Assembly: GCF_004117075.1 (NCBI RefSeq)
Contig: NZ_CP026721.1
Span: 1,984,001 to 2,048,000 of the forward strand
DNA: 64,000 nt
DNA from: Fervidobacterium changbaicum
GTDB lineage: Bacteria; Thermotogota; Thermotogae; Thermotogales; Fervidobacteriaceae
Reading direction: 5' to 3'
How positions within the stretch are numbered: the stretch's first letter is position 1; the number at the start of each line of letters is the position of its first letter. Both the position numbers and the translations under genes were made by a program. Shown piece after piece: positions 1 to 64,000 of the stretch. The notes beneath the pieces were generated by a model, which saw nothing but the letters and a program-made list of their open reading frames with translations, searched no databases and was not told where the DNA came from.

Positions 1-228
1 CAGAGGTTTTTGGAGTTGATGAACAAAAAGCAGAAGTCTGAAGACGATATCGAAACGGTGAAGTCGTACATGCTAAAATCTGGGGCTCTGAGTGAGATAA
101 TTGAGGACATAAGAAGTTTAGTTGAGCAAGCTCTATCGATGCTTGCGCCATTGCAAATGAAAACGCATTTTAAAAAGCAGATGGAGAAGATTTTCGAGAA
201 GGTTTTAGACCTTCCGAAAACATTTTAA
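1..228 (+). CDS. Polyprenyl synthetase family protein, C-terminal end (partial)
   Basis: The reading frame is open from base 1 and stops with TAA at 226-228, so the gene begins outside the window. The visible 75 residues are helical and contain a VKSYMLKSGAL segment followed by a long amphipathic helix. This resembles the C-terminal helices of trans-isoprenyl diphosphate synthases, where an ES/KSGA motif precedes a region holding a conserved A..L. The catalytic DDxxD motifs would lie upstream and cannot be seen, so the family call rests on weak similarity. It lies 22 bp before the debranching enzyme gene, on the same strand. Confidence 0.5.
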   Translation, partial: QRFLELMNKKQKSEDDIETVKSYMLKSGALSEIIEDIRSLVEQALSMLAPLQMKTHFKKQMEKIFEKVLDLPKTF

Positions 229-250
229 AAATTAATCGGTGGTGGTACAA

Positions 251-2422
251 ATGGCTGATTATCCACTTCAGTATAAAAATCCGGGGCCTGATGTGGTATT
301 AAAAACCAAACGCGGTTATCCAAGGCTCGGTGCAACACCTGACGAGACAGGTGTCAATTTTGCGATATTCTCACGCCATGCGACAAGGGTTGTGTTGGAG
401 TTGTACCAAAATTACTACGACGACAAGCCATCGCACGTCTTTGAGCTCGATCCTGTAAAAAACAAAACAGGCGACGTATGGCATATCTACGTTTACGGTG
501 TAGGGCATGGTCAGTACTACGGATGGAGGATCGATGGACCGTACGATCCTATAAACGGAAAGAGGTTCAATGTCAACAAATTGATTATAGATCCTTACGC
601 AAAGGCGATAACGACGTTTTTTGACTGGGACGACGATTCGGTCTATGGATACGACAGGAACTCTCCGATGGGCGACCTTTCGTTCTCCACCTTGGATTCA
701 GCAAAAAGTATGATACGGTCTATCGTTATAGACGATTCCAAGTACGACTGGGAAGATGACAGGCAGCTCCACATACCTTGGAACGAAACGATAATCTATG
801 AAATGCACGTGAGACTCTTTACAATTAGTCCAACGTCAAAGGTAAAGTTCCCAGGCACGTTCTTAGGTATAGCTGAAAAATTGGACCATTTGAAGGAACT
901 CGGCGTCACAACTATAGAACTGATGCCTATTTTCGAGTTCAACCTCAATTCGAATCCTAATATCAATCCGCTTACAGGTGAACGTTTGAAGGATGTCTGG
1001 GGATACAACCCTCTGAATTTCTTCGCGGTCACCGGAAACTATTCCGTTGGTCTGAAGTTGGGAGAGCAGGTCTTCTTGTTCAAAGACTTTGTCAAGTTGA
1101 TGCACAAAAACGGTTTTGAAGTAATTCTTGATGTTGTCTACAACCACACCGGCGAGGGTAGTGAAAAGGGACCAACGCTTTGTTTCAGAGGGATAGATAA
1201 CGAAATTTACTACATGCTCGATCCAAGGAACAAAAGGTACTATCTAAACTACTCTGGCTGCGGTAACACTCTGAACTGCAATCACCCCGTTGTCAAAGAG
1301 ATGATCATTGACAGTTTGCGTTACTGGGCCACGGAGATGCACGTGGACGGCTTTAGATTCGACCTTGCTTCCGTACTTGGCAGAACACCGGATGGTAGGT
1401 GGATTGGTGACTTCTCGCTTTTAAAGGATATAGCCGAGGATCCGATTGTTGGCAAGTTGAAGCTCATAGCTGAAGGCTGGGATGCTGCAGGTGGTTATTA
1501 TCTTGGACAATTTCCAGAAGGTTGGGCGGAATGGAATGGAAAATACAGAGACTGCGTGCGAAGATTTGTTCGCGGTGACAACGGCACCATTCCAGAGCTG
1601 ATGCTCAGGATAGCTGGGAGCCCGGACCTCTATTTCAATAGAAAGCCGCACGCGAGCATAAATTTCATAACTTGCCACGATGGTTTTACAATGAGGGACC
1701 TGGTTTCGTATAACCAGAAGCACAACGAGGCGAACGGGGAAGGTAATAAGGATGGTGCAGACGAAAACTTTAGTTACAATTACGGCGTCGAAGGCGATAC
1801 GGACGATGAAAGTATTATCAAAATACGTAAACAGCAGATAAAGAACTTCTTTGCCATACTCATGGTTTCCCATGGCACACCGATGATACTAATGGGCGAT
1901 GAAATGTTCAGAACGCAAAAAGGTAACAACAACGCCTACTGTATTGACGATGAAACAACGTGGGTTGATTGGACACTTAAAGAAAAACACAGGGACCTCT
2001 TCGAATTTGTGAAGAAGATCATACATTTTAGGAAAGAACACAGTGCGCTTAAAAGAGAATGTTTCTATCAAAGGTACGACAAGTTCGGTAACGTTGTGAC
2101 GGACATCACATGGCATGGTATTAATCCTTTCGAACCGGATACCGGTTACTACTCTCATTCGGTAGCTTTCATGATCTCAGGATTCGATCCTGTAAAAGGT
2201 GTAAGAATCGATAACGATATCTACGTTATCTTAAACCAATGGATTGAACCGCTCAGATTCATTTTACCACCGTTGCATGGGCAGTCTTGGTACAGAGTCG
2301 TAGATACAGCACAAGAACACCCAAACGATTTCTTAGAACAGCCTGTAAAAGTGGAAGGTCATTACATTGCCAAACCGAGAAGTACGGTGATATTTATCTC
2401 AGATTCCCCCGAAGACAAATAA
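251..2422 (+). CDS. glgX: Glycogen debranching enzyme, GlgX/isoamylase type (GH13)
   Basis: This enzyme hydrolyses alpha-1,6 branches of glycogen or limit dextrins in the cytoplasm; there is no signal peptide. The 723-residue length matches the GlgX/TreX family. An N-terminal CBM48-like beta domain (about residues 20-150) precedes the GH13 barrel. The four conserved regions are visible: DVVYNH, DGFRFDLAS with nucleophile Asp371, AEGWDAAG with acid/base Glu408, and TCHDGFT with His476-Asp477. I chose the ATG at 251 because GGTGGT lies just upstream; the frame also has GTG codons at 239 and 242 that would leave no ribosome-binding site. Exact specificity (glycogen or pullulan) cannot be read from sequence. 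Confidence 0.93.
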   Translation: MADYPLQYKNPGPDVVLKTKRGYPRLGATPDETGVNFAIFSRHATRVVLELYQNYYDDKPSHVFELDPVKNKTGDVWHIYVYGVGHGQYYGWRIDGPYDPINGKRFNVNKLIIDPYAKAITTFFDWDDDSVYGYDRNSPMGDLSFSTLDSAKSMIRSIVIDDSKYDWEDDRQLHIPWNETIIYEMHVRLFTISPTSKVKFPGTFLGIAEKLDHLKELGVTTIELMPIFEFNLNSNPNINPLTGERLKDVWGYNPLNFFAVTGNYSVGLKLGEQVFLFKDFVKLMHKNGFEVILDVVYNHTGEGSEKGPTLCFRGIDNEIYYMLDPRNKRYYLNYSGCGNTLNCNHPVVKEMIIDSLRYWATEMHVDGFRFDLASVLGRTPDGRWIGDFSLLKDIAEDPIVGKLKLIAEGWDAAGGYYLGQFPEGWAEWNGKYRDCVRRFVRGDNGTIPELMLRIAGSPDLYFNRKPHASINFITCHDGFTMRDLVSYNQKHNEANGEGNKDGADENFSYNYGVEGDTDDESIIKIRKQQIKNFFAILMVSHGTPMILMGDEMFRTQKGNNNAYCIDDETTWVDWTLKEKHRDLFEFVKKIIHFRKEHSALKRECFYQRYDKFGNVVTDITWHGINPFEPDTGYYSHSVAFMISGFDPVKGVRIDNDIYVILNQWIEPLRFILPPLHGQSWYRVVDTAQEHPNDFLEQPVKVEGHYIAKPRSTVIFISDSPEDK

Positions 2423-2444
2423 AAAATCGAAGGAGGAGATAGTC

Positions 2445-3032
2445 TTGGTTGCACCGCTTGGTTTTCTCTTAGGTATGGTCTGCTTTTTGATGGGGTTTTA
2501 CCTGCACGCAAGAATCATGAATTTGCTCGTTTCTAAACTGATTGTTGGTGCTATGCTTCTTGCGATGGGATTTTTCCTGAGAAATCCGTACCTTGTGGTC
2601 TTCCTGACGATTTTAATGCTCTTTTCAAGGCACATGTACACACCAGTCCAAAGTGATCTGGTTTCAGATCTGAAACGTTACCTTTTTAATAGAACGATGC
2701 TCAGGAGCAAAACGTACCTGATGCTTGTTAGCACGGGTGGGATCTTTCTTGGACTCGCACTTCCGGCTGTTGTGAATTATCCATTAACTATAGTTTTAAC
2801 CACGTTATTTGTAGTAATGCTCATCTGGGTAGTTGAATTCTCAAACTACAAAAGCTTTGAAGAGAAAATTAAAAAGGCCGCCGAAAAAGGAGGCGACCTT
2901 AATGATCCAATCGAAGCCCTTAGGTACGCTTACACGCTTATGAACCCATTCTCGAATACCGATGTGGAAGAGGTTATAAAAAACAGAATAGAACTATTCA
3001 AGAATGTTCAAGATCGAAAGGCTGCAAGGTAG
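2445..3032 (+). CDS. Small membrane protein of unknown function
   Basis: I do not recognise this 195-residue protein. The first 130 residues hold about four or five hydrophobic segments (for example residues 4-24, 29-45, 48-62, 94-112 and 116-135). A soluble, charged, helical tail of about 60 residues follows. It starts with TTG at 2445, preceded by a strong AGGAGGAG at 2431-2438. It follows the debranching enzyme by 22 bp and is probably cotranscribed with it. No catalytic motif is visible. Confidence 0.8.
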   Translation: MVAPLGFLLGMVCFLMGFYLHARIMNLLVSKLIVGAMLLAMGFFLRNPYLVVFLTILMLFSRHMYTPVQSDLVSDLKRYLFNRTMLRSKTYLMLVSTGGIFLGLALPAVVNYPLTIVLTTLFVVMLIWVVEFSNYKSFEEKIKKAAEKGGDLNDPIEALRYAYTLMNPFSNTDVEEVIKNRIELFKNVQDRKAAR

Positions 3033-3058
3033 CAAAGAGTAGCAAATCGAAAAAATCA

Positions 3059-3442
3059 TTAAGCTTCCACGATGAATTCCATTTCAACAAGTGCACCTTT
3101 CGGAAGGCTTGCAACTCCAACGGTGCTCCTTGCCGGGAAGTCTTTTGTGATAGCTTCGAAGTGCTTTTGGTAAACTTCGTTAATTTTTGCGAATTCGTCC
3201 AATTTCGTGGTAAATATCGTTGTCTTAACAACATTTTTTAACGAAAGACCAACCTCAGAGAGCATAAGAGAGAGGTTTTTTAGTATCTGCTCTGTTGCAT
3301 GTTCAACAGAATCGTTCACAAGCTCTCCGGATTCTGGGTCAATTGGTAAGATTCCGGAAAAGAAGATGAGGTTTCCCACTTTCACAGCGGATGAGTACGG
3401 CCCCACGGCTTTTGGTCCCTTTTCGAATTTCAGAATTTCCAT
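3059..3442 (-). CDS. ridA: RidA family reactive-intermediate deaminase
   Basis: A 127-residue YjgF/YER057c/UK114 (Rid) protein. Family members hydrolyse reactive enamine/imine intermediates released by PLP enzymes. The N-terminal signature GPYSSAVKVGN and the SGILPIDPESGELV segment are typical, and the C-terminal part has ARSTVGVASLPKGALVEMEF, where the Arg usually binds the substrate carboxylate. The ATG at 3442 is preferred over the upstream GTG at 3457 because GGAGGTG lies at the right distance before it. It is downstream of the ABC ATPase on the same strand, with a 33-bp gap. Confidence 0.93.
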   Translation of the reverse strand: MEILKFEKGPKAVGPYSSAVKVGNLIFFSGILPIDPESGELVNDSVEHATEQILKNLSLMLSEVGLSLKNVVKTTIFTTKLDEFAKINEVYQKHFEAITKDFPARSTVGVASLPKGALVEMEFIVEA

Positions 3443-3475
3443 AGATCGCACCTCCATTTCAAAATGAATTGAAAA

Positions 3476-4171
3476 TCAGACTTTTGAGGCGAACTGCCTG
3501 TGAATTTTTTCGCGGTAGAGTTTTATGCCATCATTTGGATTGCCATCGAAAACGATAGTCCCAGCATCTATGTAGATGCATCGATCTGCGTAAGGGCTGA
3601 AGAGGTTCAGTTCATGTGTTGCTACGATAATACCTTTGCCTTCTTCCTTCAATTTAACAACTGCATCAACAACTTCGCGCTTGCCATTCTTGTCGAGCAT
3701 CGCCGTAACCTCATCCAAGAGGAGAAATTCAGGCTGCAAGGCGAGTATAGATGCGATGGCAAGCCTCTGCTTTTGCCCACCGGACAGGTAATAAGGGTCG
3801 GTATCTTTTAACTCTTCGAGCTCCAATAGTCTAAGCACATGCATTGCCCTTTTCTCCATCTCGTCTTTTTTAAGTCCTATGTTCTCCAATCCGAATATCA
3901 CATCTTCCCAGACAGTTGAACCGATGATTTGAGTCTCGGGATTTTGAAACACGTATCCTGTGACTTCCGATACATCGCTTACGCCTTCTGGCAGTACGAT
4001 TTCTCCATCATATTCAATTAGTCCAGCAAGTACCTTGAGCAAGGTAGACTTCCCAGAGCCGTTTGCCCCGATAACCATCACAATCTCTCCGGTTTCAAAC
4101 GATGTGGAAATATCCCTCAAGATTTGTTTGCCCAAATAAGAAACGCTTATGTTCTTCAATTTTAATACCAA
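3476..4171 (-). CDS. ABC transporter ATP-binding protein, CbiO/EcfA type
   Basis: The ATPase subunit of an importer. Walker A is GANGSGKST, the Q-loop is VFQNPETQIIGSTVWEDV, the signature is LSGGQKQRLAIA, Walker B is LLLDEV, and the H-loop is VATHEL. The Q-loop wording (FQNP..QI..TV.EDV.FG.EN.G) is characteristic of energy-coupling-factor (ECF) ATPases for vitamins or metals. No EcfT or S component is adjacent, so it must pair with subunits elsewhere. I favour the TTG at 4171 because GGGGAGAGG lies 5 bp upstream; an in-frame ATG at 4207 has no clear ribosome-binding site. The substrate is unknown. Confidence 0.85.
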   Translation of the reverse strand: MVLKLKNISVSYLGKQILRDISTSFETGEIVMVIGANGSGKSTLLKVLAGLIEYDGEIVLPEGVSDVSEVTGYVFQNPETQIIGSTVWEDVIFGLENIGLKKDEMEKRAMHVLRLLELEELKDTDPYYLSGGQKQRLAIASILALQPEFLLLDEVTAMLDKNGKREVVDAVVKLKEEGKGIIVATHELNLFSPYADRCIYIDAGTIVFDGNPNDGIKLYREKIHRQFASKV

Positions 4172-4194
4172 CAGAGCCTCTCCCCTTATGCGAT

Positions 4195-4223
4195 TTGAAC
4201 TTTTCATCTACTACTGGTATAAT
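4195..4223 (+). promoter_or_regulatory. Sigma-70-type promoter of the YitT gene
   Basis: TTGAAC (4195-4200), a 17-bp spacer and TATAAT (4218-4223) give a near-consensus promoter 58 bp before the YitT-family start codon. It lies inside the 5' end of the divergent ABC ATPase gene. Confidence 0.75.
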
Positions 4224-4281
4224 GATACCACGGAAAGAGAAGTTATCAAACACAAAAGAAACAAAGAAAGGAGGAAGAGGT

Positions 4282-5166
4282 ATGTTTAAGGTATCTGAAA
4301 ATTACGATTTTAAAGAGCAGGTGAAAGAATACGTCCTTTCCACGATTGGTGTTCTCTTAACCGCTCTTGGACTTGTTATATTCTTCATTCCTAACAACAT
4401 CGCGGCCGGCGGTGCGTCCGGTATTGCGATGATACTTCACAAGCTAGTTCCTTCCGTTTCTGTGGGTATCTGGATGTACATTATCAACGTCACACTCTTC
4501 ATTCTTGGCTTTCTACTTGTTGGTAAGGATTTCAGCTTTAAAACGATATACTCGACCTTCGCACTGAACTTCTTCGTTGACCTTTTCGACCGGATTATCG
4601 ATATACCAAAGTACACGGGTGATGATTTAATGCTTGCCGTTTTCTTTGGTAATATACTCGCTTCTATAGGTATGGCAATTGCGTTTGCAAACAACTCTTC
4701 AACTGGTGGAACCGATATCATTGCAAAGATCATCTCAAAATACTTCCACACACCAATTGGAACAACGCTGCTGATGGTCGACTTTGCGATAGGTATATTT
4801 GCAGGGTTTGCATTCAACGCAAGGATAGCGATGTACGCACTACTTGCGATAATCATCAACGGTATAACGATAGACTTTGTGCTCAAAGGTCTTGAACTCT
4901 CTATAACGATGATGATTATCTCAAAGAAAGTAGATGAAATTAAAAGGTACATCTTGGAAAAAATGGAACGCGGAGCGACGATATTGAAAGCACAGGGAGC
5001 TTACTCGGGCAAGGATATCGACGTACTTTATGTGGCGCTAAGACGAAGAGAACTCGGAGAGGTGCTGAATGTAATTCGTCACATAGATCCCGAAGCTTTT
5101 GTAATAGTTACGGAGGCAAGGTACGTGCTTGGTGAAGGTTTTAGAAGAATAGACAAGGTAGTCTAA
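4282..5166 (+). CDS. YitT family membrane protein (DUF161/DUF2179)
   Basis: A 294-residue protein with about five or six transmembrane segments in residues 15-205 (DUF161 region; the glycine-rich PNNIAAGGASGIAMI motif and STGGTDIIAKI are family hallmarks). A soluble C-terminal DUF2179 domain (about residues 215-290) contains MERGATILKAQGAYSG. The molecular function of YitT proteins is not established. The start is ATG 4282 with AAGGAGGAAG upstream; the frame stays open further upstream, but a perfect promoter at 4195-4223 excludes the longer reading. A terminator follows directly. Confidence 0.9.
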   Translation: MFKVSENYDFKEQVKEYVLSTIGVLLTALGLVIFFIPNNIAAGGASGIAMILHKLVPSVSVGIWMYIINVTLFILGFLLVGKDFSFKTIYSTFALNFFVDLFDRIIDIPKYTGDDLMLAVFFGNILASIGMAIAFANNSSTGGTDIIAKIISKYFHTPIGTTLLMVDFAIGIFAGFAFNARIAMYALLAIIINGITIDFVLKGLELSITMMIISKKVDEIKRYILEKMERGATILKAQGAYSGKDIDVLYVALRRRELGEVLNVIRHIDPEAFVIVTEARYVLGEGFRRIDKVV

Positions 5167-5171
5167 AGAAT

Positions 5172-5207
5172 AAAAAAGGGCTTCCCCGCAGGAAGCCCTT
5201 ATTTTTT
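5172..5207. terminator. Bidirectional rho-independent terminator
   Basis: A 10-bp stem (AAGGGCTTCC / GGAAGCCCTT, 5176-5185 and 5191-5200) with a 5-nt loop, flanked by an A-run and a T-run. It serves the convergent YitT and chemoreceptor genes. Confidence 0.92.
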
Positions 5208-5211
5208 AGTT

Positions 5212-7197
5212 TTAAATTTTGAATCTTCTCACCGTTTCAACGAGCTTTTCTGCGATATCGTCAAGATTCTCAGCCGTTTTTGCAACATTTGAGATAGCAT
5301 CCGCCTGTTGTTTAATTGCCATCGTTACCTCGTTCATCTGTTCTACCACGCTGATCATGGACTTACTCGCACTGTCCATCGCACTGCTCATTTCTTCAGC
5401 GGCTGCGCTCTGCTCTTGTGCGCTCGCAGCCAAGTTCTCCGTCATCTGCGACATGCGCACGATACTTTGGAGAATCTGTTCGAACTGCGATTTCACCAAG
5501 TCTGACTCACTGTAGGCTTTGTTGACGATTTCCACCGTTTCTTTCGTTGCATCACTCGCCTTCATGCTGCTATCTACTATGCCACGCAGTATGTTCGCGA
5601 TGTTTTGTGTCGCTTGTTTACTTTCTTCTGCAAGTTTTCTGATTTCATCAGCGACAACGGCAAAGCCTCTTCCAGCTTCTCCGGCCCTTGCCGCTTCGAT
5701 TGCTGCGTTCAGTGCAAGTAAATTCGTTTGTTCCGCTATCGAGTTGATCGTATCGACAATCTCACCGATGTTCTTAGCGCTTTCGCTGAGCTGTTCAACA
5801 ATTCTGAATGTTGCATCCGCTTTTTGACGTGTTTGAACGATGACGTCAGAAATTGAAAGTATCGCCTTCTGACCTTCGTTTGCTAAGTTTGAAACTTTTT
5901 GAGCTTCTTCACTGAGCTTTTGTGAAGCATGTGCGACATTCTGCGCACTTGCCGCCACTTCCTCTATACCACTCGTCATCTCTTCTATCGCAGCCGATGC
6001 GTTATTGACGTTCGTATTGACGTTGTCCACCTGTGCGGTGAGTTCTTCGATTGTCGCACTGACTTCTTCGGATACCGCTGCAACTTGTGAAGCCTCTTGT
6101 TTGACTGTTGCCGAATCTCTCTCGATATTCAGTGCGATTTCCCTAAGTGAATTGACCATCTTACTCAAGGCAGTTGCGAGTTTACCGATTTCATCCTTTG
6201 CTGTATAGTCTATCTTTGTCGTCAAATCACCATTGGCGATTCTTTCGGCTGCTTCGACCAAAAAGGTTATCGGCTTGACAATAAAGTTTCGTGTAACAAA
6301 TAAGGCAACGACGATACCAAGTAAAATTGCTATGATAGTTATAGAGATGTTGATAAATGTTGCTCTGTTAACATCTTTCATTAGACTTTTTTCCAAAACC
6401 AACGTAGCGAAAATCCAACCGTTCGACAGTCTCTTATATCCTGATATCCTCTTAACACCGTTGAGTGTGTAGTCAAACACACCACTTTCATCACCAGACA
6501 TCCACTTTTTAAAGAACTCTTCATTTGCAACGTTTTTGCCAACCAACGTCTTATCCGAATGCATGATGATGTTTCCTTCCTTTGAAACGACTGCGTTCAG
6601 ATAACCAAGCTCTTTACCCTTGGTCATGAGCTTTTCCGACAACTTAGAAATATCAAAGTCTAAAGCAACAACACCGACGATGCCTTCATCCGTTTGGATG
6701 GTTTTGGCAACGGTAACAACAAGCTGACCGGTTGAAGCATCTGCGTACGGTTCTGTGATTATCACCTGTCCAGGCTTTGCCACAGCTGCTTGATACCAAG
6801 GCCTTATCGTTGGATCGTATCCTTCCGGAAGTTCTGTCTCTGGGATGAGGTACATCCTTTTGTCTTTCAATCCAACGTAAACGTACATCACGTCTGGATA
6901 GATCTTGAGAACGGTGTTGAAAAGCTTTTTCATCCACACGTCTTCTTCGTGTTCGTTTTTATACACTCCCATAACGTTCGCATCTCTGGAGAGCATATCT
7001 ATCAACTTTGTATGCTGCTCGATGAAGCTCACAAGGTTTTCTCCACTGTTTTCTGCAAGAGCTTTTAGATTCTGCATGGTTTTTTCAGTGATGTTGTTAC
7101 GCAGTGCAAAAGTTGAGTAGACACCTATAACGACCATACCAAGCGCGAGGATTAAGACGATTATCATAACTTTCATGAAGATACTCATGTTACGCAT
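5212..7197 (-). CDS. Methyl-accepting chemotaxis protein (Cache-HAMP-MCP)
   Basis: A 661-residue chemoreceptor. A transmembrane helix (about residues 8-30) leads to a periplasmic double-Cache-like sensor (about 31-270, with the RPWYQAA and [10 protein letters not shown] motifs). A second membrane helix (about 275-300), HAMP (about 300-352) and a long cytoplasmic coiled coil follow. The signalling tip reads [20 protein letters not shown], which binds CheA/CheW. The dCache fold often senses amino acids or other small molecules; the ligand here is unknown. There is no C-terminal CheR-docking pentapeptide. The start at 7197 follows AAGGAGGG. It is transcribed alone, with a terminator downstream. 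Confidence 0.95.
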
Positions 7198-7342
7198 ACA
7201 AATCCCTCCTTTGAGAGTAGCTTTTTTCGAAAATGTGATGAAAACGTTTGGAAATTTCTGAAAACTGTAATTTCGAGCTCCGTTGTAAAAAGCTCAGCCG
7301 TTGTGAAACAAGTTTACTGTACCACAAGAATATCATGAAAAC

Positions 7343-7348
7343 ATTATA
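7343..7348 (-). promoter_or_regulatory. Extended -10 element, probable chemoreceptor promoter
   Basis: On the minus strand TGGTATAAT forms an extended -10 (TGnTATAAT) about 146 bp upstream of the chemoreceptor start. The -35 region is poor. The intergenic stretch 7198-7695 otherwise contains only the thiolase promoter and no convincing gene. Confidence 0.5.
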
Positions 7349-7492
7349 CCACAGGCAATCACTTTCTAGGTTATTTTTTGTGCATTATTTTGAAAACTTG
7401 CAAAAACATGCTTTAATCTTGAGCAGTGGCGATGATATTGATTTTTCAAAATTTTCCAAGTAATTTTAAATGTTCTTAGGTGATTATGAGCT

Positions 7493-7522
7493 TTGACATG
7501 GCACTATGAAAAATGGTCTAAT
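7493..7522 (+). promoter_or_regulatory. Candidate promoter for the thiolase-SDR operon
   Basis: TTGACA (7493-7498), an 18-bp spacer and TCTAAT (7517-7522). It leaves a leader of about 165 nt before the thiolase GTG. I saw no riboswitch in that leader. Confidence 0.5.
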
Positions 7523-7695
7523 TGTATTGGTTAATGTGATAGGTGATTCATGTTTCACATGAGCTGAAAAGCTGGAAAACATTTAGCGTGGAATCAAATA
7601 ATTAAGAGATTGGATTTGTCGTTTTTCGATTCGGTTTTATTTTTGAATCAAACATGGGATGTTGAGTAGGCTGGAAGAAGGTGGAGGTGGTTGTT

Positions 7696-8898
7696 GTGGT
7701 CTATATTCTTGGTGCGAAAAGAACAGCGATAGGTACGTTCGGAGGTTCTTTGAAAGATGTTCCCGCAACACAACTTGGAGTGGTTGCAGCCAAGGCTGCA
7801 ATAGTGCAAGCAGGTGTTCCTGTCGAGGATTTCGATGAGACGATTGTTGGATGCATACTCACAGCAGGTCAGGGGATGGGACCAGGTAGGCAGGTAGGAA
7901 TTTACACTGGTATCCCTGCAGAAAAGCCCGGATACACGGTGAATATGCTTTGCGGAAGTGGTATGAAAGCGGTTATGATCGGTGCAACAGATATTGAACT
8001 TGGTGAAGCGGACCTTGTGCTTGCTGGTGGTATTGAGAGCATGTCGCAGGCACCATTTTTGCTCTCGTACCGTGCAAGGTTTGGATTGAGATTTGGAAGT
8101 CAGGAACTGCAGGACCATATGATAATTGACGGGCTAACAGACGTTTTCAATAAGGTCCATATGGGACTTACTGCGGAGGCACTTGCCGAGGAGTTCAAGA
8201 TATCTCGTGAAGAGCAGGACGAATTTGCGTACAACAGCCAGATGAAGGCAAAAGCTGCAATTGAGGCTGGTAAGTTCAAAGATGAGATAGTTCCTGTTGA
8301 GATTCCGGACAAGAAAGGCGTTAAGATTTTCGATACAGACGAACATCCCAGATTCGATACGACGCTCGAATCGCTCGCAAAACTTAAGCCCGCTTTTAAA
8401 CCGGACGGTACGATAACTGCCGGAAATGCGAGTGGTATAAACGATGGTGGAAGTGCAATAGTGCTTGCAAGCGAAAGGTATATTGAAAAGAAGAGCCTGA
8501 AACCACTAGGAAGGATCGTTGCATGGGCTCAGGCTGGCGTGGATCCAATGAGGATGGGATTTGGACCTGTACCAGCAACGGAGAAGGTCTTGAAAAAGGC
8601 AGGATTGTCGTTCCAGGACATTGAACTGATTGAATTGAACGAGGCATTTGCGGCGCAAAGCTTAGCGGTTATCAAGGGTTGGGAAAAAGCGTTCGGCGTT
8701 ACAAAGGAATGGATATTGGAAAGAACAAACGTCAACGGTGGAGCGATTGCACTTGGACATCCAATCGGTGCGAGTGGGAATAGGATTATAGTAACATTGC
8801 TTTATGAAATGAAGAAAAGACATGCGAAATACGGTTTGGCAACGCTCTGCATAGGTGGCGGTATGGGAACAGCTGTGATCGTTGAAAATATTGAATAA
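7696..8898 (+). CDS. Acetyl-CoA C-acetyltransferase (thiolase)
   Basis: A 400-residue thiolase II family enzyme that condenses two acetyl-CoA to acetoacetyl-CoA, or the reverse. The nucleophilic Cys86 lies in NMLCGSGMKAV, the conserved NEAFAAQ motif follows, and the catalytic His355 (ALGHPIGASG) and Cys385 (CIGGGMG) complete the site. The GTG at 7696 is preferred because GGAGGTGG lies 5 bp upstream and the product then begins at VYILGAKRT, as in homologues; upstream in-frame GTGs would remove this site. It is followed after 35 bp by an SDR reductase, the same order as phaA-phaB or acetoacetyl-CoA reductase pairs. Confidence 0.95.
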   Translation: MVYILGAKRTAIGTFGGSLKDVPATQLGVVAAKAAIVQAGVPVEDFDETIVGCILTAGQGMGPGRQVGIYTGIPAEKPGYTVNMLCGSGMKAVMIGATDIELGEADLVLAGGIESMSQAPFLLSYRARFGLRFGSQELQDHMIIDGLTDVFNKVHMGLTAEALAEEFKISREEQDEFAYNSQMKAKAAIEAGKFKDEIVPVEIPDKKGVKIFDTDEHPRFDTTLESLAKLKPAFKPDGTITAGNASGINDGGSAIVLASERYIEKKSLKPLGRIVAWAQAGVDPMRMGFGPVPATEKVLKKAGLSFQDIELIELNEAFAAQSLAVIKGWEKAFGVTKEWILERTNVNGGAIALGHPIGASGNRIIVTLLYEMKKRHAKYGLATLCIGGGMGTAVIVENIE

Positions 8899-8933
8899 AA
8901 ATTTGCACTTTTTAAGATAAGGGGGTTAGAAAG

Positions 8934-9653
8934 ATGAGATTGGAAGGTAAAGTGTGTATCATAACCGGTGCAGGTAGTGGAATTGGAAGATCAGCTGCTG
9001 AGTTGTTTGCAAAAGAAGGTGCAATCGTAATCGCTTGTGATGTGAGCGAAGCAACGTACGACCATCCAAATATCCATTTCTACAAACTCGATGTAACGGA
9101 CAGGAGCAGGATCGCAGAAGTTGTGAAAGAAGTTGTCGAAAAATTCGGCAAAATCGACGTACTCGTGAATAACGCAGGTATCACGCGCGATGCACTAATC
9201 CAGAACATGACCGAAGAAGATTGGGACAAAGTCATCAACGTGAATTTGAAGGGCGTTTTTAATATGACACAAGCAGTAGTTCCGTACATGCTTGAGGTAG
9301 GAAAAGGTAGTATAATCAATACGTCGTCTGTCGTCGGTGTTTACGGGAACATAGGTCAGACAAACTATGCTGCGACAAAAGCGGGCGTTATTGGAATGAC
9401 AAAGACATGGGCTAAAGAATTTGCAAGGAAGGGCGCACAGATAAGGGTAAACGCTGTCGCACCGGGATTCATAAAAACTCCAATGACAGAGAAGGTACCG
9501 GAAAAGATATTAACGGCGATGGCGGAAAGAGCCGCACTGAAAAGACTCGGAGAACCTATCGAGGTCGCTTACTTGTATCTCTTCCTCGCATCCGATGAAT
9601 CATCGTATATTACTGGTCAAGTAATAGGTGTTGACGGAGGACTCGTGCTCTGA
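8934..9653 (+). CDS. SDR oxidoreductase, acetoacetyl-CoA/3-oxoacyl-ACP reductase-like
   Basis: A 239-residue classical short-chain dehydrogenase. The cofactor motif is TGAGSGIGR near the N-terminus, NNAG is at about residue 80, and the catalytic set includes Ser near 132, Tyr145 and Lys149 (YAATK). The C-terminal YITGQVIGVDGGL is typical of the FabG/PhaB group. Pairing with a thiolase suggests it reduces acetoacetyl-CoA to 3-hydroxybutyryl-CoA, but a fatty-acid role (FabG) is equally possible from sequence alone. AAGGGGG precedes the ATG, and a strong terminator follows. Confidence 0.9.
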   Translation: MRLEGKVCIITGAGSGIGRSAAELFAKEGAIVIACDVSEATYDHPNIHFYKLDVTDRSRIAEVVKEVVEKFGKIDVLVNNAGITRDALIQNMTEEDWDKVINVNLKGVFNMTQAVVPYMLEVGKGSIINTSSVVGVYGNIGQTNYAATKAGVIGMTKTWAKEFARKGAQIRVNAVAPGFIKTPMTEKVPEKILTAMAERAALKRLGEPIEVAYLYLFLASDESSYITGQVIGVDGGLVL

Positions 9654-9682
9654 TTCTGATAGAAAATAACGATAAAGAAGGC

Positions 9683-9713
9683 AAAGGCTCCGGGATGAAC
9701 CCGGGGCTTTTTA
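9683..9713. terminator. Rho-independent terminator between convergent genes
   Basis: Stem AAAGGCTCCGGG / CCCGGGGCTTT with one G-U pair and loop ATGAA, followed by T-rich sequence. It terminates the thiolase-SDR operon and probably, in reverse, the interrupted binding-protein gene. Confidence 0.85.
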
Positions 9714-9715
9714 GT

Positions 9716-10420
9716 TTAGTAACTACCTACGTACGATACCACGATGCGCCGGACGGTACCATTGGTCACAAGTTTGGCAATTGCCTCGTTGAGTCTTTTT
9801 TCTAAAGAGTTGTTAAGTATAACTGCTCCCACGCTAATGGTGTAAATCAAGTCTTTGTGAACGTAGAAACCATACTTATTGGACAAATAAAGCGCGTTTA
9901 TGTAATCAAAGAACGCTCCATCGATCTTTTTGATGAGTAAGTTTGTCACGATCTCTTCATTAGATACGAAAGACGTGTACTTTACCTTCTTTCCGCTCTT
10001 AATCCATTCTTGCACGATCTTTTCTCCGGTTGCACCTTTCTTAACCCCAAATGTTATCTTTTCCACATTTCCGTCCCATTTTATCTCGCTTCTGACAACT
10101 ATAGCAAGTCCAGAGGTTATGTACGGCTGTGTGAATTTGAAAGTCTTTTTTCTCTCCTCGGTCATATGTATCCCACCAGCGACAACATCCAACCCTAGCT
10201 TTGGAAGGATTGCGTTATCAAGCGCTGCAAATGGCAGGACGTAGAATTCGACCTGTAATCCCAACTCGTCACCAATGGCACGCCAAAGGTCGAATTCGAT
10301 TCCGGAAAGTTTGTTAGAAACCCAAAAAGCGTAAGGTTCACCAAGCAACAAGCCCACCTTAAGAAACTGACAAAAAGCAAGAGATGTTAAAAGTGTAATT
10401 ATCAGAAAAACCAACACTTT
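9716..10420 (-). pseudogene. Amino-acid ABC transporter substrate-binding protein, 3' part, interrupted by IS1182
   Basis: A family 3 solute-binding protein (polar amino acid type) whose mature part is intact: KVGLLLGEPYAFW, GIEFDLWRAIGDELG, FTQPYITSGLAIVV and DGAFFDYINAL are typical. The insertion element starts at 10421 and cuts the gene inside the signal peptide. A TTG at 10433-10435 inside the element restores an open frame of 239 codons, but it has no ribosome-binding site. Joining 12028-12000 to 10415-9716 and removing one 5-bp duplication rebuilds an in-frame protein of about 242 residues beginning MMLTKFAFKVLVFLIITLL, with a good ribosome-binding site. The gene is therefore probably inactive or poorly expressed. 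No permease or ATPase genes are adjacent. Confidence 0.82.
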
Positions 10421-10436
10421 GCAGACTGTTGACAAA
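10416..10436 (+). repeat. IS1182 left inverted repeat with target duplication
   Basis: Target duplication ACTTT (10416-10420) is followed by the 16-bp terminal repeat GCAGACTGTTGACAAA (10421-10436). The reverse complement of 11984-11999 differs at one position only. Confidence 0.85.
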
Positions 10437-10458
10437 GTATAACTTGTTCAAGTATAAT
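10429..10458 (+). promoter_or_regulatory. Inward promoter at the IS1182 left end
   Basis: A consensus TTGACA (10429-10434) lies inside the left inverted repeat; after an 18-bp spacer comes TATAAT (10453-10458). It would drive the transposase, but a terminator-like hairpin follows at once. Confidence 0.7.
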
Positions 10459-10464
10459 CTCTTC

Positions 10465-10501
10465 AAAAGAGGATCCTTTCCAAACAGGATCCTCTTTTTT
10501 T
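10465..10501 (+). terminator. Terminator hairpin upstream of the transposase
   Basis: AAGAGGATCC (10467-10476) and GGATCCTCTT (10487-10496) form a perfect 10-bp stem followed by a run of T. It sits between the left-end promoter and the transposase ribosome-binding site. It could block read-through from host genes or attenuate transposase transcription. Confidence 0.8.
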
Positions 10502-10525
10502 ACACAAATAGTAGGAGGAATATAC

Positions 10526-12022
10526 ATGCTGACCATCAACAAAGATAAATCACGCAGAGAACAAATCGAATCCGTCTCCATCGAGCAACTCGTCCCTCAT
10601 GACCACCTCGTCAGAAAAATCGAATCCGCCATCAATTTCGATTTCATCTACGACCTTGTCAAAGACAAGTACTGCCTCAATAATGGCAGACCTAGTATTG
10701 ACCCCGTTGTGTTAATTAAAATTACCATTATCCAATATATGTTCGGCATAAAATCCATGCGTCAAACCATAAAGGAAATACAAACAAACGTCGCATACAG
10801 ATGGTTTCTCGGATTCGGGTTTTCTGATACCATCCCTCATTTCAGCACGTTCAGTAAAAACTACGAACGTAGGTTCAAAGGAACCGATTTGTTTGAGCAA
10901 ATCTTCAACAAAATACTGCAGCAAGCAATCGAGCATGGCTTGGTAAATATGGATGCCGTGTTCATGGATTCAACACACATCAAAGCAAGTGCGAACAAGA
11001 AAAAGTACGAGAAGGTATTTGTAGAGGAGCAAACCAAGACATACAAACAAGCTTTAGAAGAAGAAATAAACAAAGATAGGCAAAAACACGGATTGAAGCC
11101 TTTGGATTTCACACATGAGAAAGTAAAACTGAAGGAAATAAAAATAAGCACGACAGACCCAGATAGCGGGATGATAAACAAAAATGAAAAAGAACACCAG
11201 TTCGGATATTCTGCACACATAGCATGCGATAAGAACGGGATAATACTAAGCTGTATAACAACACCAGCAAATGTCCACGACAGCATGGTGTTTGAGAACT
11301 TATTCAATAAAACAAAAAAGAACGCTGGCAAATCGAAAAGGGCAGCTTTGGATGCAGGATACAAGACTCCACCGATATGTAAGCTATTGATGGACGAAGG
11401 TATAGTCCCGTGCATGCCATACACACGTGCACAACACAAAGAAGGGTATTTCAAAAAAAGACAATTCGTATACGATGAATATTACGATTGCTACATATGT
11501 CCACAAGGGCAGATATTAGAATACTCAACAACAAACAGAAAAGGGTACAAAGAATACAAATCGGATCCGAAGGTATGTGAGAAATGTGAAGATTTAGGTA
11601 GATGTACAAGCAGTAAGAATCACACGAAGATAATCACCCGACATGTATGGGAAGAATACATGGAAGAAGTAGAGTATTTAAGGCACACGAAAGAATGTAA
11701 AGAGTTGTACAAAGAAAGAAGCAAGACGATAGAGAGGGTATTTGCGGACTTGAAGGAGAAGCACGGTATGAGGGTGACGATGCTGAGGGGGATAGAAAAG
11801 GTGCACATGCAAGTGTTATTGACTTGCACATGTTTTAACATGAAAAAATTAGCGAATTGGATATGGAAAAAGGGGAAGGGAGGTCCAGGGAAGGGCAAAA
11901 ATTTGGAAGTTTTATTAGAATTTTTCTCAAAAGTTGTATTGGCGATAATAAAACCCCACCTTTCGTTTATCGAAAAGTGGGGGTTTGTCAACAATCTGCA
12001 CTTTGAAAGCGAATTTTGTTAG
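10526..12022 (+). CDS. IS1182 family transposase (DDE)
   Basis: A 498-residue DDE transposase. The N-terminal DUF772 domain (about residues 20-110) contains NNGRPSIDPVVLIKI and HFSTFSKNYERRF. The catalytic residues appear in VFMDSTHIKAS, AALDAGYKTPP and the C-terminal KTIERVFADLKEKHG. A Cys-rich segment (CPQGQ, CEKCEDLGRC) lies before the Glu motif. GTAGGAGG at 10511-10518 precedes the ATG. The frame has no stop inside the element: it runs through the right inverted repeat and ends at a TAG in host DNA (12020-12022), so the last 7 or so residues are host-derived. Confidence 0.93.
   Translation: MLTINKDKSRREQIESVSIEQLVPHDHLVRKIESAINFDFIYDLVKDKYCLNNGRPSIDPVVLIKITIIQYMFGIKSMRQTIKEIQTNVAYRWFLGFGFSDTIPHFSTFSKNYERRFKGTDLFEQIFNKILQQAIEHGLVNMDAVFMDSTHIKASANKKKYEKVFVEEQTKTYKQALEEEINKDRQKHGLKPLDFTHEKVKLKEIKISTTDPDSGMINKNEKEHQFGYSAHIACDKNGIILSCITTPANVHDSMVFENLFNKTKKNAGKSKRAALDAGYKTPPICKLLMDEGIVPCMPYTRAQHKEGYFKKRQFVYDEYYDCYICPQGQILEYSTTNRKGYKEYKSDPKVCEKCEDLGRCTSSKNHTKIITRHVWEEYMEEVEYLRHTKECKELYKERSKTIERVFADLKEKHGMRVTMLRGIEKVHMQVLLTCTCFNMKKLANWIWKKGKGGPGKGKNLEVLLEFFSKVVLAIIKPHLSFIEKWGFVNNLHFESEFC
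11951..11987. terminator. Hairpin near the IS1182 right end
   Basis: CCCCAC-TTTCG pairs with CGAAA-GTGGGG around a TTTAT loop, with one mismatch. It lies within the transposase 3' end. It is likely a terminator limiting transcription out of or into the element. Confidence 0.6.
11984..12004 (+). repeat. IS1182 right inverted repeat with target duplication
   Basis: TTTGTCAACAATCTGC (11984-11999) is the right terminal repeat; ACTTT (12000-12004) is the second copy of the target duplication. Confidence 0.85.
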
Positions 12023-12028
12023 CATCAT
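12000..12028 (-). pseudogene. 5' fragment of the interrupted binding-protein gene
   Basis: On the minus strand, ATG ATG (12028-12023) is preceded by GGAGGCGAG (12040-12032). It encodes MMLTKFAFK and then meets the IS1182 end. The frame joins exactly to the signal-peptide codons at 10415 downward once one ACTTT copy is removed. Confidence 0.85.
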
Positions 12029-12123
12029 ACACTCGCCTCCATATACGGTGTCTCTTAATCACCCTCTACATTTTAGACTCCGTAAAAGTTCTTTTCGTTC
12101 GACTTCGCATAAGCCCATTGAAC

Positions 12124-12164
12124 GAAAAAAACTCTGGAGGATGGTACCTCCAGAGGCTTTTTGT
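12124..12164. terminator. Rho-independent terminator after the thiamine-binding protein gene
   Basis: CTCTGGAGG (12132-12140) pairs with CCTCCAGAG (12147-12155). An A-run on the left becomes a T-run for minus-strand transcription, and a T-run on the right allows function in the other direction. Confidence 0.9.
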
Positions 12165-12182
12165 GGTTCGTTCGTGCGCTTG

Positions 12183-13166
12183 TTATCCGATAACAGCTTT
12201 TTCCCACTTCTTAAGTATCTCGTCTAATCTGTCGTTGATTTTTGGATCGAGTTTCAATATCTTCTTTATAGTCGGTACGTATTTGAATACGTCTGGCAGT
12301 TCGATATTGATAACAGGGAGCATCCACTGGTTCAGCGGGACTTCTTTTTGGAAGTCCGGTGTGAGCATGAATTCTATGAACGCACGGGCAAGAGCTAAGT
12401 TTTTAGCTCCTTTGAGGATTGCTGCGTATTCTTCAAGTACGTAAGCTCCTTCTTCGAAAATGACAGGCATGTACTTTATTGAACCATACTTGTACATGCT
12501 GTAAGCACCGTCCGTCGCGTAGCTGACTATCATATCCGCTTCGCCGGTCTCAAGCATCTTAAATGCTGCGCTCCAGCCACTTGTGAACGTGAGCACGTTG
12601 CTTTTTACCTCTTTCCAGAAGTCCATTGCCCCGTCTTCACCGAGAGCAGCGATGGTCCACATCAAGAAGGTTAAACCTGTGCTCGATGTCCTTGGATCGA
12701 TGAGCACAAATTTACCTTTATACTCTGGTTTCAGGAGGTCTTTAAACGATTTTGGAGGGTTCTTTATCTTCTCAACGTTGTAAATCATCGCTAAAGCACC
12801 ATAGTCGTAAACCGTTCCGTAATCATTCACAAAACCCTTGTAAACAAGGTTCTTTGAGTTATTAGCACGGTATTTCTCGAGTAAACCTTCTTTTATTGCC
12901 TTTTGAAGCTGTTGAGGGTTCAATCCAATGACTACATCGGCTTTTGGCGAACCTTTTTCAGCTATCATCCTTGCCAACACATCACCCATCGAACCGAAGC
13001 TTACAACTTTGACTTTGCATTTGTACATCCTTTCAAATTTTGGAACGACCACTTTTGCAATTCCTCCAGCAAAGCTGTCCGATGTGTAAATAACAAGTTC
13101 AGCAGAGAATATGAAAACCGTCGTCAGAAGTAAAAGCGCTACCATCAGTTTTGTAAACCTTGCCAT
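12183..13166 (-). CDS. thiB: Thiamine ABC transporter substrate-binding protein
   Basis: A 327-residue periplasmic binding protein. A signal peptide (LMVALLLLTTVFIFSAE) is followed by LVIYTSDSFAGG, close to the ThiB/TbpA group, and then GLNPQQL, YDYGALAMIYN and SYATDGAYSMY. It captures thiamine or its phosphates outside the membrane. The TPP riboswitch upstream supports the substrate strongly. The ATG at 13166 follows GGAGGAGGG; the longer in-frame reading would start inside the riboswitch. No permease or ATPase gene lies next to it. A ThiP-like permease is about 38 kb downstream in the window. Confidence 0.9.
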   Translation of the reverse strand: MARFTKLMVALLLLTTVFIFSAELVIYTSDSFAGGIAKVVVPKFERMYKCKVKVVSFGSMGDVLARMIAEKGSPKADVVIGLNPQQLQKAIKEGLLEKYRANNSKNLVYKGFVNDYGTVYDYGALAMIYNVEKIKNPPKSFKDLLKPEYKGKFVLIDPRTSSTGLTFLMWTIAALGEDGAMDFWKEVKSNVLTFTSGWSAAFKMLETGEADMIVSYATDGAYSMYKYGSIKYMPVIFEEGAYVLEEYAAILKGAKNLALARAFIEFMLTPDFQKEVPLNQWMLPVINIELPDVFKYVPTIKKILKLDPKINDRLDEILKKWEKAVIG

Positions 13167-13192
13167 GCTAATCCCTCCTCCACGAAGACTTT

Positions 13193-13240
13193 GAAAATAA
13201 AAAACCCCTCCGCTTATTTGCTTTACGCTAAGCGGAGGGA
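13193..13240 (-). terminator. Riboswitch expression-platform terminator
   Basis: On the minus strand CCTCCGCTTA and TAAGCGGAGG form a 10-bp stem (fw arms 13207-13216 and 13229-13238) followed by a T-run. It sits between the TPP aptamer and the thiB ribosome-binding site. Confidence 0.88.
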
Positions 13241-13268
13241 TGATTAAATGAGTGTCTTTTATCATTGC

Positions 13269-13363
13269 CCTGGTCCCTCCGCCGGTATTACCCGGATCAG
13301 GTTCGAAGGGTCGGGAACTTGACGTTCCCCTCTCAGCCCCGCATTCAGGAGCTCCCCTCCAGG
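13269..13363 (-). promoter_or_regulatory. TPP riboswitch (THI element)
   Basis: On the minus strand the closing P1 pairs CCTGG (13363-13359) with CCAGG (13273-13269). The hallmark GGGGCTGAGAGG of the P2-P3 side and ACCTGATCCGG with TAATACCGGCG of the P4-P5 side are present in order. The aptamer 3' segment GCGGAGGGA is complementary over 9 nt to TCCCTCCGC at the start of the terminator hairpin. Without TPP the two would pair and let transcription proceed; with TPP the terminator forms. Confidence 0.96.
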
Positions 13364-13445
13364 AAATGTGGTTTTCAAGCTTATTGTAACACGAGCTTAA
13401 GCCGCTGTCAATGAAACTTAATTCCCAATGTGATTATTTTCTTGC

Positions 13446-13451
13446 TATAAT
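13446..13451 (+). promoter_or_regulatory. Extended -10 of the polysaccharide deacetylase gene
   Basis: TTGCTATAAT gives an extended -10 (TGnTATAAT) about 50 bp before the ATG. No good -35 is seen. Confidence 0.5.
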
Positions 13452-13499
13452 TAATGAAGATGAGAAAAAGAAATCTGATATATAAGGTAGAAAGAATGT

Positions 13500-14513
13500 A
13501 TGAAGAATAAAAACTTTCGGATTTGCATTGCTATCCTATCAACTGTCGTTATACTTTTTATCGTCTTTTCAAATTTCACTTCTTGTAAGCCAAAAAGTGT
13601 GCAAAACGAAAAAGAGATGCTTCAGTTAAATGATGCAAGAGAAGAGAAATCTGGAATATTGTTGGAGAAGTCAGTTGCTTCTGCTCATAGCGATTCGAAG
13701 TTGTTTAAGCCCGTAATTGAGTCGTCTACGACTATAACGACTGCGTACGCTTCCGATGTTGAAACGACAACCGAAATGGCTACTTCTGATGTTGTGAATG
13801 ATTCATACAATTTGGATGTGTTGTACAATTTGAATGATAAACCAACCACTGCAATTCAGACCACAAAGTTTGCTTCAGGTTCAAAATGGGAACTTGGTAA
13901 ACTGTACACGAAACTACCATCAGAAGAGCCTAAACTACTGTTGACAATTGATGATGGCCCTGGAAATTACACAGGTGAGATCCTTGATTATTTAAAGGAG
14001 AGCAACATAAAGGCGATATTTTTCGTCTCGGGAGATACGGTCAAAAGCTATCCTAACATCGTGAAAAGGCAGTACGAGGAAGGGCACGAAATCGGCACTC
14101 ATACGTATTGTCACAGAAGTTACTATAAGTTAGAAAAGACAGCAACTATAGATGAGATGAAAGAAACACTTGAACAAGACCTCCAGCGCACGGAAAATAA
14201 CGTTAGAGATATAGTGCCTGAGATAAAGATAAGGTTCCTCAGAATGCCCGAAGGTTATTACAGGGACTGGGTTGGTGAGATAGCGAAAAAATACGGTTAT
14301 GTTACATTGAATTGGTCAGCTGCTGGTGATTGGCTTGAAAAACCCGATGAAGAGGTCATAGCGTTCTTTAAATCGCAAATCAGACCTGGGACGATAATTC
14401 TGCTCCACGATGGACGAAACAGAGGTAAAAGAGCGCTGAAAATCCTCAAAGAACTCGTCCCATATGCGCTATCAAAGGGATATATGTTTGTTGATCCAAA
14501 TGAATTCTTTTAG
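13500..14513 (+). CDS. Polysaccharide deacetylase (NodB/CE4), membrane-anchored or lipoprotein
   Basis: A 337-residue secreted CE4 esterase. The hydrophobic N-terminus (residues 7-27) ends in NFTSC, a possible though imperfect lipobox. A Thr/Ser-rich linker (about residues 60-125) follows. The NodB domain (about 140-335) has the metal-binding Asp in TIDDGPGNYT, the HxxxH in GTHTYCHRSY, and the C-terminal TIILLHDGR with the catalytic His. Enzymes of this family de-N-acetylate peptidoglycan or other glycans; the substrate here is unknown. The ribosome-binding site (AAGGTAG) is weak. Confidence 0.9.
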   Translation: MKNKNFRICIAILSTVVILFIVFSNFTSCKPKSVQNEKEMLQLNDAREEKSGILLEKSVASAHSDSKLFKPVIESSTTITTAYASDVETTTEMATSDVVNDSYNLDVLYNLNDKPTTAIQTTKFASGSKWELGKLYTKLPSEEPKLLLTIDDGPGNYTGEILDYLKESNIKAIFFVSGDTVKSYPNIVKRQYEEGHEIGTHTYCHRSYYKLEKTATIDEMKETLEQDLQRTENNVRDIVPEIKIRFLRMPEGYYRDWVGEIAKKYGYVTLNWSAAGDWLEKPDEEVIAFFKSQIRPGTIILLHDGRNRGKRALKILKELVPYALSKGYMFVDPNEFF

Positions 14514-14537
14514 TACGAAGGGAGCGTTTAACTAGGT

Positions 14538-15734
14538 ATGATAAGACACAAAGAACAGATATTCCATAAACTGCACTTACTTTCGTTTGTAATATCTATT
14601 CAGGCTTATCTTTACAGTACGTACATAAACTCTGCAGCGGCAAAATTGGGGTTAAGTTTTACGGGAATTGGTTTGATCAACTTCTTTTTGTCCATCGCAT
14701 ATGCTGTTGCAAGCATCACACTGGGGCATCTTGGTACGAAGGTCGGATACAAGAAGATGATATCTATACTATCGGCCTACCTGTTTTTTGTCTCTATAAT
14801 CGGATTTACTGCAGATTCACCGGGAAGGCTTGTTTTATTTGCGATTCTCCAGGGGGTATTTTTCGGAGCGTTCTTTCCTCAAGTGGAAGGGCTCATAGCA
14901 AAATCCGAGCGTTTGTTGAATATAGACCCGCCTTCGATAACTGGCAGATTCACATTATCATGGAGTACGGGGAATATAATCGGTGTGGCGTTTGGTCCGT
15001 TCCTTACCGTTAAGGCTCCGCCTGTGATATTCACTATGGGATTGATCGTTTCTAGTCTGACAAGTGTGTTGATTTACATAGATTACAAAAAGCAGAAAGA
15101 CATTATTATATTTCCTCCATCCAAAAAGCTTCTTGAGCATTCTCAAAACGCCGCAGTTGTTATGAACAAGCAGGCTATGAGAAGACTAAGGCTGGAATAC
15201 AGGATCATTTTGTTCCTTGGTGGTCTGATTTACACATCCGTTCTGGCAAGCTTTCCTAAATTGATGATGCTTGAAAGGCTAAGGCTCGAAAATGCGGGCT
15301 TTTTGACCGTCGGAGCTAATATAGGGGTGTTGCTTACCTTTGTTGTCCTCCAGTCGTGGAAAGGTTGGGTTGGTAACGAACTTGTCTGCGGGTTACTTCT
15401 TTCAGTCGCTCCTCTTACTGGGCTGATAGCGTTTTTCGCAAAGACACCGGTGATGTTCTTTATTACTGCACTTTTTGCAGGGCTGAGCTATGCAGTTCCG
15501 TACACATTTGCAATTTTCTACGGACTGCTGTCGGAAGAAGAAGACCACGGAAAGCAAGGTGCTTTGCACGAAATGGTCATTGGTCTTTTGTTTGGCATTG
15601 GCCCGCTTGTGGGAGGATTATTGTTCGACAAGCTGGGCGGAAACTTGGGATTGTTGGTCTACGCCCTTTCGATAGGAGTGGTCATATATACCGTTCACTA
15701 TATCTTTAACTCGTTGAACAAAAAGCAAAGCTAA
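14538..15734 (+). CDS. MFS transporter
   Basis: A 398-residue major facilitator protein with about 12 hydrophobic segments and the cytoplasmic loop motif GHLGTKVGYKKM between helices 2 and 3. Substrate unknown. It follows the deacetylase by 24 bp. Its stop codon overlaps the stop of the convergent MATE gene: the shared sequence CTAA supplies TAA on one strand and TAG on the other. There is no terminator between them. Confidence 0.9.
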   Translation: MIRHKEQIFHKLHLLSFVISIQAYLYSTYINSAAAKLGLSFTGIGLINFFLSIAYAVASITLGHLGTKVGYKKMISILSAYLFFVSIIGFTADSPGRLVLFAILQGVFFGAFFPQVEGLIAKSERLLNIDPPSITGRFTLSWSTGNIIGVAFGPFLTVKAPPVIFTMGLIVSSLTSVLIYIDYKKQKDIIIFPPSKKLLEHSQNAAVVMNKQAMRRLRLEYRIILFLGGLIYTSVLASFPKLMMLERLRLENAGFLTVGANIGVLLTFVVLQSWKGWVGNELVCGLLLSVAPLTGLIAFFAKTPVMFFITALFAGLSYAVPYTFAIFYGLLSEEEDHGKQGALHEMVIGLLFGIGPLVGGLLFDKLGGNLGLLVYALSIGVVIYTVHYIFNSLNKKQS

Positions 15735-17125
15735 ACAACACGTTTTTTATGCCAGTCGGATTTAACGAAAGCGATCCACATGATGAGCACTTCTGCAAGT
15801 TCGGAAAGTGGGAATGACAACCACAATCCAACGGGACCCAAACGGAGTAAGTATGAGGAGATAAAAACAAAAGGAACCATAACTCCCCATCTACTTACAA
15901 GTCCGGAAACCATAGGCACAGAGGTCTTCCCAGAGCCAAAGAACGCACTTGAAAGCCCTGCGCTAAACGATATGAAAAAGAGTGCACAAACGATGTATGG
16001 AATACTTTGCATACCTATGTTCATAACCGTTTCGTTGGAAGTGAAAAGGTGAAAAATCTGCTTACGCAAGAAAATCAAAGGCATAAGGATAGCTGAAATG
16101 ACTGTAACACTGTAAAAAGTTGCTAGGATTGTAACTTCTTTTGCAGCTTTCTCGTTATTTCTTCCCAATTGAAATCCCACCAGTGTGCTTGCCCCCATCG
16201 AAAGTCCAAATATAGGGATAATCGCAAAGCCAAACATCCTCTCGTTAATACCGAACACGGTCACGTACTCGGAGCCAAAAAGAGAAGAAATCTTAATAAG
16301 TACAGTGTAGGACAAGTTCCTCAACAACATCTCGATACCTGAAGGCAGACCTATGGTTATCAGCTTTTTGTCTATACTCTTATCGAGTGATAGCAACCCC
16401 TTGAGTGAAATCTTCACACCTGAGATACCTTTGAAAAGCACGTATATTCCCCAGGTGAGGGGAACAAAAGTAGAAATCACCGTTGCCCATGCGGCACCGG
16501 AAACCCCAAGTCCAAGACCGGGGATATCGATCAACGGGACTTTCTCGAAAATAAAAACGGGATCTAACAAGATATTCGCAACTGCACCACTTGCCATAGT
16601 AAGAGTTGCAAGTGTCGCATGACCGACATTTCTTAAGGCAGTAAATGTGGAGTAGGTCATGAAAAATATAGGCATGAAAAAGATGCGTATGTAACCGTAA
16701 TGAATTGCATAAGTGACAACGTCCAAATCTTTAGAGAAAAAGTTGACTATTGGTCTAAAGAAAAGCAACAGAAAACCGGATGCAATAAGTGCGACGAGTG
16801 CTTTAAAAACGAGGGTTTGCTCGATAATACGCGATGTAAGCGGTTTATCACCCTTACCAAATGCTTGAGAAATCAAAGAAACAGATGATGTACCTATGAT
16901 TTCGTTCAATATCTCAACAAGCCAGAATATCGTTGAAAATATCACAACCCCAGCTATTGCTTTGTACGAAATCTTTCCGATCCAGAACATATCGATGATG
17001 TCGTACAGTGACTGTACTGCAAAACCGATCATGCCGGGAACGGATAGTTTGAAAAGATTCCTTGTCAACGTCTTTCTGTCAGTTCCTTTTTCAAGCACAT
17101 CTTTGACTTCGCTCAGGTTATCCAT
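15731..17125 (-). CDS. MATE family efflux transporter
   Basis: A 464-residue Na+ or H+-coupled multidrug/toxin extrusion protein with 12 predicted helices in two repeats (LSVPGMIGFAVQSLYDIIDMFWIG in the first repeat, ITIGLPSGIEMLLRN in the second). It likely exports organic cations or drugs. I chose ATG 17125, with AGGTGGAG just upstream, over the in-frame GTG at 17134. It lies 13 bp after an MFS gene and is probably cotranscribed. Confidence 0.92.
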   Translation of the reverse strand: MDNLSEVKDVLEKGTDRKTLTRNLFKLSVPGMIGFAVQSLYDIIDMFWIGKISYKAIAGVVIFSTIFWLVEILNEIIGTSSVSLISQAFGKGDKPLTSRIIEQTLVFKALVALIASGFLLLFFRPIVNFFSKDLDVVTYAIHYGYIRIFFMPIFFMTYSTFTALRNVGHATLATLTMASGAVANILLDPVFIFEKVPLIDIPGLGLGVSGAAWATVISTFVPLTWGIYVLFKGISGVKISLKGLLSLDKSIDKKLITIGLPSGIEMLLRNLSYTVLIKISSLFGSEYVTVFGINERMFGFAIIPIFGLSMGASTLVGFQLGRNNEKAAKEVTILATFYSVTVISAILMPLIFLRKQIFHLFTSNETVMNIGMQSIPYIVCALFFISFSAGLSSAFFGSGKTSVPMVSGLVSRWGVMVPFVFISSYLLRLGPVGLWLSFPLSELAEVLIMWIAFVKSDWHKKRVV

Positions 17126-17138
17126 AGTCTCCACCTGG

Positions 17139-18350
17139 TCAATCTTTTAAATGTTTGTACATTCTTATCATAACATACGCATTGGCAAAGTAAAAAATGG
17201 AACTTACAACGAATATCCACGTATATCCGTTCTTGAATCTGGTGAGTGCGGCGAACAAATCTGCAGAGAGTGCTCTCGCAACGTTGCTAAGAAATGTGTT
17301 CATTCCATTGATCGACGAAAGATAACTAGCAGGTATGTTTGAAAAGACCAAAGCGGTAAGCAGAGGCCCTACCATGTTCATAACCGCGAAGCGTAGGATG
17401 TATACTGATGTGAAGGTTATCGGTTCCCTAACAAAACTCAAAAGCACAATTAAGATGGGGACGAAAACATATGAAAATATCAAGACGTTCATGTCCCCGA
17501 ATTTCCTTCCCAGCTTGTACGAAAAGATGGCACCTATGCTTGTTGCCAACTGCGCCATGGCAAGGATCGTTCCAATCAGCGAAGGGCTAAGATGGAAAAG
17601 GTCGTAAAAGATGACGTTTCCAAATGTGACAAACAGACCAGCTCCAAAGCCAACACTCATCGTGGACAAAAAATAGTAAAGTACAACCTTTTTTGCTTGT
17701 TCGTTGAGCTTTTTCAAAGTGGAAAAGAACTCTAATACGTTGGTATCGGTATCTGACTTGTAAAGCCTAGTATCGCTGAACTTTTCAATGCTAAGTCTTT
17801 TGACAGGAATTAAGGCGAGCAATCTGGAAATACTGGCGCTTATTAGTACAGCTTTCAAAGGGAAAACATCGCCAAGCACACCGCCCAGTATATTCCCCAA
17901 CACACCCGTGAGCATTCCCACACCGAAGTTCAGTCCCAAGACCTTCGTTCGATTATCTTTTGAGGTTTTCAATATAAGAAGCGTTGACAAAACGATACCT
18001 GTAGCAGTTGAAAACCCACCGAAGAGGAAGGAAGAGATACCAAGCTGGACGTACGATTTCGATAGAACCCTGTAAGTTCCGAAGAATACACTCAGAAGAT
18101 GCGTTGTAAACATGAGCTGTTTTTTATTTACCTTGTCCGCGATAATACCGAACACAAGTCCCAGCAGTGCACAACCCCATAAGAAAAAGGAGGTAATCCG
18201 ACCAACGTAGGAAGTTGGCATCCCGGAGGTTCGGAGCATCAGATTGAAGATGGTTCCGTATATGCCTTGAGCAAGTCCATCGGTAAAGGTGAAAATAGTG
18301 ATTAAGCGAGCAGCTGAATTAGTTGATGAAATGTCGGAAATGTGAGACAT
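17139..18350 (-). CDS. MFS transporter
   Basis: A 403-residue 12-helix major facilitator protein with the loop-2 signature GIIADKVNKKQLM. The first gene of a two-gene operon with the MATE transporter, which suggests a shared efflux role. The start ATG at 18350 is preceded by GAGGAGG at a longer than usual distance (about 12 bp). Substrate unknown. Confidence 0.9.
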   Translation of the reverse strand: MSHISDISSTNSAARLITIFTFTDGLAQGIYGTIFNLMLRTSGMPTSYVGRITSFFLWGCALLGLVFGIIADKVNKKQLMFTTHLLSVFFGTYRVLSKSYVQLGISSFLFGGFSTATGIVLSTLLILKTSKDNRTKVLGLNFGVGMLTGVLGNILGGVLGDVFPLKAVLISASISRLLALIPVKRLSIEKFSDTRLYKSDTDTNVLEFFSTLKKLNEQAKKVVLYYFLSTMSVGFGAGLFVTFGNVIFYDLFHLSPSLIGTILAMAQLATSIGAIFSYKLGRKFGDMNVLIFSYVFVPILIVLLSFVREPITFTSVYILRFAVMNMVGPLLTALVFSNIPASYLSSINGMNTFLSNVARALSADLFAALTRFKNGYTWIFVVSSIFYFANAYVMIRMYKHLKD

Positions 18351-18537
18351 ATTATCAAACGTCCTCCTCGTACTTTGACCCAGTCTAAGTCTGACTTTTA
18401 AGCAAGTGGCAAAATTTTGAAATTAAGTTAGCATATCGAACCATATCCAAATCAATTCTAACATCGCCATTCTTAAAATCAAGTACGGTTTATTGGTAAA
18501 CATTTTTCTTTGGCCAGGAATTTTTTGAATTTTTTTA

Positions 18538-18564
18538 TTAGCACTCTTGACAACTGAGTGCTAA
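18538..18564 (+). promoter_or_regulatory. CIRCE operator (HrcA-binding site)
   Basis: TTAGCACTC, a 9-nt spacer and GAGTGCTAA match the CIRCE consensus exactly. The spacer begins with the -35 hexamer of the downstream promoter, so HrcA binding would block RNA polymerase directly. Confidence 0.97.
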
Positions 18565-18575
18565 TATGGTATACT
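18547..18575 (+). promoter_or_regulatory. Heat-shock promoter overlapping CIRCE
   Basis: TTGACA (18547-18552) lies inside the CIRCE spacer; after 17 bp comes TATACT (18570-18575). It drives the Clp ATPase gene. Confidence 0.88.
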
Positions 18576-18630
18576 ACTGTCGGAAAAGAAAATTAAACAA
18601 AATAGAAATAAAAAGAAGGGAGTGGTTGAG

Positions 18631-20856
18631 ATGACATTCAACCTTGAGGAATTCACGGAAAACGCTCAGGAGATATTACAGTCTGTAACAGATGTATTGA
18701 ATCGTTACAGGCAGAATCAGATGGCACCTGAGCACATACTTTTGACTATGCTCGAAAACACAAAGAACGCGGCTTACGACATACTAACGCATCTAAACGT
18801 AGATGTTGATAGTTTGAGAAAAGATGTTGAGCGCGCTATCACTTCCAAAGGTGGCTATTACTACTCTTCCGGCGGAACAGGGCAGATCTATGTGACACCG
18901 GATACGACAAAAGTTATCAACGAAGCCAAGCGAGAAGCAAGGCGCATGGGTGACGAAAAAGTCGGAACAGACCACTTGCTACTTGCTATGGCAATCGTCC
19001 CAGAAACGACTGTCTACAGGCTGTTGGCAAGGTACGGGGTCACCCAAGACAAGCTCTATACAGCTATCAAAGAGCTTAGGATGAAGAGAACGTACTCAGA
19101 AGAGGAGAACATCGACGTCTTAGCAAAGTTCACAGAAAACTTGACAGAAATGGCGAAAAACGGCCAGTTAATGCCGGTCGTCGGTAGAGAAAACGAAGTC
19201 AATAGGATGATTGAAATCCTCGGAAGGAAGATCAAGAACAACCCGGTTCTAATCGGAGATCCCGGTGTTGGTAAGACGGCTATCGTTGAAGGTCTTGCCC
19301 AGAGGATTGTTGCAGGGAATGTCCCTGACTTTTTGAAGAATAAGACTATCCTTAAACTCGACCTTGCAAGGCTTGTAGCTGGGACAAAGTTCAGAGGAGA
19401 GTTCGAAGAAAGGCTTAAGAAACTCATCGATGTGCTCAAAAAGAGAACAGATGTTATCCTGTTCATCGACGAACTGCACACAGTTGTAGGTGCAGGTGCT
19501 GCTGAAGGTGCATTGGATGCTGGTAATATCTTAAAACCAGAACTTGCAAGAGGTACGCTCAGAGTGATAGGTGCAACAACTGTTGAAGAGTACAGAAAGC
19601 ACATTGAAAAGGATAAAGCGCTTGCAAGAAGATTCCAAGTCATATTCGTATCAGAACCTTCTGTAGAAGAGACTATCGAGATTTTAAAAGGTCTCAGGCA
19701 GAAGTTCGAAGAGTTCCACGGAGTAAAGATCAGCGATAAGGCTATAGAGGCAGCTGCTAAATTATCATCGAAATACATAACGGATAGGTTTATGCCTGAC
19801 AAGGCTGTAGACCTCGTAGATGAAGCTGCTGCACGTGCGAAGATCGATGGTAAGAAAGAAGTTCAGGAAGAAGACATCGCAAAGGTTGTCGAACGCTGGA
19901 CTGGAATACCCGTTGGTAAGATAATGGGGGATGAGAAGGAGAAGATCAAAAATCTCGAGAAGCTCATCCATGAAAAGTTCGTAGACCAAGAAGAGGCTGT
20001 AAAAGTTGTAGCAAATGCAATAAAGATGTCGCGCGCTGGTATACGCAATCCAAAACGCCCGCTTGGAGTATTCCTGTTCCTTGGGCCAACGGGTGTTGGT
20101 AAGACAGAACTTGCAAAGAGACTTGCCGATGTTTTGTTTGGTAGTGAAAAGGCACTGATCAGGATCGACATGAGTGAATACATGGAAAAGCACTCGGTTG
20201 CAAGGTTAATTGGTGCACCTCCGGGATACGTTGGTTACGAAGAAGGTGGCCAATTGACGGAACAGGTCAGAAGAAGACCGTACAGTGTCGTGCTCTTTGA
20301 CGAAATTGAAAAAGCACATCCAGAGGTTTTCAACGTACTGCTGCAGCTCTTTGACGACGGTCGGTTGACCGATGGTAAGGGAACAACCGTCGATTTCAGA
20401 AATACGATAATCATTATGACAAGTAACATAGGCTCAGACATAATTATCCAGGACATCGAAGATGGTTTGGAAAGTGTGATACCAAGACATATCGAAGAGG
20501 AGATGCGCAGGTATTTCAGGCCGGAACTGATCAACAGGATCGATGCAGCAGTCGTGTTCAAACCGCTCAAGAAGGAGCACATCAAACAGATAATCGATAT
20601 CTACCTCAAAGAACTCAACGAAAGACTTGCTGACAGAAACATTGTTGTTGAGTTGGATGAATCGATGAAAGAGTACTTGGCTACGGAAGGTTACGTGCCA
20701 ACTATGGGTGCAAGGCCTCTAAGAAGGCTGTTTGAGAACACTGTCGAATTCAAGCTTGCAGAACTTATAATCGATGAGCAAGTAAAAGAAGGTCAAAAGG
20801 TGAAGTTTTACTGGAAAGACGAAGGACTTTACTGGGAGATTTCGGATAATAAGTAA
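18631..20856 (+). CDS. clpC: Clp family AAA+ unfoldase (ClpC/ClpA type)
   Basis: A 741-residue two-ring-domain AAA+ chaperone that unfolds proteins for a ClpP-type protease or for refolding. A Clp N-domain (about residues 1-145) precedes D1, with Walker [10 protein letters not shown] at about 209 and [13 protein letters not shown]2 has Walker [10 protein letters not shown] at about 485 and [12 protein letters not shown], and a D2-small domain ends the protein. The linker between D1 and D2 is too short for a ClpB-type coiled-coil M domain, which argues against ClpB. The ATG at 18631 has AAGGGAG 9 bp upstream; the upstream GTG at 18622 abuts that site. A perfect CIRCE places it under HrcA. Confidence 0.92.
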
Positions 20857-20875
20857 ATAGAGTGGACATTATCCC

Positions 20876-20918
20876 GAACCCTCCTCAGGATGTGAATTTT
20901 GAGGAGGGTTCTTTTTTT
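20876..20918 (+). terminator. Rho-independent terminator of the Clp gene
   Basis: GAACCCTCCTCA (20876-20887) pairs with TGAGGAGGGTTC (20900-20911), followed by seven T. Confidence 0.95.
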
Positions 20919-20957
20919 GAATTTTCTATACGATAAAGTTTGTGTTGTTGCACCCTG

Positions 20958-20986
20958 TTGACAGATAAAAGGTTATGTGGTAGAAT
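20958..20986 (+). promoter_or_regulatory. Promoter of the tRNA-Cys/tRNA-CAU pair
   Basis: TTGACA (20958-20963), a 17-bp spacer and TAGAAT (20981-20986), 14 bp before the tRNA-Cys 5' end. Confidence 0.82.
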
Positions 20987-21000
20987 GTAACACGCAATGG

Positions 21001-21077
21001 GGCGACGTAGCCAAGGGGTCTAAGGCGGAGGTCTGCAAAATCTCTATTCGAGGGTTCAAATCCCTCCGTCGCCTCCA
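21001..21077 (+). tRNA. tRNA-Cys (GCA)
   Basis: A full cloverleaf: acceptor GGCGACG/CGTCGCC, anticodon loop CTGCAAA (anticodon GCA), T-loop GTTCAAATC, and CCA encoded at 21075-21077. Confidence 0.95.
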
Positions 21078-21084
21078 GGCGAGT

Positions 21085-21160
21085 GGGCTCGTAGCTCAGT
21101 TGGCAGAGCATCCGGCTCATAACCGGACGGTCGGGGGTTCGATCCCCTCCGAGCCCACCA
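21085..21160 (+). tRNA. tRNA with CAT anticodon (elongator Met, or Ile2)
   Basis: A full cloverleaf: acceptor GGGCTCG/CGAGCCC, anticodon stem TCCGG/CCGGA with loop CTCATAA, encoded CCA. The first pair is normal and the anticodon stem lacks the GGG/CCC run, so it is not the initiator. The acceptor stem and the start of the D-arm are the same as those of tRNA-Ile(GAT) at 58308, so a lysidine-modified tRNA-Ile2 is possible. Confidence 0.9.
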
Positions 21161-21166
21161 GAAGAT

Positions 21167-21200
21167 AAAGATGCAGCGGGCATACGCCCGTCTTTGTTTT
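21167..21200 (+). terminator. Possible terminator after the tRNA pair
   Basis: CGGGC-ATAC-GCCCG is flanked by AAAGA and TCTTT, and the 3' side is T-rich. The stem contains an unpaired segment, so the call is tentative. Confidence 0.45.
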
Positions 21201-21235
21201 ATGTTTTACAGAAGTTCAATCACAAAATTCCCGCT

Positions 21236-21284
21236 CTGCTTGACTGAGTAAAGCAGGGCCGATAGACCGAGGGAGGAGGTGCTT
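21236..21284 (+). promoter_or_regulatory. Structured rpsF leader, possible S6:S18 binding motif
   Basis: CTGCTT (21236-21241) pairs with AAGCAG (21251-21256). It is followed by CCGATAGACCGA and then the ribosome-binding site GGGAGGAGG. A hairpin followed by unpaired CCG just before rpsF resembles the described S6:S18 autoregulatory motif. The fit to the consensus is not verified. Confidence 0.4.
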
Positions 21285-21285
21285 T

Positions 21286-21672
21286 ATGAGGATCTACGAA
21301 ACGATGTTTATCATCAAACCAGACGTACCAGAGGAAGAAAGGAACAAGTTGGTAGAGAACGTTAAGAAGTTCCTGGAGGAAAGAGTCGGAGCACAAGTGG
21401 AGAACGTTGACAGATGGGGTATTAGGAAACTTGCCTACAAGATTGGGAAGTACTTCGAAGGTGATTACACAGTTCTCTACTTCAGGTCAAATGGGCAAGG
21501 GCTTGAACAACTGGAGAACTATTTCAAGGTGCACCCAGAGTTCATGAGATGGCAAACGTTCAGAAGAGAAGACCTTGAGAAGAAGGAAAGAAAAGCAGCA
21601 AGGGCTAAAAAAGAAGAGGTTTCCAACGAGGAAGTTCAACAGGAGGGTGCTTCTGAAGAGAAGGTGGAATAA
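21286..21672 (+). CDS. rpsF: 30S ribosomal protein S6
   Basis: A 128-residue S6 protein with the typical start MRIYETMFIIKPDVPEEE and central WGIRKLAYKIGKYFEGDYT. It binds the central domain of 16S rRNA with S18. A charged C-terminal extension of about 30 residues (Lys/Glu-rich) follows the S6 fold. A strong GGGAGGAGGTG precedes it. The stop overlaps the ssb start by one base (TAATG), so translation is coupled. The order rpsF-ssb-rpsR is the common bacterial operon. Confidence 0.98.
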   Translation: MRIYETMFIIKPDVPEEERNKLVENVKKFLEERVGAQVENVDRWGIRKLAYKIGKYFEGDYTVLYFRSNGQGLEQLENYFKVHPEFMRWQTFRREDLEKKERKAARAKKEEVSNEEVQQEGASEEKVE

Positions 21673-22082
21673 TGTCGTATAACAAAGTGGTGCTTGTTGG
21701 AAGGTTAACGCGAGATCCTGAGACAAGGCAGACAATCGATGGAAATTTGGTAACAACATTTACGATTGCGGTCAACCGAGGTAGCAACGGAGACGAAGCT
21801 GATTTTATAAGGGTTGTAGCATTTAGAAAGTTGGCGGAATTGGCCCACAACTATCTCCAAAAAGGACGTATGGTCTTGGTTGACGGCAAGCTTAGGATAA
21901 ACAAATGGAAGACAAACGACGGACAGACAAGATCTACCGTTGAAATATGGGCAGATAATATCGTGTTTGTCGATTCAAGGAAAGGCGAAAGAGAGATTCC
22001 AGAAGAGATACCTTACGAAGAAGTTTTTGGAGAAGATGCGGAAGAAGAAGATATTCCCGGCGATGATGAGCCACCATTTTGA
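21672..22082 (+). CDS. ssb: Single-stranded DNA-binding protein
   Basis: A 136-residue SSB. The OB-fold begins SYNKVVLVGRLTRDPE and contains ADFIRVVAFRKLAELAHNYL. An acidic tail ends DDEPPF, the conserved tip that recruits replication and repair proteins. It protects single-stranded DNA during replication. It lies between rpsF and rpsR as in most bacteria. Confidence 0.98.
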   Translation: MSYNKVVLVGRLTRDPETRQTIDGNLVTTFTIAVNRGSNGDEADFIRVVAFRKLAELAHNYLQKGRMVLVDGKLRINKWKTNDGQTRSTVEIWADNIVFVDSRKGEREIPEEIPYEEVFGEDAEEEDIPGDDEPPF

Positions 22083-22115
22083 TGAATTAGGAAACTAAAA
22101 TAGGAGGGAAGTAGG

Positions 22116-22346
22116 ATGCCAAGAGTAAGGCAGAGAAGAAGAAAAGTTAAAGCTTGTAAGCTGTGCGAAATGAACGTTGAATATGTTGATTATAAAGATA
22201 CAAAACTACTCAAAGATTTCTTGAACGAAAAAGGTAAGATCCTTCCAAGAAGACTGACGGGAAACTGTGCAAAACACCAGAGAATGGTAAAAACAGCAAT
22301 CAAAAGAGCAAGACAGATGGCATTGTTACCATACCTCAGGTACTAA
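22116..22346 (+). CDS. rpsR: 30S ribosomal protein S18
   Basis: A 76-residue S18 with [19 protein letters not shown], the central [17 protein letters not shown] and the C-terminal [10 protein letters not shown]. Cysteines at CKLC and a later CAKH suggest a zinc-binding (C+) form. It pairs with S6 in the small subunit. AGGAGGG precedes the ATG. A terminator closes the operon. Confidence 0.98.
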
Positions 22347-22364
22347 TTAAATTGAGAATAAACG

Positions 22365-22399
22365 AAGTCGCCAGTCACCGATTGGCGACTTTCTTTTTC
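22365..22399 (+). terminator. Rho-independent terminator of rpsF-ssb-rpsR
   Basis: AAGTCGCCA (22365-22373) pairs with TGGCGACTT (22383-22391) followed by TCTTTTTC. Confidence 0.92.
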
Positions 22400-22440
22400 T
22401 TTTCATTACTTCAAAAGTTTAATCAAAGAGGTGTTCAAAT

Positions 22441-23358
22441 ATGGAAAATAGCATCACTTCAAAGATTGTTTTTACAACCGTCATTGTTGTCTTTTTATTT
22501 CCTTTTATCTTAAACCTTTTTGCTATTGAAGTTCCACAAGATTGGATATTATATACGAACGGACCAAAATTAGAAGAGCTGATGCCGGTAAAAACGGATC
22601 TGGTTGTCATAGACTACTCAGCTGACGGTACTGATAAAAAGGCTTTTAAGAGAGAAGACTTAGCGCCTTTGAAGGCGCAAGGTAAGAAAGTATTTGCCTA
22701 TTTGAATTTTGCTGTAGCGGAGGACTGGAGATTCTATTGGAAATCTTTAAATAAAGCTCTTATACTAGGACCACTCGGTGATTGGCCCGGTGAGTACTAC
22801 GTAAAATACTGGTACTCGGAATGGTATGATGTGGTGAAGCAATACATGAAGAAGATCACAACAGCAGGTTTTGATGGTGTTGTACTGGACTGGATAAACG
22901 TCTATCAGCACTCTAAGCTACAGCAGTTGTCTGGGAAAAGTGAGAATGGACTGAAAATGGCTATCGTGGAAAATCTTAGAAAGTTAATCAAAGATTTTCC
23001 CAACATCGAATACGTGTTGATAAATGGTGAGGATATCCTGATTGAATTTCCGGAATTCAGGGAAAAAGTGAAATACGTTCTTGTTGAAAGCCTCTTTTTC
23101 CACAAAGCTGTTCTCGCGATAAATACGAAAGAGTTTTTCAGCAGACTTAATAAGCTTACTGAGTTGCAAAAATACGGCATAACAATACTTTCTGTTGAGT
23201 ACATCGATAACGGAAATCCATTCGATAGTACGAACGCAGAGCGTATAAACACGTATGTAAGCTTGGCAAGAAAATATGGATTTCGATACTACATCGCACG
23301 TCTGGATATGAAGCTCAACGCTGTTAATGTTCCAAGGGTACCGACAAGAAAAGACTAA
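22441..23358 (+). CDS. Secreted GH114/TM1410-like glycosidase family protein
   Basis: A 305-residue protein with a signal or anchor segment (residues 8-28). The following TIM-barrel-like domain contains DLVVIDYSADGT, KVFAYLNFAVAEDWRFYW and GFDGVVLDWINVY, features of the GH114 (endo-alpha-1,4-polygalactosaminidase) and TM1410-like families. Asp in VIDY and VLDW are candidate catalytic residues. Activity in the Thermotogota members is not established to my knowledge. GAGGTG precedes the ATG. It is convergent with era, 23 bp apart. Confidence 0.8.
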   Translation: MENSITSKIVFTTVIVVFLFPFILNLFAIEVPQDWILYTNGPKLEELMPVKTDLVVIDYSADGTDKKAFKREDLAPLKAQGKKVFAYLNFAVAEDWRFYWKSLNKALILGPLGDWPGEYYVKYWYSEWYDVVKQYMKKITTAGFDGVVLDWINVYQHSKLQQLSGKSENGLKMAIVENLRKLIKDFPNIEYVLINGEDILIEFPEFREKVKYVLVESLFFHKAVLAINTKEFFSRLNKLTELQKYGITILSVEYIDNGNPFDSTNAERINTYVSLARKYGFRYYIARLDMKLNAVNVPRVPTRKD

Positions 23359-23381
23359 AAAATAAGTGGTGTTTGGCTTTC

Positions 23382-24278
23382 TCAATCTAAATCATCACGC
23401 ATGCCTACTTCGTTGAGGATTATAAAATCCTTGTTCCTCCAATCCTTCTTGACCTTCACATGGAGGTCCAAATAAACCTTTGAACCTAAGAAGTATTCAA
23501 TGTCCTTTCTTGCGCTTTCTCCGATTTTCTTTATCATTCTACCTTCTTGTCCGATGATTATGCCTTTCTGACTCTCTCGCTCAACGTAGATGTTGGCTCT
23601 GATGTAAACAACTCCATTTGGCCGTTCTTTAACCTCCTCTACAATAACGGCAACGGAATGGGGGATCTCTTCGTACGTGAAGTGGAATATCTTTTCCCTA
23701 ATCAACTCAGCGGCGATGAACGAGAGAGGTCTATCGACTATGATATCCTCTGGATAAAGCTGAGGACCTTCAGGTAAGTGTTGCTTGATCTTTTCAACGA
23801 GCTCGTTCAATCCTTCCCCAGTTACAGCTGACGTTCGGACCACGTCCAGAAGATTGTTCACGTGTTTTCTGATTAGTTCTTCTATAAAGTCGGCACGTTC
23901 ACCATCAACAAGGTCTATCTTGTTGATCACACCTATCGTTGGTGTTCCAGATTGGTTTATGTAATTCGATATGTGTTCTTCCGGTGTTTCAAATCCTTCC
24001 TTTGCGTCGATTGTGAAGAGCAACAGGTCAACGTTTTTCAATGCTTGGACCGCAGCTTTGACCATGTACTCGCCAAGCCTGTGCAACGGTTTGTGTATAC
24101 CCGGTGTGTCGACGAATATAATCTGGGATTCAGGGTCGGTGTATATAACATTTATTCGGTTCCTCGTTGTTTGCGGTTTGTCCGATACGATAACAACCTT
24201 TTTCTTCATTATTGCGTTAATTATAGAAGATTTTCCAACGTTTGGTTTACCGACAAATGAGACAAATCCACTTTTCAC
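23382..24278 (-). CDS. era: GTPase Era
   Basis: A 298-residue Era. GTPase motifs are GKPNVGKSS (G1), DTPGIHKP (G3) and NKIDLVDG (G4). The C-terminal KH domain contains [23 protein letters not shown]. It binds the 3' end of 16S rRNA and helps assemble the small subunit. It starts with GTG at 24278; TAGGAGGTG lies at the correct distance upstream. An IS110-family element is inserted immediately beyond this site, so era may have lost transcription from its upstream operon. Confidence 0.97.
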
Positions 24279-24302
24279 CTTAACACCTCCTACATAAAAA
24301 TA

Positions 24303-24311
24303 TGGTATAAA
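24303..24311 (+). promoter_or_regulatory. Extended -10 upstream of the IS110 non-coding RNA
   Basis: TGGTATAAA (TGnTATAAA) would start transcription at about 24318, just ahead of the structured region. No good -35 is seen. Confidence 0.4.
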
Positions 24312-24317
24312 TAATTT

Positions 24318-24475
24318 AGCTTAAAAAAATTGAGGGCAGGACAACTTATGTCACCTTGGCTTTTAAGCCATTTTGGGAGTCTGTTGCCTGCCTTTAACCA
24401 TGATTAGTTGGTTGGGCTTTCAGCCCTCGTCAGCATGGAGGATTGGTTCAGTAGGCTCCCTGCCCTCATCAATTG
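24318..24475 (+). ncRNA. Candidate IS110 bridge RNA
   Basis: The stretch upstream of the recombinase folds well by eye. GGCAGG and CAAC (24335-24345, one bulged A) pair with GTTG-CCTGCC (24383-24392), enclosing a loop that contains TGGCT-TTTA-AGCCA. A second domain has CCATG (24398-24402) with CATGG (24434-24438) around GGGC-TTTCA-GCCC. Alternatively TGAGGGCAGG (24331-24340) pairs with CCTGCCCTCA (24459-24468) over the whole region. Two loop domains upstream of an IS110 recombinase are what the IS621 bridge RNA shows. Its 5' and 3' ends are not determined. Confidence 0.6.
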
Positions 24476-24490
24476 AAAGGAGGTTCTTGT

Positions 24491-25690
24491 ATGAATAACT
24501 TCTCCATATTCGTCGGCATCGATGTTTCCAAGGATAAGTTCAACGTCTGCGCTATCTCTAATCCCAGTTCCATCATCTTCGAATCTTCTTTCGATATGTC
24601 CCAGCAAGGCTTTTCCTCCTTCGCAAACAAACTCTCTGCCTTCCCAAAACAATCCATCATCATCGCTATGGAATCTACTGGCTGTTATCATCTCAACCTT
24701 CTGGCTTTCCTTTCTTCCAACGACTTTGCTTGCGCTGTTTTTAATCCTCTAACTGTTAAAAACTTTGCTTCTCTTCGAAAGACCAAAACCGACAAAATCG
24801 ATGCTCGCATTATCGCTACTGCTTTGTTTTACCTACAACATCAAATTCCTTCTTCTGCTTTTGTCAACTCTGAGCTTCGTGATATTGTCAGAGCACGCGA
24901 AAACATTATCCACCGCATCGCAAAAGTTAAAGACAATATCGAAAAACTGCTCAACGTTCTTTTCCCTGAACTCGAAAGAGTTACCAATATCTACAGTGAC
25001 ACTATCCTCAATCTTCTTTCTCATTTCCCTTCTGCCAAGGCTATTCAAAAGGCTCGTAATCTGGATGTGTTCTTTTCCAAAGACCGTGGCAGAAGTACAA
25101 AACTTAATGCTCAAAAACTTAAAGAACTCGCTAATAACTCGATTGCTCAATATTGGCCGATGAAAGAAAAGATTCTTGTGCAAAATATCAAAGAACTACA
25201 ATTTTTACAGCAACAGCTTGAAGAATACGACAAGATGATGAAAGAATATTGCGAATGTAGTGCGATAAACCTTGATATCGAGATACTCACGTCAATACCA
25301 GGTATTGGTGAAAACAGCGCGATGCATTTCTTGGCAGAAGTTGGAGATATCTCAAGATTTAGTACATACAAAAAACTCATTGCGTATTGTGGACTCGATC
25401 CAAGCATTGCCCAATCAGGCAAAAGCAAAGTAGAAGGACACATATCGAAAAGGGGCAATGCCCACCTAAGACGAATACTATGGCTAATGGCAGTGAGTGT
25501 AGTGATTCACAACGAATATTTCCGAACATACTATGAACGAAAAAGGCAGCAAGGTATACCGTACAAAAAAGCGATAATGTCAGTAGTACACAAGTTATTG
25601 CGAACGTTGTACGCAATGTTGAGAAAGAAAGAGAAGTTCAATATTGATTATGCTATCTCACACTCAAAACAAAAATTTAATTTTGCATAG
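24491..25690 (+). CDS. IS110 family transposase/recombinase
   Basis: A 399-residue protein. The N-terminal RuvC-like DEDD domain shows FVGIDVSKDKF, IAMESTGCYH and KTDKIDARIIA. A central coiled coil (about residues 130-240) follows. The C-terminal Tnp domain has TSIPGIGENSAMHFLAEVGD, KKLIAYCGLDPSIAQSGKSK and HISKRGNAHLRRILW, with the Ser of QSGKSK as the likely nucleophile. Family members recombine DNA under guidance of a bridge RNA. The ATG at 24491 follows AAAGGAGG; a longer frame from 24473 would begin before that site. It appears intact. Confidence 0.95.
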   Translation: MNNFSIFVGIDVSKDKFNVCAISNPSSIIFESSFDMSQQGFSSFANKLSAFPKQSIIIAMESTGCYHLNLLAFLSSNDFACAVFNPLTVKNFASLRKTKTDKIDARIIATALFYLQHQIPSSAFVNSELRDIVRARENIIHRIAKVKDNIEKLLNVLFPELERVTNIYSDTILNLLSHFPSAKAIQKARNLDVFFSKDRGRSTKLNAQKLKELANNSIAQYWPMKEKILVQNIKELQFLQQQLEEYDKMMKEYCECSAINLDIEILTSIPGIGENSAMHFLAEVGDISRFSTYKKLIAYCGLDPSIAQSGKSKVEGHISKRGNAHLRRILWLMAVSVVIHNEYFRTYYERKRQQGIPYKKAIMSVVHKLLRTLYAMLRKKEKFNIDYAISHSKQKFNFA

Positions 25691-25708
25691 TTGACTCCTA
25701 ATTCTTTT

Positions 25709-26737
25709 TTATTGATTCACTTGTCCGGAATCTTCAGCTTGTTGTGTATCCTCTTCAAACGTTCTTGCGAATTCACCTGACGCGAGTTTGGTTATAAACG
25801 AACTAACGAGGATTTTTATATCGTCGCTGAGCTTAACTCTTCTGTCGATGTAGTAAAGATATCCGATGATGTTCCTGAGCATTTGTGGAGAGTATATTAA
25901 TACGTGGTTGACAGGTGTGTATTTAGAGTCTTTGAATGAAAATCCCAGAAATCTTGCCGCCCGAGGAGATGAAATCCCAAGCTCTTTGGAAAGGTTCGCA
26001 ATATCGGGCCATTTGTATTCCTTCTTTTTCGGAGCAAAGACCACAATGTTTAGTAATTCTATGAAGTGCTTGGAGATGGCGTATGAAACGATGATAGGCT
26101 CGTAATCTTTGGAGATTTCATCTAGCATATCATTTGCTTTAGTGTAGTTCTGTTCTGAGAGAGCAAAGCAGAACTCGTCCAATCTACTTATGGTTCTTTT
26201 ATAGACCACATCCTCAACATCGCGTGGAGTTGGATGGTCACCAGCATAAAGCTGAAGTTTTTCTAGTTCGTTTAGTATAGCGTATTCATCCGGCCCTGTG
26301 AATTTAAATACGGCTTTTGCCGTTTCTTCTGAACATACTATACCGATTTTGCTTGCGACATCGCTTATAAACTTGAGCCATTTGTCTTCTTCCCATTCTT
26401 TTGGTTTTTCAAACGTTAAGACCTCTACCTTTCCCGGTAGCTTAGTGACTTCTTTGCTCACCTTCTCTGTACGTACAAAGACAGTGACCCAACTTGCGGA
26501 TAAGTCAGTAGAGTAAAACTGTGTCTTTTCGTCTTTAGACCACTCATCGAAATCAACCAAATCGTAAACCTTAGCATTTGCAAACAAACCTAAGCTCACA
26601 CCTGCGTTCTTTAGTTCTTCGATTTTGTTATCATCGTCGGCATATATTTTGTGATACTCCACATCTTTTCCTTTTAAGTATTCTCTTATATAAAGTTCCT
26701 TACCGAGCTGGGAATCACCTGTGAGGTAAACAACCAT
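25709..26737 (-). CDS. holA: DNA polymerase III subunit delta
   Basis: A 342-residue clamp-loader delta subunit, which opens the beta clamp. It starts VVYLTGDSQLGKELYIREYL, and contains the domain-II/III feature FKFTGPDEYAILNELEKLQLYAG followed by a helical collar domain. The sequence is divergent, as is normal for delta. ATG 26737 fits family N-termini best; an in-frame TTG at 26761 lacks a ribosome-binding site. It follows the ABC ATPase closely. The IS110 element lies just past its stop codon, which is intact. Confidence 0.88.
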   Translation of the reverse strand: MVVYLTGDSQLGKELYIREYLKGKDVEYHKIYADDDNKIEELKNAGVSLGLFANAKVYDLVDFDEWSKDEKTQFYSTDLSASWVTVFVRTEKVSKEVTKLPGKVEVLTFEKPKEWEEDKWLKFISDVASKIGIVCSEETAKAVFKFTGPDEYAILNELEKLQLYAGDHPTPRDVEDVVYKRTISRLDEFCFALSEQNYTKANDMLDEISKDYEPIIVSYAISKHFIELLNIVVFAPKKKEYKWPDIANLSKELGISSPRAARFLGFSFKDSKYTPVNHVLIYSPQMLRNIIGYLYYIDRRVKLSDDIKILVSSFITKLASGEFARTFEEDTQQAEDSGQVNQ

Positions 26738-26757
26738 ATTCTGCCACTTTCTCCCCT

Positions 26758-27492
26758 TCAAATGCCTTTTGTGGTATTCTCTATGACCTCTACAATCCTA
26801 CCGTTTTCCATTCTCATTATCCTGTTTGCTATCTGAGCAACATTTTGGTCATGTGTTACTATAACGAATGTCGTTCCAAACTCTCTATTAAGCTCGATTA
26901 TTAGCTTCTTTATCTGCTCGCCGTTTTTCACATCGAGTGCACCTGTTGGTTCGTCCGCCCATATGATCTTTGGTTTTGTAGCGAGCGCACGAGCAATTGA
27001 GACCCTTTGTTGTTCTCCACCAGATAACTGTGAAGGGTATGCATCTTTTCTATGGGAGATTCCCATCAATTCGAGCAACTCTAAGGCCCTCTTTCTTGCG
27101 TCTGCAACGGGAACCTTGTTTAAGAGAAGTGGTAATTCTGCGTTCTCTACAGCGGTTAGTACCGGGATCAGATTGAAGAATTGGAATATGAATCCCATAC
27201 TCTTTGCCCTGAATTTTGCCTTTTCTTCTTCGGACATCTTGGTTATCTCCTGGCCGTCAATGACTATCGTCCCTGATGTGGGAATATCGAGCCCTGCCAA
27301 CAAGTTCAACAAAGTAGTTTTTCCCGAACCGGAGGGACCTAAAATCGCAACAATTTCTCCCTTTTTTATCTCCAGGTTCACAGAATCGAGCGCAACAACC
27401 TTTGAACTACCAGAACCGTAAATCTTGGAAAGATTCTCCGCTTTCACTATAGCTTCCACGAGCTCCCCCTGGCCGACATTTTTTAAATCCAT
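26758..27492 (-). CDS. ABC transporter ATP-binding protein, LolD/MacB type
   Basis: A 244-residue ATPase. Walker A GPSGSGKTT, Q-loop FIFQFFNLIPVLTAVEN, signature LSGGEQQRVSIARAL, Walker B IWADEPTGALD and H-loop VTHDQ are present. The FNLIP.LTA.EN and DEPTG.LD wording is typical of ATPases that serve FtsX/MacB-type permeases (lipoprotein release, antibiotic or peptide export). No permease gene is adjacent. GAGGTGA precedes ATG 27492. It is embedded in the coaD-holA operon. Confidence 0.92.
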   Translation of the reverse strand: MDLKNVGQGELVEAIVKAENLSKIYGSGSSKVVALDSVNLEIKKGEIVAILGPSGSGKTTLLNLLAGLDIPTSGTIVIDGQEITKMSEEEKAKFRAKSMGFIFQFFNLIPVLTAVENAELPLLLNKVPVADARKRALELLELMGISHRKDAYPSQLSGGEQQRVSIARALATKPKIIWADEPTGALDVKNGEQIKKLIIELNREFGTTFVIVTHDQNVAQIANRIMRMENGRIVEVIENTTKGI

Positions 27493-27514
27493 AATTTCAC
27501 CTCATCTCATTATC

Positions 27515-28003
27515 TTAAAATCTTAAATTACCAAACTTTTCGCGTAACTTTCTTTCCACAACTTCAGGGACCCATTGGGAAACCTGTCCACCGAAAGATG
27601 CAACTTCTTTAACAAGACTGGAGGAAAGAAACGAATAATTTTTGTCGGTCATAAGGAAGACGGTTTCTACGCCGTTGCATATCTCTTTATTGGCAAGTGC
27701 CATTTGAAGTTCGTATTCGAAATCCGTAACTGCCCTTAAGCCTCTTATAACTACGTTTATATTATTCTTCGTAGTGTATTCCACCAAAAGTCCCGAGAAT
27801 GTTTCAACACGTATATTTGGGATATCCTTAAGACATTCCCTTACCATCTCTACACGCTCTTGGATTGTGAACGTGTAGTTTTTTCTTTTGTTTTCCATAA
27901 CCACTACGTACAGTTCATCGAATAGCTCGGCTGCTCTCCGTGCTATGTCTATGTGACCGTAAGTTATAGGGTCAAATGACCCCGGATAGATTGCTTTAAC
28001 CAT
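27515..28003 (-). CDS. coaD: Phosphopantetheine adenylyltransferase
   Basis: A 162-residue nucleotidyltransferase for the penultimate step of coenzyme A synthesis (4'-phosphopantetheine + ATP to dephospho-CoA). The T/HxGH motif appears as [12 protein letters not shown], and [16 protein letters not shown] and [11 protein letters not shown] are family signatures. The length is typical. CAAGGAG precedes the ATG. It is in the operon with dnaB and holA. Confidence 0.97.
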
Positions 28004-28038
28004 ACTCTTCCGCTCCTTGTGTTTTATTGTAGTTTATT

Positions 28039-29385
28039 TCAGCTTTCCGAATGGAATACATCAGGTTCGAAGAAGTTTGTAAACGAGGGGTTGAACATAA
28101 GCGTTATTGTACCGATGGGTCCGTTTCGCTGTTTGCCGATGATTATCTCTGTCTCGTGTGGTAGGTCTACATGCTGCTTTTTGTAGTATTCCTCCCTGTA
28201 AAGGAATATCACAACGTCCGCATCTTGTTCGATAGCTCCGGATTCTCTGAGGTCACTGAGACGTGGACGCTTGTCTTCTCTTTGCTCAACCGCTCTCGAT
28301 AACTGAGATAGTGCAATGATGGAAACATCAAGTTCCCTTGCCAGAAGCTTCAATGAACGTGAGATTTCGGATATTTCTTGCTGCCTACTATCTCTTCTAC
28401 CATCACCTAAATCCATGAGCTGCAAGTAATCTATGAATATGGCATCTATATTGTATTCTTTTTTCATCCTCCTGGCTTTTGCCCTCAAGACTCGCGGTTC
28501 CAGATTAGACTCATCATCTATTATTATATTCGCTTTCATCAATCTGGAAGCCCCTTGAACAAGCCTTTTCCACTCTTCGTCACTTAACCAACCTCGTCTG
28601 ACTTTTTGAAGGTCTACAAGTGATTCCATACACAGAAGCCTTTGGATCAGCTGCTCTTTGCTCATCTCCAGACTGAATATCCCGACTGAGGCTTCCCCAA
28701 CTGTTGCCATGTTTTTTGCTAAGTTCAGTGCGAATGCCGTTTTTCCCACGCTTGGACGCGCTGCTATGATTATCAAATCGGACTTGTGAAATCCGGATGT
28801 CATTTCATCGAGCTTCTTAAAGCCCGTTGGAATGCCTGTTACCAAACCTGTGAGTCCTTTAAGGTGCTTTGACCTCAAATCTTCAAGATGTTCAAAGACC
28901 TCAGTCAGAGCACTCCGGATGTCTATGTACGTCTTTGTAGCACGTGACTCCGCTATCCTGAAGACCAGCCGTTCTGCTTCGTCAAGTACTTCGTCTACGT
29001 TGAGTGCTTCATTGTAGGCCTTCTCGACAATAAGGCTACCGGCAGTAATCAGTTCTCTCAAGATCGCCTTGTCCCTTATTATCTGGGCATACATCTCAGC
29101 ATGTGCGGATGTCGGAACGTTATCGGCAAGTTGAGCAACGTACAATTCTCCACCAATCTTGTCAAGAACACCCATCACCTTCAGCCTGTCGCAAACGGAT
29201 ATTATATCAATTGGGAGTCCCTCATCGTGCAGCTGCTCTATGGCGGAGAAGATGTAACGATGCTTAGGATCGTAAAAGTCAGAGGAGCTGACTATCGAAA
29301 CGATGTTATCAATCTTCTCTGGCTCAATCAAAATACTTCCTATCAACGCCTGTTCCGCTTCTATACTGGCAGGTACATTTTTCAC
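28039..29385 (-). CDS. dnaB: Replicative DNA helicase DnaB
   Basis: A 448-residue hexameric helicase. The N-terminal DnaB domain (about residues 1-105; PASIEAEQALIGSIL) precedes the RecA-like domain, with Walker A ARPSVGKTA, FSLEMSKEQLIQRLL, Walker B IFIDYLQLM and the arginine-finger region near the C-terminus. No intein is present. It starts with GTG at 29385, with AGGAGG 8 bp upstream. Part of the lnt-dnaB-coaD gene run. Confidence 0.97.
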   Translation of the reverse strand: MKNVPASIEAEQALIGSILIEPEKIDNIVSIVSSSDFYDPKHRYIFSAIEQLHDEGLPIDIISVCDRLKVMGVLDKIGGELYVAQLADNVPTSAHAEMYAQIIRDKAILRELITAGSLIVEKAYNEALNVDEVLDEAERLVFRIAESRATKTYIDIRSALTEVFEHLEDLRSKHLKGLTGLVTGIPTGFKKLDEMTSGFHKSDLIIIAARPSVGKTAFALNLAKNMATVGEASVGIFSLEMSKEQLIQRLLCMESLVDLQKVRRGWLSDEEWKRLVQGASRLMKANIIIDDESNLEPRVLRAKARRMKKEYNIDAIFIDYLQLMDLGDGRRDSRQQEISEISRSLKLLARELDVSIIALSQLSRAVEQREDKRPRLSDLRESGAIEQDADVVIFLYREEYYKKQHVDLPHETEIIIGKQRNGPIGTITLMFNPSFTNFFEPDVFHSES

Positions 29386-29403
29386 GTTTTCATCCTCCTA
29401 GAG

Positions 29404-30879
29404 TTAATCGAATATCGTCCTCTTCTTCTTTGCTGTAATGCCTACAAGTATCGTCAGAATCAGTGATACGAGGACTATATAATCGCCGTATGTCGCATAA
29501 AATGTTACTTTGTCGTTCGGTTTGACGTACAATAGTCCCCAAGTAGTTTTGTTCTCAGGTAATGTGACGAAATTACCGTATTCATCAACAACACCGCTGA
29601 TACCTGTGTTGGAAACTTGGACGACGTTCCTGCGTGTTTCAACAGCTCTGAAAATCGCCTGGACAAAGTGCTGAACTAATGGAATTCTTGAGTCGTACCA
29701 TCCATCGTTTGTAATGACTATCAAAATGTTCGCTTCTTTTGACATCTTTCTTGAAATATACGGGAAAAAAGACTCAAAGCAGATTTGCAATCCCACTTTC
29801 CCGTAGCCTTCGATATTAAACGTTTTTATTTCTCCGGGGGAGAAATAGTACATTCCCCTCAGAAACGCAAGCCGACCGAATATTTCTTTGTAAGGTAGGT
29901 TCTCTACAAATGGAAAGAGATGGACCTTGTCGTACTTGTCTAAGAACTGTCCATTCGCATAAATTACAGCGCTGTTGAACGCGTTATTTCCAACCAGAGT
30001 TGGATAACCAATCACGAATACCCTGTTTTTAAATTTTTCAAGCAATTTTCTTTCCACTTCCGAGTTTCTTATATCCGTACCTGAGAAGACTGCTTCAGGA
30101 AATATCGTTAATAATGCTGGAGCATTTGAAAAGCTATTTTCAAGGTAATCGATTATTGTGTTTGGATCATATGTGTACTTTACCTTCTGTGGTGTGTTCG
30201 TCTGAGCCAAGACGACAGGTTTATCTCCCACTTTCTTTGGTAGGAATGATTCTACTGTTCCATTTATCAGAAAAATAAGGGCTACGATTGCTAATACAAA
30301 CACAAAATTTTGCTTGTTTGCACGCAGAAGTTTGTAACCTTCGTAGTTTAAAACAACTATGAGAAACACAAGTCCGAGAGTCCCTGTGTACGGGAGTATC
30401 TGGAGTAAGCCCCTAAAATTATAGAGTGCATCACTCAGTCTTCCGCCCGTAAAACCCAAATCACCTATTCCACGCAAGTAATCGGCAATAACGTAAATAG
30501 AAGCTACAAAAAGCGGTTCAAGGAATCTGAATCTGACCTTTTCAGCCCAGAGACCATAGAAAAAACCAAAGAGCAAGAATGGAAGAGCTTCCAGTATGCA
30601 GAAGAGTATAAAAACAAAGAAGCCTGTAGTAGCGTTAAATCGACCGAATAGTTCTGGTAGACTGGTCGTCAGTGTGTTAATTAAATAGTGAAAGTTCGAG
30701 AAAGAGAACACAAAAAAATACAAAAAAGACACGGTTGCAGAAATAAAAGGTCCTTTCTTCTCAAGGGCAAAAAACAGAGGGATTAAAGAAAAGAACACCA
30801 ACCCCCCGTAAAGATAGCCTGGCATTGATAACGTAGTAATTAGCGAGGCTAATAAAGTGTTAAGCAATGTTTGAACCAT
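29404..30879 (-). CDS. lnt: Apolipoprotein N-acyltransferase
   Basis: A 491-residue membrane enzyme that adds the third acyl chain to outer-envelope lipoproteins. About six N-terminal membrane helices (residues 5-190) are followed by a periplasmic nitrilase-like domain. The catalytic triad is visible: Glu in TIFPEAVFSG, Lys in YDKVHLFPF and Cys in GLQICFESFFPY. A final membrane helix lies near the C-terminus. ATG 30879 is chosen because GGGGGAAAGG lies just upstream; the frame extends to a GTG at 30900. Confidence 0.92.
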   Translation of the reverse strand: MVQTLLNTLLASLITTLSMPGYLYGGLVFFSLIPLFFALEKKGPFISATVSFLYFFVFSFSNFHYLINTLTTSLPELFGRFNATTGFFVFILFCILEALPFLLFGFFYGLWAEKVRFRFLEPLFVASIYVIADYLRGIGDLGFTGGRLSDALYNFRGLLQILPYTGTLGLVFLIVVLNYEGYKLLRANKQNFVFVLAIVALIFLINGTVESFLPKKVGDKPVVLAQTNTPQKVKYTYDPNTIIDYLENSFSNAPALLTIFPEAVFSGTDIRNSEVERKLLEKFKNRVFVIGYPTLVGNNAFNSAVIYANGQFLDKYDKVHLFPFVENLPYKEIFGRLAFLRGMYYFSPGEIKTFNIEGYGKVGLQICFESFFPYISRKMSKEANILIVITNDGWYDSRIPLVQHFVQAIFRAVETRRNVVQVSNTGISGVVDEYGNFVTLPENKTTWGLLYVKPNDKVTFYATYGDYIVLVSLILTILVGITAKKKRTIFD

Positions 30880-30916
30880 GATGACCTTTCCCCCTATCAC
30901 CTGTTATATTCCAAAA

Positions 30917-32074
30917 CTACTTCAAAAACTTTTCTAAAACGGCACGTAGTTTTTCAGCGACGTACTCTTGCTCTTCTAGTGTCATGTCAGTGTAAAATGG
31001 GATAGCTATCGTCCTTTGGGAAATTTCTTCAGTTACAGGCAGCATACCTTCTTTCCACCCCAACTCTCTGTACGGTTTTTGCAGATGTACAGGAGCAAAG
31101 TAATTTCTGCATTGAACACCTTCACTCTCTAAGTTCTGCATTATCGCATCGCGAGTGAAACTTGTTGTACCTCTCGGCAATCTAACAACGTACACAAACC
31201 AGGACATCTTGGTAACATAGTCCTTCACAACAGGTAGTTGCAAAGGTAAGTCTCTTAAAAGCATTTCATAGCGCTTAGCTACTTGCATGCGCTTTTCGAT
31301 AATCTCGTTCAACCTGCACATCTGTGACCATCCGAGCGCTGCCGACATTTCATCGATTCTGTAATTGTAACCAACATAGTCGTGAGAGAGCCAGCCCTGG
31401 CCTTCACCTCGACCTTGGTTTCTCAGCGAAACTGACATTTTGTGTATCTTTTCGTTGTTTGTGACAACGATTCCACCTTCACCCGTTGTTATCTGCTTGT
31501 TTGGATAAAAGGCAAATGCTCCAGCCATTCCGAACGTACCAACTTTCTTACCCTTGTACTCACTTCCAAGTGCCTCGCAAGAATCCTCAACAACTATAAT
31601 ATCGTATTTTTCGCTTATTAAGTTTATTTTATCCCAATCCAGTGGATGTCCAAATACATCCACGGCCATTAAAAATATCCTCCGAAATTTGTTGTAATTC
31701 TCTTCCGCTACCGTTTTGAAATGTTCGATATCCATGTTCATCGTCTCAGGTTCTATATCAACGAAGGTAACACTGCCGTTTTCATACAGTGCCACGTTAG
31801 CGGAGGCAACGAACGTGAAGGAAGGAACAATCAACAAGTCTCCTTTCCCAAAATTGAGAGCTTTCAAAATAAGATGGAGAGCGCTTGTGCCACTGGAAAC
31901 GGCAGCAGCGTATTTTGACCCCACGTAATTTGAAATAGCATTTTCAAACATCTCAGTGTAAGGTCCTATGCTAAGTCTTCCCGATTTGAGTACGTTAACT
32001 ACAATATCTATATCTTCGTTTGTTATCTGTGGTTTCGACAGCGGGATAAAGCGCTTTTCGTATGTTTTATCCAT
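30917..32074 (-). CDS. DegT/DnrJ/EryC1 family sugar aminotransferase
   Basis: A 385-residue PLP enzyme of the type that aminates nucleotide-linked keto-sugars. The N-terminal FIPLSKPQITNEDI is typical, followed by SSGTSALHLILKAL, the Asp of EDSCEALGSEYKGKKVG, and the Schiff-base Lys in YPNKQITTGEGG. The ATG at 32074 is preferred because GGAGAG lies upstream; an in-frame ATG at 32098 has none. It could feed surface polysaccharide synthesis. The exact sugar cannot be told. Confidence 0.92.
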   Translation of the reverse strand: MDKTYEKRFIPLSKPQITNEDIDIVVNVLKSGRLSIGPYTEMFENAISNYVGSKYAAAVSSGTSALHLILKALNFGKGDLLIVPSFTFVASANVALYENGSVTFVDIEPETMNMDIEHFKTVAEENYNKFRRIFLMAVDVFGHPLDWDKINLISEKYDIIVVEDSCEALGSEYKGKKVGTFGMAGAFAFYPNKQITTGEGGIVVTNNEKIHKMSVSLRNQGRGEGQGWLSHDYVGYNYRIDEMSAALGWSQMCRLNEIIEKRMQVAKRYEMLLRDLPLQLPVVKDYVTKMSWFVYVVRLPRGTTSFTRDAIMQNLESEGVQCRNYFAPVHLQKPYRELGWKEGMLPVTEEISQRTIAIPFYTDMTLEEQEYVAEKLRAVLEKFLK

Positions 32075-32122
32075 ATTCTCTATCTCTCCTTTTGGCATTT
32101 AAAAAGGATTCTCTCTCAAAAA

Positions 32123-32128
32123 CATTAT
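32123..32128 (-). promoter_or_regulatory. Extended -10 upstream of the DegT gene
   Basis: On the minus strand TGGTATAAT forms an extended -10 about 49 bp before the DegT start. It may start a DegT-lnt-dnaB-coaD-ABC-holA transcript. Confidence 0.5.
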
Positions 32129-32147
32129 ACCACCAAAAAAGTAATCA

Positions 32148-33179
32148 TTATTCAAGCTTTATCCTTTTCAAGAAGTTGTACTCGTTCATCGCCTCTTCAA
32201 ACATGCCCGCCTCTTCGTAAAGCTGTGCAAGGCGCAATCTTTTTTCTTCGTTCAGAGGGTCTTTGTCTACAATTTTTCTGTAAGTCTGCGCAGCGAGTTT
32301 TTTCAAGCCCAGGAGGTAGAAAATTTCGTACCTTGTGTACCTTATTGAGAAAAGCACTATTACAACAAGTACCACGAGAAAAACGGTACTGAAGAGTAGA
32401 TTTTTACCAACGTTCAACAGGTGAGAGAAAAACTCCTTGACGGAAGACCAGATTACAAACCACAATTTGTTTTTCTTGGCTAATATACGCTCAAATCTTT
32501 CGTCTACGAATCCGTGAGCTTTAAAGTCTTTGTACAGCTCCAAAATTCGAGCTTTCATCTCCTTGTCGGCATCTGCGTAACGTTGGTACAGTTCTTCCAG
32601 TACGTATTGCACAAACGCGTTTCTTTTTTCCAAATTCTTCAACACTTCGCTGAAGAGTTTTTCTTTGGTTTTTGTGTCTTTTGATATTATTTCAAGCACG
32701 TCTTTTGCATAATCCTTCACATCGATGGTGAGAACATTTAGAATCAACAAGGCATCAATATTCCGTGAAAGGTTACTGTTTAAGTAATCGATGAGTTTTT
32801 CTTCTCCGAAAATCTCCAAAATATAATATTTCAGATTCGGTTTCAGAGTAGATGTCTTCAAAAACTTTATAAGTCCATCTACGTCTTCTTTGAGCGCAAA
32901 ATCAAAATCTTTGAGTTTCCTTTTGGCATTAAGAATCCTTCCAAGCTGTTCTATCCTTCTGCTTTCTTCATTTGAGACATATGGACTCAATTGTGATATG
33001 TAAGATAGGTACATATCCCAAGCAAAATCTGGGTCTTCTTTCGATTTTTCTAGAATTTCACCAAGGGAGAGGCAGAAAGATGTTGCAGGGGTTAAAAGAA
33101 TCAGGGCAATTATGAATGTAAGCAAACCAAAAGCAAAAGGTTTCCAGGGACCTGAAAACAGTTCTGGTAGATTATTCAT
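32148..33179 (-). CDS. Membrane protein with C-terminal TPR-like repeat, unknown function
   Basis: A 343-residue protein I do not recognise by function. An N-terminal hydrophobic segment (about residues 14-35) serves as signal or anchor. A helical extracytoplasmic region (about 36-250) follows, then a strong membrane helix (LLFSTVFLVVLVVIVLF, about 258-278). A cytoplasmic tail ends in a TPR-like pair (AAQTYRKIVDKDPLNEEKR, then LAQLYEEAGMFEEAMNEY). It overlaps the end of the CDF gene by 8 nt, which suggests translational coupling and sets the start at 33179. Confidence 0.8.
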   Translation of the reverse strand: MNNLPELFSGPWKPFAFGLLTFIIALILLTPATSFCLSLGEILEKSKEDPDFAWDMYLSYISQLSPYVSNEESRRIEQLGRILNAKRKLKDFDFALKEDVDGLIKFLKTSTLKPNLKYYILEIFGEEKLIDYLNSNLSRNIDALLILNVLTIDVKDYAKDVLEIISKDTKTKEKLFSEVLKNLEKRNAFVQYVLEELYQRYADADKEMKARILELYKDFKAHGFVDERFERILAKKNKLWFVIWSSVKEFFSHLLNVGKNLLFSTVFLVVLVVIVLFSIRYTRYEIFYLLGLKKLAAQTYRKIVDKDPLNEEKRLRLAQLYEEAGMFEEAMNEYNFLKRIKLE

Positions 33180-34113
33180 TTTTTCTTTCGTCCTTTTCGA
33201 AACTCTCCTTTGTGAGTCCAAAAGGCTCGTGTTCATCGTTCTCCTCCGGCTCAACGTGGATAACCACATCGTAAATCTCTTTTGTTTCACACAGGTGCTT
33301 CTTTATGCATTTTGTAATCTCATGTGCGTCTTTAACATTCATTTTACCATCTACTTCGATATCCATGTCTATGTCGAATTTTCCTCCAACCTTTCTTACA
33401 CGCACCTTGTGGGGATTGTGCGCGCCGCATTTTTGGCAAGCTTCGAAGACCTTTTCGTAAATCCACATCTCTTCTTTTCTAAGTCCATCCATTAAGTCAT
33501 GGGCGTTCTCTTCAAAAACTTCCCACGCTACCTTTATTATTATACCAGACATCACGATTCCAACCAAAGGGTCCATCCACGCCAGACCGATTTTATTAAG
33601 TGCAACTCCTACAAAAACCAAGCTTGACATTATGATGTCGTTTCTCATGTTCTTGGCTTCTGCAACCATAGAATTGCTCTTGTACTTCTTGCCAGTTGTG
33701 TATTCGATCAGAAAGAGGAATGTTTTTCCACCTACGGAGAGAATAGCTGCGAGCAATGGGAGGATCCCCATCAAAACTTCGTACTCCCCTGTTATCAACC
33801 TTTTCGCACTCTCAATAAGCAAACTCACACCTGCGTAGAAGATGACGAAAGATATTATTTTTGCACCTATGTTCTCAGCTTTATGATGTCCGTAGGGATG
33901 GCCTTTATCAGGGGGTCTTCTAGAAATCAAGGTTGCGACTAGCATTGTAGAAGATGTTAGGATATCCGTTGACGTATCAATACCATCAGCCAGAACAGCC
34001 ATACTCTTGAAAATGAGGCCGATGCTGACCTTGAGTACCGCAAGTAAGATGTTCGTAAAAACAGCGATAAGTGCCACCTTTTTGATAGCTTTGTCTGCGT
34101 TTAGCTCGCTCAA
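33172..34113 (-). CDS. Cation diffusion facilitator transporter
   Basis: A 313-residue CDF efflux protein for divalent metals (Zn, Fe, Mn or Co). Six membrane helices include the metal-site motifs LADGIDTSTD and HPYGHHKAENIG. The C-terminal cytoplasmic domain (about 205-290) has the alternating pattern HKVRVRKVGGKFDIDMDIEV. TTG 34113 is preferred because AAAGGAG lies 8 bp upstream; an in-frame GTG at 34122 abuts that sequence. Metal specificity is not predictable. Confidence 0.92.
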   Translation of the reverse strand: MSELNADKAIKKVALIAVFTNILLAVLKVSIGLIFKSMAVLADGIDTSTDILTSSTMLVATLISRRPPDKGHPYGHHKAENIGAKIISFVIFYAGVSLLIESAKRLITGEYEVLMGILPLLAAILSVGGKTFLFLIEYTTGKKYKSNSMVAEAKNMRNDIIMSSLVFVGVALNKIGLAWMDPLVGIVMSGIIIKVAWEVFEENAHDLMDGLRKEEMWIYEKVFEACQKCGAHNPHKVRVRKVGGKFDIDMDIEVDGKMNVKDAHEITKCIKKHLCETKEIYDVVIHVEPEENDEHEPFGLTKESFEKDERKNE

Positions 34114-34137
34114 AAAGGTCACTCCTTTCTGCTCAAA

Positions 34138-34172
34138 ATAGAAAAATCAAGGGGCTTTGCGCCCCTTGATTT
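34138..34172 (-). terminator. Terminator of infC-rpmI-rplT
   Basis: On the minus strand ATCAAGGGGC pairs with GCCCCTTGAT (arms 34146-34155 and 34161-34170), followed by TTTTTCT. Confidence 0.9.
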
Positions 34173-34188
34173 TGAGAATCATTATCAA

Positions 34189-34545
34189 TTATTTTCCGAG
34201 AGCTGTCTTTGCGATCTTTACGTACTCTTTGAAGCTTTCTGGATCGTTTACCGCAAGCTCAGCAAGCATCTTTCTGTTGATTGTCACATTCGCAAGTTTA
34301 AGCCCGTGGATAAGTTCGTTGTATTTGAGTCCTTCATTTCTTGCTGCGATGTTAATTCTTGTGATCCAGAGTTTTCTGAAGTTACCCTTCTTATTTCTTC
34401 TACCATCAAATGCGAACTTGAGTGCTCTGTAGTAAGATTGCTTTGCAAGTGAATACCTTCTGCTGAGTGCTCCTCTGAAACCTTTGACAAACTTCAGAAA
34501 TTTTTTCTTTTTCTTCTTCGCATTCACAGCATTCTTAACGCGCAT
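34189..34545 (-). CDS. rplT: 50S ribosomal protein L20
   Basis: A 118-residue L20, essential for early large-subunit assembly. GFRGALSRRYSLAKQSYYRALKFAFDGRRNKKG and WITRINIAARNEGLKYNELIHGL are conserved. In many bacteria L20 represses this operon through its leader RNA. AAGGAGG precedes the ATG. Confidence 0.98.
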   Translation of the reverse strand: MRVKNAVNAKKKKKKFLKFVKGFRGALSRRYSLAKQSYYRALKFAFDGRRNKKGNFRKLWITRINIAARNEGLKYNELIHGLKLANVTINRKMLAELAVNDPESFKEYVKIAKTALGK

Positions 34546-34582
34546 AGTTATTCCTCCTTATTCGGTTTGATTTTTTATCTAC

Positions 34583-34786
34583 TTATTTTTTGCCAAGAAG
34601 TCTGAGGATTCTTGGCTTGTCAGCATTTGAAACAACATCTTCGAGTCTTAATGCGCGAAGTGTCGACCTTCTCTTCTTTCCAGTTTTGTGCCATGCGTTA
34701 GCATGTCTGCGCATAATCTTTCCATTCTTTGTTACTCTGAACCTTTTGGCAGCAGTCTTGCTTACTTTCATCTTCTTCTTGGCCAT
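34583..34786 (-). CDS. rpmI: 50S ribosomal protein L35
   Basis: A 67-residue basic L35 with MKVSKTAAKRFRVTKNGKIM and a C-terminal conserved NADKPRILRLL. It lies between infC and rplT as usual. GGAGGG precedes the ATG. Confidence 0.98.
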   Translation of the reverse strand: MAKKKMKVSKTAAKRFRVTKNGKIMRRHANAWHKTGKKRRSTLRALRLEDVVSNADKPRILRLLGKK

Positions 34787-34830
34787 TGTTTTTCCCTCCT
34801 ACTTGGTATTATTTTTTGTATCTCCAACTC

Positions 34831-35352
34831 TTACAAATTCTTTGGCTTGAGCATCATCCACATGTCTCTTCCTTCAACCTTTGCCTCTTTTTCAACGGTG
34901 CCAATGTCGGCAACATCTTTGGCAATACGTTCGAGGATTTCCTTACCTTTGTCCATAAATGCCATTTCTCGTCCGCGGAACATCACAGTGACCTTAACCT
35001 TGTTACCATCTTCGATAAATCTTCGGATATGCTTCAGTTTCGTTTGGTAATCGTGTTCATTTATTGCAGGTCTGAACTTCATTTCTTTAATTTCGATAAT
35101 CTTCTGGTTCTTTTTGGCCTTCTGTTCCCTTTTTGAAAGTTCATACTTATACTTGCCGTAATCGAGAATTCTTGCGACTGGTGGTTGCGCATTTGGAGCG
35201 ACAAGAATTAGGTCTAAACCTCTTGATTTGGCAAGGTCGATAGCTGCGCTCTTGGACATGACACCAACTACTTTTCCTTCCTCATCAATTACGCGCAGTT
35301 CTGAGAACGGGATTTCTTCGTTCTTGATGATCTTTTCTTTTTCGTTCTTAAT
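34831..35352 (-). CDS. infC: Translation initiation factor IF-3, AUU start
   Basis: A 173-residue IF-3, which keeps the subunits apart and proofreads start codons. The first ATG in frame (35259) would cut off the N-terminal domain. Reading back, the frame is open to an ATT at 35352-35350, 8 bp after AGGAGG, and gives the expected IPFSELRVIDEEGKVVGVMS. AUU is the classical infC start, which lets IF-3 limit its own synthesis. The linker KKNQKIIEIKEMKFRPAI and the C-terminal domain with VTVMFRGREMAF are conserved. Confidence 0.95.
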   Translation of the reverse strand: MKNEKEKIIKNEEIPFSELRVIDEEGKVVGVMSKSAAIDLAKSRGLDLILVAPNAQPPVARILDYGKYKYELSKREQKAKKNQKIIEIKEMKFRPAINEHDYQTKLKHIRRFIEDGNKVKVTVMFRGREMAFMDKGKEILERIAKDVADIGTVEKEAKVEGRDMWMMLKPKNL

Positions 35353-35369
35353 AGTTTTCCCCTCCTATC

Positions 35370-35401
35370 AAAAAAATTAATGCGGGCTTGCGCCCGCCAT
35401 T
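35370..35401 (-). terminator. Intrinsic terminator/attenuator in the infC leader
   Basis: On the minus strand CGGGC-GCAA-GCCCG, extended by AATG/CATT, is followed by seven T at 35376-35370, directly before the infC ribosome-binding site. A terminator in this place implies regulated read-through. Confidence 0.8.
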
Positions 35402-35405
35402 GAAT

Positions 35406-35496
35406 ACCTTCCCAACGATTGATTCACAAAGTTTTGCTATAAACATCACTCACTACTTTTACTTACCCAATAAGCTTTATGCCATTGGGTGGGAAG
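35406..35496 (-). promoter_or_regulatory. Structured infC-rpmI-rplT leader (L20-leader candidate)
   Basis: On the minus strand a hairpin pairs ACCCAAT with ATTGGGT (arms 35484-35490 and 35465-35471). The segment CTTCCCA just before it (35496-35490) is complementary to TGGGAAG (35414-35408) near the terminator. This alternative pairing could control whether the terminator forms. The place and logic match known L20 leaders; ligand identity is inferred. Confidence 0.5.
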
Positions 35497-35550
35497 CCGG
35501 GCGCTTCCTCTTTTCACATTTACTTATAAGTGTTGGTTTCCTAAAAAACC

Positions 35551-35626
35551 TGGTGGGCCGCGTGGGACTCGAACCCACGGCCACCTGATTAAGAGTCAGG
35601 TGCTCTACCTGCTGAGCTAGCGGCCC
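35551..35626 (-). tRNA. tRNA-Lys (CTT)
   Basis: Acceptor GGGCCGC/GCGGCCC, anticodon loop CTCTTAA (anticodon CTT), T-loop GTTCGAGTC and encoded CCA. Confidence 0.95.
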
Positions 35627-35631
35627 AATCA

Positions 35632-35706
35632 TGGTGCCCCCAGGAGGAATCGAACCTCCATTTGCGGATTAGGAATCCGCCGTTCTATCCTTTGAACTAT
35701 GGGGGC
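35632..35706 (-). tRNA. tRNA-Arg (CCT)
   Basis: Acceptor GCCCCCA/TGGGGGC, anticodon stem GCGGA/TCCGC with loop TTCCTAA (anticodon CCT), T-loop GTTCGATTC and encoded CCA. Confidence 0.94.
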
Positions 35707-35714
35707 TTCCCTTC

Positions 35715-35789
35715 TGGCAGCCCCACGGGGAATCGAACCCCGACCCTCGGACTGAGAATCCGATGGACTAGCCGTTATCCTATGGGGCC
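35715..35789 (-). tRNA. tRNA-Glu (CTC)
   Basis: Acceptor GGCCCCA/TGGGGCT (first pair G-U), anticodon loop TTCTCAG (anticodon CTC), T-loop GTTCGATTC, discriminator G as is usual for Glu, and encoded CCA. The three tRNAs probably share one transcript. Confidence 0.93.
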
Positions 35790-35834
35790 ATCTTTTCAAA
35801 GAGTCAGCTTTCTCATTTTTGCTGACCGTGTTAT

Positions 35835-35862
35835 ATATTAACATATAAGAACGAATTGTCAA
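35835..35862 (-). promoter_or_regulatory. Promoter of the tRNA-Glu-Arg-Lys operon
   Basis: On the minus strand TTGACA (35862-35857), a 16-bp spacer and TAATAT (35840-35835). The leader holds a small hairpin (GTCAGC/GCTGAC) before tRNA-Glu. The same transcript may continue into infC. Confidence 0.6.
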
Positions 35863-35981
35863 GAGACGAAGTTTGAAATTCTCTCGTTGAATTATTCCAA
35901 CTGTAATTGTTGTCTTGGCGATAGTTGATTTAGTTTTCTTAATGAAGAAAACCAACTTATTAAAAATGCTACAATGAGTAG

Positions 35982-35987
35982 TATAAT
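35982..35987 (+). promoter_or_regulatory. -10 element upstream of the sugar-phosphate transferase gene
   Basis: TATAAT with a weak -35 about 17 bp upstream; 76 bp before the start codon. Confidence 0.4.
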
Positions 35988-36063
35988 ATTTAATCGTGAT
36001 GAGATGGCAACTCGGCAGCGAATATTACTAAAGCGTTCGAACAGAAAGTAGGTGGGGAACGTA

Positions 36064-37014
36064 ATGCGTTCAACTTTCTTGAATGACTTTTTAGTTATAA
36101 TACCCTCTTTTGTTATCAGTGCGATAACAGTACCTATTTTTGGTCGGTTGGCTTACAAATACGGCATTGTTGACAAGCCAGATGGTGAACTTAAACCGCA
36201 CGAGCGAATAACACCGTACCTCGGGGGGTTGAGTATTTACCTTGGTGTGCTCTTTCCCACTCCTTTTGAGCCTCTAACAAAAATTGCCTTAACCGTGCTG
36301 GTTCTTTTAGGACTCTATGATGATGTCAAAAACCTAAGTCCGAAGGTTCGACTTTTGACGGAATTTCTCATTTCTTGTGTGCTTGTGTATAAGTACGTTG
36401 GGCTATCTGCCTTTTTCCCGATTTACGTTTTTGTGATAGTTGGTTTGATAAACGCCGTGAATATGATGGACGGTTTGGATGGTGTTTGCGCAAGTGTTTC
36501 TGCTATTTCAGCACTTGGTTTAGTGATGGTTGCAACATCAAGATATGACAAAATCTTATTGATTGCGCTTATTGGTGCTCTGCTGGGTTATCTGCTGTAC
36601 AACTTCCCACCTGCGCGGATATTCATGGGCGATGCGGGAAGTTATATGATTGGTGGCGTGCTTTCGATAGGATTACTCTCAGCACTCCGGAATGCTTCCT
36701 CTAATTTCCAATATGTAGTATCAGCTTTCATTTTCCTTTCTCTTTTCTTTTTTGATTTAGGTGCAGGTGTTTTGAGAAGAATTCTGAATGGTCGTAATCC
36801 TTTCAGTGGCGACAGAGGGCATTTTTATGATAAAATACAGCTAAAGACACAAAACAAAAGACGTACACTTCTGATTGTGACTTTTACCCAGTTTGCGTTT
36901 TTCCTTGTTGGTGTAATATCGAAGCAGGACAAACTGCTTTCAGTAGTAGGGACTGTATTTGTCGTTGTTATGTACTACCTTATCTCTCGCTGGCTGAAAA
37001 TACTCAAGTATTAA
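36064..37014 (+). CDS. Undecaprenyl-phosphate sugar-1-phosphate transferase (MraY/WecA/TagO family)
   Basis: A 316-residue polytopic enzyme that moves a HexNAc-1-phosphate from a UDP-sugar to polyprenyl phosphate. The family motifs appear in order: FGRLAYKYGIVDKPDGELKP, LYDDVKNLSPKVR (catalytic Asp pair), NAVNMMDGLDG and FMGDAGSYMIGG. The WecA/TagO group fits better than MraY because a surface-polysaccharide polymerase/ligase gene follows. ATG 36064 has AGGTGGGG upstream; the in-frame GTG at 36052 overlaps that site. Confidence 0.92.
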   Translation: MRSTFLNDFLVIIPSFVISAITVPIFGRLAYKYGIVDKPDGELKPHERITPYLGGLSIYLGVLFPTPFEPLTKIALTVLVLLGLYDDVKNLSPKVRLLTEFLISCVLVYKYVGLSAFFPIYVFVIVGLINAVNMMDGLDGVCASVSAISALGLVMVATSRYDKILLIALIGALLGYLLYNFPPARIFMGDAGSYMIGGVLSIGLLSALRNASSNFQYVVSAFIFLSLFFFDLGAGVLRRILNGRNPFSGDRGHFYDKIQLKTQNKRRTLLIVTFTQFAFFLVGVISKQDKLLSVVGTVFVVVMYYLISRWLKILKY

Positions 37015-37040
37015 AAAACACTGTGATATAAGGGAGGAGG

Positions 37041-40000
37041 ATGAAAGTGCTTTCGTTATTTGAAGAGCTCGTTCTGTATGTAACTATACCACTTGTTGCG
37101 CTCTTTGCCCACAAAGAGTATACCTACGAGTTCAGTACTCCAAAGTACGCGATCCTAACTATCTCGACACTGCTGATAGGGGTGTATCTACTCTTTAAAC
37201 TCTTACAAACAAAGAAGTTTAAGTTCTACGCGACCAAGGTTCATTTTGTTTGGCTAGCGTTTTCGATAGTGGCTTTGCTCTCGACAATAAACACATGGAG
37301 AGACAATCCTTACTTTTTTAGACAGGCTTTCGATATTGGATTATATTTGTTCTTGAACGTGCTTTGGGCATTTTATTTTTCAACGATTCTGGACGACAAG
37401 AAAAAGATTGCCAGGTTTCTCTTTGTTTTCGTGTTGACAGGATTGTTCGTCGCAATTAATGCGATTCTTAACTTTTACTTAGGTTACGATATAATGCTTG
37501 GACAAGTTGGGAGCCCATTTGAAAGAGCGAGTATAAAGGCGAATATAGGAAATGTGATATTTGTCTCGAACTACTTGAACATGCTTCTGCCTATTGCTCT
37601 TTATTTCGTCGTTAGTCTTGACCTTGGTGTTATAAACGTGCAAAGATTCTCCGCTATTTTCTTTTTGAAGTTCCTGTCATTGATTTCTGCGATCCTTTAT
37701 TTAGACGTGATTATATTTTCCCAAACAAGATCAGAATATCTGGCACTCGTTGTCGAAGTGATTCTACTGGTTGTTGCATACTTCTTTTTCATTAGAAAAC
37801 GTGAAGATAAAGCCGAAATGGAACTTCAAAAAAGTGCACCTAAGGTGCTCGCCAGATTGAAATCTTTGCGCCGGATCTCTGTTTTGGTATTCATTTTAAT
37901 GGCACTCTTACTTGTTGTTCTTTACAACATTCCGTCGCCGTTTAACAACTACGGAACTTTCACTATGACCGAAAGATTCAACGCTATGGCTTCGGTATCG
38001 AGTAGAGATGAAAGGTTCTTATCTTGGTTCTCTACGTTGTACATGTGGAAAAAACACAAACTCTTAGGTCAAGGGATAGGAACGTACCAACTCTATGGGC
38101 TTTACGGGATCGCAGACCTCACCGATGCCAAACCTATCTACAGTTATGGTTGGAACAATTTCAAAAGGGCGCACAACGATTATTTCCAGATACTCGGAGA
38201 AACAGGAGTAATTGGACTTTCGTTGATTGTTCTGATGCTTGTGCTACTCACCCTTTATATTGCAAGAAACATCCGCAAAATTCAAGATCGTGACGATATC
38301 ATCTTGTTTTCTATGCTCGTTTTGAGTGGTATAGTTTTCGCATTCCAAAGTGTCTTCAGTTTCCCAGGTCACCTCTTGCCAAATGCATTGCTGGCAACAT
38401 TCGTTATAAGTGCAGGGCTGGGCAAGTACTTCAATAAAGTTGATGGCAGAGAATACGAAGTAAAGGGAACAAGAGCTCTGACAGTTGGTTTTGTACTCAT
38501 ATTTGCTGTCGCTGGTTCAACGTACCTAAGATGGAATCATTTCGTTTCAGAGGTGTACTTTAGGAATGGGAACATCGCATTCCAAACTCTTGTAACATTG
38601 AGAGATCAGATGACGCAAATAGACAATTATCTGAAACAGTTAGACCAAATCGAGTCTGACTTGAATAATTTCTCAGGCCAATTCCAAATCTACTCGCCCG
38701 AGAATTGGCACAAGTATAAGCAATCTCAGTCTGGCACGTTGAGTGGACTCTACAACAGGGCGCAAGCGGAAAGTGAAAGACTGCAGAACATCCAAAACAT
38801 AAAAAACCAGATAGAACAGAATCGAAGAACACTGATTGCTCAAAAAGAAGCGATACCTCAAGAAGTCAAAAAATACTACGAAGAAGCAAAATCGTATTTC
38901 TTGAAAAGTATACAGCTAAACCATACCTACGGAAAGTCGTATTTCTATCTTGCTGCACTTGCCTCTGATCCGATAAGAATTGAAATGCTCAAAGAGGCGC
39001 TTAGGAAAGATCCGGAAGCGGTCTTAAGTCAAAATTACGATGAATATCAAAAGATACTACCAGAAAGGTTCAAGTACGCCTATTACAAAGATCTCGCAAA
39101 GTATATCAAGGAGAATCCTTCGTTCTTAGATAAAATAGACATGCCGACGGTTCAAGCACTTGTTGATTCATCTTGTCTGTACGAGTTCTCACTTCTCACG
39201 TTCACAGAAAGAAATACTTTCAAAACATTGGCAATCAGATACAACTCACTTTATCTTTTTACCAAAATGGTTACCGACACAATAGAGGACGAGGAACTCA
39301 AAAAGAAGACAGTGGCTCTTGAATCTGTTTTGTTCAATAAATTCGACACGTGGGTCAGAAGAACCCTCTACATAATGCCCGGTGGATGGAACAGGTTCCC
39401 GGACTGGAAAAACATCGATATTGAACTTGCAACAACCGGTGGGCAGGATATTTACCGATACTTCGCAAGTTTAACGGTCCAAGCATTGGATCCAGTTAAC
39501 GTTGATTCACGAAACCTACTTGTAGATATGGCAAAACTCGAAGCAAAAACGTGCAAGTACATGGAGGAAAAAGGTGTTTGGGGTGTGCCCGATGGTGTAC
39601 TTGATTATCTACATGCACTCGCCAGGGAGTACCAGATCATTTCGGAATACCAAGAGAGCATTGTTACGTATTCACAGTTACTTGAATGGTACAAAGAAAA
39701 CTACGACTACATCTCAAAGAAAGTTGACAACAAAGAATTTTGGGACAAGAGCTACGAAAAATTTGTTGAAGATTTGAAAAACCAGCTAGATTCGTTGCTG
39801 GCAAAGGATGATAAGGGATATCTCTCAAACAGCCTTACACCTATGTTTGAAGATAGGTTACGAAGATTGTACCAAACCATTATGAGTACTGACTTCAAGC
39901 AAATTGAGAAGGAATACGTAGATGAAATTGTGAAATACGCACCTTCACTTTGGCCGAGAGTGGGCAAGTCAAGTGTTTGGAAAACCAATGCTTATAATTC

Positions 40001-40319
40001 TATGAAAGATTTTGAAAACCAGCTGGGCGCTCTGAATTTCTCAGAAGAGGCGAGGAAAGAACTTAATTCGATTCTAACAGGTGTCATCAACACAGATTTG
40101 ATGAAGCTTTACGAAAGGTACGCACGCTTCAAGGCACATTACGAACTCATAAAAGACGAATTTCTCAACACAGCACAAGTTCTGATAAGTTTGTATCAGG
40201 AAAAACCAGAAGAAGAAATAATGAAGGACTGGAAAGAACCGATGTTCAGCATGCCTGAGTTTAAGAGTAAGGAAGAAGTCTTAAAGTTCCTGAACGAACT
40301 CATAGAAAAATACAAATAA
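37041..40319 (+). CDS. O-antigen ligase/polymerase-like membrane protein with large C-terminal domain
   Basis: A 1092-residue protein. The N-terminal about 490 residues hold 11-13 membrane helices and a Wzy_C signature, KRAHNDYFQILGETGVIG, as in O-antigen ligases and polymerases. The remaining 600 residues are soluble and mostly helical, including a coiled-coil region rich in Gln (about residues 515-610) and a TPR-like motif (EEAKSYFLKSIQLNHTYGKSYFYLAALA). The tail is far longer than in typical WaaL/Wzy proteins and I do not recognise it. It follows the sugar-phosphate transferase by 26 bp. Starts are ambiguous between ATG 37041 and GTG 37047. Confidence 0.88.
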   Translation: MKVLSLFEELVLYVTIPLVALFAHKEYTYEFSTPKYAILTISTLLIGVYLLFKLLQTKKFKFYATKVHFVWLAFSIVALLSTINTWRDNPYFFRQAFDIGLYLFLNVLWAFYFSTILDDKKKIARFLFVFVLTGLFVAINAILNFYLGYDIMLGQVGSPFERASIKANIGNVIFVSNYLNMLLPIALYFVVSLDLGVINVQRFSAIFFLKFLSLISAILYLDVIIFSQTRSEYLALVVEVILLVVAYFFFIRKREDKAEMELQKSAPKVLARLKSLRRISVLVFILMALLLVVLYNIPSPFNNYGTFTMTERFNAMASVSSRDERFLSWFSTLYMWKKHKLLGQGIGTYQLYGLYGIADLTDAKPIYSYGWNNFKRAHNDYFQILGETGVIGLSLIVLMLVLLTLYIARNIRKIQDRDDIILFSMLVLSGIVFAFQSVFSFPGHLLPNALLATFVISAGLGKYFNKVDGREYEVKGTRALTVGFVLIFAVAGSTYLRWNHFVSEVYFRNGNIAFQTLVTLRDQMTQIDNYLKQLDQIESDLNNFSGQFQIYSPENWHKYKQSQSGTLSGLYNRAQAESERLQNIQNIKNQIEQNRRTLIAQKEAIPQEVKKYYEEAKSYFLKSIQLNHTYGKSYFYLAALASDPIRIEMLKEALRKDPEAVLSQNYDEYQKILPERFKYAYYKDLAKYIKENPSFLDKIDMPTVQALVDSSCLYEFSLLTFTERNTFKTLAIRYNSLYLFTKMVTDTIEDEELKKKTVALESVLFNKFDTWVRRTLYIMPGGWNRFPDWKNIDIELATTGGQDIYRYFASLTVQALDPVNVDSRNLLVDMAKLEAKTCKYMEEKGVWGVPDGVLDYLHALAREYQIISEYQESIVTYSQLLEWYKENYDYISKKVDNKEFWDKSYEKFVEDLKNQLDSLLAKDDKGYLSNSLTPMFEDRLRRLYQTIMSTDFKQIEKEYVDEIVKYAPSLWPRVGKSSVWKTNAYNSMKDFENQLGALNFSEEARKELNSILTGVINTDLMKLYERYARFKAHYELIKDEFLNTAQVLISLYQEKPEEEIMKDWKEPMFSMPEFKSKEEVLKFLNELIEKYK

Positions 40320-40337
40320 AAAAGAATCGACATTTTA

Positions 40338-40368
40338 AGAACGCAGGGGGTATCCCTGCGTTCTTTTA
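40338..40368. terminator. Bidirectional terminator
   Basis: GAACGCAGGG (40339-40348) pairs with CCCTGCGTTC (40354-40363) followed by TTTTATC. It lies between two convergent genes. Confidence 0.88.
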
Positions 40369-41109
40369 TCTTTTCACTTTTCTATGACTAAAGACCCACT
40401 CGATCATTTCTTTGTCCCTGTAAGCCGGTATCCAAGATGCGTGCGGAAAGCTTCCAAGACTTGCCATGAAACCCTTGGGATATTCCGTGTACCTTACAGG
40501 TGCTCCTAATTTCTCAAGTGCTTCGACTAAATCGCGCGAGTACTTTACTGGAACAACATCATCGTCCTCGGCATGAAAGAACCAAATTGGGATATGAGAA
40601 ATTTTGTGAACTTTCTTTACATTTCCACCACCGCAGACGACAACTGCTGCTGCAAATTTTTCAGGACAAAGCGTCAGTAAACCCACCGTGCCAAATCCTC
40701 CCATCGACAGACCGGTTATGTATATCCTTTCTGTGTCTACTGGATAGTCGTGAATGACCTTATCAACAATCAAGACAACAGTTAAAAGCAACGAATTTGG
40801 CTCAAGTTCGTCACTTGTTCTGAACGAAGTGCCCCAGTATGCATTTTCTGGACATTGTGGAGCTAAAACAAAACACGGATGTTTTTGTTGAACATCTTCA
40901 CTTGCCCATACCGTTGCGCCCTCGTTTGCGAGGATTTGCTTCGCGTTATCCCTTCCACGTTCACCTGCGCCGTGGAGAAACACAACCAACGGGTAATTCT
41001 CCTGGGTTTTCATATTCTCGGGAACAAACAACCTGTAAGGCATTTCGATAAACTCGTCCTTGTATACGAAGGGTTTAAACACGTCAAGATAGTTGATTTT
41101 TTCTGACAT
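40366..41109 (-). CDS. Alpha/beta hydrolase (phospholipase/carboxylesterase or predicted peptidase)
   Basis: A 247-residue serine hydrolase. The oxyanion region reads VFLHGAGERGRDN, the nucleophile elbow is GLSMGG, and the acid and His are probably in AEDDDVVPV and FPHASW. It resembles the COG4099 group often annotated as prolyl-oligopeptidase-like esterases. ATG 41109 follows GGAGGCGAG; the longer frame to 41160 lacks such a site. No signal peptide, so probably cytoplasmic. Substrate unknown. Confidence 0.87.
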   Translation of the reverse strand: MSEKINYLDVFKPFVYKDEFIEMPYRLFVPENMKTQENYPLVVFLHGAGERGRDNAKQILANEGATVWASEDVQQKHPCFVLAPQCPENAYWGTSFRTSDELEPNSLLLTVVLIVDKVIHDYPVDTERIYITGLSMGGFGTVGLLTLCPEKFAAAVVVCGGGNVKKVHKISHIPIWFFHAEDDDVVPVKYSRDLVEALEKLGAPVRYTEYPKGFMASLGSFPHASWIPAYRDKEMIEWVFSHRKVKR

Positions 41110-41151
41110 TGTGCACTCGCCTCCTAACCTCAGTTTTGTGGTCTCAGAAAT

Positions 41152-41157
41152 ATTATA
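41152..41157 (-). promoter_or_regulatory. -10 element of the hydrolase gene
   Basis: TATAAT on the minus strand, about 43 bp before the start. The -35 is weak. Confidence 0.45.
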
Positions 41158-41174
41158 CATGAGATTTTGAACAT

Positions 41175-41203
41175 TTGGAAAAATTGCGAGCGAGGGATAT
41201 AAT
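41175..41203 (+). promoter_or_regulatory. Promoter of the PIG-L/FluC operon
   Basis: TTGGAA (41175-41180), a 17-bp spacer and TATAAT (41198-41203). It divides the region with the divergent hydrolase promoter. Confidence 0.65.
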
Positions 41204-41273
41204 ATGTTCAGAATAGCTCGTGTACTTTCATGCTTTGGGGATAGTTCAAATATCTCGAACGGTGGTGGTATGT

Positions 41274-41924
41274 ATGTTGACGTCGTTTAGCAGTTACCTT
41301 TTCGTTGGTGCACACCCGGACGATATCGAGATCTGGGCTGGTGGCTTGATTTTCAAAATCCATGAGCGAAACAAAACAGCAAAGGTTTACTGCGTTGTAC
41401 TTACGGACGGTTCGGCAGGTCAAGGAAGTGTTCAAGAACGCTACGAAGAGTCGATGGAAGCAGCCAAAATGCTAAGGGTTGATTCGTACGAGTTTTTGAA
41501 CTTCAAAGATGCCAGTTTAGACTTTAACGTTGAACTTTCGAAGGTCATAGCTAACCTGATAAGGAAGTACAAACCGGATGTGTTGGTAACCCATCCTGCG
41601 AGTGATAAACATCCAGACCACGCAGCGGTGGGGTTGGCAACGAGCAAGGCTTTGTTCCTTGCAATGGTGTCTCCGGAATTCTTAGACTACGAGCCCCATC
41701 TGTGCAGGAATGTACTGAGGTTCGTATCGGATCCGTTCAGCAGTCCCAGTTCAAGAGTGTACGTTGATATTTCTGAAGTATACGAAATGAAAAAGGAGCT
41801 TATTGCCAAGTTCAAAACACAACTGGATGTTTTGGAACCTTATTTGCAACTCAACGAACTTTATGGTCGCATGATCGGTGTAAGGGCAGCTGAGCTTTTC
41901 GAACCTGAGGTACTGATATTTTGA
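41274..41924 (+). CDS. PIG-L family deacetylase
   Basis: A 216-residue zinc-dependent LmbE/PIG-L enzyme that removes N-acetyl groups from sugars or related compounds. The metal motif AHPDDIEIWAGG is followed by THPASDKHPDHAAVG with the other metal His. ATG 41274 has GGTGGTGGT upstream. First gene of a five-gene plus-strand run that continues through 46121. The substrate may be a glycoconjugate or a thiol cofactor precursor; the sequence does not decide. Confidence 0.9.
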   Translation: MLTSFSSYLFVGAHPDDIEIWAGGLIFKIHERNKTAKVYCVVLTDGSAGQGSVQERYEESMEAAKMLRVDSYEFLNFKDASLDFNVELSKVIANLIRKYKPDVLVTHPASDKHPDHAAVGLATSKALFLAMVSPEFLDYEPHLCRNVLRFVSDPFSSPSSRVYVDISEVYEMKKELIAKFKTQLDVLEPYLQLNELYGRMIGVRAAELFEPEVLIF

Positions 41925-41943
41925 ATGAAAGGAGTGTTTCATT

Positions 41944-42345
41944 TTGAGGTCAGGGTTTTGGATTAAACTCGCAGCGGTCGGGACAGGTGGCTTTTTAGGT
42001 TCGATTATCAGATACCTGATTTCGTTGTGGTTAAACGAAAGATATCCAAATTCTTTTGTACCGTACGGTACTTTGGTAGTTAACATAATAGGGAGCTTTC
42101 TTCTCGGAGCCATCATGCAGGTTGCGTTTTATATTCCTATGAACCTATCTTTTAGGTTATTCCTTACAACAGGCATCATGGGCGGGTTAACCACGTTTTC
42201 AACACTAACGTACGAGACTATGTCTCTTGTTTACAGTGGAAGCTATTTTGCAGCCACACTGAATATATTGTTCAATTTGGTCCTTGGCCTTTCAAGTGCG
42301 TTCGGCGGAAAGGAATTGGTCGACCTCATTTTTGCAGTATTGTAA
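41944..42345 (+). CDS. crcB: Fluoride ion channel FluC/CrcB
   Basis: A 133-residue four-helix channel that exports fluoride as a dual-topology dimer. Signatures are TGGFLGSIIRYLISLW, PYGTLVVNIIGSFLLG and GGLTTFSTLTYE. It starts with TTG at 41944 with AAAGGAG 9 bp upstream. The DUF190 gene follows by 35 bp, a common pair. No fluoride riboswitch is seen upstream. Confidence 0.95.
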   Translation: MRSGFWIKLAAVGTGGFLGSIIRYLISLWLNERYPNSFVPYGTLVVNIIGSFLLGAIMQVAFYIPMNLSFRLFLTTGIMGGLTTFSTLTYETMSLVYSGSYFAATLNILFNLVLGLSSAFGGKELVDLIFAVL

Positions 42346-42380
42346 TACGTACATTCATGTAGTCTTGGGGGTGATGGAGC

Positions 42381-42716
42381 GTGGAAAAGATAATTGGTAC
42401 ATTTGTACGTATTTACGTTAAGGAGAATCAGAAATGCGAAGCTTTCGGAAAAAAACCGCTCAACCAGGTGATTGCAGAAATGGCTGTAAAGATGGATATT
42501 ACCGATTTCGTTGAATATAAAGCGTTCGAGGGGTATATATTCGATAAAAAGATCCACACGCTGACAAGAGAAGTTATAGACCACGAGCTTCCGATAATAA
42601 TAGAGTTTTTCACAACAGATGAGAAAGCGCAAAGGTTTCTGGAAACCATGGCACCGTACTTAAAAAATGCGGCGGTACTTGTGTTTAGAGACACAGAGGG
42701 GTACTTTTTCACGTAA
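42381..42716 (+). CDS. DUF190 family protein
   Basis: A 111-residue PII-like (DUF190) protein. The start GTFVRIYVKENQK and later PIIIEFFTTDEKAQRFL match this family. It is often encoded next to crcB and may regulate the channel or respond to a ligand, but the function is not known. It starts with GTG 42381 after GGGGGTG. Confidence 0.88.
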   Translation: MEKIIGTFVRIYVKENQKCEAFGKKPLNQVIAEMAVKMDITDFVEYKAFEGYIFDKKIHTLTREVIDHELPIIIEFFTTDEKAQRFLETMAPYLKNAAVLVFRDTEGYFFT

Positions 42717-42762
42717 CAGATAACCTCAGGGTATCGACCCTGGTTGTCGAGAGGTGAAACGT

Positions 42763-44121
42763 ATGCGGAACTTTTACAAAAAGACCATAACGAAGGTTCT
42801 TATCATTGTATCTTTTCTTCTATTCATTTCGGGATTTTCGATAAAGCCAGTCATTGAAGTTTCGGTAAATATCATTGGAAACGAGAACATTGAAAAGATA
42901 ACTAAAAGTGTTTTCTTATCTGAACTTCTTGACACAAACAAATTCACAGTAACCTTAGTAGACAACATTAAACAGCTTTTCTTTGAGATGAATCTCCAAG
43001 ATCTGCTCTCAACAGAAAATGTGATTCTTTCCAAACGTGAATATTCGAAGGGAACACTGAATGTGATCCTTTATCTGAGGAACTTAAATGTGAGAAAGGA
43101 AACAGTTGAATACGTACGAAACGATGTTTCTGGCGATTACATTTACGCTGATGGTAAGTACATTCGCGTCATTCAAGGCGCTTGGTTTAAATTTGATGGG
43201 AAAAACTATATTCAAGATGAGAATGGTATATACGTAAAGGGAACGGATGGTAAGTACTATTCAGCCTTGGCTTTCTATTCACGCGTGCCGCACGAAAACA
43301 CCTACTATGTTCTCGATTGTTCGATAAGTTACACGTTGAATGTAGAAAGCACTGATGTGAAAAAAGGTACATTCGATACACACTTAAGCGTTCCATTAGT
43401 TGAGCACAGATATGACCCGTACAACAATAAACTCTTAAGAATCGAGTACCCTTCTTCAGACATTTTGGATCGATTTGCTAAAAGTATAAGTTTTGAGCTG
43501 GCGAGCAGACTTATGGACCTCAGAAAGCTTTATGGCTTTGTCGAGAATGTAAGAATGCCACGGGTGCTAATTGATATCGGTTCGATAGATGGAGTGAAGC
43601 CAGGACTGTGTTTTGGAGTTTACGATGGGAACAATTACATCGCAGAACTAACGGTTGCACGTACTGGAGGCGACTACAGTGAGTGTGAAATAAAGTACAT
43701 CAAGAAGGGAGCTAAGATAGAAAGAGGTTTCTCTGTTGTGGAGAAGAAACCGGATTTTGTCATTCCGTTAGGTATCAGCGTTCTTTACATGTACCATCCA
43801 GAAAATCTTGGCGATATCTGTGCAGAGTTCTCTGTGAAGACTTTGGATATCCACCGAGAAGAGCTTTCTTCAGTTGCTTTCGGCTTGAGTTATGATTTAT
43901 CCAGCTCGGTAACTGATACCTTCCATGTGAGTTACTTACATCGCATGTTCTCTTCACCTGTTTATTTCATCGCGACTCTCAAAATACCAAAAGATTCCGC
44001 ATCCCACATTACTCTAATTCCAATGATAGGTCTAAACGTCAGATTCGGCATTTTCACGCTCAGAGCACTTACTACCATCGATCTTTCCAACTTTGAAATA
44101 GGTGGTGGTATCTCATGGTGA
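42763..44121 (+). CDS. Secreted/outer-envelope protein with Tyr-Gly repeats and apparent C-terminal barrel (protein A)
   Basis: A 452-residue protein I cannot assign. A signal peptide (residues 8-28) is followed by a variable domain. A Tyr/Gly-rich repeat region (about residues 115-175: GDYIYADGKYIRV, GIYVKGTDGKYYS) comes next. A segment with GSIDGVKPGLCFGVYDGNNY resembles the C-terminal module of FlgT/CsgG-like proteins. The last 110 residues alternate polar and hydrophobic positions and end in an aromatic (GGGISW), as in outer-membrane beta-strands. It overlaps the next, related gene by 7 nt. The toga or outer membrane is the likely location. Confidence 0.75.
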   Translation: MRNFYKKTITKVLIIVSFLLFISGFSIKPVIEVSVNIIGNENIEKITKSVFLSELLDTNKFTVTLVDNIKQLFFEMNLQDLLSTENVILSKREYSKGTLNVILYLRNLNVRKETVEYVRNDVSGDYIYADGKYIRVIQGAWFKFDGKNYIQDENGIYVKGTDGKYYSALAFYSRVPHENTYYVLDCSISYTLNVESTDVKKGTFDTHLSVPLVEHRYDPYNNKLLRIEYPSSDILDRFAKSISFELASRLMDLRKLYGFVENVRMPRVLIDIGSIDGVKPGLCFGVYDGNNYIAELTVARTGGDYSECEIKYIKKGAKIERGFSVVEKKPDFVIPLGISVLYMYHPENLGDICAEFSVKTLDIHREELSSVAFGLSYDLSSSVTDTFHVSYLHRMFSSPVYFIATLKIPKDSASHITLIPMIGLNVRFGIFTLRALTTIDLSNFEIGGGISW

Positions 44122-46121
44122 GAAACCATCTTAAGCGTTTAAATATTTGTGCATTCATAATTACGGTTATTTTTTCCTCAATCATCTTTGCACAAGGTGG
44201 AAATTTGAAACTCAGGGTCGTTTTTGATAAGAGTGTTAAACCTTTTTACGAGAATGTTGACCTTAACATTTCATTAATGAGCACATTCTCAGATGTAAAA
44301 GAAAACACTGCGAGAATCGTTCATGTGATAGGTGTGTCAAAAGAATCTATAACCCGAAAAGTAAATGACTTTGTGCGTGATGAAAAGGGAGATTACGTTT
44401 ATTTCAAAGGAAGCTATTACCGAATATCCGATAAAAGAAGGTATTCCTACGATGAAAAGCAGAAAAAGTTTGTAGTTGATAAAAACGGCAGGTATGTATA
44501 TCTTCAGGAATATGCCTGGGCGAGAAAGCAAGAGGATAAGTACGTAATTAGTGACTTTTATGCGTTGAAAAGCTACGAAGTGCAGGAAACGAAGTACTTT
44601 ATATTTCTTGTAGTAACAGATATAGAAATATCGACGTTCTTCATCAAATCGATAACCCCGATTGTTGGGAAAGGTTCCACAATTGAAAAGGCGATTGAGA
44701 ACGCGCACAGGAGATTTTCAACGGTAGTAAACGAGTACAGTCCTGATAAGCTGGACATCGCCGTTCTTTTTGAGAAAGGTTTCGACCCCGTTTTGCGAAC
44801 AGCCCTATTAACGCAGTTGCAAGAAGACACAAGGTACAATATTTACGACAGGCTTTACATAGATGAGGTTATGGAGATCCTACGAACTTCAGATTTGTTC
44901 GGTGTAGAGCAAATCGTTCTTAAATTCCGCCCGCCAAAGTACCTAATTACGTTCGAAAACTTAGTCCAGCTTGATAATCAAACCGCTGAGGACAGATACT
45001 ACTTTTTCGAAAACCCAGTCAACGGACAATACATAAGAAGGACAATAAATGGTTTGGATGTGCCGGTGAGGGTTGAAGTCGGCGGTTATTATCGATACGA
45101 TAGTACTAACAAAAGGTACGTTTTTGACATCGAGAAAGGTTCTTATGTAAAGTACTACAAGGGGCCTTGGGAGAAGGATAATTACGTTTTTGAGACGAGG
45201 TTCTACGACTACAACCTGTATAAACCCACAAGGCTCACAACATTTTATTCGTTTCTCATGAAGGTGTTCGATACACAAAAGGGTACACTTGTCAGTAGTA
45301 AATTCTTTAGTAAGAGTATAGAAACTATCCTGAAAGAGCCTGTCGATCGATTTGGCTCTGAAGTTGTGAACTTCCACACAGATGGGAAAGTTGAAAGTTA
45401 TTACTCAGCTGCGAGACAAGTTCAAGAATTCCTTCAAACGGTCTTTCCTCTCACTGCAGTTATTTCCGAGACCTTTGGCGAGAAAGCGATAGTTGAAGGT
45501 GGTAAAAACATAGGTGCAAAGCCGGGTTACGTTTTTCAAAGCGTATCGGAGGGTTACACAACGGGCTTTTTGAGGTTGGAGAAGGTTCTTGAAAAGAGTT
45601 CCGAAGGTAAAATCTTCTATATTGTCCCAGGTGATGATGTTGAACCACACACGCTCGCCTTTGAAACAAAAATGTACCCCAACAACATAGGCCTGCGATT
45701 TGGTATGTTTATGAACAAAGAAGCCTACGGTATGAAAATAGGGTATATAAGAAGCGATATCTACGGAAATTATCTGTGGTCACTCACATTCTCTCTTGGA
45801 ATTCCTTATAATGCGAATTCTCAGTCTGACAAAACGATAGTTCCAATGGGTTTGGAATTCTCAAAATTCTTGTTCGGTGAGAATTTTGAGTTAGTACTTG
45901 GCACATCCGTTAAGTACATTTCAGAAAACTCAGGTGAGACTTATATTAGCGATTACGAAATTGTCGCTGGTGTGACGCTCTCATCGTATGTGCGAAATTC
46001 CGTACTATCTTACGGAGGTGCTTGCTTTTACACAAGTTTGACTTACACACTCCCAATGAGTAATTTCGAGTTATCACAAAACAACATAAACATTTCTCTT
46101 GGATTCGACCTTAGGTTCTAA
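44115..46121 (+). CDS. Secreted/outer-envelope protein with CsgG-like domain, Tyr-Gly repeats and C-terminal barrel (protein B)
   Basis: A 668-residue relative of protein A. A signal peptide ends near IIFAQGG. Tyr-rich repeats (GDYVYFKGSYYRI, NGRYVYLQEYAW) occupy about residues 90-140, and a third copy, GYYRYDSTNKRYVFD, is at about 325. Between them KLDIAVLFEKGFDPVLRTAL with YDRLYIDEVMEIL resembles CsgG/LpoB-like folds. A later GGKNIGAKPGYVFQ module matches the one in protein A. The C-terminal about 140 residues look like an outer-membrane barrel ending SLGFDLRF. ATG 44115 has GGTGGTGG upstream. Confidence 0.75.
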   Translation: MVRNHLKRLNICAFIITVIFSSIIFAQGGNLKLRVVFDKSVKPFYENVDLNISLMSTFSDVKENTARIVHVIGVSKESITRKVNDFVRDEKGDYVYFKGSYYRISDKRRYSYDEKQKKFVVDKNGRYVYLQEYAWARKQEDKYVISDFYALKSYEVQETKYFIFLVVTDIEISTFFIKSITPIVGKGSTIEKAIENAHRRFSTVVNEYSPDKLDIAVLFEKGFDPVLRTALLTQLQEDTRYNIYDRLYIDEVMEILRTSDLFGVEQIVLKFRPPKYLITFENLVQLDNQTAEDRYYFFENPVNGQYIRRTINGLDVPVRVEVGGYYRYDSTNKRYVFDIEKGSYVKYYKGPWEKDNYVFETRFYDYNLYKPTRLTTFYSFLMKVFDTQKGTLVSSKFFSKSIETILKEPVDRFGSEVVNFHTDGKVESYYSAARQVQEFLQTVFPLTAVISETFGEKAIVEGGKNIGAKPGYVFQSVSEGYTTGFLRLEKVLEKSSEGKIFYIVPGDDVEPHTLAFETKMYPNNIGLRFGMFMNKEAYGMKIGYIRSDIYGNYLWSLTFSLGIPYNANSQSDKTIVPMGLEFSKFLFGENFELVLGTSVKYISENSGETYISDYEIVAGVTLSSYVRNSVLSYGGACFYTSLTYTLPMSNFELSQNNINISLGFDLRF

Positions 46122-47704
46122 CGTTCTAAATCTTCGGTTTTTTCCATCTTGATATGTGGAATTCCAGCTTCGTAGAAGACATGGCCAACAGATTTGTAAC
46201 CGAGTTTTTCGTAGAATTCACGAACCTCAAGCTGAGCATTTAGTGTGATCGGCTTGGGGTTCGTTCTCTTTATATAACTTTCTATCGCCTCCATTATCTT
46301 CTTGCCGTATCCAAGCCCGCGGAACTCCTTCAGAACTGCGACACGTTCAACCTTCCAGTACTCTCCGATGTCCCTGATCCTTGCCGTTGCTACGTATTTG
46401 CCAAAATGTCTGACTAAAAAGTGTATCGCTTGTTCATCTCTACCGTCGAGTTCCAATCTTTCGTCGATCCCCTGGCCGATGACGAAGACCTCGTGCCTGA
46501 TTCTTTTGCATTCTTCAAATCTTTTATCCGGTAATTTGAAGTGTTCTATTGTCAATAGTTTATCGTACGCATCTTTTAGGCGATTCAATCCTTCTTTCAA
46601 AATGGCTCTAGGACATGCGAAGTTCAGCCTGACCGACTGGCCATCACCAAACTCTGCTCCGTCGTTCAAATAAACCTTTGCGTTCTCTAAGAAGAACTTT
46701 TGAGGATTTTCAAGACCAAGCGATGAACAATCAAGCCACATCAGATACGTTCCTTCTGGGAGGGTTGGTTTCACAAGCGGCATATGTTCTTTTATGAAAT
46801 GGTAGGCAAAATCCCGGTTTACTTTTAAATAGTTTCTTAACTGAACAACCCATTCGTCGCATTTATAAGCTGCCTTCAGCGCTTCAAGACTTAATACATT
46901 GCCTGTCAAAAGTTCGAGCGATTCTATGTAATTTTTGTAATTCTGCCTGAGAATCTTGTCGGAGATTATCCCGTAAGCGTTTGTCAAACCGGCGATGTTA
47001 AACGTCTTTCCCGGCGAGTTAAGTACGATTACATTTTCCTTTCCCACTTTCAGAAAACTTGTAAAAGAATTTGGCTCGTAGATTATATCAGCATGGATCT
47101 CATCGGAGACAATTAAGATGTTGTGCCTTTTGGCTATTTCGTATAGTTTCGAGAGTTCATCGAAAGTCCACACCCTGCCAACTGGATTATGCGGATTTGA
47201 GATAACTATCATTTTTGTTCGTTTATCGATTGATCTTTCCAAACCTTCGTAATCCATCACCCATTTGCCGTCTTTCAAAATCAACCTGTTCTCAACAAGT
47301 CGTCTTCCGTTGTTTTCCACTACTTTGAAAAACGGAGGGTACACCGGTGGTTGAATGATGACCTTATCTCCTGGGAGGGTAAAGATGTTGATTAGGAATG
47401 CTATCATAGGTACAACTCCGGGACCGTTGACTATCCATTCCTTTTCTATTCTTACACCGTAAGATTTTTCGTACCATTCAATTATCGCTTCGTAGTACTC
47501 GTCTGAGCGGAACGTGTATCCAAAGACCCCGTGTTCTACACGCTTTCTTAGAGCTTCAATGACACAATATGGACTCTTGAAGTCCATATCTGCAACCCAC
47601 ATGGGAATTACATCATCACCGTAGAGCTTAATTATCATATCCCATTTGAAAGAATCTGTGTTTTTTCTGTTTATGAGCTCGTCGAATTGATAACCTTTTT
47701 CCAT
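46118..47704 (-). CDS. PatB/MalY-type PLP aminotransferase fused to a GNAT acetyltransferase
   Basis: A 528-residue fusion. Residues 1 to about 385 form a fold-type I PLP enzyme of the PatB/MalY (cystathionine beta-lyase-like) group: MWVADMDF, GPGVVPMIA, VSDEIHADIIY and the Schiff-base Lys in NSPGKTFNIAG. Residues from about 390 are a GNAT domain, ending ECKRIRHEVFVIGQGI, VERVAVLKEFRGLGYGKKIM (acetyl-CoA loop) and VREFYEKLGYKSVG, close to the ElaA type. The PLP part usually cleaves C-S bonds or transaminates. The two parts read through with no frameshift. The stop overlaps the convergent barrel gene (CTAA). Confidence 0.88.
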   Translation of the reverse strand: MEKGYQFDELINRKNTDSFKWDMIIKLYGDDVIPMWVADMDFKSPYCVIEALRKRVEHGVFGYTFRSDEYYEAIIEWYEKSYGVRIEKEWIVNGPGVVPMIAFLINIFTLPGDKVIIQPPVYPPFFKVVENNGRRLVENRLILKDGKWVMDYEGLERSIDKRTKMIVISNPHNPVGRVWTFDELSKLYEIAKRHNILIVSDEIHADIIYEPNSFTSFLKVGKENVIVLNSPGKTFNIAGLTNAYGIISDKILRQNYKNYIESLELLTGNVLSLEALKAAYKCDEWVVQLRNYLKVNRDFAYHFIKEHMPLVKPTLPEGTYLMWLDCSSLGLENPQKFFLENAKVYLNDGAEFGDGQSVRLNFACPRAILKEGLNRLKDAYDKLLTIEHFKLPDKRFEECKRIRHEVFVIGQGIDERLELDGRDEQAIHFLVRHFGKYVATARIRDIGEYWKVERVAVLKEFRGLGYGKKIMEAIESYIKRTNPKPITLNAQLEVREFYEKLGYKSVGHVFYEAGIPHIKMEKTEDLER

Positions 47705-47761
47705 TCCATCCAGCTCCCTTCACTATTGAACTCTTATCACCGTACATTGAGATTATACAAC

Positions 47762-47792
47762 AAAAAAAGCACCCCGGAAGGAGCGCTTTTTA
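47762..47792 (-). terminator. Terminator downstream of guaA
   Basis: On the minus strand AGCGCTCC-TTCC-GGGGTGCT (with two wobble pairs) is followed by seven T. Confidence 0.75.
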
Positions 47793-47811
47793 ATATCCGC
47801 ATTTTTAAAAG

Positions 47812-49359
47812 TTATTCCCACTCAATTGTGGCAGGTGGCTTCGAGGTTATATCGTACACAACTCTGTTAACACCTCTGACTTCGTTTACAATCCTTTTCG
47901 CAACATGGTTCAAAAACTCATGAGGTAGTTTTGCCCAATCGGCGGTCATTCCATCTTCGCTCGTAACGGCCCTTAGTGCTATCACATTTTCGTAAGTTCT
48001 GTAGTCGCCCATAACTCCGACAGTTTTTACTGGGAGAAGCACAGCAAACGCTTGCCACACTTTGTTGTACAAATCCCATTTCTTCAGCTCCTCGATGAAT
48101 ATCGCATCCGCTTCCTGTAGGATTTTGACAGCTTCCCTCGTCACAGGTCCGATGATTCTAACCGCAAGTCCGGGCCCGGGGAACGGATGGCGATAGAGTA
48201 TGCTTTCCGGCAAGCCTAATTCCTTTCCAAGTGCTCTCACTTCATCTTTGAAGAGGTACCTGAGCGGTTCGATGATTTTGAACGGCAGCTTTTCTGGTAA
48301 TCCACCGACGTTGTGATGTGTCTTAATCTTTGCTCCAGCTTTCCTTTCCGCTACTTTACTCTCTATTACGTCCGGATACAATGTCCCTTGTGCCAGATAT
48401 TCAATATCGCCGTGCTGCTGTCTGAGTTTCATCGCTTCTTCGTAAAAGACGTCTATAAATGTATGCCCGATTCTTTTCCTCTTTTCCTCAGGATCTTCAA
48501 TTCCCTCCAAGGCTTTGAAAAATCTATCCGATGCGTCAACGTAGTGTATCTTTATTCCCAGTTCTTCAAATCGCTTAACAACTTCCTGACCCTCATTCTT
48601 CCTCAAAAGCCCCGTGTCAACAAATATCGGTATCAGTTTGTCAGGTACAGCTTTGTGCAAAAGCATCGCGACAACGGAAGAGTCCACACCACCAGATAGA
48701 CCCAAGATGACTTTGCCATCGATTTTCTCCCTCAGTTCTTTTATCAATTCTTCGGCAAGGTTCTTCATCGACCAATTCGGAGAAAGTTGCGCTACGACAG
48801 TTAGGAAGTTCTTTAAGATTTCTTTCCCATGTTGTGTATGGACAACTTCGGGGTGGAACTGGACACCGAAGTATTTGTCATTTTGACTCCGTATCGCCGC
48901 GTAAGGCGAGTTCTCGCTCTTGGCAATTACCTCAAATCCATCCGGCAACACTTCAACCCTATCAGAATGGCTCATCCAGACGGTGAATTTCTCAGGTAGA
49001 CCTTCGAATATGCCAACATGTTTTACAATTTCAAGTTCAGCAGGGCCAAATTCCCTGTGAGGAGATTTCTCGACTCTACCTCCGAGTTGATGGACGAGCG
49101 CTTGAAGACCATAGCAGATTCCAAGCACAGGTAGGTTGCTTTCAAAAACATAGGAAGGTATCTTTGGTGAATTCTCATCGTAGACACTTGCCGGACCTCC
49201 GGAAAGAATAAACGCACTTGGTGATAGCCTTTGAACGTTTTCCCAAGGTTCATCATACGGGAGCAGTTCCCCGTAAAACCCTAGTTCCCTGACACGCCGG
49301 AGTATCAATTGCGTGTACTGTGAACCAAAATCAAGCACTACTACCGTTTTTCTTTCCAT
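47812..49359 (-). CDS. guaA: GMP synthase (glutamine-hydrolysing)
   Basis: A 515-residue enzyme converting XMP to GMP. The N-terminal class I amidotransferase has [12 protein letters not shown], the nucleophile Cys in GICYGLQAL, and [10 protein letters not shown] with the His-Glu pair. The ATP-pyrophosphatase domain has the P-loop [13 protein letters not shown], and the dimerization domain ends [11 protein letters not shown] 49359 follows GGGGGGAAG; the frame is open further but has no other site. Confidence 0.97.
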
Positions 49360-49523
49360 ACTCTTCCCCCCACGGTTTTTTAGCTTCTTTTTTGGTTGTA
49401 CAAATATTTGGTTATACAAAAACACTATCACAACACAACACGTTCTTCAAGCAAAAATATTTGAACTTTGTTTTGCGATTGTTATGAATTCTCTATGAGT
49501 ACGCTTAATTAATCTGCTTATGG

Positions 49524-49532
49524 TGGTATAAT
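49524..49532 (+). promoter_or_regulatory. Extended -10 of the hexosaminidase operon
   Basis: TGGTATAAT (TGnTATAAT) about 55 bp before the ATG; TTAATT lies 16 bp upstream as a poor -35. Confidence 0.55.
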
Positions 49533-49587
49533 CTTTTCTGGAGACAATTGAAACGCACAATTTTGGAAAATAACAGGGGGTGTGGGC

Positions 49588-51453
49588 ATGAGTGCAAGAA
49601 TACTTCTAATTCCGAAACCAAAAGTATTAAAGTGGACCTTTGAAGAATCGGCAATTACAGAAATTCCCAAGTATGGTTTTATCTACACAACGAACGAAAA
49701 AATAGCGAGATATCTTAAGCGCAGTGCAGAATCATTTGCGGGATATACAGTAACAAAATCTACAAACGGTGATGAGTTCGTTCAGTTGATTTCAAATCCC
49801 TATCTTTTTCCAAAACAAGAGAGTTACAGACTGGTAATAGACGGAAGAATTACGATAATCGCCCATGATGATGCGGGTCTGTTCTATGGAGTACAAACGC
49901 TAAGGCAGATTTTGAGACAAAGTTCTCACTTCAATGGTTTGCCGAATGTATTTATCGAAGATTATCCAGACTTTTTGTATCGAGGCATAATGATAGATGT
50001 AAGTCGTGACAGAATTCCAAAACTCGAGGTGCTTAAATTCATCATCGAAAAACTTTCAGAGCTGAAGATAAACCAACTGCAGCTTTACACAGAGCACACG
50101 TTTGCCTACAGAGGTCATGAAAAGGTGTGGGAAGACTACAGCCCGTTAACACACGAAGAAATCATTGAGCTCGATGCCTTTTGCAAATCGCATTTCATTG
50201 AACTTGTCCCTAATCAGAACACGTTCGGACATCTGAGTAAATGGCTCATACACGATGAATACAAGCATCTTGCCGAGGCATCAGATGGATATGAAACACC
50301 ATGGGGAGGACGGTACGAGTACCCGTTTTCCATCTCGCCGGCAGTACCTGAATCTGTGAAGTTTGTTGAAGACATTCTCAGGGAGTTCTTGCCAAACTTC
50401 TCAAGTGAGCAGGTGAATATAGGCTGTGATGAGACGTTTGACTTAGGGCAGGGGAAATCGAAAGACTTGTGTGAAAGATATGGGAAAGGAAAGGTATATT
50501 TTGATTTTCTGATGAAGATCTACAATATCGCAAAAAGATACAAAAAGGCTGTTATGTTCTGGGGAGATATCATTGAGAATCATCCCGAATTCATCCCGCA
50601 GTTGCCGAAAGATATGATCGCAATGGTGTGGGGTTACGAGGCTGATCACCCATTTGACGAAAAGTGCGAACTTTATTCGAAAAGCGGTCTGTCGTTCTAC
50701 GTTTGCCCCGGCACGTCCACGTGGAACACCTTTATCGGAAGAACAGATAACGCAATTGAGAACATAAAGAATGCGGTTTACAATGGATATAAGCACGGTG
50801 CGATAGGAGTTCTAACTACGGATTGGGGAGACAACGGACATCCACAACACTTGCCTTTCTCATGGATAGGATTTGCTTTCAGTGCGGCTTTAGGATGGAA
50901 CATCGCCGGGTTGGAAGTTGATGAACTTCTGGACGCTGTAAATCTCCATGTATTTGAAACAGAAAGACCTTTAGCTCAGTTCATACACAGACTTGGACAA
51001 CTACACAATGCATTACCGTATACACCGAATGGAACTCCTTACTTCTACGCGTTTGTCTACCCAGATAGATTCAGTCAGAACGAGAAACTGAAAGAAATCA
51101 GTTACGAAACGTTAGAAAACATCGAGAGTGAACTAAAAACAATGAAGAAGGAGCTCAGTTCATTGGTTTCAGAAGAAAGTAAGCTCTCGGACGTAGTGGA
51201 ACAAATAAGCAACAACATGGACTTTGCGAAGTTGGGATTGCAAGTACTAAGATTTTTAAGAACGTACGGTTCTGTTGAAAATATCCCTGAGGATGAGTGG
51301 AACGAATTCGATAAAGAAATTGATCGTGTTTTGGAAGATTACAGACGAATTTGGTTGAGTTGCAACAGAAAAGGAGGATTAGAGCAGAGCATATATAAAC
51401 TGACTCGAATAAGAAGAGTTCGAAAAGGAGATAAGCGGGGGTTGATCTTCTAA
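49588..51453 (+). CDS. Beta-N-acetylhexosaminidase (GH20)
   Basis: A 621-residue GH20 enzyme that releases GlcNAc or GalNAc from non-reducing ends. An N-terminal GH20b domain (about residues 1-125; DDAGLFYGVQTLRQIL) precedes the barrel, with YRGIMIDVSRDRIP, QNTFGH and the catalytic Asp-Glu in NIGCDETFDLG. It lacks a signal peptide, so it acts in the cytoplasm on imported oligosaccharides. A helical C-terminal region (about 490-621) follows. ATG 49588 has GGGGGTG upstream. It heads a three-gene operon. Confidence 0.93.
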   Translation: MSARILLIPKPKVLKWTFEESAITEIPKYGFIYTTNEKIARYLKRSAESFAGYTVTKSTNGDEFVQLISNPYLFPKQESYRLVIDGRITIIAHDDAGLFYGVQTLRQILRQSSHFNGLPNVFIEDYPDFLYRGIMIDVSRDRIPKLEVLKFIIEKLSELKINQLQLYTEHTFAYRGHEKVWEDYSPLTHEEIIELDAFCKSHFIELVPNQNTFGHLSKWLIHDEYKHLAEASDGYETPWGGRYEYPFSISPAVPESVKFVEDILREFLPNFSSEQVNIGCDETFDLGQGKSKDLCERYGKGKVYFDFLMKIYNIAKRYKKAVMFWGDIIENHPEFIPQLPKDMIAMVWGYEADHPFDEKCELYSKSGLSFYVCPGTSTWNTFIGRTDNAIENIKNAVYNGYKHGAIGVLTTDWGDNGHPQHLPFSWIGFAFSAALGWNIAGLEVDELLDAVNLHVFETERPLAQFIHRLGQLHNALPYTPNGTPYFYAFVYPDRFSQNEKLKEISYETLENIESELKTMKKELSSLVSEESKLSDVVEQISNNMDFAKLGLQVLRFLRTYGSVENIPEDEWNEFDKEIDRVLEDYRRIWLSCNRKGGLEQSIYKLTRIRRVRKGDKRGLIF

Positions 51454-53019
51454 GTGGTGCAGAAGATGGTAAAACGGACCGTCAAATTGACAGTTGCGCT
51501 GATTCCCATTTTTTACATAATCATCGCGTTACTTGTACCTTTTATCCTAAACCTTCGATTTGCCGGAGGGTTTTCTCTTACCGCTCTGGTCGATAACGCT
51601 TCGAAGATAAAGTTCACGATATATCAAGCTTTGGTATCTTCGGTATTCACAACACTACTGGGAATACCCGGTGCGTACCTCGTTGGAAGAACTAAGATAC
51701 ATCCGGTTATAAAAAAAGTTTTTCGTGTGATGTCTAGCATACCGTTTGTGTTACCAGGTATCACAATGGCAATAGGCTTTTTCCTGGTATTTGGCAACAA
51801 AGGATTGTACTCACATATGCTAAGGCTTCTGGGACTTGATGTTCGCATACTCTACACGTTTACAGCGATACTTTTAGGTCATGTGTTCTACAACTTCCCG
51901 CTCTTCATCAGGATAGTTGGGGAAGCTTGGGAGAATATGGATGGTTATTTAATTGAGGCCGCAAAGGTCGATGGCGCCAGTAAATGGCAAGTATTTTGGA
52001 AAGTGGAGGTACCGGTACTTCTTCCGTCTATCCTCAGGGCGTTTTTTCTCACATACATTTACACATTTACGAGCTTTTCAGTGGTCTTGATACTCGGTGG
52101 TATCAGATACTCCACTCTCGAAGTGGCAATTTACATGTACTCAAGAATTACTTTCGATTTCAAAGCGGCATCCACACTCATGCTTTTCCAACTCTTGTTC
52201 ATCTCCGTTCTTGGCTTTTTTACATCCATTAAAAGGGAGAGCTATGAAAAGCATCACTACCGGCATCTTGATAAATTCCCTCTTTGGGGCTATTTTTTCT
52301 TTGGAGTATCGGCACTTTTGATCTTTATACCGCTTGTTTATTCCGCACTTTCGGGCTTTTTAGATTACTACGGTAAGTTTTCACTGACGAATTTCAGAAT
52401 GCTTCTCTCAGAAGACTTAGAGTACCTTGTAGGGACGAACTTTAAAAGTATGGTTCTGTACACGGTTGTTATAGCCTTCACCTCTTCACTGATAAGTGTT
52501 ATAATTTCGATGTTTGCTGGATACTATTCGTCAAGAGGAAGAAGGTCGTATTATATTGTACTCATACCGGCTGCCATGTCGTCGGTGACGATAGCGTTTT
52601 CATACGTCTTTGTCAATATTCCCGTGCTTCTTAAACTCATCCTTGTTCATTCTCTGATTAACTTGCCTATCACTTTCGGTATACTTGAAGCTGGGTGGAG
52701 GAATGTACCGGAGAGTATCATCGATGCAGCAAAAGTGGACGGAGCAGACGCTGTACGATGGATATGGAAGATAGCGATTCCTTTGATAAAGAACTACGTC
52801 TTTATAGCTTTCGTTTATTCGTTTACAATCTCCGTTGGTGAGACATCTGGTACTCTAACACTTGCTGAACCTCCTATAACAACGTTCGCAGCTGTTGTGT
52901 TCAGGTTGATGAGTTCAAGGAACACAGAAATAGCGATGGCACTCAATACATTTTACTTTATCTTCGTCGTCTCATTGTTCATAATAATAGAGATGCTAAG
53001 AAAGGAGGAAACTGCATGA
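51454..53019 (+). CDS. Two-domain ABC transporter permease (ThiP/FbpB-like)
   Basis: A 521-residue inner-membrane protein with two BPD_transp_1 domains. Both EAA loops are visible: GYLIEAAKVDGASKWQVF at about residues 166-185 and SIIDAAKVDGADAVRWIW at about 423-440. Fused permeases of this length occur in the thiamine (ThiP) and ferric iron (FbpB/SfuB) systems. No cognate binding protein or ATPase is adjacent; the riboswitch-controlled thiB at 12-13 kb is a plausible partner. The start is uncertain: GTG 51454 abuts the previous stop, and ATG 51466 is an alternative. The stop overlaps the next gene (ATGA). Confidence 0.88.
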   Translation: MVQKMVKRTVKLTVALIPIFYIIIALLVPFILNLRFAGGFSLTALVDNASKIKFTIYQALVSSVFTTLLGIPGAYLVGRTKIHPVIKKVFRVMSSIPFVLPGITMAIGFFLVFGNKGLYSHMLRLLGLDVRILYTFTAILLGHVFYNFPLFIRIVGEAWENMDGYLIEAAKVDGASKWQVFWKVEVPVLLPSILRAFFLTYIYTFTSFSVVLILGGIRYSTLEVAIYMYSRITFDFKAASTLMLFQLLFISVLGFFTSIKRESYEKHHYRHLDKFPLWGYFFFGVSALLIFIPLVYSALSGFLDYYGKFSLTNFRMLLSEDLEYLVGTNFKSMVLYTVVIAFTSSLISVIISMFAGYYSSRGRRSYYIVLIPAAMSSVTIAFSYVFVNIPVLLKLILVHSLINLPITFGILEAGWRNVPESIIDAAKVDGADAVRWIWKIAIPLIKNYVFIAFVYSFTISVGETSGTLTLAEPPITTFAAVVFRLMSSRNTEIAMALNTFYFIFVVSLFIIIEMLRKEETA

Positions 53020-54467
53020 TACTTTTCGGAACAGGTGGTATAAGAGGGATAATGAGAGAAGGGGAGTTCGATGAAAAAACCGTAGCTGTTGCATCGAAGG
53101 GCGTAGCCGAGTATATGAAGATGAAAGGTCTCAAAAAAGTTCTGATAGCATATGATACAAGGAACAACTCACAAGAATTTGCAAAGGTCAGTGCATCTGT
53201 ATTTGCGGGTGAAGGTATGGACGTTTATGTTTTTGGAGAACCAGTACCAACGCCTGTCTTGTCTTATGGTGTACGAAAACTCGGCATGGATATGGGAGTT
53301 GTGATAACCGCGAGTCACAACCCCCCTGAATACAACGGTTACAAAGTCTATACATCAAACGGTGTCCAGGCAGTACCAGAAGTTACCGACGTACTTACCG
53401 AAATGGTGAAACGAGCATGGAACCAACCAATAAATGCGGTGGAAGAGTATAAAATAGTGCCGAACGAGGTGCTTGATGAATACATTTCGGATGTGGCAAA
53501 GCTTGTGAATGTAGATTTAAAAGGCTTGAAGGTAGTTTATTCTCCTCTCCACGGAACAGGTGCAAGATTTGTACCCAAACTACTGAGAATGCTTGGAGCG
53601 GAAGTCGTAGAGGTCGTCGAGCAGATGGAGCACAACGGGAATTTCCCAACTGTGAAGACACCGAATCCAGAAGATGATAGAGCACTTGAACTATTGAAAA
53701 AGTACATGGCAGACTATAATGTAGACCTTGGACTTGCAACAGACCCAGATGCAGACAGGGTTGGTGTTGTATTTAAAGACGTCAGGTTAACAGGTAATCA
53801 GGTCGGGGTTTTACTATCCAAAATGTTGATTGATGAATACTTAAGTTCTGGAAGGAATAAAGGTATGCTCGTAAAGACCATAGTAACAACAGATATGGTG
53901 AGACCTATGTGCGACGAAAGTGGGATAAAATTGTTTGAAGTACCGACGGGTTTCAAGTTCATCGGTGATTTGGTTGAGAAAGGGAAAGACCTGGACTTTG
54001 TCTTTGGATTCGAAGAAAGTTGTGGGTACTTAACCGGGGATTTAGCAAGAGACAAAGACGCGGTCCTTGCTTGTGGATTGGTGGCAAAAGCAGCCGTTAG
54101 GTTTGATCTACTTAACAAGATGGAAGAACTATACAAACAGTACGGATACTATTTTGAAAAACTCGTCAATTTCGACTTCAAATCGGTTGAACAAGCGCTC
54201 GATGTATACGCTAAGTTGAAACAAACAAAAGCTGAAGAAGTTAAGCAAGTTATCGACTACTCAGAAGGGTACAACGGGGTAATTCCAAACGAAACTCTGA
54301 GATTAGATTTCGACAACGCACGTATTTATGTCAGACCTTCGGGTACAGAACCAAAAATGAAGGCCTACGTGATGGTAAAAGCACAAACAAAAGAGCAAGC
54401 GCTCGCTGACTTAGAGAAATTCGAAGCAAAGATAAGGAGTATCGTCGATGGAATTTTAGCAAAATGA
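53016..54467 (+). CDS. Alpha-D-phosphohexomutase (phosphomannomutase/phosphoglucosamine mutase-like)
   Basis: A 483-residue enzyme interconverting hexose 1- and 6-phosphates. FGTGGIRGIM begins the protein, the phosphoserine loop is VITASHNPPEYNGYK, metal binding is DPDADRVGV, sugar recognition is FGFEESCGYLTGD, and phosphate binding is RPSGTEPKMKAY. The EESCGY form fits phosphoglucomutase/phosphomannomutase of the pgcA type more than GlmM. AAAGGAGG precedes ATG 53016, which overlaps the permease stop by 4 nt. Confidence 0.92.
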   Translation: MILFGTGGIRGIMREGEFDEKTVAVASKGVAEYMKMKGLKKVLIAYDTRNNSQEFAKVSASVFAGEGMDVYVFGEPVPTPVLSYGVRKLGMDMGVVITASHNPPEYNGYKVYTSNGVQAVPEVTDVLTEMVKRAWNQPINAVEEYKIVPNEVLDEYISDVAKLVNVDLKGLKVVYSPLHGTGARFVPKLLRMLGAEVVEVVEQMEHNGNFPTVKTPNPEDDRALELLKKYMADYNVDLGLATDPDADRVGVVFKDVRLTGNQVGVLLSKMLIDEYLSSGRNKGMLVKTIVTTDMVRPMCDESGIKLFEVPTGFKFIGDLVEKGKDLDFVFGFEESCGYLTGDLARDKDAVLACGLVAKAAVRFDLLNKMEELYKQYGYYFEKLVNFDFKSVEQALDVYAKLKQTKAEEVKQVIDYSEGYNGVIPNETLRLDFDNARIYVRPSGTEPKMKAYVMVKAQTKEQALADLEKFEAKIRSIVDGILAK

Positions 54468-54474
54468 CGAGATG

Positions 54475-54502
54475 AAAAAGCGGGGGATTTCCCCCGTTTT
54501 TT
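54475..54502. terminator. Terminator between convergent genes
   Basis: CGGGGG-ATTT-CCCCCG (54481-54496), with AAAAAG before it and TTTTTT after it. It works in both directions. Confidence 0.9.
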
Positions 54503-54516
54503 AAATTCTCAAATTC

Positions 54517-55392
54517 TCAAATCAGAAGACTACCTTCGATAACTATCTTCGCATCCCCACCCACGTATGCTTTATACACTCCATCTTTCAAGTGTACTTT
54601 GGCAAATATGTTGGACATCCTATTCATGGTTTCACCTTGGATTACCTCGTACATCTTTTCCGGTTCAACGATACCGTGCTTGTACAGATAGTAAATCAAC
54701 GCACCATTCGCTGTTCCCGTTGCGGATTCTTCAGGTATCCCGTAGAGAGGAGCAAAATCTCGACAATTTGCAAGTGCGCGAGTTTCATCAAGCGTGAAAA
54801 TATGGAAACTAACAATATTGTTTATCCTGCAGTAATCCGATATACTATCAAAATCAGGTGATAACGAGAAAAGCGTCTGTTTTGATTTAACTGGTACGAT
54901 CAGATCCCAAAGTCCTGTACTGACCGCTTGTGGTTTTAATGTATACTTTCTATCTCCGATCTCATCTTCCTCTATACCAAGCAGTTCAGCCACCTTCTTA
55001 ATATCATCCATCTCTAGCTCTTCCCCCATTACCGGTGTTGCCTGTTCCATCATCACTTTCCCTTCTTCTATAGATACATCGATAATACCAGCACGAGTGT
55101 GAGCTTTGTATACGCAGCCTGCTTTGACTAACTCCAAGTATTCCAATACCTTGAAAGAACCAATTGTCGCGTGGCCGCAGAGGTCAACCTCTGCAACGGG
55201 AGTAAAGTACCTGATATCGAATTCATCCTTTGAAATGCTTCTTACAAAAGCCGTTTCAGAGAATCTGACCTCTTTAGCAATGTTCTGCATAACAGAGTCA
55301 CTTAGATTGTCCTGATTTTCTAAAATCACAACTCCCGCAGGGTTGCCCAAGAATGGCTTGTTTGTAAAAGCATCCGCCACGAAGAACTTCAT
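54517..55392 (-). CDS. PhzF family isomerase
   Basis: A 291-residue PhzF-like protein (diaminopimelate-epimerase fold). VADAFTNKPFLGNPAGVVIL at the start, the catalytic Glu in VRFSETAFV, CGHATIGSF and GIPEESATGTANGAL are conserved. Most family members outside phenazine operons have unknown substrates. GAGGAGGGGG precedes ATG 55392. Confidence 0.9.
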   Translation of the reverse strand: MKFFVADAFTNKPFLGNPAGVVILENQDNLSDSVMQNIAKEVRFSETAFVRSISKDEFDIRYFTPVAEVDLCGHATIGSFKVLEYLELVKAGCVYKAHTRAGIIDVSIEEGKVMMEQATPVMGEELEMDDIKKVAELLGIEEDEIGDRKYTLKPQAVSTGLWDLIVPVKSKQTLFSLSPDFDSISDYCRINNIVSFHIFTLDETRALANCRDFAPLYGIPEESATGTANGALIYYLYKHGIVEPEKMYEVIQGETMNRMSNIFAKVHLKDGVYKAYVGGDAKIVIEGSLLI

Positions 55393-55426
55393 TTTCCCCC
55401 TCCTCGGCAGTATCAGTCTTAAGAGT

Positions 55427-55432
55427 ATTGTA
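55427..55432 (-). promoter_or_regulatory. Extended -10 of the PhzF gene
   Basis: TGGTACAAT on the minus strand, about 35 bp upstream of the start. Confidence 0.5.
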
Positions 55433-55471
55433 CCACACTTAACAATTCTTAAAACTAGAGACCTTTAGACA

Positions 55472-55480
55472 TGATATAAT
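55472..55480 (+). promoter_or_regulatory. Extended -10 of the metallophosphoesterase gene
   Basis: TGATATAAT (TGnTATAAT) 27 bp before the ATG, giving a short leader with the ribosome-binding site TAGGAGG. Confidence 0.55.
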
Positions 55481-55507
55481 ACTTAAAAAAGTGTAGGAGG
55501 CTTTGAA

Positions 55508-56320
55508 ATGAGAAAAATAGCGTTTATTTCTGATATACATTCGAACTTAGAAGCTTTAAGTGCAGTACTTGAGGACATCAAAAAGAAGAATTTAGACGAA
55601 ATATATTGCCTCGGTGACCTTGTAGGCTACGGTCCAAACCCAAACGAAGTGGTTGAGATAATACGTCAGTACAACATCCCGACTGTTATGGGAAATTATG
55701 ACGATGCAATTGGCTATGAGAAAGACAGCTGCGGCTGTGCGTACAATCCTGGCAGGGAGACAGAAGTAGGGGATGAATCGATCAACTGGACTATAAAACA
55801 CACCACAAAAGAAAACAAAGACTTTCTCAAAAAGCTCCCCCACAAACTTTCCATCGAAGTTGAGGGTGTAAAGATCTTGCTGGTCCACGGGAGTCCCGCT
55901 AATCACTTGCTTGAATATGTGAAACCCTCAACCTCTGCTGATAGGCTGAAGATATTGTTAAGGAATGTAGAAGAAGATATCATCATCAACGGTCACACAC
56001 ACTTGATGATGGCACGGCATCTTTTTGGTAAGACCGTACTAAACCCAGGAAGCGTTGGAAGGACAAAAGACGGTATTCCGGGGGCTACCTATTTGATTTT
56101 GTACGTTGAGAGCGGAGTTTACTGGTATGAATTTGTGAGAGTGCCATATGATGTGAAAACAACGGTGGAGAAGATAGTAAAGGCAAGTCTACCTGTTGAA
56201 CTTGCGACGGTCTTAGCACTCGGTCAGACCTTTGATATGGGAGAAGGAAAAAACGCAAAGTCCACCAACAAAGAGAATCAACAAGAAGATCAAGAAAGTG
56301 GTATCGAATTCAAAATATGA
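55508..56320 (+). CDS. Metallophosphoesterase (YfcE/MJ0936-like)
   Basis: A 270-residue calcineurin-like phosphoesterase. The metal motifs are in order: FISDIHSNLEAL (DxH), LGDLVGYGPNP (GDxxG), MGNYDD (GNxD), VHGSPAN and NGHTHLMM (GHTH), then LNPGSVG. It hydrolyses phosphomono- or diesters, probably in the cytoplasm. The C-terminal 25 residues are charged and low in complexity (KSTNKENQQEDQES). GTAGGAGG precedes it. Confidence 0.92.
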   Translation: MRKIAFISDIHSNLEALSAVLEDIKKKNLDEIYCLGDLVGYGPNPNEVVEIIRQYNIPTVMGNYDDAIGYEKDSCGCAYNPGRETEVGDESINWTIKHTTKENKDFLKKLPHKLSIEVEGVKILLVHGSPANHLLEYVKPSTSADRLKILLRNVEEDIIINGHTHLMMARHLFGKTVLNPGSVGRTKDGIPGATYLILYVESGVYWYEFVRVPYDVKTTVEKIVKASLPVELATVLALGQTFDMGEGKNAKSTNKENQQEDQESGIEFKI

Positions 56321-56346
56321 ACAAATAGTTACTATATAACCTTTTC

Positions 56347-56379
56347 AAAGCCCTGATAATTTCAGGGCTTTTGGTTTTA
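56347..56379 (+). terminator. Terminator of the metallophosphoesterase gene
   Basis: AAAGCCCTGA (56347-56356) pairs with TCAGGGCTTT (56362-56371), followed by a T-rich run. Confidence 0.9.
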
Positions 56380-56454
56380 TTGAAACGCCTGAGGAATAGG
56401 AAAGTGTTTGGAATGTGTAACAGAAGATTAGGATAATCCGTTACTGAGGAGGGC

Positions 56455-56483
56455 TTTACAGTTAACACAAACCATAGTAAAAT
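56455..56483 (+). promoter_or_regulatory. rRNA operon promoter P1
   Basis: TTTACA (56455-56460), a 17-bp spacer and TAAAAT (56478-56483). It is the first of three candidates upstream of 16S. Confidence 0.6.
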
Positions 56484-56534
56484 GGCATTCGCCGTCTGAA
56501 AAAAGACAGGCGAAAAGGAAAACAAAAAGCGCAG

Positions 56535-56563
56535 TTGACAAAATCAAAAGCATGTGGTAAATT
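56535..56563 (+). promoter_or_regulatory. rRNA operon promoter P2
   Basis: TTGACA (56535-56540), a 17-bp spacer and TAAATT (56558-56563). It has the same hexamers and spacing as P3. Confidence 0.72.
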
Positions 56564-56567
56564 AAGT

Positions 56568-56598
56568 AACGCTTAAGAACGCTTAAGAAAGATTAAGC
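56568..56598 (+). repeat. Short direct/inverted repeats between rRNA promoters
   Basis: AACGCTTAAG occurs twice in tandem and is followed by an inverted GATTAAGCG. It lies just after P2 and could be a regulator site or part of the leader. No known motif is recognised. Confidence 0.6.
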
Positions 56599-56614
56599 GA
56601 AAAAATTTGAGGTC

Positions 56615-56643
56615 TTGACAAAAACGATAGTGTGTGATAAATT
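56615..56643 (+). promoter_or_regulatory. rRNA operon promoter P3
   Basis: TTGACA (56615-56620), a 17-bp spacer and TAAATT (56638-56643). It lies 117 bp before the 16S 5' end. Confidence 0.75.
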
Positions 56644-56693
56644 AGCAAAGCGCACGGACGAAAAGCGACTCGATGAAGGTAAAAAAAGAGTCC

Positions 56694-56704
56694 GGTCATT
56701 GAAA
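56694..56704 (+). promoter_or_regulatory. boxA-like antitermination motif before 16S
   Basis: GGTCATTGAAA recurs exactly before 23S at 58476-58486, each time shortly ahead of a processing stem. The form recalls boxA/nut sites of rRNA antitermination. Confidence 0.4.
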
Positions 56705-56706
56705 TA

Positions 56707-56721
56707 CGAATAGCAGCCACC
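56707..56721 (+). other. 16S processing stem, 5' arm
   Basis: CGAATAGCAGCCACC is the exact reverse complement of 58280-58294 downstream of 16S. The 15-bp helix loops out the whole 16S and is the expected RNase III substrate. Confidence 0.9.
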
Positions 56722-56759
56722 GAAAAAAGAAAAGAGCAGGGTTGAGCCTGACAAGGATT

Positions 56760-58268
<1,509 letters not shown>

Positions 58269-58279
58269 AAGGAGAGGTT

Positions 58280-58294
58280 GGTGGCTGCTATTCG
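58280..58294 (+). other. 16S processing stem, 3' arm
   Basis: GGTGGCTGCTATTCG, exact complement of 56707-56721. Confidence 0.9.
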
Positions 58295-58307
58295 GATTTG
58301 AGTGATC

Positions 58308-58384
58308 GGGCTCGTAGCTCAGATGGTCAGAGCGCACGCCTGATAAGCGTGAGGTCGGAGGTTCGATTCCTCCCGAGCCCACCA
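58308..58384 (+). tRNA. tRNA-Ile (GAT)
   Basis: Acceptor GGGCTCG/CGAGCCC, anticodon stem CACGC/GCGTG with loop CTGATAA (anticodon GAT), T-loop GTTCGATTC and encoded CCA. In the 16S-23S spacer. Confidence 0.97.
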
Positions 58385-58389
58385 TGGGT

Positions 58390-58465
58390 GGGGACATAGC
58401 TCAGCTGGGAGAGCACCTGCTTTGCAAGCAGGGGGTCAGGGGTTCGAATCCCCTTGTCTCCACCA
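58390..58465 (+). tRNA. tRNA-Ala (TGC)
   Basis: Acceptor GGGGACA/TGTCTCC (one G-U), anticodon stem CCTGC/GCAGG with loop TTTGCAA (anticodon TGC), T-loop GTTCGAATC and encoded CCA. In the 16S-23S spacer. Confidence 0.97.
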
Positions 58466-58475
58466 ATGGGTGGAG

Positions 58476-58500
58476 GGTCATTGAAAAGTGCATAGGGTAA

Positions 58501-58508
<8 letters not shown>
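58476..58508 (+). other. boxA-like motif and 23S processing stem, 5' arm
   Basis: GGTCATTGAAA followed by AGTGCATAGGGT and AAGGTGAAGG. It pairs with 61416-61449 over about 30 bp, with one mismatch and one bulge, and closes a helix around 23S. Confidence 0.85.
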
Positions 58509-61415
<2,907 letters not shown>

Positions 61416-61425
<10 letters not shown>

Positions 61426-61449
61426 GACCCTATGCACTTTTGAATGACC
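61416..61449 (+). other. 23S processing stem, 3' arm
   Basis: Reverse-complementary to 58476-58508 with one mismatch and one bulge; it overlaps the 23S 3' end and reaches the 5S 5' end. Confidence 0.85.
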
Positions 61450-61566
61450 CTGGGTGCCGATACCGCGGTGGGAAACACCCAGCTCCATTCCGAACCTGGC
61501 CGTTAAGCCACCGCGGGCCGATGGTAGTAAGGGGGCGACCCCTTGCGAGAGTAGGTAGTGCCCAGG
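61449..61566 (+). rRNA. rrf: 5S ribosomal RNA
   Basis: About 118 nt. The terminal helix CCTGGGTG pairs with the final CCCAGG; CCATTCCGAACCTGGCCGTT is the conserved loop B-C region. Confidence 0.95.
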
Positions 61567-61580
61567 ATTCCTATATGTTC

Positions 61581-61620
61581 AAAAAAGCCTCTGCATATCG
61601 CAGAGGCTTTTTTATTTTTT
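61581..61620 (+). terminator. rRNA operon terminator
   Basis: AAAAAAGCCTCTGC and GCAGAGGCTTTTTT form a long perfect stem around ATATC, followed by ATTTTTT. Confidence 0.97.
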
Positions 61621-61627
61621 GATTATG

Positions 61628-61636
61628 TGTTAAAAT
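61628..61636 (+). promoter_or_regulatory. Possible extended -10 of trmFO
   Basis: TGTTAAAAT (TGnTAAAAT), 38 bp before the start. The -35 is weak and overlaps the terminator T-run. Confidence 0.35.
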
Positions 61637-61673
61637 GTTCTGAGCAGATAAACGAAAAGATGAGGTGGTAGGA

Positions 61674-62987
61674 GTGAATGAACAGAAAATTCAAGAAATA
61701 CACGTTGTTGGTGCAGGGCTTGCAGGTAGTGAAGTTGCATGGCAGCTTGTGAAAAAGGGTCACAAGGTTGTCATCCATGAGATGAAAAGGATAAAGAAGT
61801 CGCCAGTGCACACAAGCAACCTCTTTGCTGAGCTTGTTTGTAGTAATTCGTTGAAGTCGATGGATTTGAAGAATGCCGAAGGGCTTTTGAAAGAAGAAAT
61901 GAGATTGTTCGGAAGTTTAATTTTGGACTGTGCCATGGAAAATCGAGTGCCTGCGGGAAAAGCTCTAGCTGTTGATAGGGAAAAGTTCGCGAAGTGCGTT
62001 ACTGAGAAGCTTTTGAAAACCGGACTTGTGGAAGTTGTCGATGAAGAAGTAAAAGAACCGGGTTCTGAAGGCATATGGGTGATAGCTACTGGTCCTACAA
62101 CGGATGGTGAATTGGCAGAGTGGATTAAAAAAGTTACTGGCGGTGTTTTAAATTTCTTCGATGCGGTTGCACCGATAATCAGTGCGGAAAGCATAAATAT
62201 GGATGTCTGTTATGTAGCTGATAGATACGGTGTAGGTTCCGGGGATTACATAAACTGTCCAATGAACAAGGAGCAGTACGAGGCGTTTTGGGAAGCGATT
62301 GTAAATGCGGAAGTTGTTGAAATGGACGATTTTGATAGAAAGCTTCTTTTCGAACGTTGCCAACCGATAGAAGAAATAGCTCGTAGTGGTAAAGATGCGA
62401 TGAGGTATGGCCCGTTGAGACCAGTTGGACTTCGAGATCCAAAAACAGGAAAGGAACCATACGCGGTTGTGCAGCTAAGAAAAGAAAATGTAGAAGGAAC
62501 GATGTATAACCTGGTCGGCTTCCAGACAAGGCTGAAATGGGGAGAACAATTAAGAATAATCAGAATGATTCCGGGATTGGAAAACGCGGAGATTCTAAGA
62601 TACGGTGTGATGCACAGGAACAGTTATATCGAATCACCGAAAGTTTTAGATAAATTCCTCAGACTGAAAAGTGATCCAAGGATATTCTTCGCTGGTCAGA
62701 TAACAGGTGTGGAAGGATATGTAGAATCCGCGATGACAGGCCTTTATGTTGGGCTGAATATTGCAAGGTTGGTCGAAGGGAAAGAGATGGTCGAATTCCC
62801 AAGAAAGACGATGTGTGGTGCACTGATAGATTACATAACGAGTGCGCATGAATTAAAGCCCATGTATGCGAATTTCGGGCTGATAGGTGGAGGCAAGAAT
62901 CGCGAAAAGGTCGCACAAAAAGCTTTGGAAGAGATGAAGCAATTTATCGAAAGCACTGGGGAAAAACATATAGAAGGGGGAATCTAG
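61674..62987 (+). CDS. trmFO: Folate/FAD-dependent tRNA m5U54 methyltransferase
   Basis: A 437-residue TrmFO (formerly Gid), which uses methylene-tetrahydrofolate and FADH2 to make 5-methyluridine at position 54 of tRNA. The dinucleotide-binding motif VVGAGLAGSEVAW opens the protein; SPVHTSNLFAELVCSNSLKS, DREKFA, the catalytic Cys in YINCPMN, PLRPVGLRDP, and GQITGVEGYVESAMTG follow. GTG 61674 is preferred, with GAGGTGG upstream; the frame's first GTG at 61665 overlaps that site. Confidence 0.96.
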   Translation: MNEQKIQEIHVVGAGLAGSEVAWQLVKKGHKVVIHEMKRIKKSPVHTSNLFAELVCSNSLKSMDLKNAEGLLKEEMRLFGSLILDCAMENRVPAGKALAVDREKFAKCVTEKLLKTGLVEVVDEEVKEPGSEGIWVIATGPTTDGELAEWIKKVTGGVLNFFDAVAPIISAESINMDVCYVADRYGVGSGDYINCPMNKEQYEAFWEAIVNAEVVEMDDFDRKLLFERCQPIEEIARSGKDAMRYGPLRPVGLRDPKTGKEPYAVVQLRKENVEGTMYNLVGFQTRLKWGEQLRIIRMIPGLENAEILRYGVMHRNSYIESPKVLDKFLRLKSDPRIFFAGQITGVEGYVESAMTGLYVGLNIARLVEGKEMVEFPRKTMCGALIDYITSAHELKPMYANFGLIGGGKNREKVAQKALEEMKQFIESTGEKHIEGGI

Positions 62988-62988
62988 T

Positions 62989-64000
62989 TTGGAAAGCAAG
63001 GTGAATAGGAATATAGAACTCTTGCTGGGAGACTACCGAAAGGCGATTGTTAAGCTTTCCATTCCCAATATGATTGCCATGTTTATCCAAACGTTATACA
63101 ACCTTGTTGATGCCGTATGGGTTGCAGGTTTGGGACCTTCTACGCTCGCTGGTATGGGCTTGTTTTTCCCGATATACATGATAGTTATCTCAATTGCAAC
63201 TGGTATAGCGGTCGGTACCAGCTCTGCAATTGCGCGAAGGATAGGTGCTAAGGATTTTGACGGTGCAAATGCGGTGGCTGAACATTCGATAATCCTTGCC
63301 ATCTTTGTAGGTTTCTTGACCGCTCTTGTTGGTATTTTAACACTTGAAGGGGTTCTTCAGTTCACCGGTGCGTCCGGAGAAGCTCTACAAAAAGCAAAAG
63401 AATATGGAGTCATTATCTTTTTGTCTTCAGTATTTGCAATGTTTAACAACGCTGCTATCGGTATCCTCCGTGGTGAGGGAGATTCAAAAAGGCCTATGTA
63501 TATAATACTTTTCAGTTCGGTTTTGAATATGGTTCTTGATCCGATTTTCATATACGTTTTTAAATGGGGTATTAAAGGAGCAGCGTGGGCGACGAATATC
63601 TCGGTATTTGTAGCGAGTGCTATGCTTTTGCACCTTCTGATGTTTTCAAAAAAGACATTTTTGAATGTTGGTTTCAGAAAGTTTGTTCTTACTAAAAGCA
63701 TCATTCTGGATATCTTTACTGTCGGTTTCCCAACCGCACTTGCGCAGATCACAATGTCTGTAGCTATATATTTCCTTAACTTCTTTGCATCAAAAGCAGG
63801 CGGAGATATGGGAGTAGCAACGTTCACAGGTGCTTGGAGGATAATAAACTTAGGAACGTTAACTATTATTGGAATCTCATCGGCCGTAACGACGGTAACT
63901 GGGGCAGCATACGGCGCAAGGGATATTAAAAAGCTTGAATCGGCGCTTAACTATGCAATCAAATTCGCAGAGTACTTTGCAATTGCGATAATGGTAGGGA
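62989..64000 (+). CDS. MATE family efflux transporter (partial)
   Basis: The frame opens with TTG at 62989, preceded by GAAGGGGG, and stays open to the window edge. The first 337 residues contain about nine hydrophobic segments and the MATE features LSIPNMIAMFIQTLYNLVDA, GGDMGVATFTGAWRI and RGEGDSKRPM. It follows trmFO by 1 nt and may be cotranscribed. It is a distinct paralogue of the MATE gene at 15.7-17.1 kb. Confidence 0.93.
   Translation, partial: MESKVNRNIELLLGDYRKAIVKLSIPNMIAMFIQTLYNLVDAVWVAGLGPSTLAGMGLFFPIYMIVISIATGIAVGTSSAIARRIGAKDFDGANAVAEHSIILAIFVGFLTALVGILTLEGVLQFTGASGEALQKAKEYGVIIFLSSVFAMFNNAAIGILRGEGDSKRPMYIILFSSVLNMVLDPIFIYVFKWGIKGAAWATNISVFVASAMLLHLLMFSKKTFLNVGFRKFVLTKSIILDIFTVGFPTALAQITMSVAIYFLNFFASKAGGDMGVATFTGAWRIINLGTLTIIGISSAVTTVTGAAYGARDIKKLESALNYAIKFAEYFAIAIMVG

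What the first reader, a model, noticed from the sequence alone, without database searches (positions are those of the whole stretch)
24293..24490. Structured RNA upstream of an IS110 recombinase: candidate bridge RNA
Seen: about 200 nt with no ORF but with several helices (GGCAGG-A-CAAC/GTTGCCTGCC, a small TGGCT/AGCCA hairpin, CCATG/CATGG, GGGC/GCCC, and a long-range TGAGGGCAGG/CCTGCCCTCA). Established: IS110 elements such as IS621 encode a bridge RNA with a target-binding and a donor-binding loop. Inference: this region is the bridge RNA of a thermophilic IS110. Possible guide matches: CACCT in the first loop (24352-24356) equals the left flank at 24284-24288, and GGAGTC (24376-24381) is complementary to GACTCC at the right end (25693-25698). 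Such short matches can arise by chance.
Basis: partly seen in the sequence, partly recalled or inferred. Interest (0 to 1): 0.82.

Follow-up and report, generated by a model that had tools for sequence, protein, structure and literature searches.

The report
Bridge RNA aiming at ribosome-binding sites
The 200 bases are very probably the guide RNA of a mobile element that steers its insertion into the ribosome-binding sequence in front of bacterial genes, and each insertion appears to rebuild that sequence so that even genes for basic cell functions can tolerate it.

Summary
Aligned ends fix a CT core. The RNA has the IS621 layout: target loop (left guide 24348-24356, right guide 24372-24379), donor loop, bulged A, handshake bases, and a promoter that forms only across the circle junction (TTGACT-17-TATAAA). 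Helices covary.

The right guide tracks the targets: over 25 sites it fits its own targets better than in any of 20,000 permutations. Two guide alleles in this genome, differing by two adjacent bases, go with different target bases. The left guide is supported only next to the core.

Beyond the finding: targets are reverse complements of Shine-Dalgarno (SD) sequences. 21 of 26 distinct insertions sit at the SD of a gene reading away from the element's left end, 0 of 25 on the right; genes include era, pheT, glmM and pgk. All 25 scorable insertions leave an SD of at least 6 nt. Distant IS110 relatives do likewise. IS900 is the one SD-targeting precedent found. No bench evidence.

The parts
24287..25696 (+). 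IS110-group element, core CT (24287-24288) to core CT (25695-25696); 1408 bp counting one core
   Evidence: alignment of 14 own copies: constant inside, variable outside
24318..24470 (+). bridge RNA (start inferred from the junction promoter; 3' end not known)
   Evidence: conserved structure with compensatory changes; junction promoter
24335..24345 (+). target-loop stem, 5' strand GGCAGG-A-CAAC, with bulged A24341
   Evidence: a flipped-out A in the IS621 target-loop stem is described in PMC11208158 (passages)
24348..24356 (+). left target guide AUGUCACCU, ending on the core CU
   Evidence: matches own targets better than SD-like background, 3.54 v 2.33 of 7 (P 5e-4); signal only at t5-t7; across lineages not significant
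24357..24370 (+). target-loop inner hairpin UGGCU-UUUA-AGCCA
   Evidence: two pairs with changes on both sides
24372..24379 (+). right target guide UUUGGGAG (allele I); allele II in 11 copies is UUAAGGAG
   Evidence: permutation test over 25 sites, P 5e-5; alleles differ at 24374-24375
24380..24381 (+). handshake guide UC, complementary to donor GA (25693-25694)
   Evidence: sequence; handshake guides described in PMC11208158 (passages)
24383..24392 (+). target-loop stem, 3' strand GUUGCCUGCC
24396..24400 (+). donor-loop stem, 5' strand AACCA; may extend outwards with GCCU 24390-24393
24405..24412 (+). left donor guide UAGUUGGU, against donor TAGTTGAC (two wobbles next to or in the core)
   Evidence: sequence comparison with the right end; conserved in relatives
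24414..24426 (+). donor-loop inner hairpin GGGCU-UUC-AGCCC
   Evidence: two pairs with changes on both sides
24429..24442 (+). right donor guide, discontiguous: GU (24429-24430) and GGAG (24437-24440), then possible handshake GA (24441-24442; the A does not pair with the usual target A)
   Evidence: GGAG/CTCC in most lineages, GAAG/CTTC in two
24444..24448 (+). donor-loop stem, 3' strand UGGUU
   Evidence: AACCA/UGGUU with AGCCA/UGGCU in G042a
24459..24468 (+). 3' strand of the long-range helix with 24331-24340 (alternative to the outer target-loop stem)
24289..24311 (+). right donor CCTACAT and -10 box TATAAA (24306-24311) of the junction promoter
25691..25696 (+). TTGACT, -35 box of the junction promoter and left donor plus core
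24491..25690 (+). IS110 recombinase, 399 aa; D11, E60, D102 and D105 (DEDD), candidate catalytic serine in HISKRGN (S319)
   Evidence: PF01548 and PF02371; alignment with ISCro4; motif positions. Residue roles inferred by alignment
24278..24290 (-). rebuilt Shine-Dalgarno AGGAGGTG in front of era (GTG start 24276-24278)
23382..24278 (-). era, GTPase Era, the gene whose SD was the target
   Evidence: NF000908, TIGR00436

Best explanation
The region is the bridge RNA of an IS110-group element. Inferred working: the excised circle joins right and left ends and completes a sigma-70 promoter, so the RNA is made mainly from the circle. Its first loop reads a genomic target (left guide on the bottom strand, right guide on the top strand, both including the core CT); its second loop reads the joined element ends. 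The recombinase exchanges strands at CT. Here the guides spell the complement of a Shine-Dalgarno sequence, so the element inserts antisense in front of genes with its left end against the start codon, and the donor end (CT-CCTAC) supplies the missing half of the SD, leaving AGGAGG before the gene. Shown here: boundaries, structure conservation, right guide following targets, SD location, SD regeneration. Inferred: transcription, RNP assembly, recombination.
For: 14 own copies with constant ends and a CT core. Helices with compensatory changes, 8 of 25 pairs, 0 of 500 shuffles. Right guide: 113.5 of 125 against permuted mean 86.2, maximum 103.5 in 20,000. Two own alleles, UUUGGGAG and UUAAGGAG: TT at t12-t13 in 0 of 3 and 9 of 10 distinct targets (Fisher P 0.014); these two bases are 2 of the 20 variable positions of the 1410-base aligned element. 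Both guides beat an SD-like background of 57 sites in 101 kb of own DNA (left P 5e-4; right P 0.0013 and 5e-5). Donor guide GGAG/CTCC and GAAG/CTTC. Junction TTGACT-17-TATAAA in 5 of 10 lineages, a weaker -10 in the others. Gene start at SD spacing: 21 of 26 left, 0 of 25 right, against 57 of 551 CTCC sites (P 8e-17). After insertion the SD match is 6-10 nt in 25 of 25, equal or longer than before in 17 and shorter by 1-2 nt in 8.
Against: Left guide: across lineages no better than permuted (88.5 v 88.6); t5-t7 alone P 0.074; t1-t4 no better than background (P 0.32) and the G004/G008 left guide not significant (P 0.26). Two copies sit at sites that fit another allele better (L008, L152). The minimum-energy fold of this sequence is a different, closed fold, and RNAalifold pairs the donor-stem 5' strand with the left donor guide instead of the 3' strand. 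No circle junction in the assembly. No Rfam family reaches its gathering score here. 5 of 26 sites have no gene start by the rule used. No promoter reading out of the left end was found, so how the downstream genes are transcribed is open. Sites seen are survivors of selection.
Confidence: 0.92

Rival explanations
1. The structured region is only a 5' leader that controls translation of the recombinase (or an attenuator), not a guide.
For: It lies directly before the CDS, and two mutually exclusive helices (24335-24340 with 24387-24392 or with 24459-24464) are both conserved, as in regulatory leaders.
Against: A leader would not predict right-guide alleles that follow their insertion sites, nor loop segments matching the donor ends with co-change. 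No terminator found in the element.
Confidence: 0.04
2. The recombinase protein prefers SD-like DNA and the loop matches are incidental; SD sites dominate because other insertions were lost by selection.
For: SD targeting is shared by relatives with different guides; left-guide match beyond the core is weak. Survivor bias is real.
Against: Within the SD context, targets differ by guide allele in the same genome with near-identical protein (99% or more), and by lineage. Distant relatives' left-guide regions match their own SD targets better than each other's (7.56 v 6.68 of 9, P 1e-4).
Confidence: 0.04
3. The region is a dead relic: copies are homing by homologous recombination or gene conversion and the RNA is no longer functional.
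For: Some relatives are broken (L162, L166, L160, L161).
Against: Own copies have intact 399-aa frames in 14 of 14, 13 distinct sites, and only 20 variable positions in 1410: recent spread.
Confidence: 0.03

Closest known systems
IS621 bridge RNA (E. coli, IS110 group)
   Same: RNA in the left end, CT core, two internal loops with left and right guides, discontiguous right donor guide, handshake bases, bulged A, promoter formed at the circle junction (PMC11208160 passages and sections 6, 12, 43 part 1; PMC11208158 passages)
   Different: Target is an SD complement instead of a REP-type site (REP from a reference title seen); right target guide reads at least 7 bases (IS621 4); no room for a 5' stem-loop; possible helix closing 5' and 3' ends; recombinase only distantly similar (phmmer E 5.8e-19)
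IS900 (IS110 family, Mycobacterium avium subsp. paratuberculosis)
   Same: Reported to target translation initiation signals (title of Doran et al. 1997, seen only in the reference list of PMC8141618); rarely disrupts coding sequences (abstract)
   Different: Its reported purpose was expression of its own hed gene; a guide RNA was not then known. I did not examine IS900 sequence here
IS110_III of Fervidobacterium (PLoS One 2017, PMC5398504)
   Different: That paper (passages) classified transposases; 'non-coding' does not occur in its text

Membership tests
IS110-group element with bridge RNA | DEDD RuvC-like domain plus Tnp domain with catalytic serine | tested here: met
   PF01548 and PF02371 above cut-off; DEDD motifs and serine aligned with ISCro4
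IS110-group element with bridge RNA | RNA in a long left non-coding end, short right end (not IS1111 layout) | tested here: met
   204 bp from core to ATG on the left; 4 bp between stop codon and core on the right
IS110-group element with bridge RNA | CT core shared by target and donor, no target-site duplication beyond it | tested here: met
   27 of 27 left junctions and 26 of 26 available right junctions read CT; an allelic empty site was not recovered, only an unoccupied orthologous era region in relatives
IS110-group element with bridge RNA | Target loop whose right guide pairs with the right target | tested here: met
   P 5e-5
IS110-group element with bridge RNA | Target loop whose left guide pairs with the left target | tested here: inconclusive
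   better than SD background in own genome, not across lineages; supported in distant relatives
IS110-group element with bridge RNA | Donor loop complementary to joined ends | tested here: met
   sequence match and GGAG/CTCC, GAAG/CTTC co-change; few independent changes
IS110-group element with bridge RNA | Two conserved stem-loops with internal loops | tested here: met
   RNAalifold agrees on the target stem and both inner hairpins, not on the donor closing stem
IS110-group element with bridge RNA | Promoter formed at the circle junction | tested here: met
   TTGACT-17-TATAAA, by sequence only
IS110-group element with bridge RNA | RNA is transcribed, binds the recombinase and directs recombination | not testable with these tools
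   needs RNA sequencing and assays
IS621 orthologue in the narrow sense | 5' stem-loop before the target loop | tested here: not met
   only about 14-17 nt, without a hairpin, between the predicted start and the target stem

The most novel reading that the evidence does not exclude
A broad set of IS110-group elements in Thermotogota, Firmicutes-type bacteria and spirochaetes carries bridge RNAs programmed with anti-Shine-Dalgarno guides: an RNA-guided 'SD-homing, SD-rebuilding' strategy that offers a thousand-odd harmless sites per genome, even before essential genes, and that retargets by point changes in the guide. It would give the RNA-guided explanation for IS900's old preference for translation starts. 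Boldest form: the same loop, being antisense to SDs of mRNAs, could also touch translation.
Probability: 0.6. Interest if true: 0.78.

Novelty: new member of a known kind. Interest (0 to 1): 0.62.

Why it matters
It is a natural, thermophilic bridge-recombinase system with its guides, donor, core and 26 mapped target sites, useful both as a heat-stable tool candidate and as a natural record of guide reprogramming: two alleles in one genome with different targets. SD programming explains how such elements can sit directly before genes such as era, pheT, glmM and pgk. In the papers I could search (terms IS110, IS900, bridge RNA with Shine-Dalgarno or ribosome binding or translation initiation) I found no description of a bridge RNA aimed at SD sequences; only the IS900 title. 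Subscription papers and supplements were not searched.

Tried and rejected
Rfam: no match at gathering in the region; two sub-threshold matches (25.1 and 14.7 bits against 65 and 45) taken as chance. CCATG/CATGG helix: rejected, not kept. A GTAGG segment (24451-24455 read as part of CAGTAGG) was considered as right donor guide and dropped because GGAG at 24437-24440 fits position, core and co-change better. Left guide as main determinant: not supported. Outward promoter or terminator in the element: none convincing; 2 promoter-like + strand matches against 3.2 in shuffles, 0 terminators against 1.2. Circle junction in the assembly: none. Distant class-level relatives (L185-L197) were oriented but not used in the RNA alignment. 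Dropped before counts: L005 (flanks identical to L004) from distinct-site counts; L154 from right-side counts (no right end). L162, L163, L164, L165 and L166 were not used in the 25-site tests (broken or one end missing). L162 and the four sequences L046, L047, L049, L050 were left out of alignment A1. In one search I chose 18 loci by eye, mostly from the hits; L053's left end was parsed wrongly there and was kept; L174, L180 and L181 are copies of one element and L182, L183 of another, so the 18 are not independent. Structure prediction, viral and metagenome scans were not run.

Full report
Context. The window lies in one 2,266,349-base contig. The finding lies between era (minus strand, 23382-24278) and the frame 25709-26761 (minus; no Pfam match; by position after ATP-grasp-free inspection I only guess a DNA polymerase III delta subunit, and nothing rests on it). 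The CDS 24491-25690 has both IS110 domains, PF01548 and PF02371, and aligns with the ISCro4 and IS621 recombinases of the Protein Data Bank with E 1.2e-22 and 5.8e-19.

Boundaries. One search lists 14 copies at 99-100% identity and two pieces of a diverged one. The first 6 kb and other sampled stretches of the contig's two ends are 99.97-99.99% identical, and two copies with identical flanks (L004, L005) lie there, so I count 13 distinct own sites. Aligned flanks give a sharp left end CT|CCTACAT and right end TAGTTGA|CT. The element is 1408 bp with one core. Related copies: G004 six, G008 five (one a fragment), G007 one, a GBS-1 contig one, and broken or partial ones in G006, G042, G043 and the own genome.

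Structure. In an alignment of 10 related RNA sequences, an IS621-like structure with four helices pairs in 98.4% of cells, with 8 pairs and 19 cells changed on both sides; no shuffle of 500 reaches these, and slid controls fall to 22-54% paired. 'Further pair types' is not above shuffles (171 of 500). RNAalifold on its own finds the target stem and both inner hairpins, with 7 pairs changed on both sides, but pairs AACCA with the left donor guide. The minimum-energy folds of single Fervidobacterium-type sequences are mostly closed folds with a long-range helix. That helix is nearly invariant and excludes the outer target stem. Whether it is a second state, a storage form or the true closing stem is open.

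Guides. With CT as positions 8-9, the left guide of the window copy reads AUGUCACCU and the right guide UUUGGGAG. Over 25 sites with both ends, right-guide pairing at positions 10-14 totals 113.5 of 125 (wobble as half); permuting guides among sites gives mean 86.2 and maximum 103.5 in 20,000. The left guide gives 88.5 against 88.6. Against 57 SD-like sites in 101 kb of own DNA the own left guide does better (3.54 v 2.33 of 7, P 5e-4), but only through positions 5-7; the G004/G008 left guide does not (P 0.26). So the right guide and core are well supported, the left guide only next to the core.

Natural retargeting. Own copies fall into allele I (L001-L003) and allele II (L004-L014) of the right guide, differing at 24374-24375. 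Bases after the core: allele I CCTAAT, CCGATG, CCCAAT; allele II CCTT in 9 of 10 distinct sites, the exception being CCCAAT, which fits allele I. The 10-mer ACCTCCTTAA, a full fit to allele II, remains unoccupied at 5 places of the genome (reversed control pattern: 14), while two occupied sites (L009, L014) would read the same before insertion.

Donor side. The left donor guide UAGUUGGU matches TAGTTGAC with two wobbles. The right donor guide GGAG pairs with CTCC; in two elements of G042 and G043 it is GAAG with CTTC. The joined ends form TTGACT-17-TATAAA in 5 of 10 lineages examined; the other five have a -10 fit of 3-5 of 6 at spacing 16-18.

Shine-Dalgarno targeting. On the strand opposite to the element, targets read GGAGG. 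By one rule (start codon 5-10 nt from the core, frame of 80 codons or more) 21 of 26 distinct sites have a gene reading away at the left end and 0 of 25 at the right end; 57 of 551 CTCC sites of background DNA pass (P 8e-17). With a looser rule 22 of 27 copies pass, against 85 of 404 CTCC sites and 478 of 4000 random positions. Genes named by NCBIfam include era, pheT, a beta-galactosidase-type GH1 gene, aspartate kinase (subfamily model), glmM, galE, a PGK/TIM-type gene (best model below its whole-protein cut-off because the locus ends), 2,4-diaminopentanoate dehydrogenase and wecB; several others have no named family. The 16S 3' end in the window reads ATCACCTCCTTTCT. Against it, the SD before insertion matches 5-11 nt and after insertion 6-10 nt; 17 of 25 sites are equal or longer, 8 are 1-2 nt shorter. 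In G004 and G008 the same place before era has an SD-like GGGAGGGA and no element.

Other IS110 elements. Among 73 loci of distant relatives with enough flank, 26 have an SD and gene start reading away within the left stretch searched and 9 on the right; 16 of the left ones show TATAC(A/G) directly before the SD, none on the right (a looser left-only count was 32 of 88, with 17 loci too short). In 18 hand-picked loci the 9 bases ending at the core find a better match in their own non-coding region than in the others' (7.56 v 6.68 of 9, P 1e-4), for instance 9 of 9 in L075 and L118. Protein identities of these to the query are about 27-41%. Relatives of one element are among them, so the P value is optimistic.

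Literature. Bridge RNAs: PMC11208160 (outline, passages, sections 6 and 12, first part of 43) and PMC11208158 (passages). IS900: PMC8141618 (passages), which cites Doran et al. 1997 in its reference list; I saw only that title. PMC7823733 and PMC3196728 (passages) do not link IS110 targets to SD. Fervidobacterium transposases: PMC5398504 (passages).

Open points. No transcript, binding or recombination data. How genes cut off from their promoter by 1.4 kb are transcribed is unknown: no outward promoter was recognised. Observed sites are survivors, so selection for tolerated insertions adds to any targeting; it does not explain allele-specific targets.

Noticed in passing
G000:C1, about 1-44560 and 2222858-2266349: The two ends of the single contig are near-identical in the stretches sampled (99.97% over 6.0 kb, 99.99% over 7.2 kb, with about 1 kb shift between them), as in an untrimmed circular assembly or a large duplication.
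   Followed up: partly
window 25675-25698, minus strand: At the right end the split SD (GGAG) is followed after 6 nt by an ATG inside the element with a stop after three codons (ATG-CAA-AAT-TAA; ATG-TAA in G004). Possible start-stop, or chance; recalls the hed idea for IS900.
   Followed up: no
L167-L172 (G006): A different IS110-family element in G006 with short upstream non-coding DNA and a constant AGCATTCCTGTAAGG-type left flank; not at SD sites.
   Followed up: no
L174-L181 (G008, G004, G005), L182-L183 (G011): Two other IS110 elements of the family also sit at SD sites, with CCCCUCC or CCCUCC in the expected left-guide place.
   Followed up: partly
window 13257-13368: TPP riboswitch on the minus strand (82.2 bits).
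   Followed up: no
L004/L006-L014 v L001-L003, position 24484-24508: A cluster of nine differences over the start of the recombinase gene separates L007-L014 from L001-L006, looking like a recombination patch.
   Followed up: no

Follow-up and report, generated by a model that had tools for sequence, protein, structure and literature searches.

The locus studied here raises the question of what two adjacent genes of the heat-loving Fervidobacterium changbaicum, referred to as A and B, contribute to the cell envelope. Searches of Pfam, NCBIfam, PHROGs and PDB sequences with the single A and B proteins gave nothing convincing and assigned them to no described family, and the PDB profile matches of A1, A2, A4 and A5 were dismissed as chance-like. 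Both genes lie in a window of 64,000 nucleotides (contig NZ_CP026721.1), whose positions are used below. A preliminary description had seen in them tandem, related envelope proteins with Tyr-Gly repeats, CsgG/FlgT-like modules and C-terminal barrels.

Overlapping genes and their conserved junction

Both open reading frames were found where the preliminary description had placed them, in tandem and overlapping by 7 nt (ATGGTGA). Gene A extends over 42763..44121 (+) and encodes 452 aa from the ATG at 42763, directly upstream of which lies the ribosome site GAGAGGTG. An in-frame GTG at 42754 is the A start in the list of open reading frames, and the residue numbers of the A model follow this GTG numbering. 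Gene B extends over 44115..46121 (+) and encodes 668 aa. At the junction (44100..44121, +), the glycine codons of A, GGTGGTGG, form a putative ribosome site for B and are followed by ATGGTGA, with A ending in W-stop and B beginning with M-V. The same junction was found in all 13 loci of the order, where A ends with TGG-TRA, B starts with ATG-GT and the overlap is exactly 7 nt, and where GGTGGTGG or near variants among the A glycine codons are able to act as the B ribosome site. From this recurrence across the 13 loci, we infer that A and B are translationally coupled and made in a fixed ratio. The 7-nt overlap was missing in three genomes of family f10.

Each protein starts with a signal-peptide-like helix, as had been proposed. 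In A, the signal peptide (42763..42840, +) was recognized in the sequence and corresponds to helix 2-28 of the AlphaFold model, while that of B (44115..44192, +; IIFA/QGG) corresponds to helix 2-26. Inspection of both sequences found no lipobox cysteine.

Domain architecture and relationship of A and B

AlphaFold models built on 16 (A) and 13 (B) orthologues reached a mean pLDDT of 79 and pTM values of 0.57-0.61. The predicted order of parts in A is a signal peptide, a CsgG/FlgT-fold domain with one Tyr-Gly module, an FlgT_C-like domain and an 8-stranded barrel. The first of these domains (residues 33-256; 42850..43521, +), assigned by AlphaFold, Foldseek and a profile match to B, is an alpha/beta domain with two 23-residue strands (100-122 and 175-197), in which residues 68-96 were poorly modelled. 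It is followed by a beta domain (residues 260-331; 43522..43749, +; IDGVKPGLCFGV), assigned as FlgT_C-like by hhalign and by sub-threshold Pfam FlgT_C matches in orthologues, and by eight strands within residues 339-454, with a pLDDT mostly about 90. The B model repeats this layout and adds an N-terminal domain (residues 33-204) with its own Tyr-Gly module. The N-terminal part of B comprises the signal peptide, the N-terminal domain with module 1 (44211..44729, +), which the model and a profile match to the second domain indicate to be a partial CsgG-type repeat, and a CsgG/FlgT-fold domain with module 2 (44742..45443, +; RYNIYDRLYIDEVMEIL), supported by the model, Foldseek and sub-threshold Pfam CsgG matches in orthologues. 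The C-terminal part comprises an FlgT_C-like beta domain (45444..45674, +; NIGAKPGYVFQ), assigned by profile matches and modelled with a pLDDT of about 45-70, and then an 8-stranded barrel.

Among solved structures, Foldseek identified FlgT as the best match of A (3w1e, E 1.4e-7; 8z5n, 2.6e-7), followed by the designed transmembrane barrel 6x9z. FlgT was also the best match of B (1.1e-3), and several CsgG chains were found with a probability of about 1 (4uv2, probability 1.00, TMt up to 0.43). Given the low whole-chain TM-scores of both proteins and the pTM values above, the domains match while their relative placement is not fixed by the models. Regarding Pfam, three of the 13 B orthologues gave a CsgG (PF03783) match below the gathering score (best E 0.0026), whereas A and the B of the window gave none. 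Likewise, FlgT_C (PF16538) matched three of the 16 A orthologues below the gathering score (best E 0.0065) and gave no match in the A of the window. In FlgT, a protein of the Vibrio flagellar H-ring, a CsgG/TolB-type domain precedes an FlgT_C-like one, the same order as in A and B, which differ in having the Tyr-Gly module as well as a predicted outer-membrane barrel of eight strands at the C-terminus, and in that no flagellar locus was seen around them.

The two proteins are paralogues, and their relatedness is far above chance. An hhalign comparison of the family profiles aligned A 25-380 with B 197-547 (probability 99.9, E 1.8e-35), which covers nearly all of A as far as the first barrel strands, and the single sequences matched by BLASTP with E 6e-5. 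By domain, the CsgG/FlgT-fold domain of A matched B 210-443 (E 2e-20), the N-terminal domain of B matched its second domain (E 3e-14), and the module that had been described as shared (IDGVKPG in A, NIGAKPG in B) gave E 1.9e-17.

Moreover, the A and B profiles reached proteins of about 400 aa elsewhere in the phylum, with CsgG, FlgT_C and barrel parts and without the Tyr-Gly module, two of them in the window genome (G000:C1 2161181-2162392 and 150806-151939). These paralogues matched A and B by hhalign with E values from 7.5e-8 to 1.9e-14; among those tested, two pass the Pfam CsgG cut-off, one DUF2715 (barrel) and one nears FlgO. The profile link to the CsgG-passing paralogues (E 5.5e-11), together with AlphaFold and Foldseek, supported the CsgG/FlgT-like modules of the preliminary description. 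When the first set of paralogues was aligned to A and B, the gap was the Tyr-Gly module, at a position that we take to be the hairpin where CsgG has its first transmembrane hairpin.

The surroundings of the module-less paralogues showed some recurrent arrangements. In genera g3 and g5, a gene for a large lipoprotein comes after the paralogue, and the g3 lipoprotein passes LPP20. At the g3 loci L046, L047, L048 and L049, A and B are joined by two further genes in the order A-B-C-D, C encoding a CsgG-FlgT_C-barrel paralogue and D the LPP20-domain lipoprotein, and C-D appears without A-B in L126. In family f10 (L120, L121 and L123), a module-less paralogue is flanked by transporter ATPase genes on one side and a uvrB-like gene on the other, while in two Fervidobacterium loci (L045 and L055) the A-B pair follows a uvrB-like gene, and this common neighbour points to a possible shared ancestry of both loci.

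The Tyr-Gly module

The repeats of the form GDYxYxxGxYxR that had been ascribed to both proteins are literally present in them (GDYIYADGKYIR; GDYVYFKGSYYR). The Tyr-Gly module is a discrete unit of about 70 residues, found once in A (43087..43287, +), where it was modelled with a pLDDT of 86-91 at the tip of the long hairpin of strands 100-122 and 175-197, and twice in B (module 1, 44340..44558, +; module 2, 44976..45230, +), as indicated by the AlphaFold model and profile matches. In both proteins it is inserted into the corresponding hairpin of the CsgG-fold domain, and the three modules match one another with E values of 3e-12 to 3e-14 in profile comparisons. Across 103 Thermotogota genomes, the module profile detected three copies in every carrier with a complete pair (one in A and two in B) and only two weak partial matches outside A and B. 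The modules are also the best conserved parts, with a mean pairwise identity of 0.41-0.46, compared to 0.35-0.40 for the FlgT_C domains and 0.25-0.33 for the CsgG cores and barrels. Their likeness to choline-binding-type or oligopeptide repeats is weak and possibly compositional, and a weak match between the module profile and the repeats in a clostridial toxin structure hints at a repeat-type glycan binder. No known peptidoglycan-binding domain was found in A or B. The module is apparently undescribed so far.

Predicted membrane anchoring

The C-terminal barrels and aromatic ends anticipated by the preliminary description were recovered in both proteins, with eight predicted strands each. The barrel of A (43756..44118, +) ends in Trp and is indicated by the model, the Foldseek match to 6x9z and strand alternation, and that of B (45672..46118, +) ends in Phe and is indicated by the model, strand alternation and Foldseek matches to the OprF barrel (4rlc, TMt 0.65), NspA (1p4t, TMt 0.53) and OmpA (1bxw). 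Even/odd hydrophobicity along the barrel strands of the window proteins was above that of shuffles (p 0.006 and 0.0004), and none of 5000 shuffles was as high as the family means of A and B. In contrast, no hydrophobic alternation was detected in the long hairpin strands of A and B by the same kind of test (p 0.4-0.9). Therefore, the membrane part is likely the barrel and not the hairpin. Strand number, alternation and terminal aromatic residue are as in small barrels such as the OprF/OmpA N-domain, NspA and DUF2715, although OmpA and OprF have the reverse order, the barrel of A and B being C-terminal, behind the periplasmic domains. The N-terminal side of a C-terminal 8-stranded barrel is expected in the periplasm.

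These results bear on whether A and B constitute a CsgG-like secretion pore, in which they would oligomerise via the CsgG-fold domains, with long hairpins that line the outer membrane or insert into it, and export a substrate. Such a pore would agree with the CsgG fold that B has in common with CsgG/HfaB (curli secretion lipoprotein, PF03783), with the CsgG-family paralogues and with a Tyr-Gly module placed in what is presumably the loop carrying the first transmembrane hairpin in CsgG. However, the alternation is found in the barrels and not in the hairpins, which are not amphipathic and contain the Tyr-Gly module, every chain comes with a barrel of its own rather than sharing a pore, the lipobox is missing, and no conserved candidate substrate or partner gene lies beside the pair. 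Overall, a secretion pore seems unlikely.

Distribution and genomic neighbourhood

Single-sequence searches over the 103 Thermotogota genomes detected A in 16 genomes of five genera, and full or partial B in 17, the last of which (G051) is a weak match with stops. Of the nine Fervidobacterium genomes, seven carry the pair, as do four genomes of g3, two of g10 and three of family f10 (g35 and g36). Each of the 16 A genes has B directly 3′ of it, either whole or truncated by a contig end, so the conserved pairing is strict within these 16 of 103 genomes, and the A-B distance correlation (r 0.98) reflects shared vertical descent only. A predicted barrel, a shared module and a conserved pairing, the lack of any of which had been named as an argument against the preliminary description, were all found. 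Most Thermotogota lacked the pair, among them every genome of family f2, and A was absent from one Fervidobacterium genome that is 97% complete (G074). Furthermore, a genome-contig collection scanned twice returned only two Fervidobacterium MAGs, although distant relatives may exist outside the phylum, and scans of viral contigs and plasmids gave no match.

The pair had also been placed in an operon with PIG-L, FluC and DUF190. These genes do adjoin it here, but the full set of three does so in no more than the window genome and two closely related species; a third relative has PIG-L without FluC and DUF190, and PIG-L occurs near the pair in four genomes in total. Not being conserved neighbours, they were rejected as parts of the system, as was the Wzy_C gene, whose presence in 97 of 103 genomes makes its adjacency non-specific. 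For the same reason, the Wzy_C (O-antigen ligase-like) protein of the window (37041-40319, +), with 1,092 aa and a long C-terminal extension, is likely a core surface-glycan ligase or polymerase of the phylum. On the other side of the pair, a single frame of 528 aa at 46118-47704 (−) joins an aminotransferase of the PatB/MalY type to a C-terminal GNAT acetyltransferase (Aminotran_1_2, E 6e-43; Acetyltransf_10, E 3e-18), with proteins of similar length at this position in three relatives. A glycoside hydrolase of family 20, with both the catalytic and the N-terminal domain of GH20, is encoded near the envelope genes at 49582-51453 (+).

A second alternative is an anchor for a surface polysaccharide or adhesin, by which the pair would retain or export a glycan made by the products of adjacent genes. 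A Wzy_C ligase-like gene lies near the pair in four Fervidobacterium and four g3 genomes, Glycos_transf_4 and PIG-L genes do so in some genomes, the module is aromatic, and there is a precedent in the holdfast anchor HfaB, a CsgG-like protein that anchors a surface glycan complex (PMC6707917). Considering that Wzy_C is nearly universal and PIG-L is near the pair in four genomes only, we deem this anchor improbable and rank it below the secretion pore.

The last alternative is a flagellar outer-ring accessory similar to the FlgT/FlgO/FlgP H-ring, bracing the flagellum across the outer membrane and toga. In its favour, FlgT heads the structural matches, FlhA and FlgH are present in every carrier, the 23 genomes that lack FlhA/FlgH also lack the pair, and in g3 the LPP20 lipoprotein lies downstream of the pair and the paralogue. 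Nevertheless, the co-occurrence with flagella, with p 0.012 by genome, is not significant by genus (p 0.40), A is missing in 64 of 80 flagellated genomes (G074 among them), and no flagellar genes appear among the identified neighbours, which leaves this as the least probable reading. Neither the secretion pore nor the flagellar outer ring is well supported.

Proposed function

The best explanation overall, which we advance tentatively, is that A-B forms an outer-membrane-anchored periplasmic scaffold with a possible glycan-binding module. A and B would be partner proteins that are translated together and reside in the outer membrane, where each is held by its predicted C-terminal 8-stranded barrel, with the CsgG/FlgT-fold domains, the FlgT_C-like domains and the Tyr-Gly modules hanging below the membrane on the periplasmic side, as the barrel topology suggests. 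The CsgG/FlgT-fold parts probably allow A and B to associate, perhaps as a ring-like or paired scaffold, as relatives of FlgT and CsgG build rings at the outer membrane. Since the Tyr-Gly modules are at the hairpin tip, most conserved and rich in aromatic residues, they are the likely working surface, and their best-guess ligand would be a glycan, either peptidoglycan or a wall or toga polysaccharide. Such binding would tie the outer membrane to the wall or set the spacing between them.

The known toga spacer Omp-alpha has an SLH domain and a coiled coil (PMC9388160). As is predicted for A and B, Omp-alpha/Omp-beta and SlpA/OmpM are anchored in the outer membrane with a large periplasmic part (PMC9388160, PMC3387000), whereas no Pfam match to an SLH domain was found in A or B and their predicted models contain no long coiled coil. 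Moreover, since most Thermotogota and all of family f2 lack the pair, a general role in the toga is ruled out for it, and it would be an accessory of some lineages.

A further-reaching version of this scaffold would be a heteromeric outer-membrane complex whose CsgG/FlgT-type domains are anchored by the small barrels of the same chains and whose novel Tyr-Gly module binds glycan and so fastens membrane to wall, the shorter CsgG-FlgT_C-barrel relatives making up a wider unrecognised family of the Thermotogota envelope. In this full form, it is rather doubtful, albeit ahead of the three alternatives above. A and B are probably CsgG/FlgT-fold envelope proteins of a new variant, and the pair is probably an undescribed envelope scaffold.

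Apart from Omp-alpha and Omp-beta, little of the Thermotogota envelope, known as the toga, has been well explained, and this conserved pair provides a concrete candidate for outer-membrane bracing in a deep-branching diderm lineage. By fusing domains of the flagellar-ring and curli type to small barrels, it would represent a reuse of the CsgG/FlgT fold in barrel-anchored envelope proteins.
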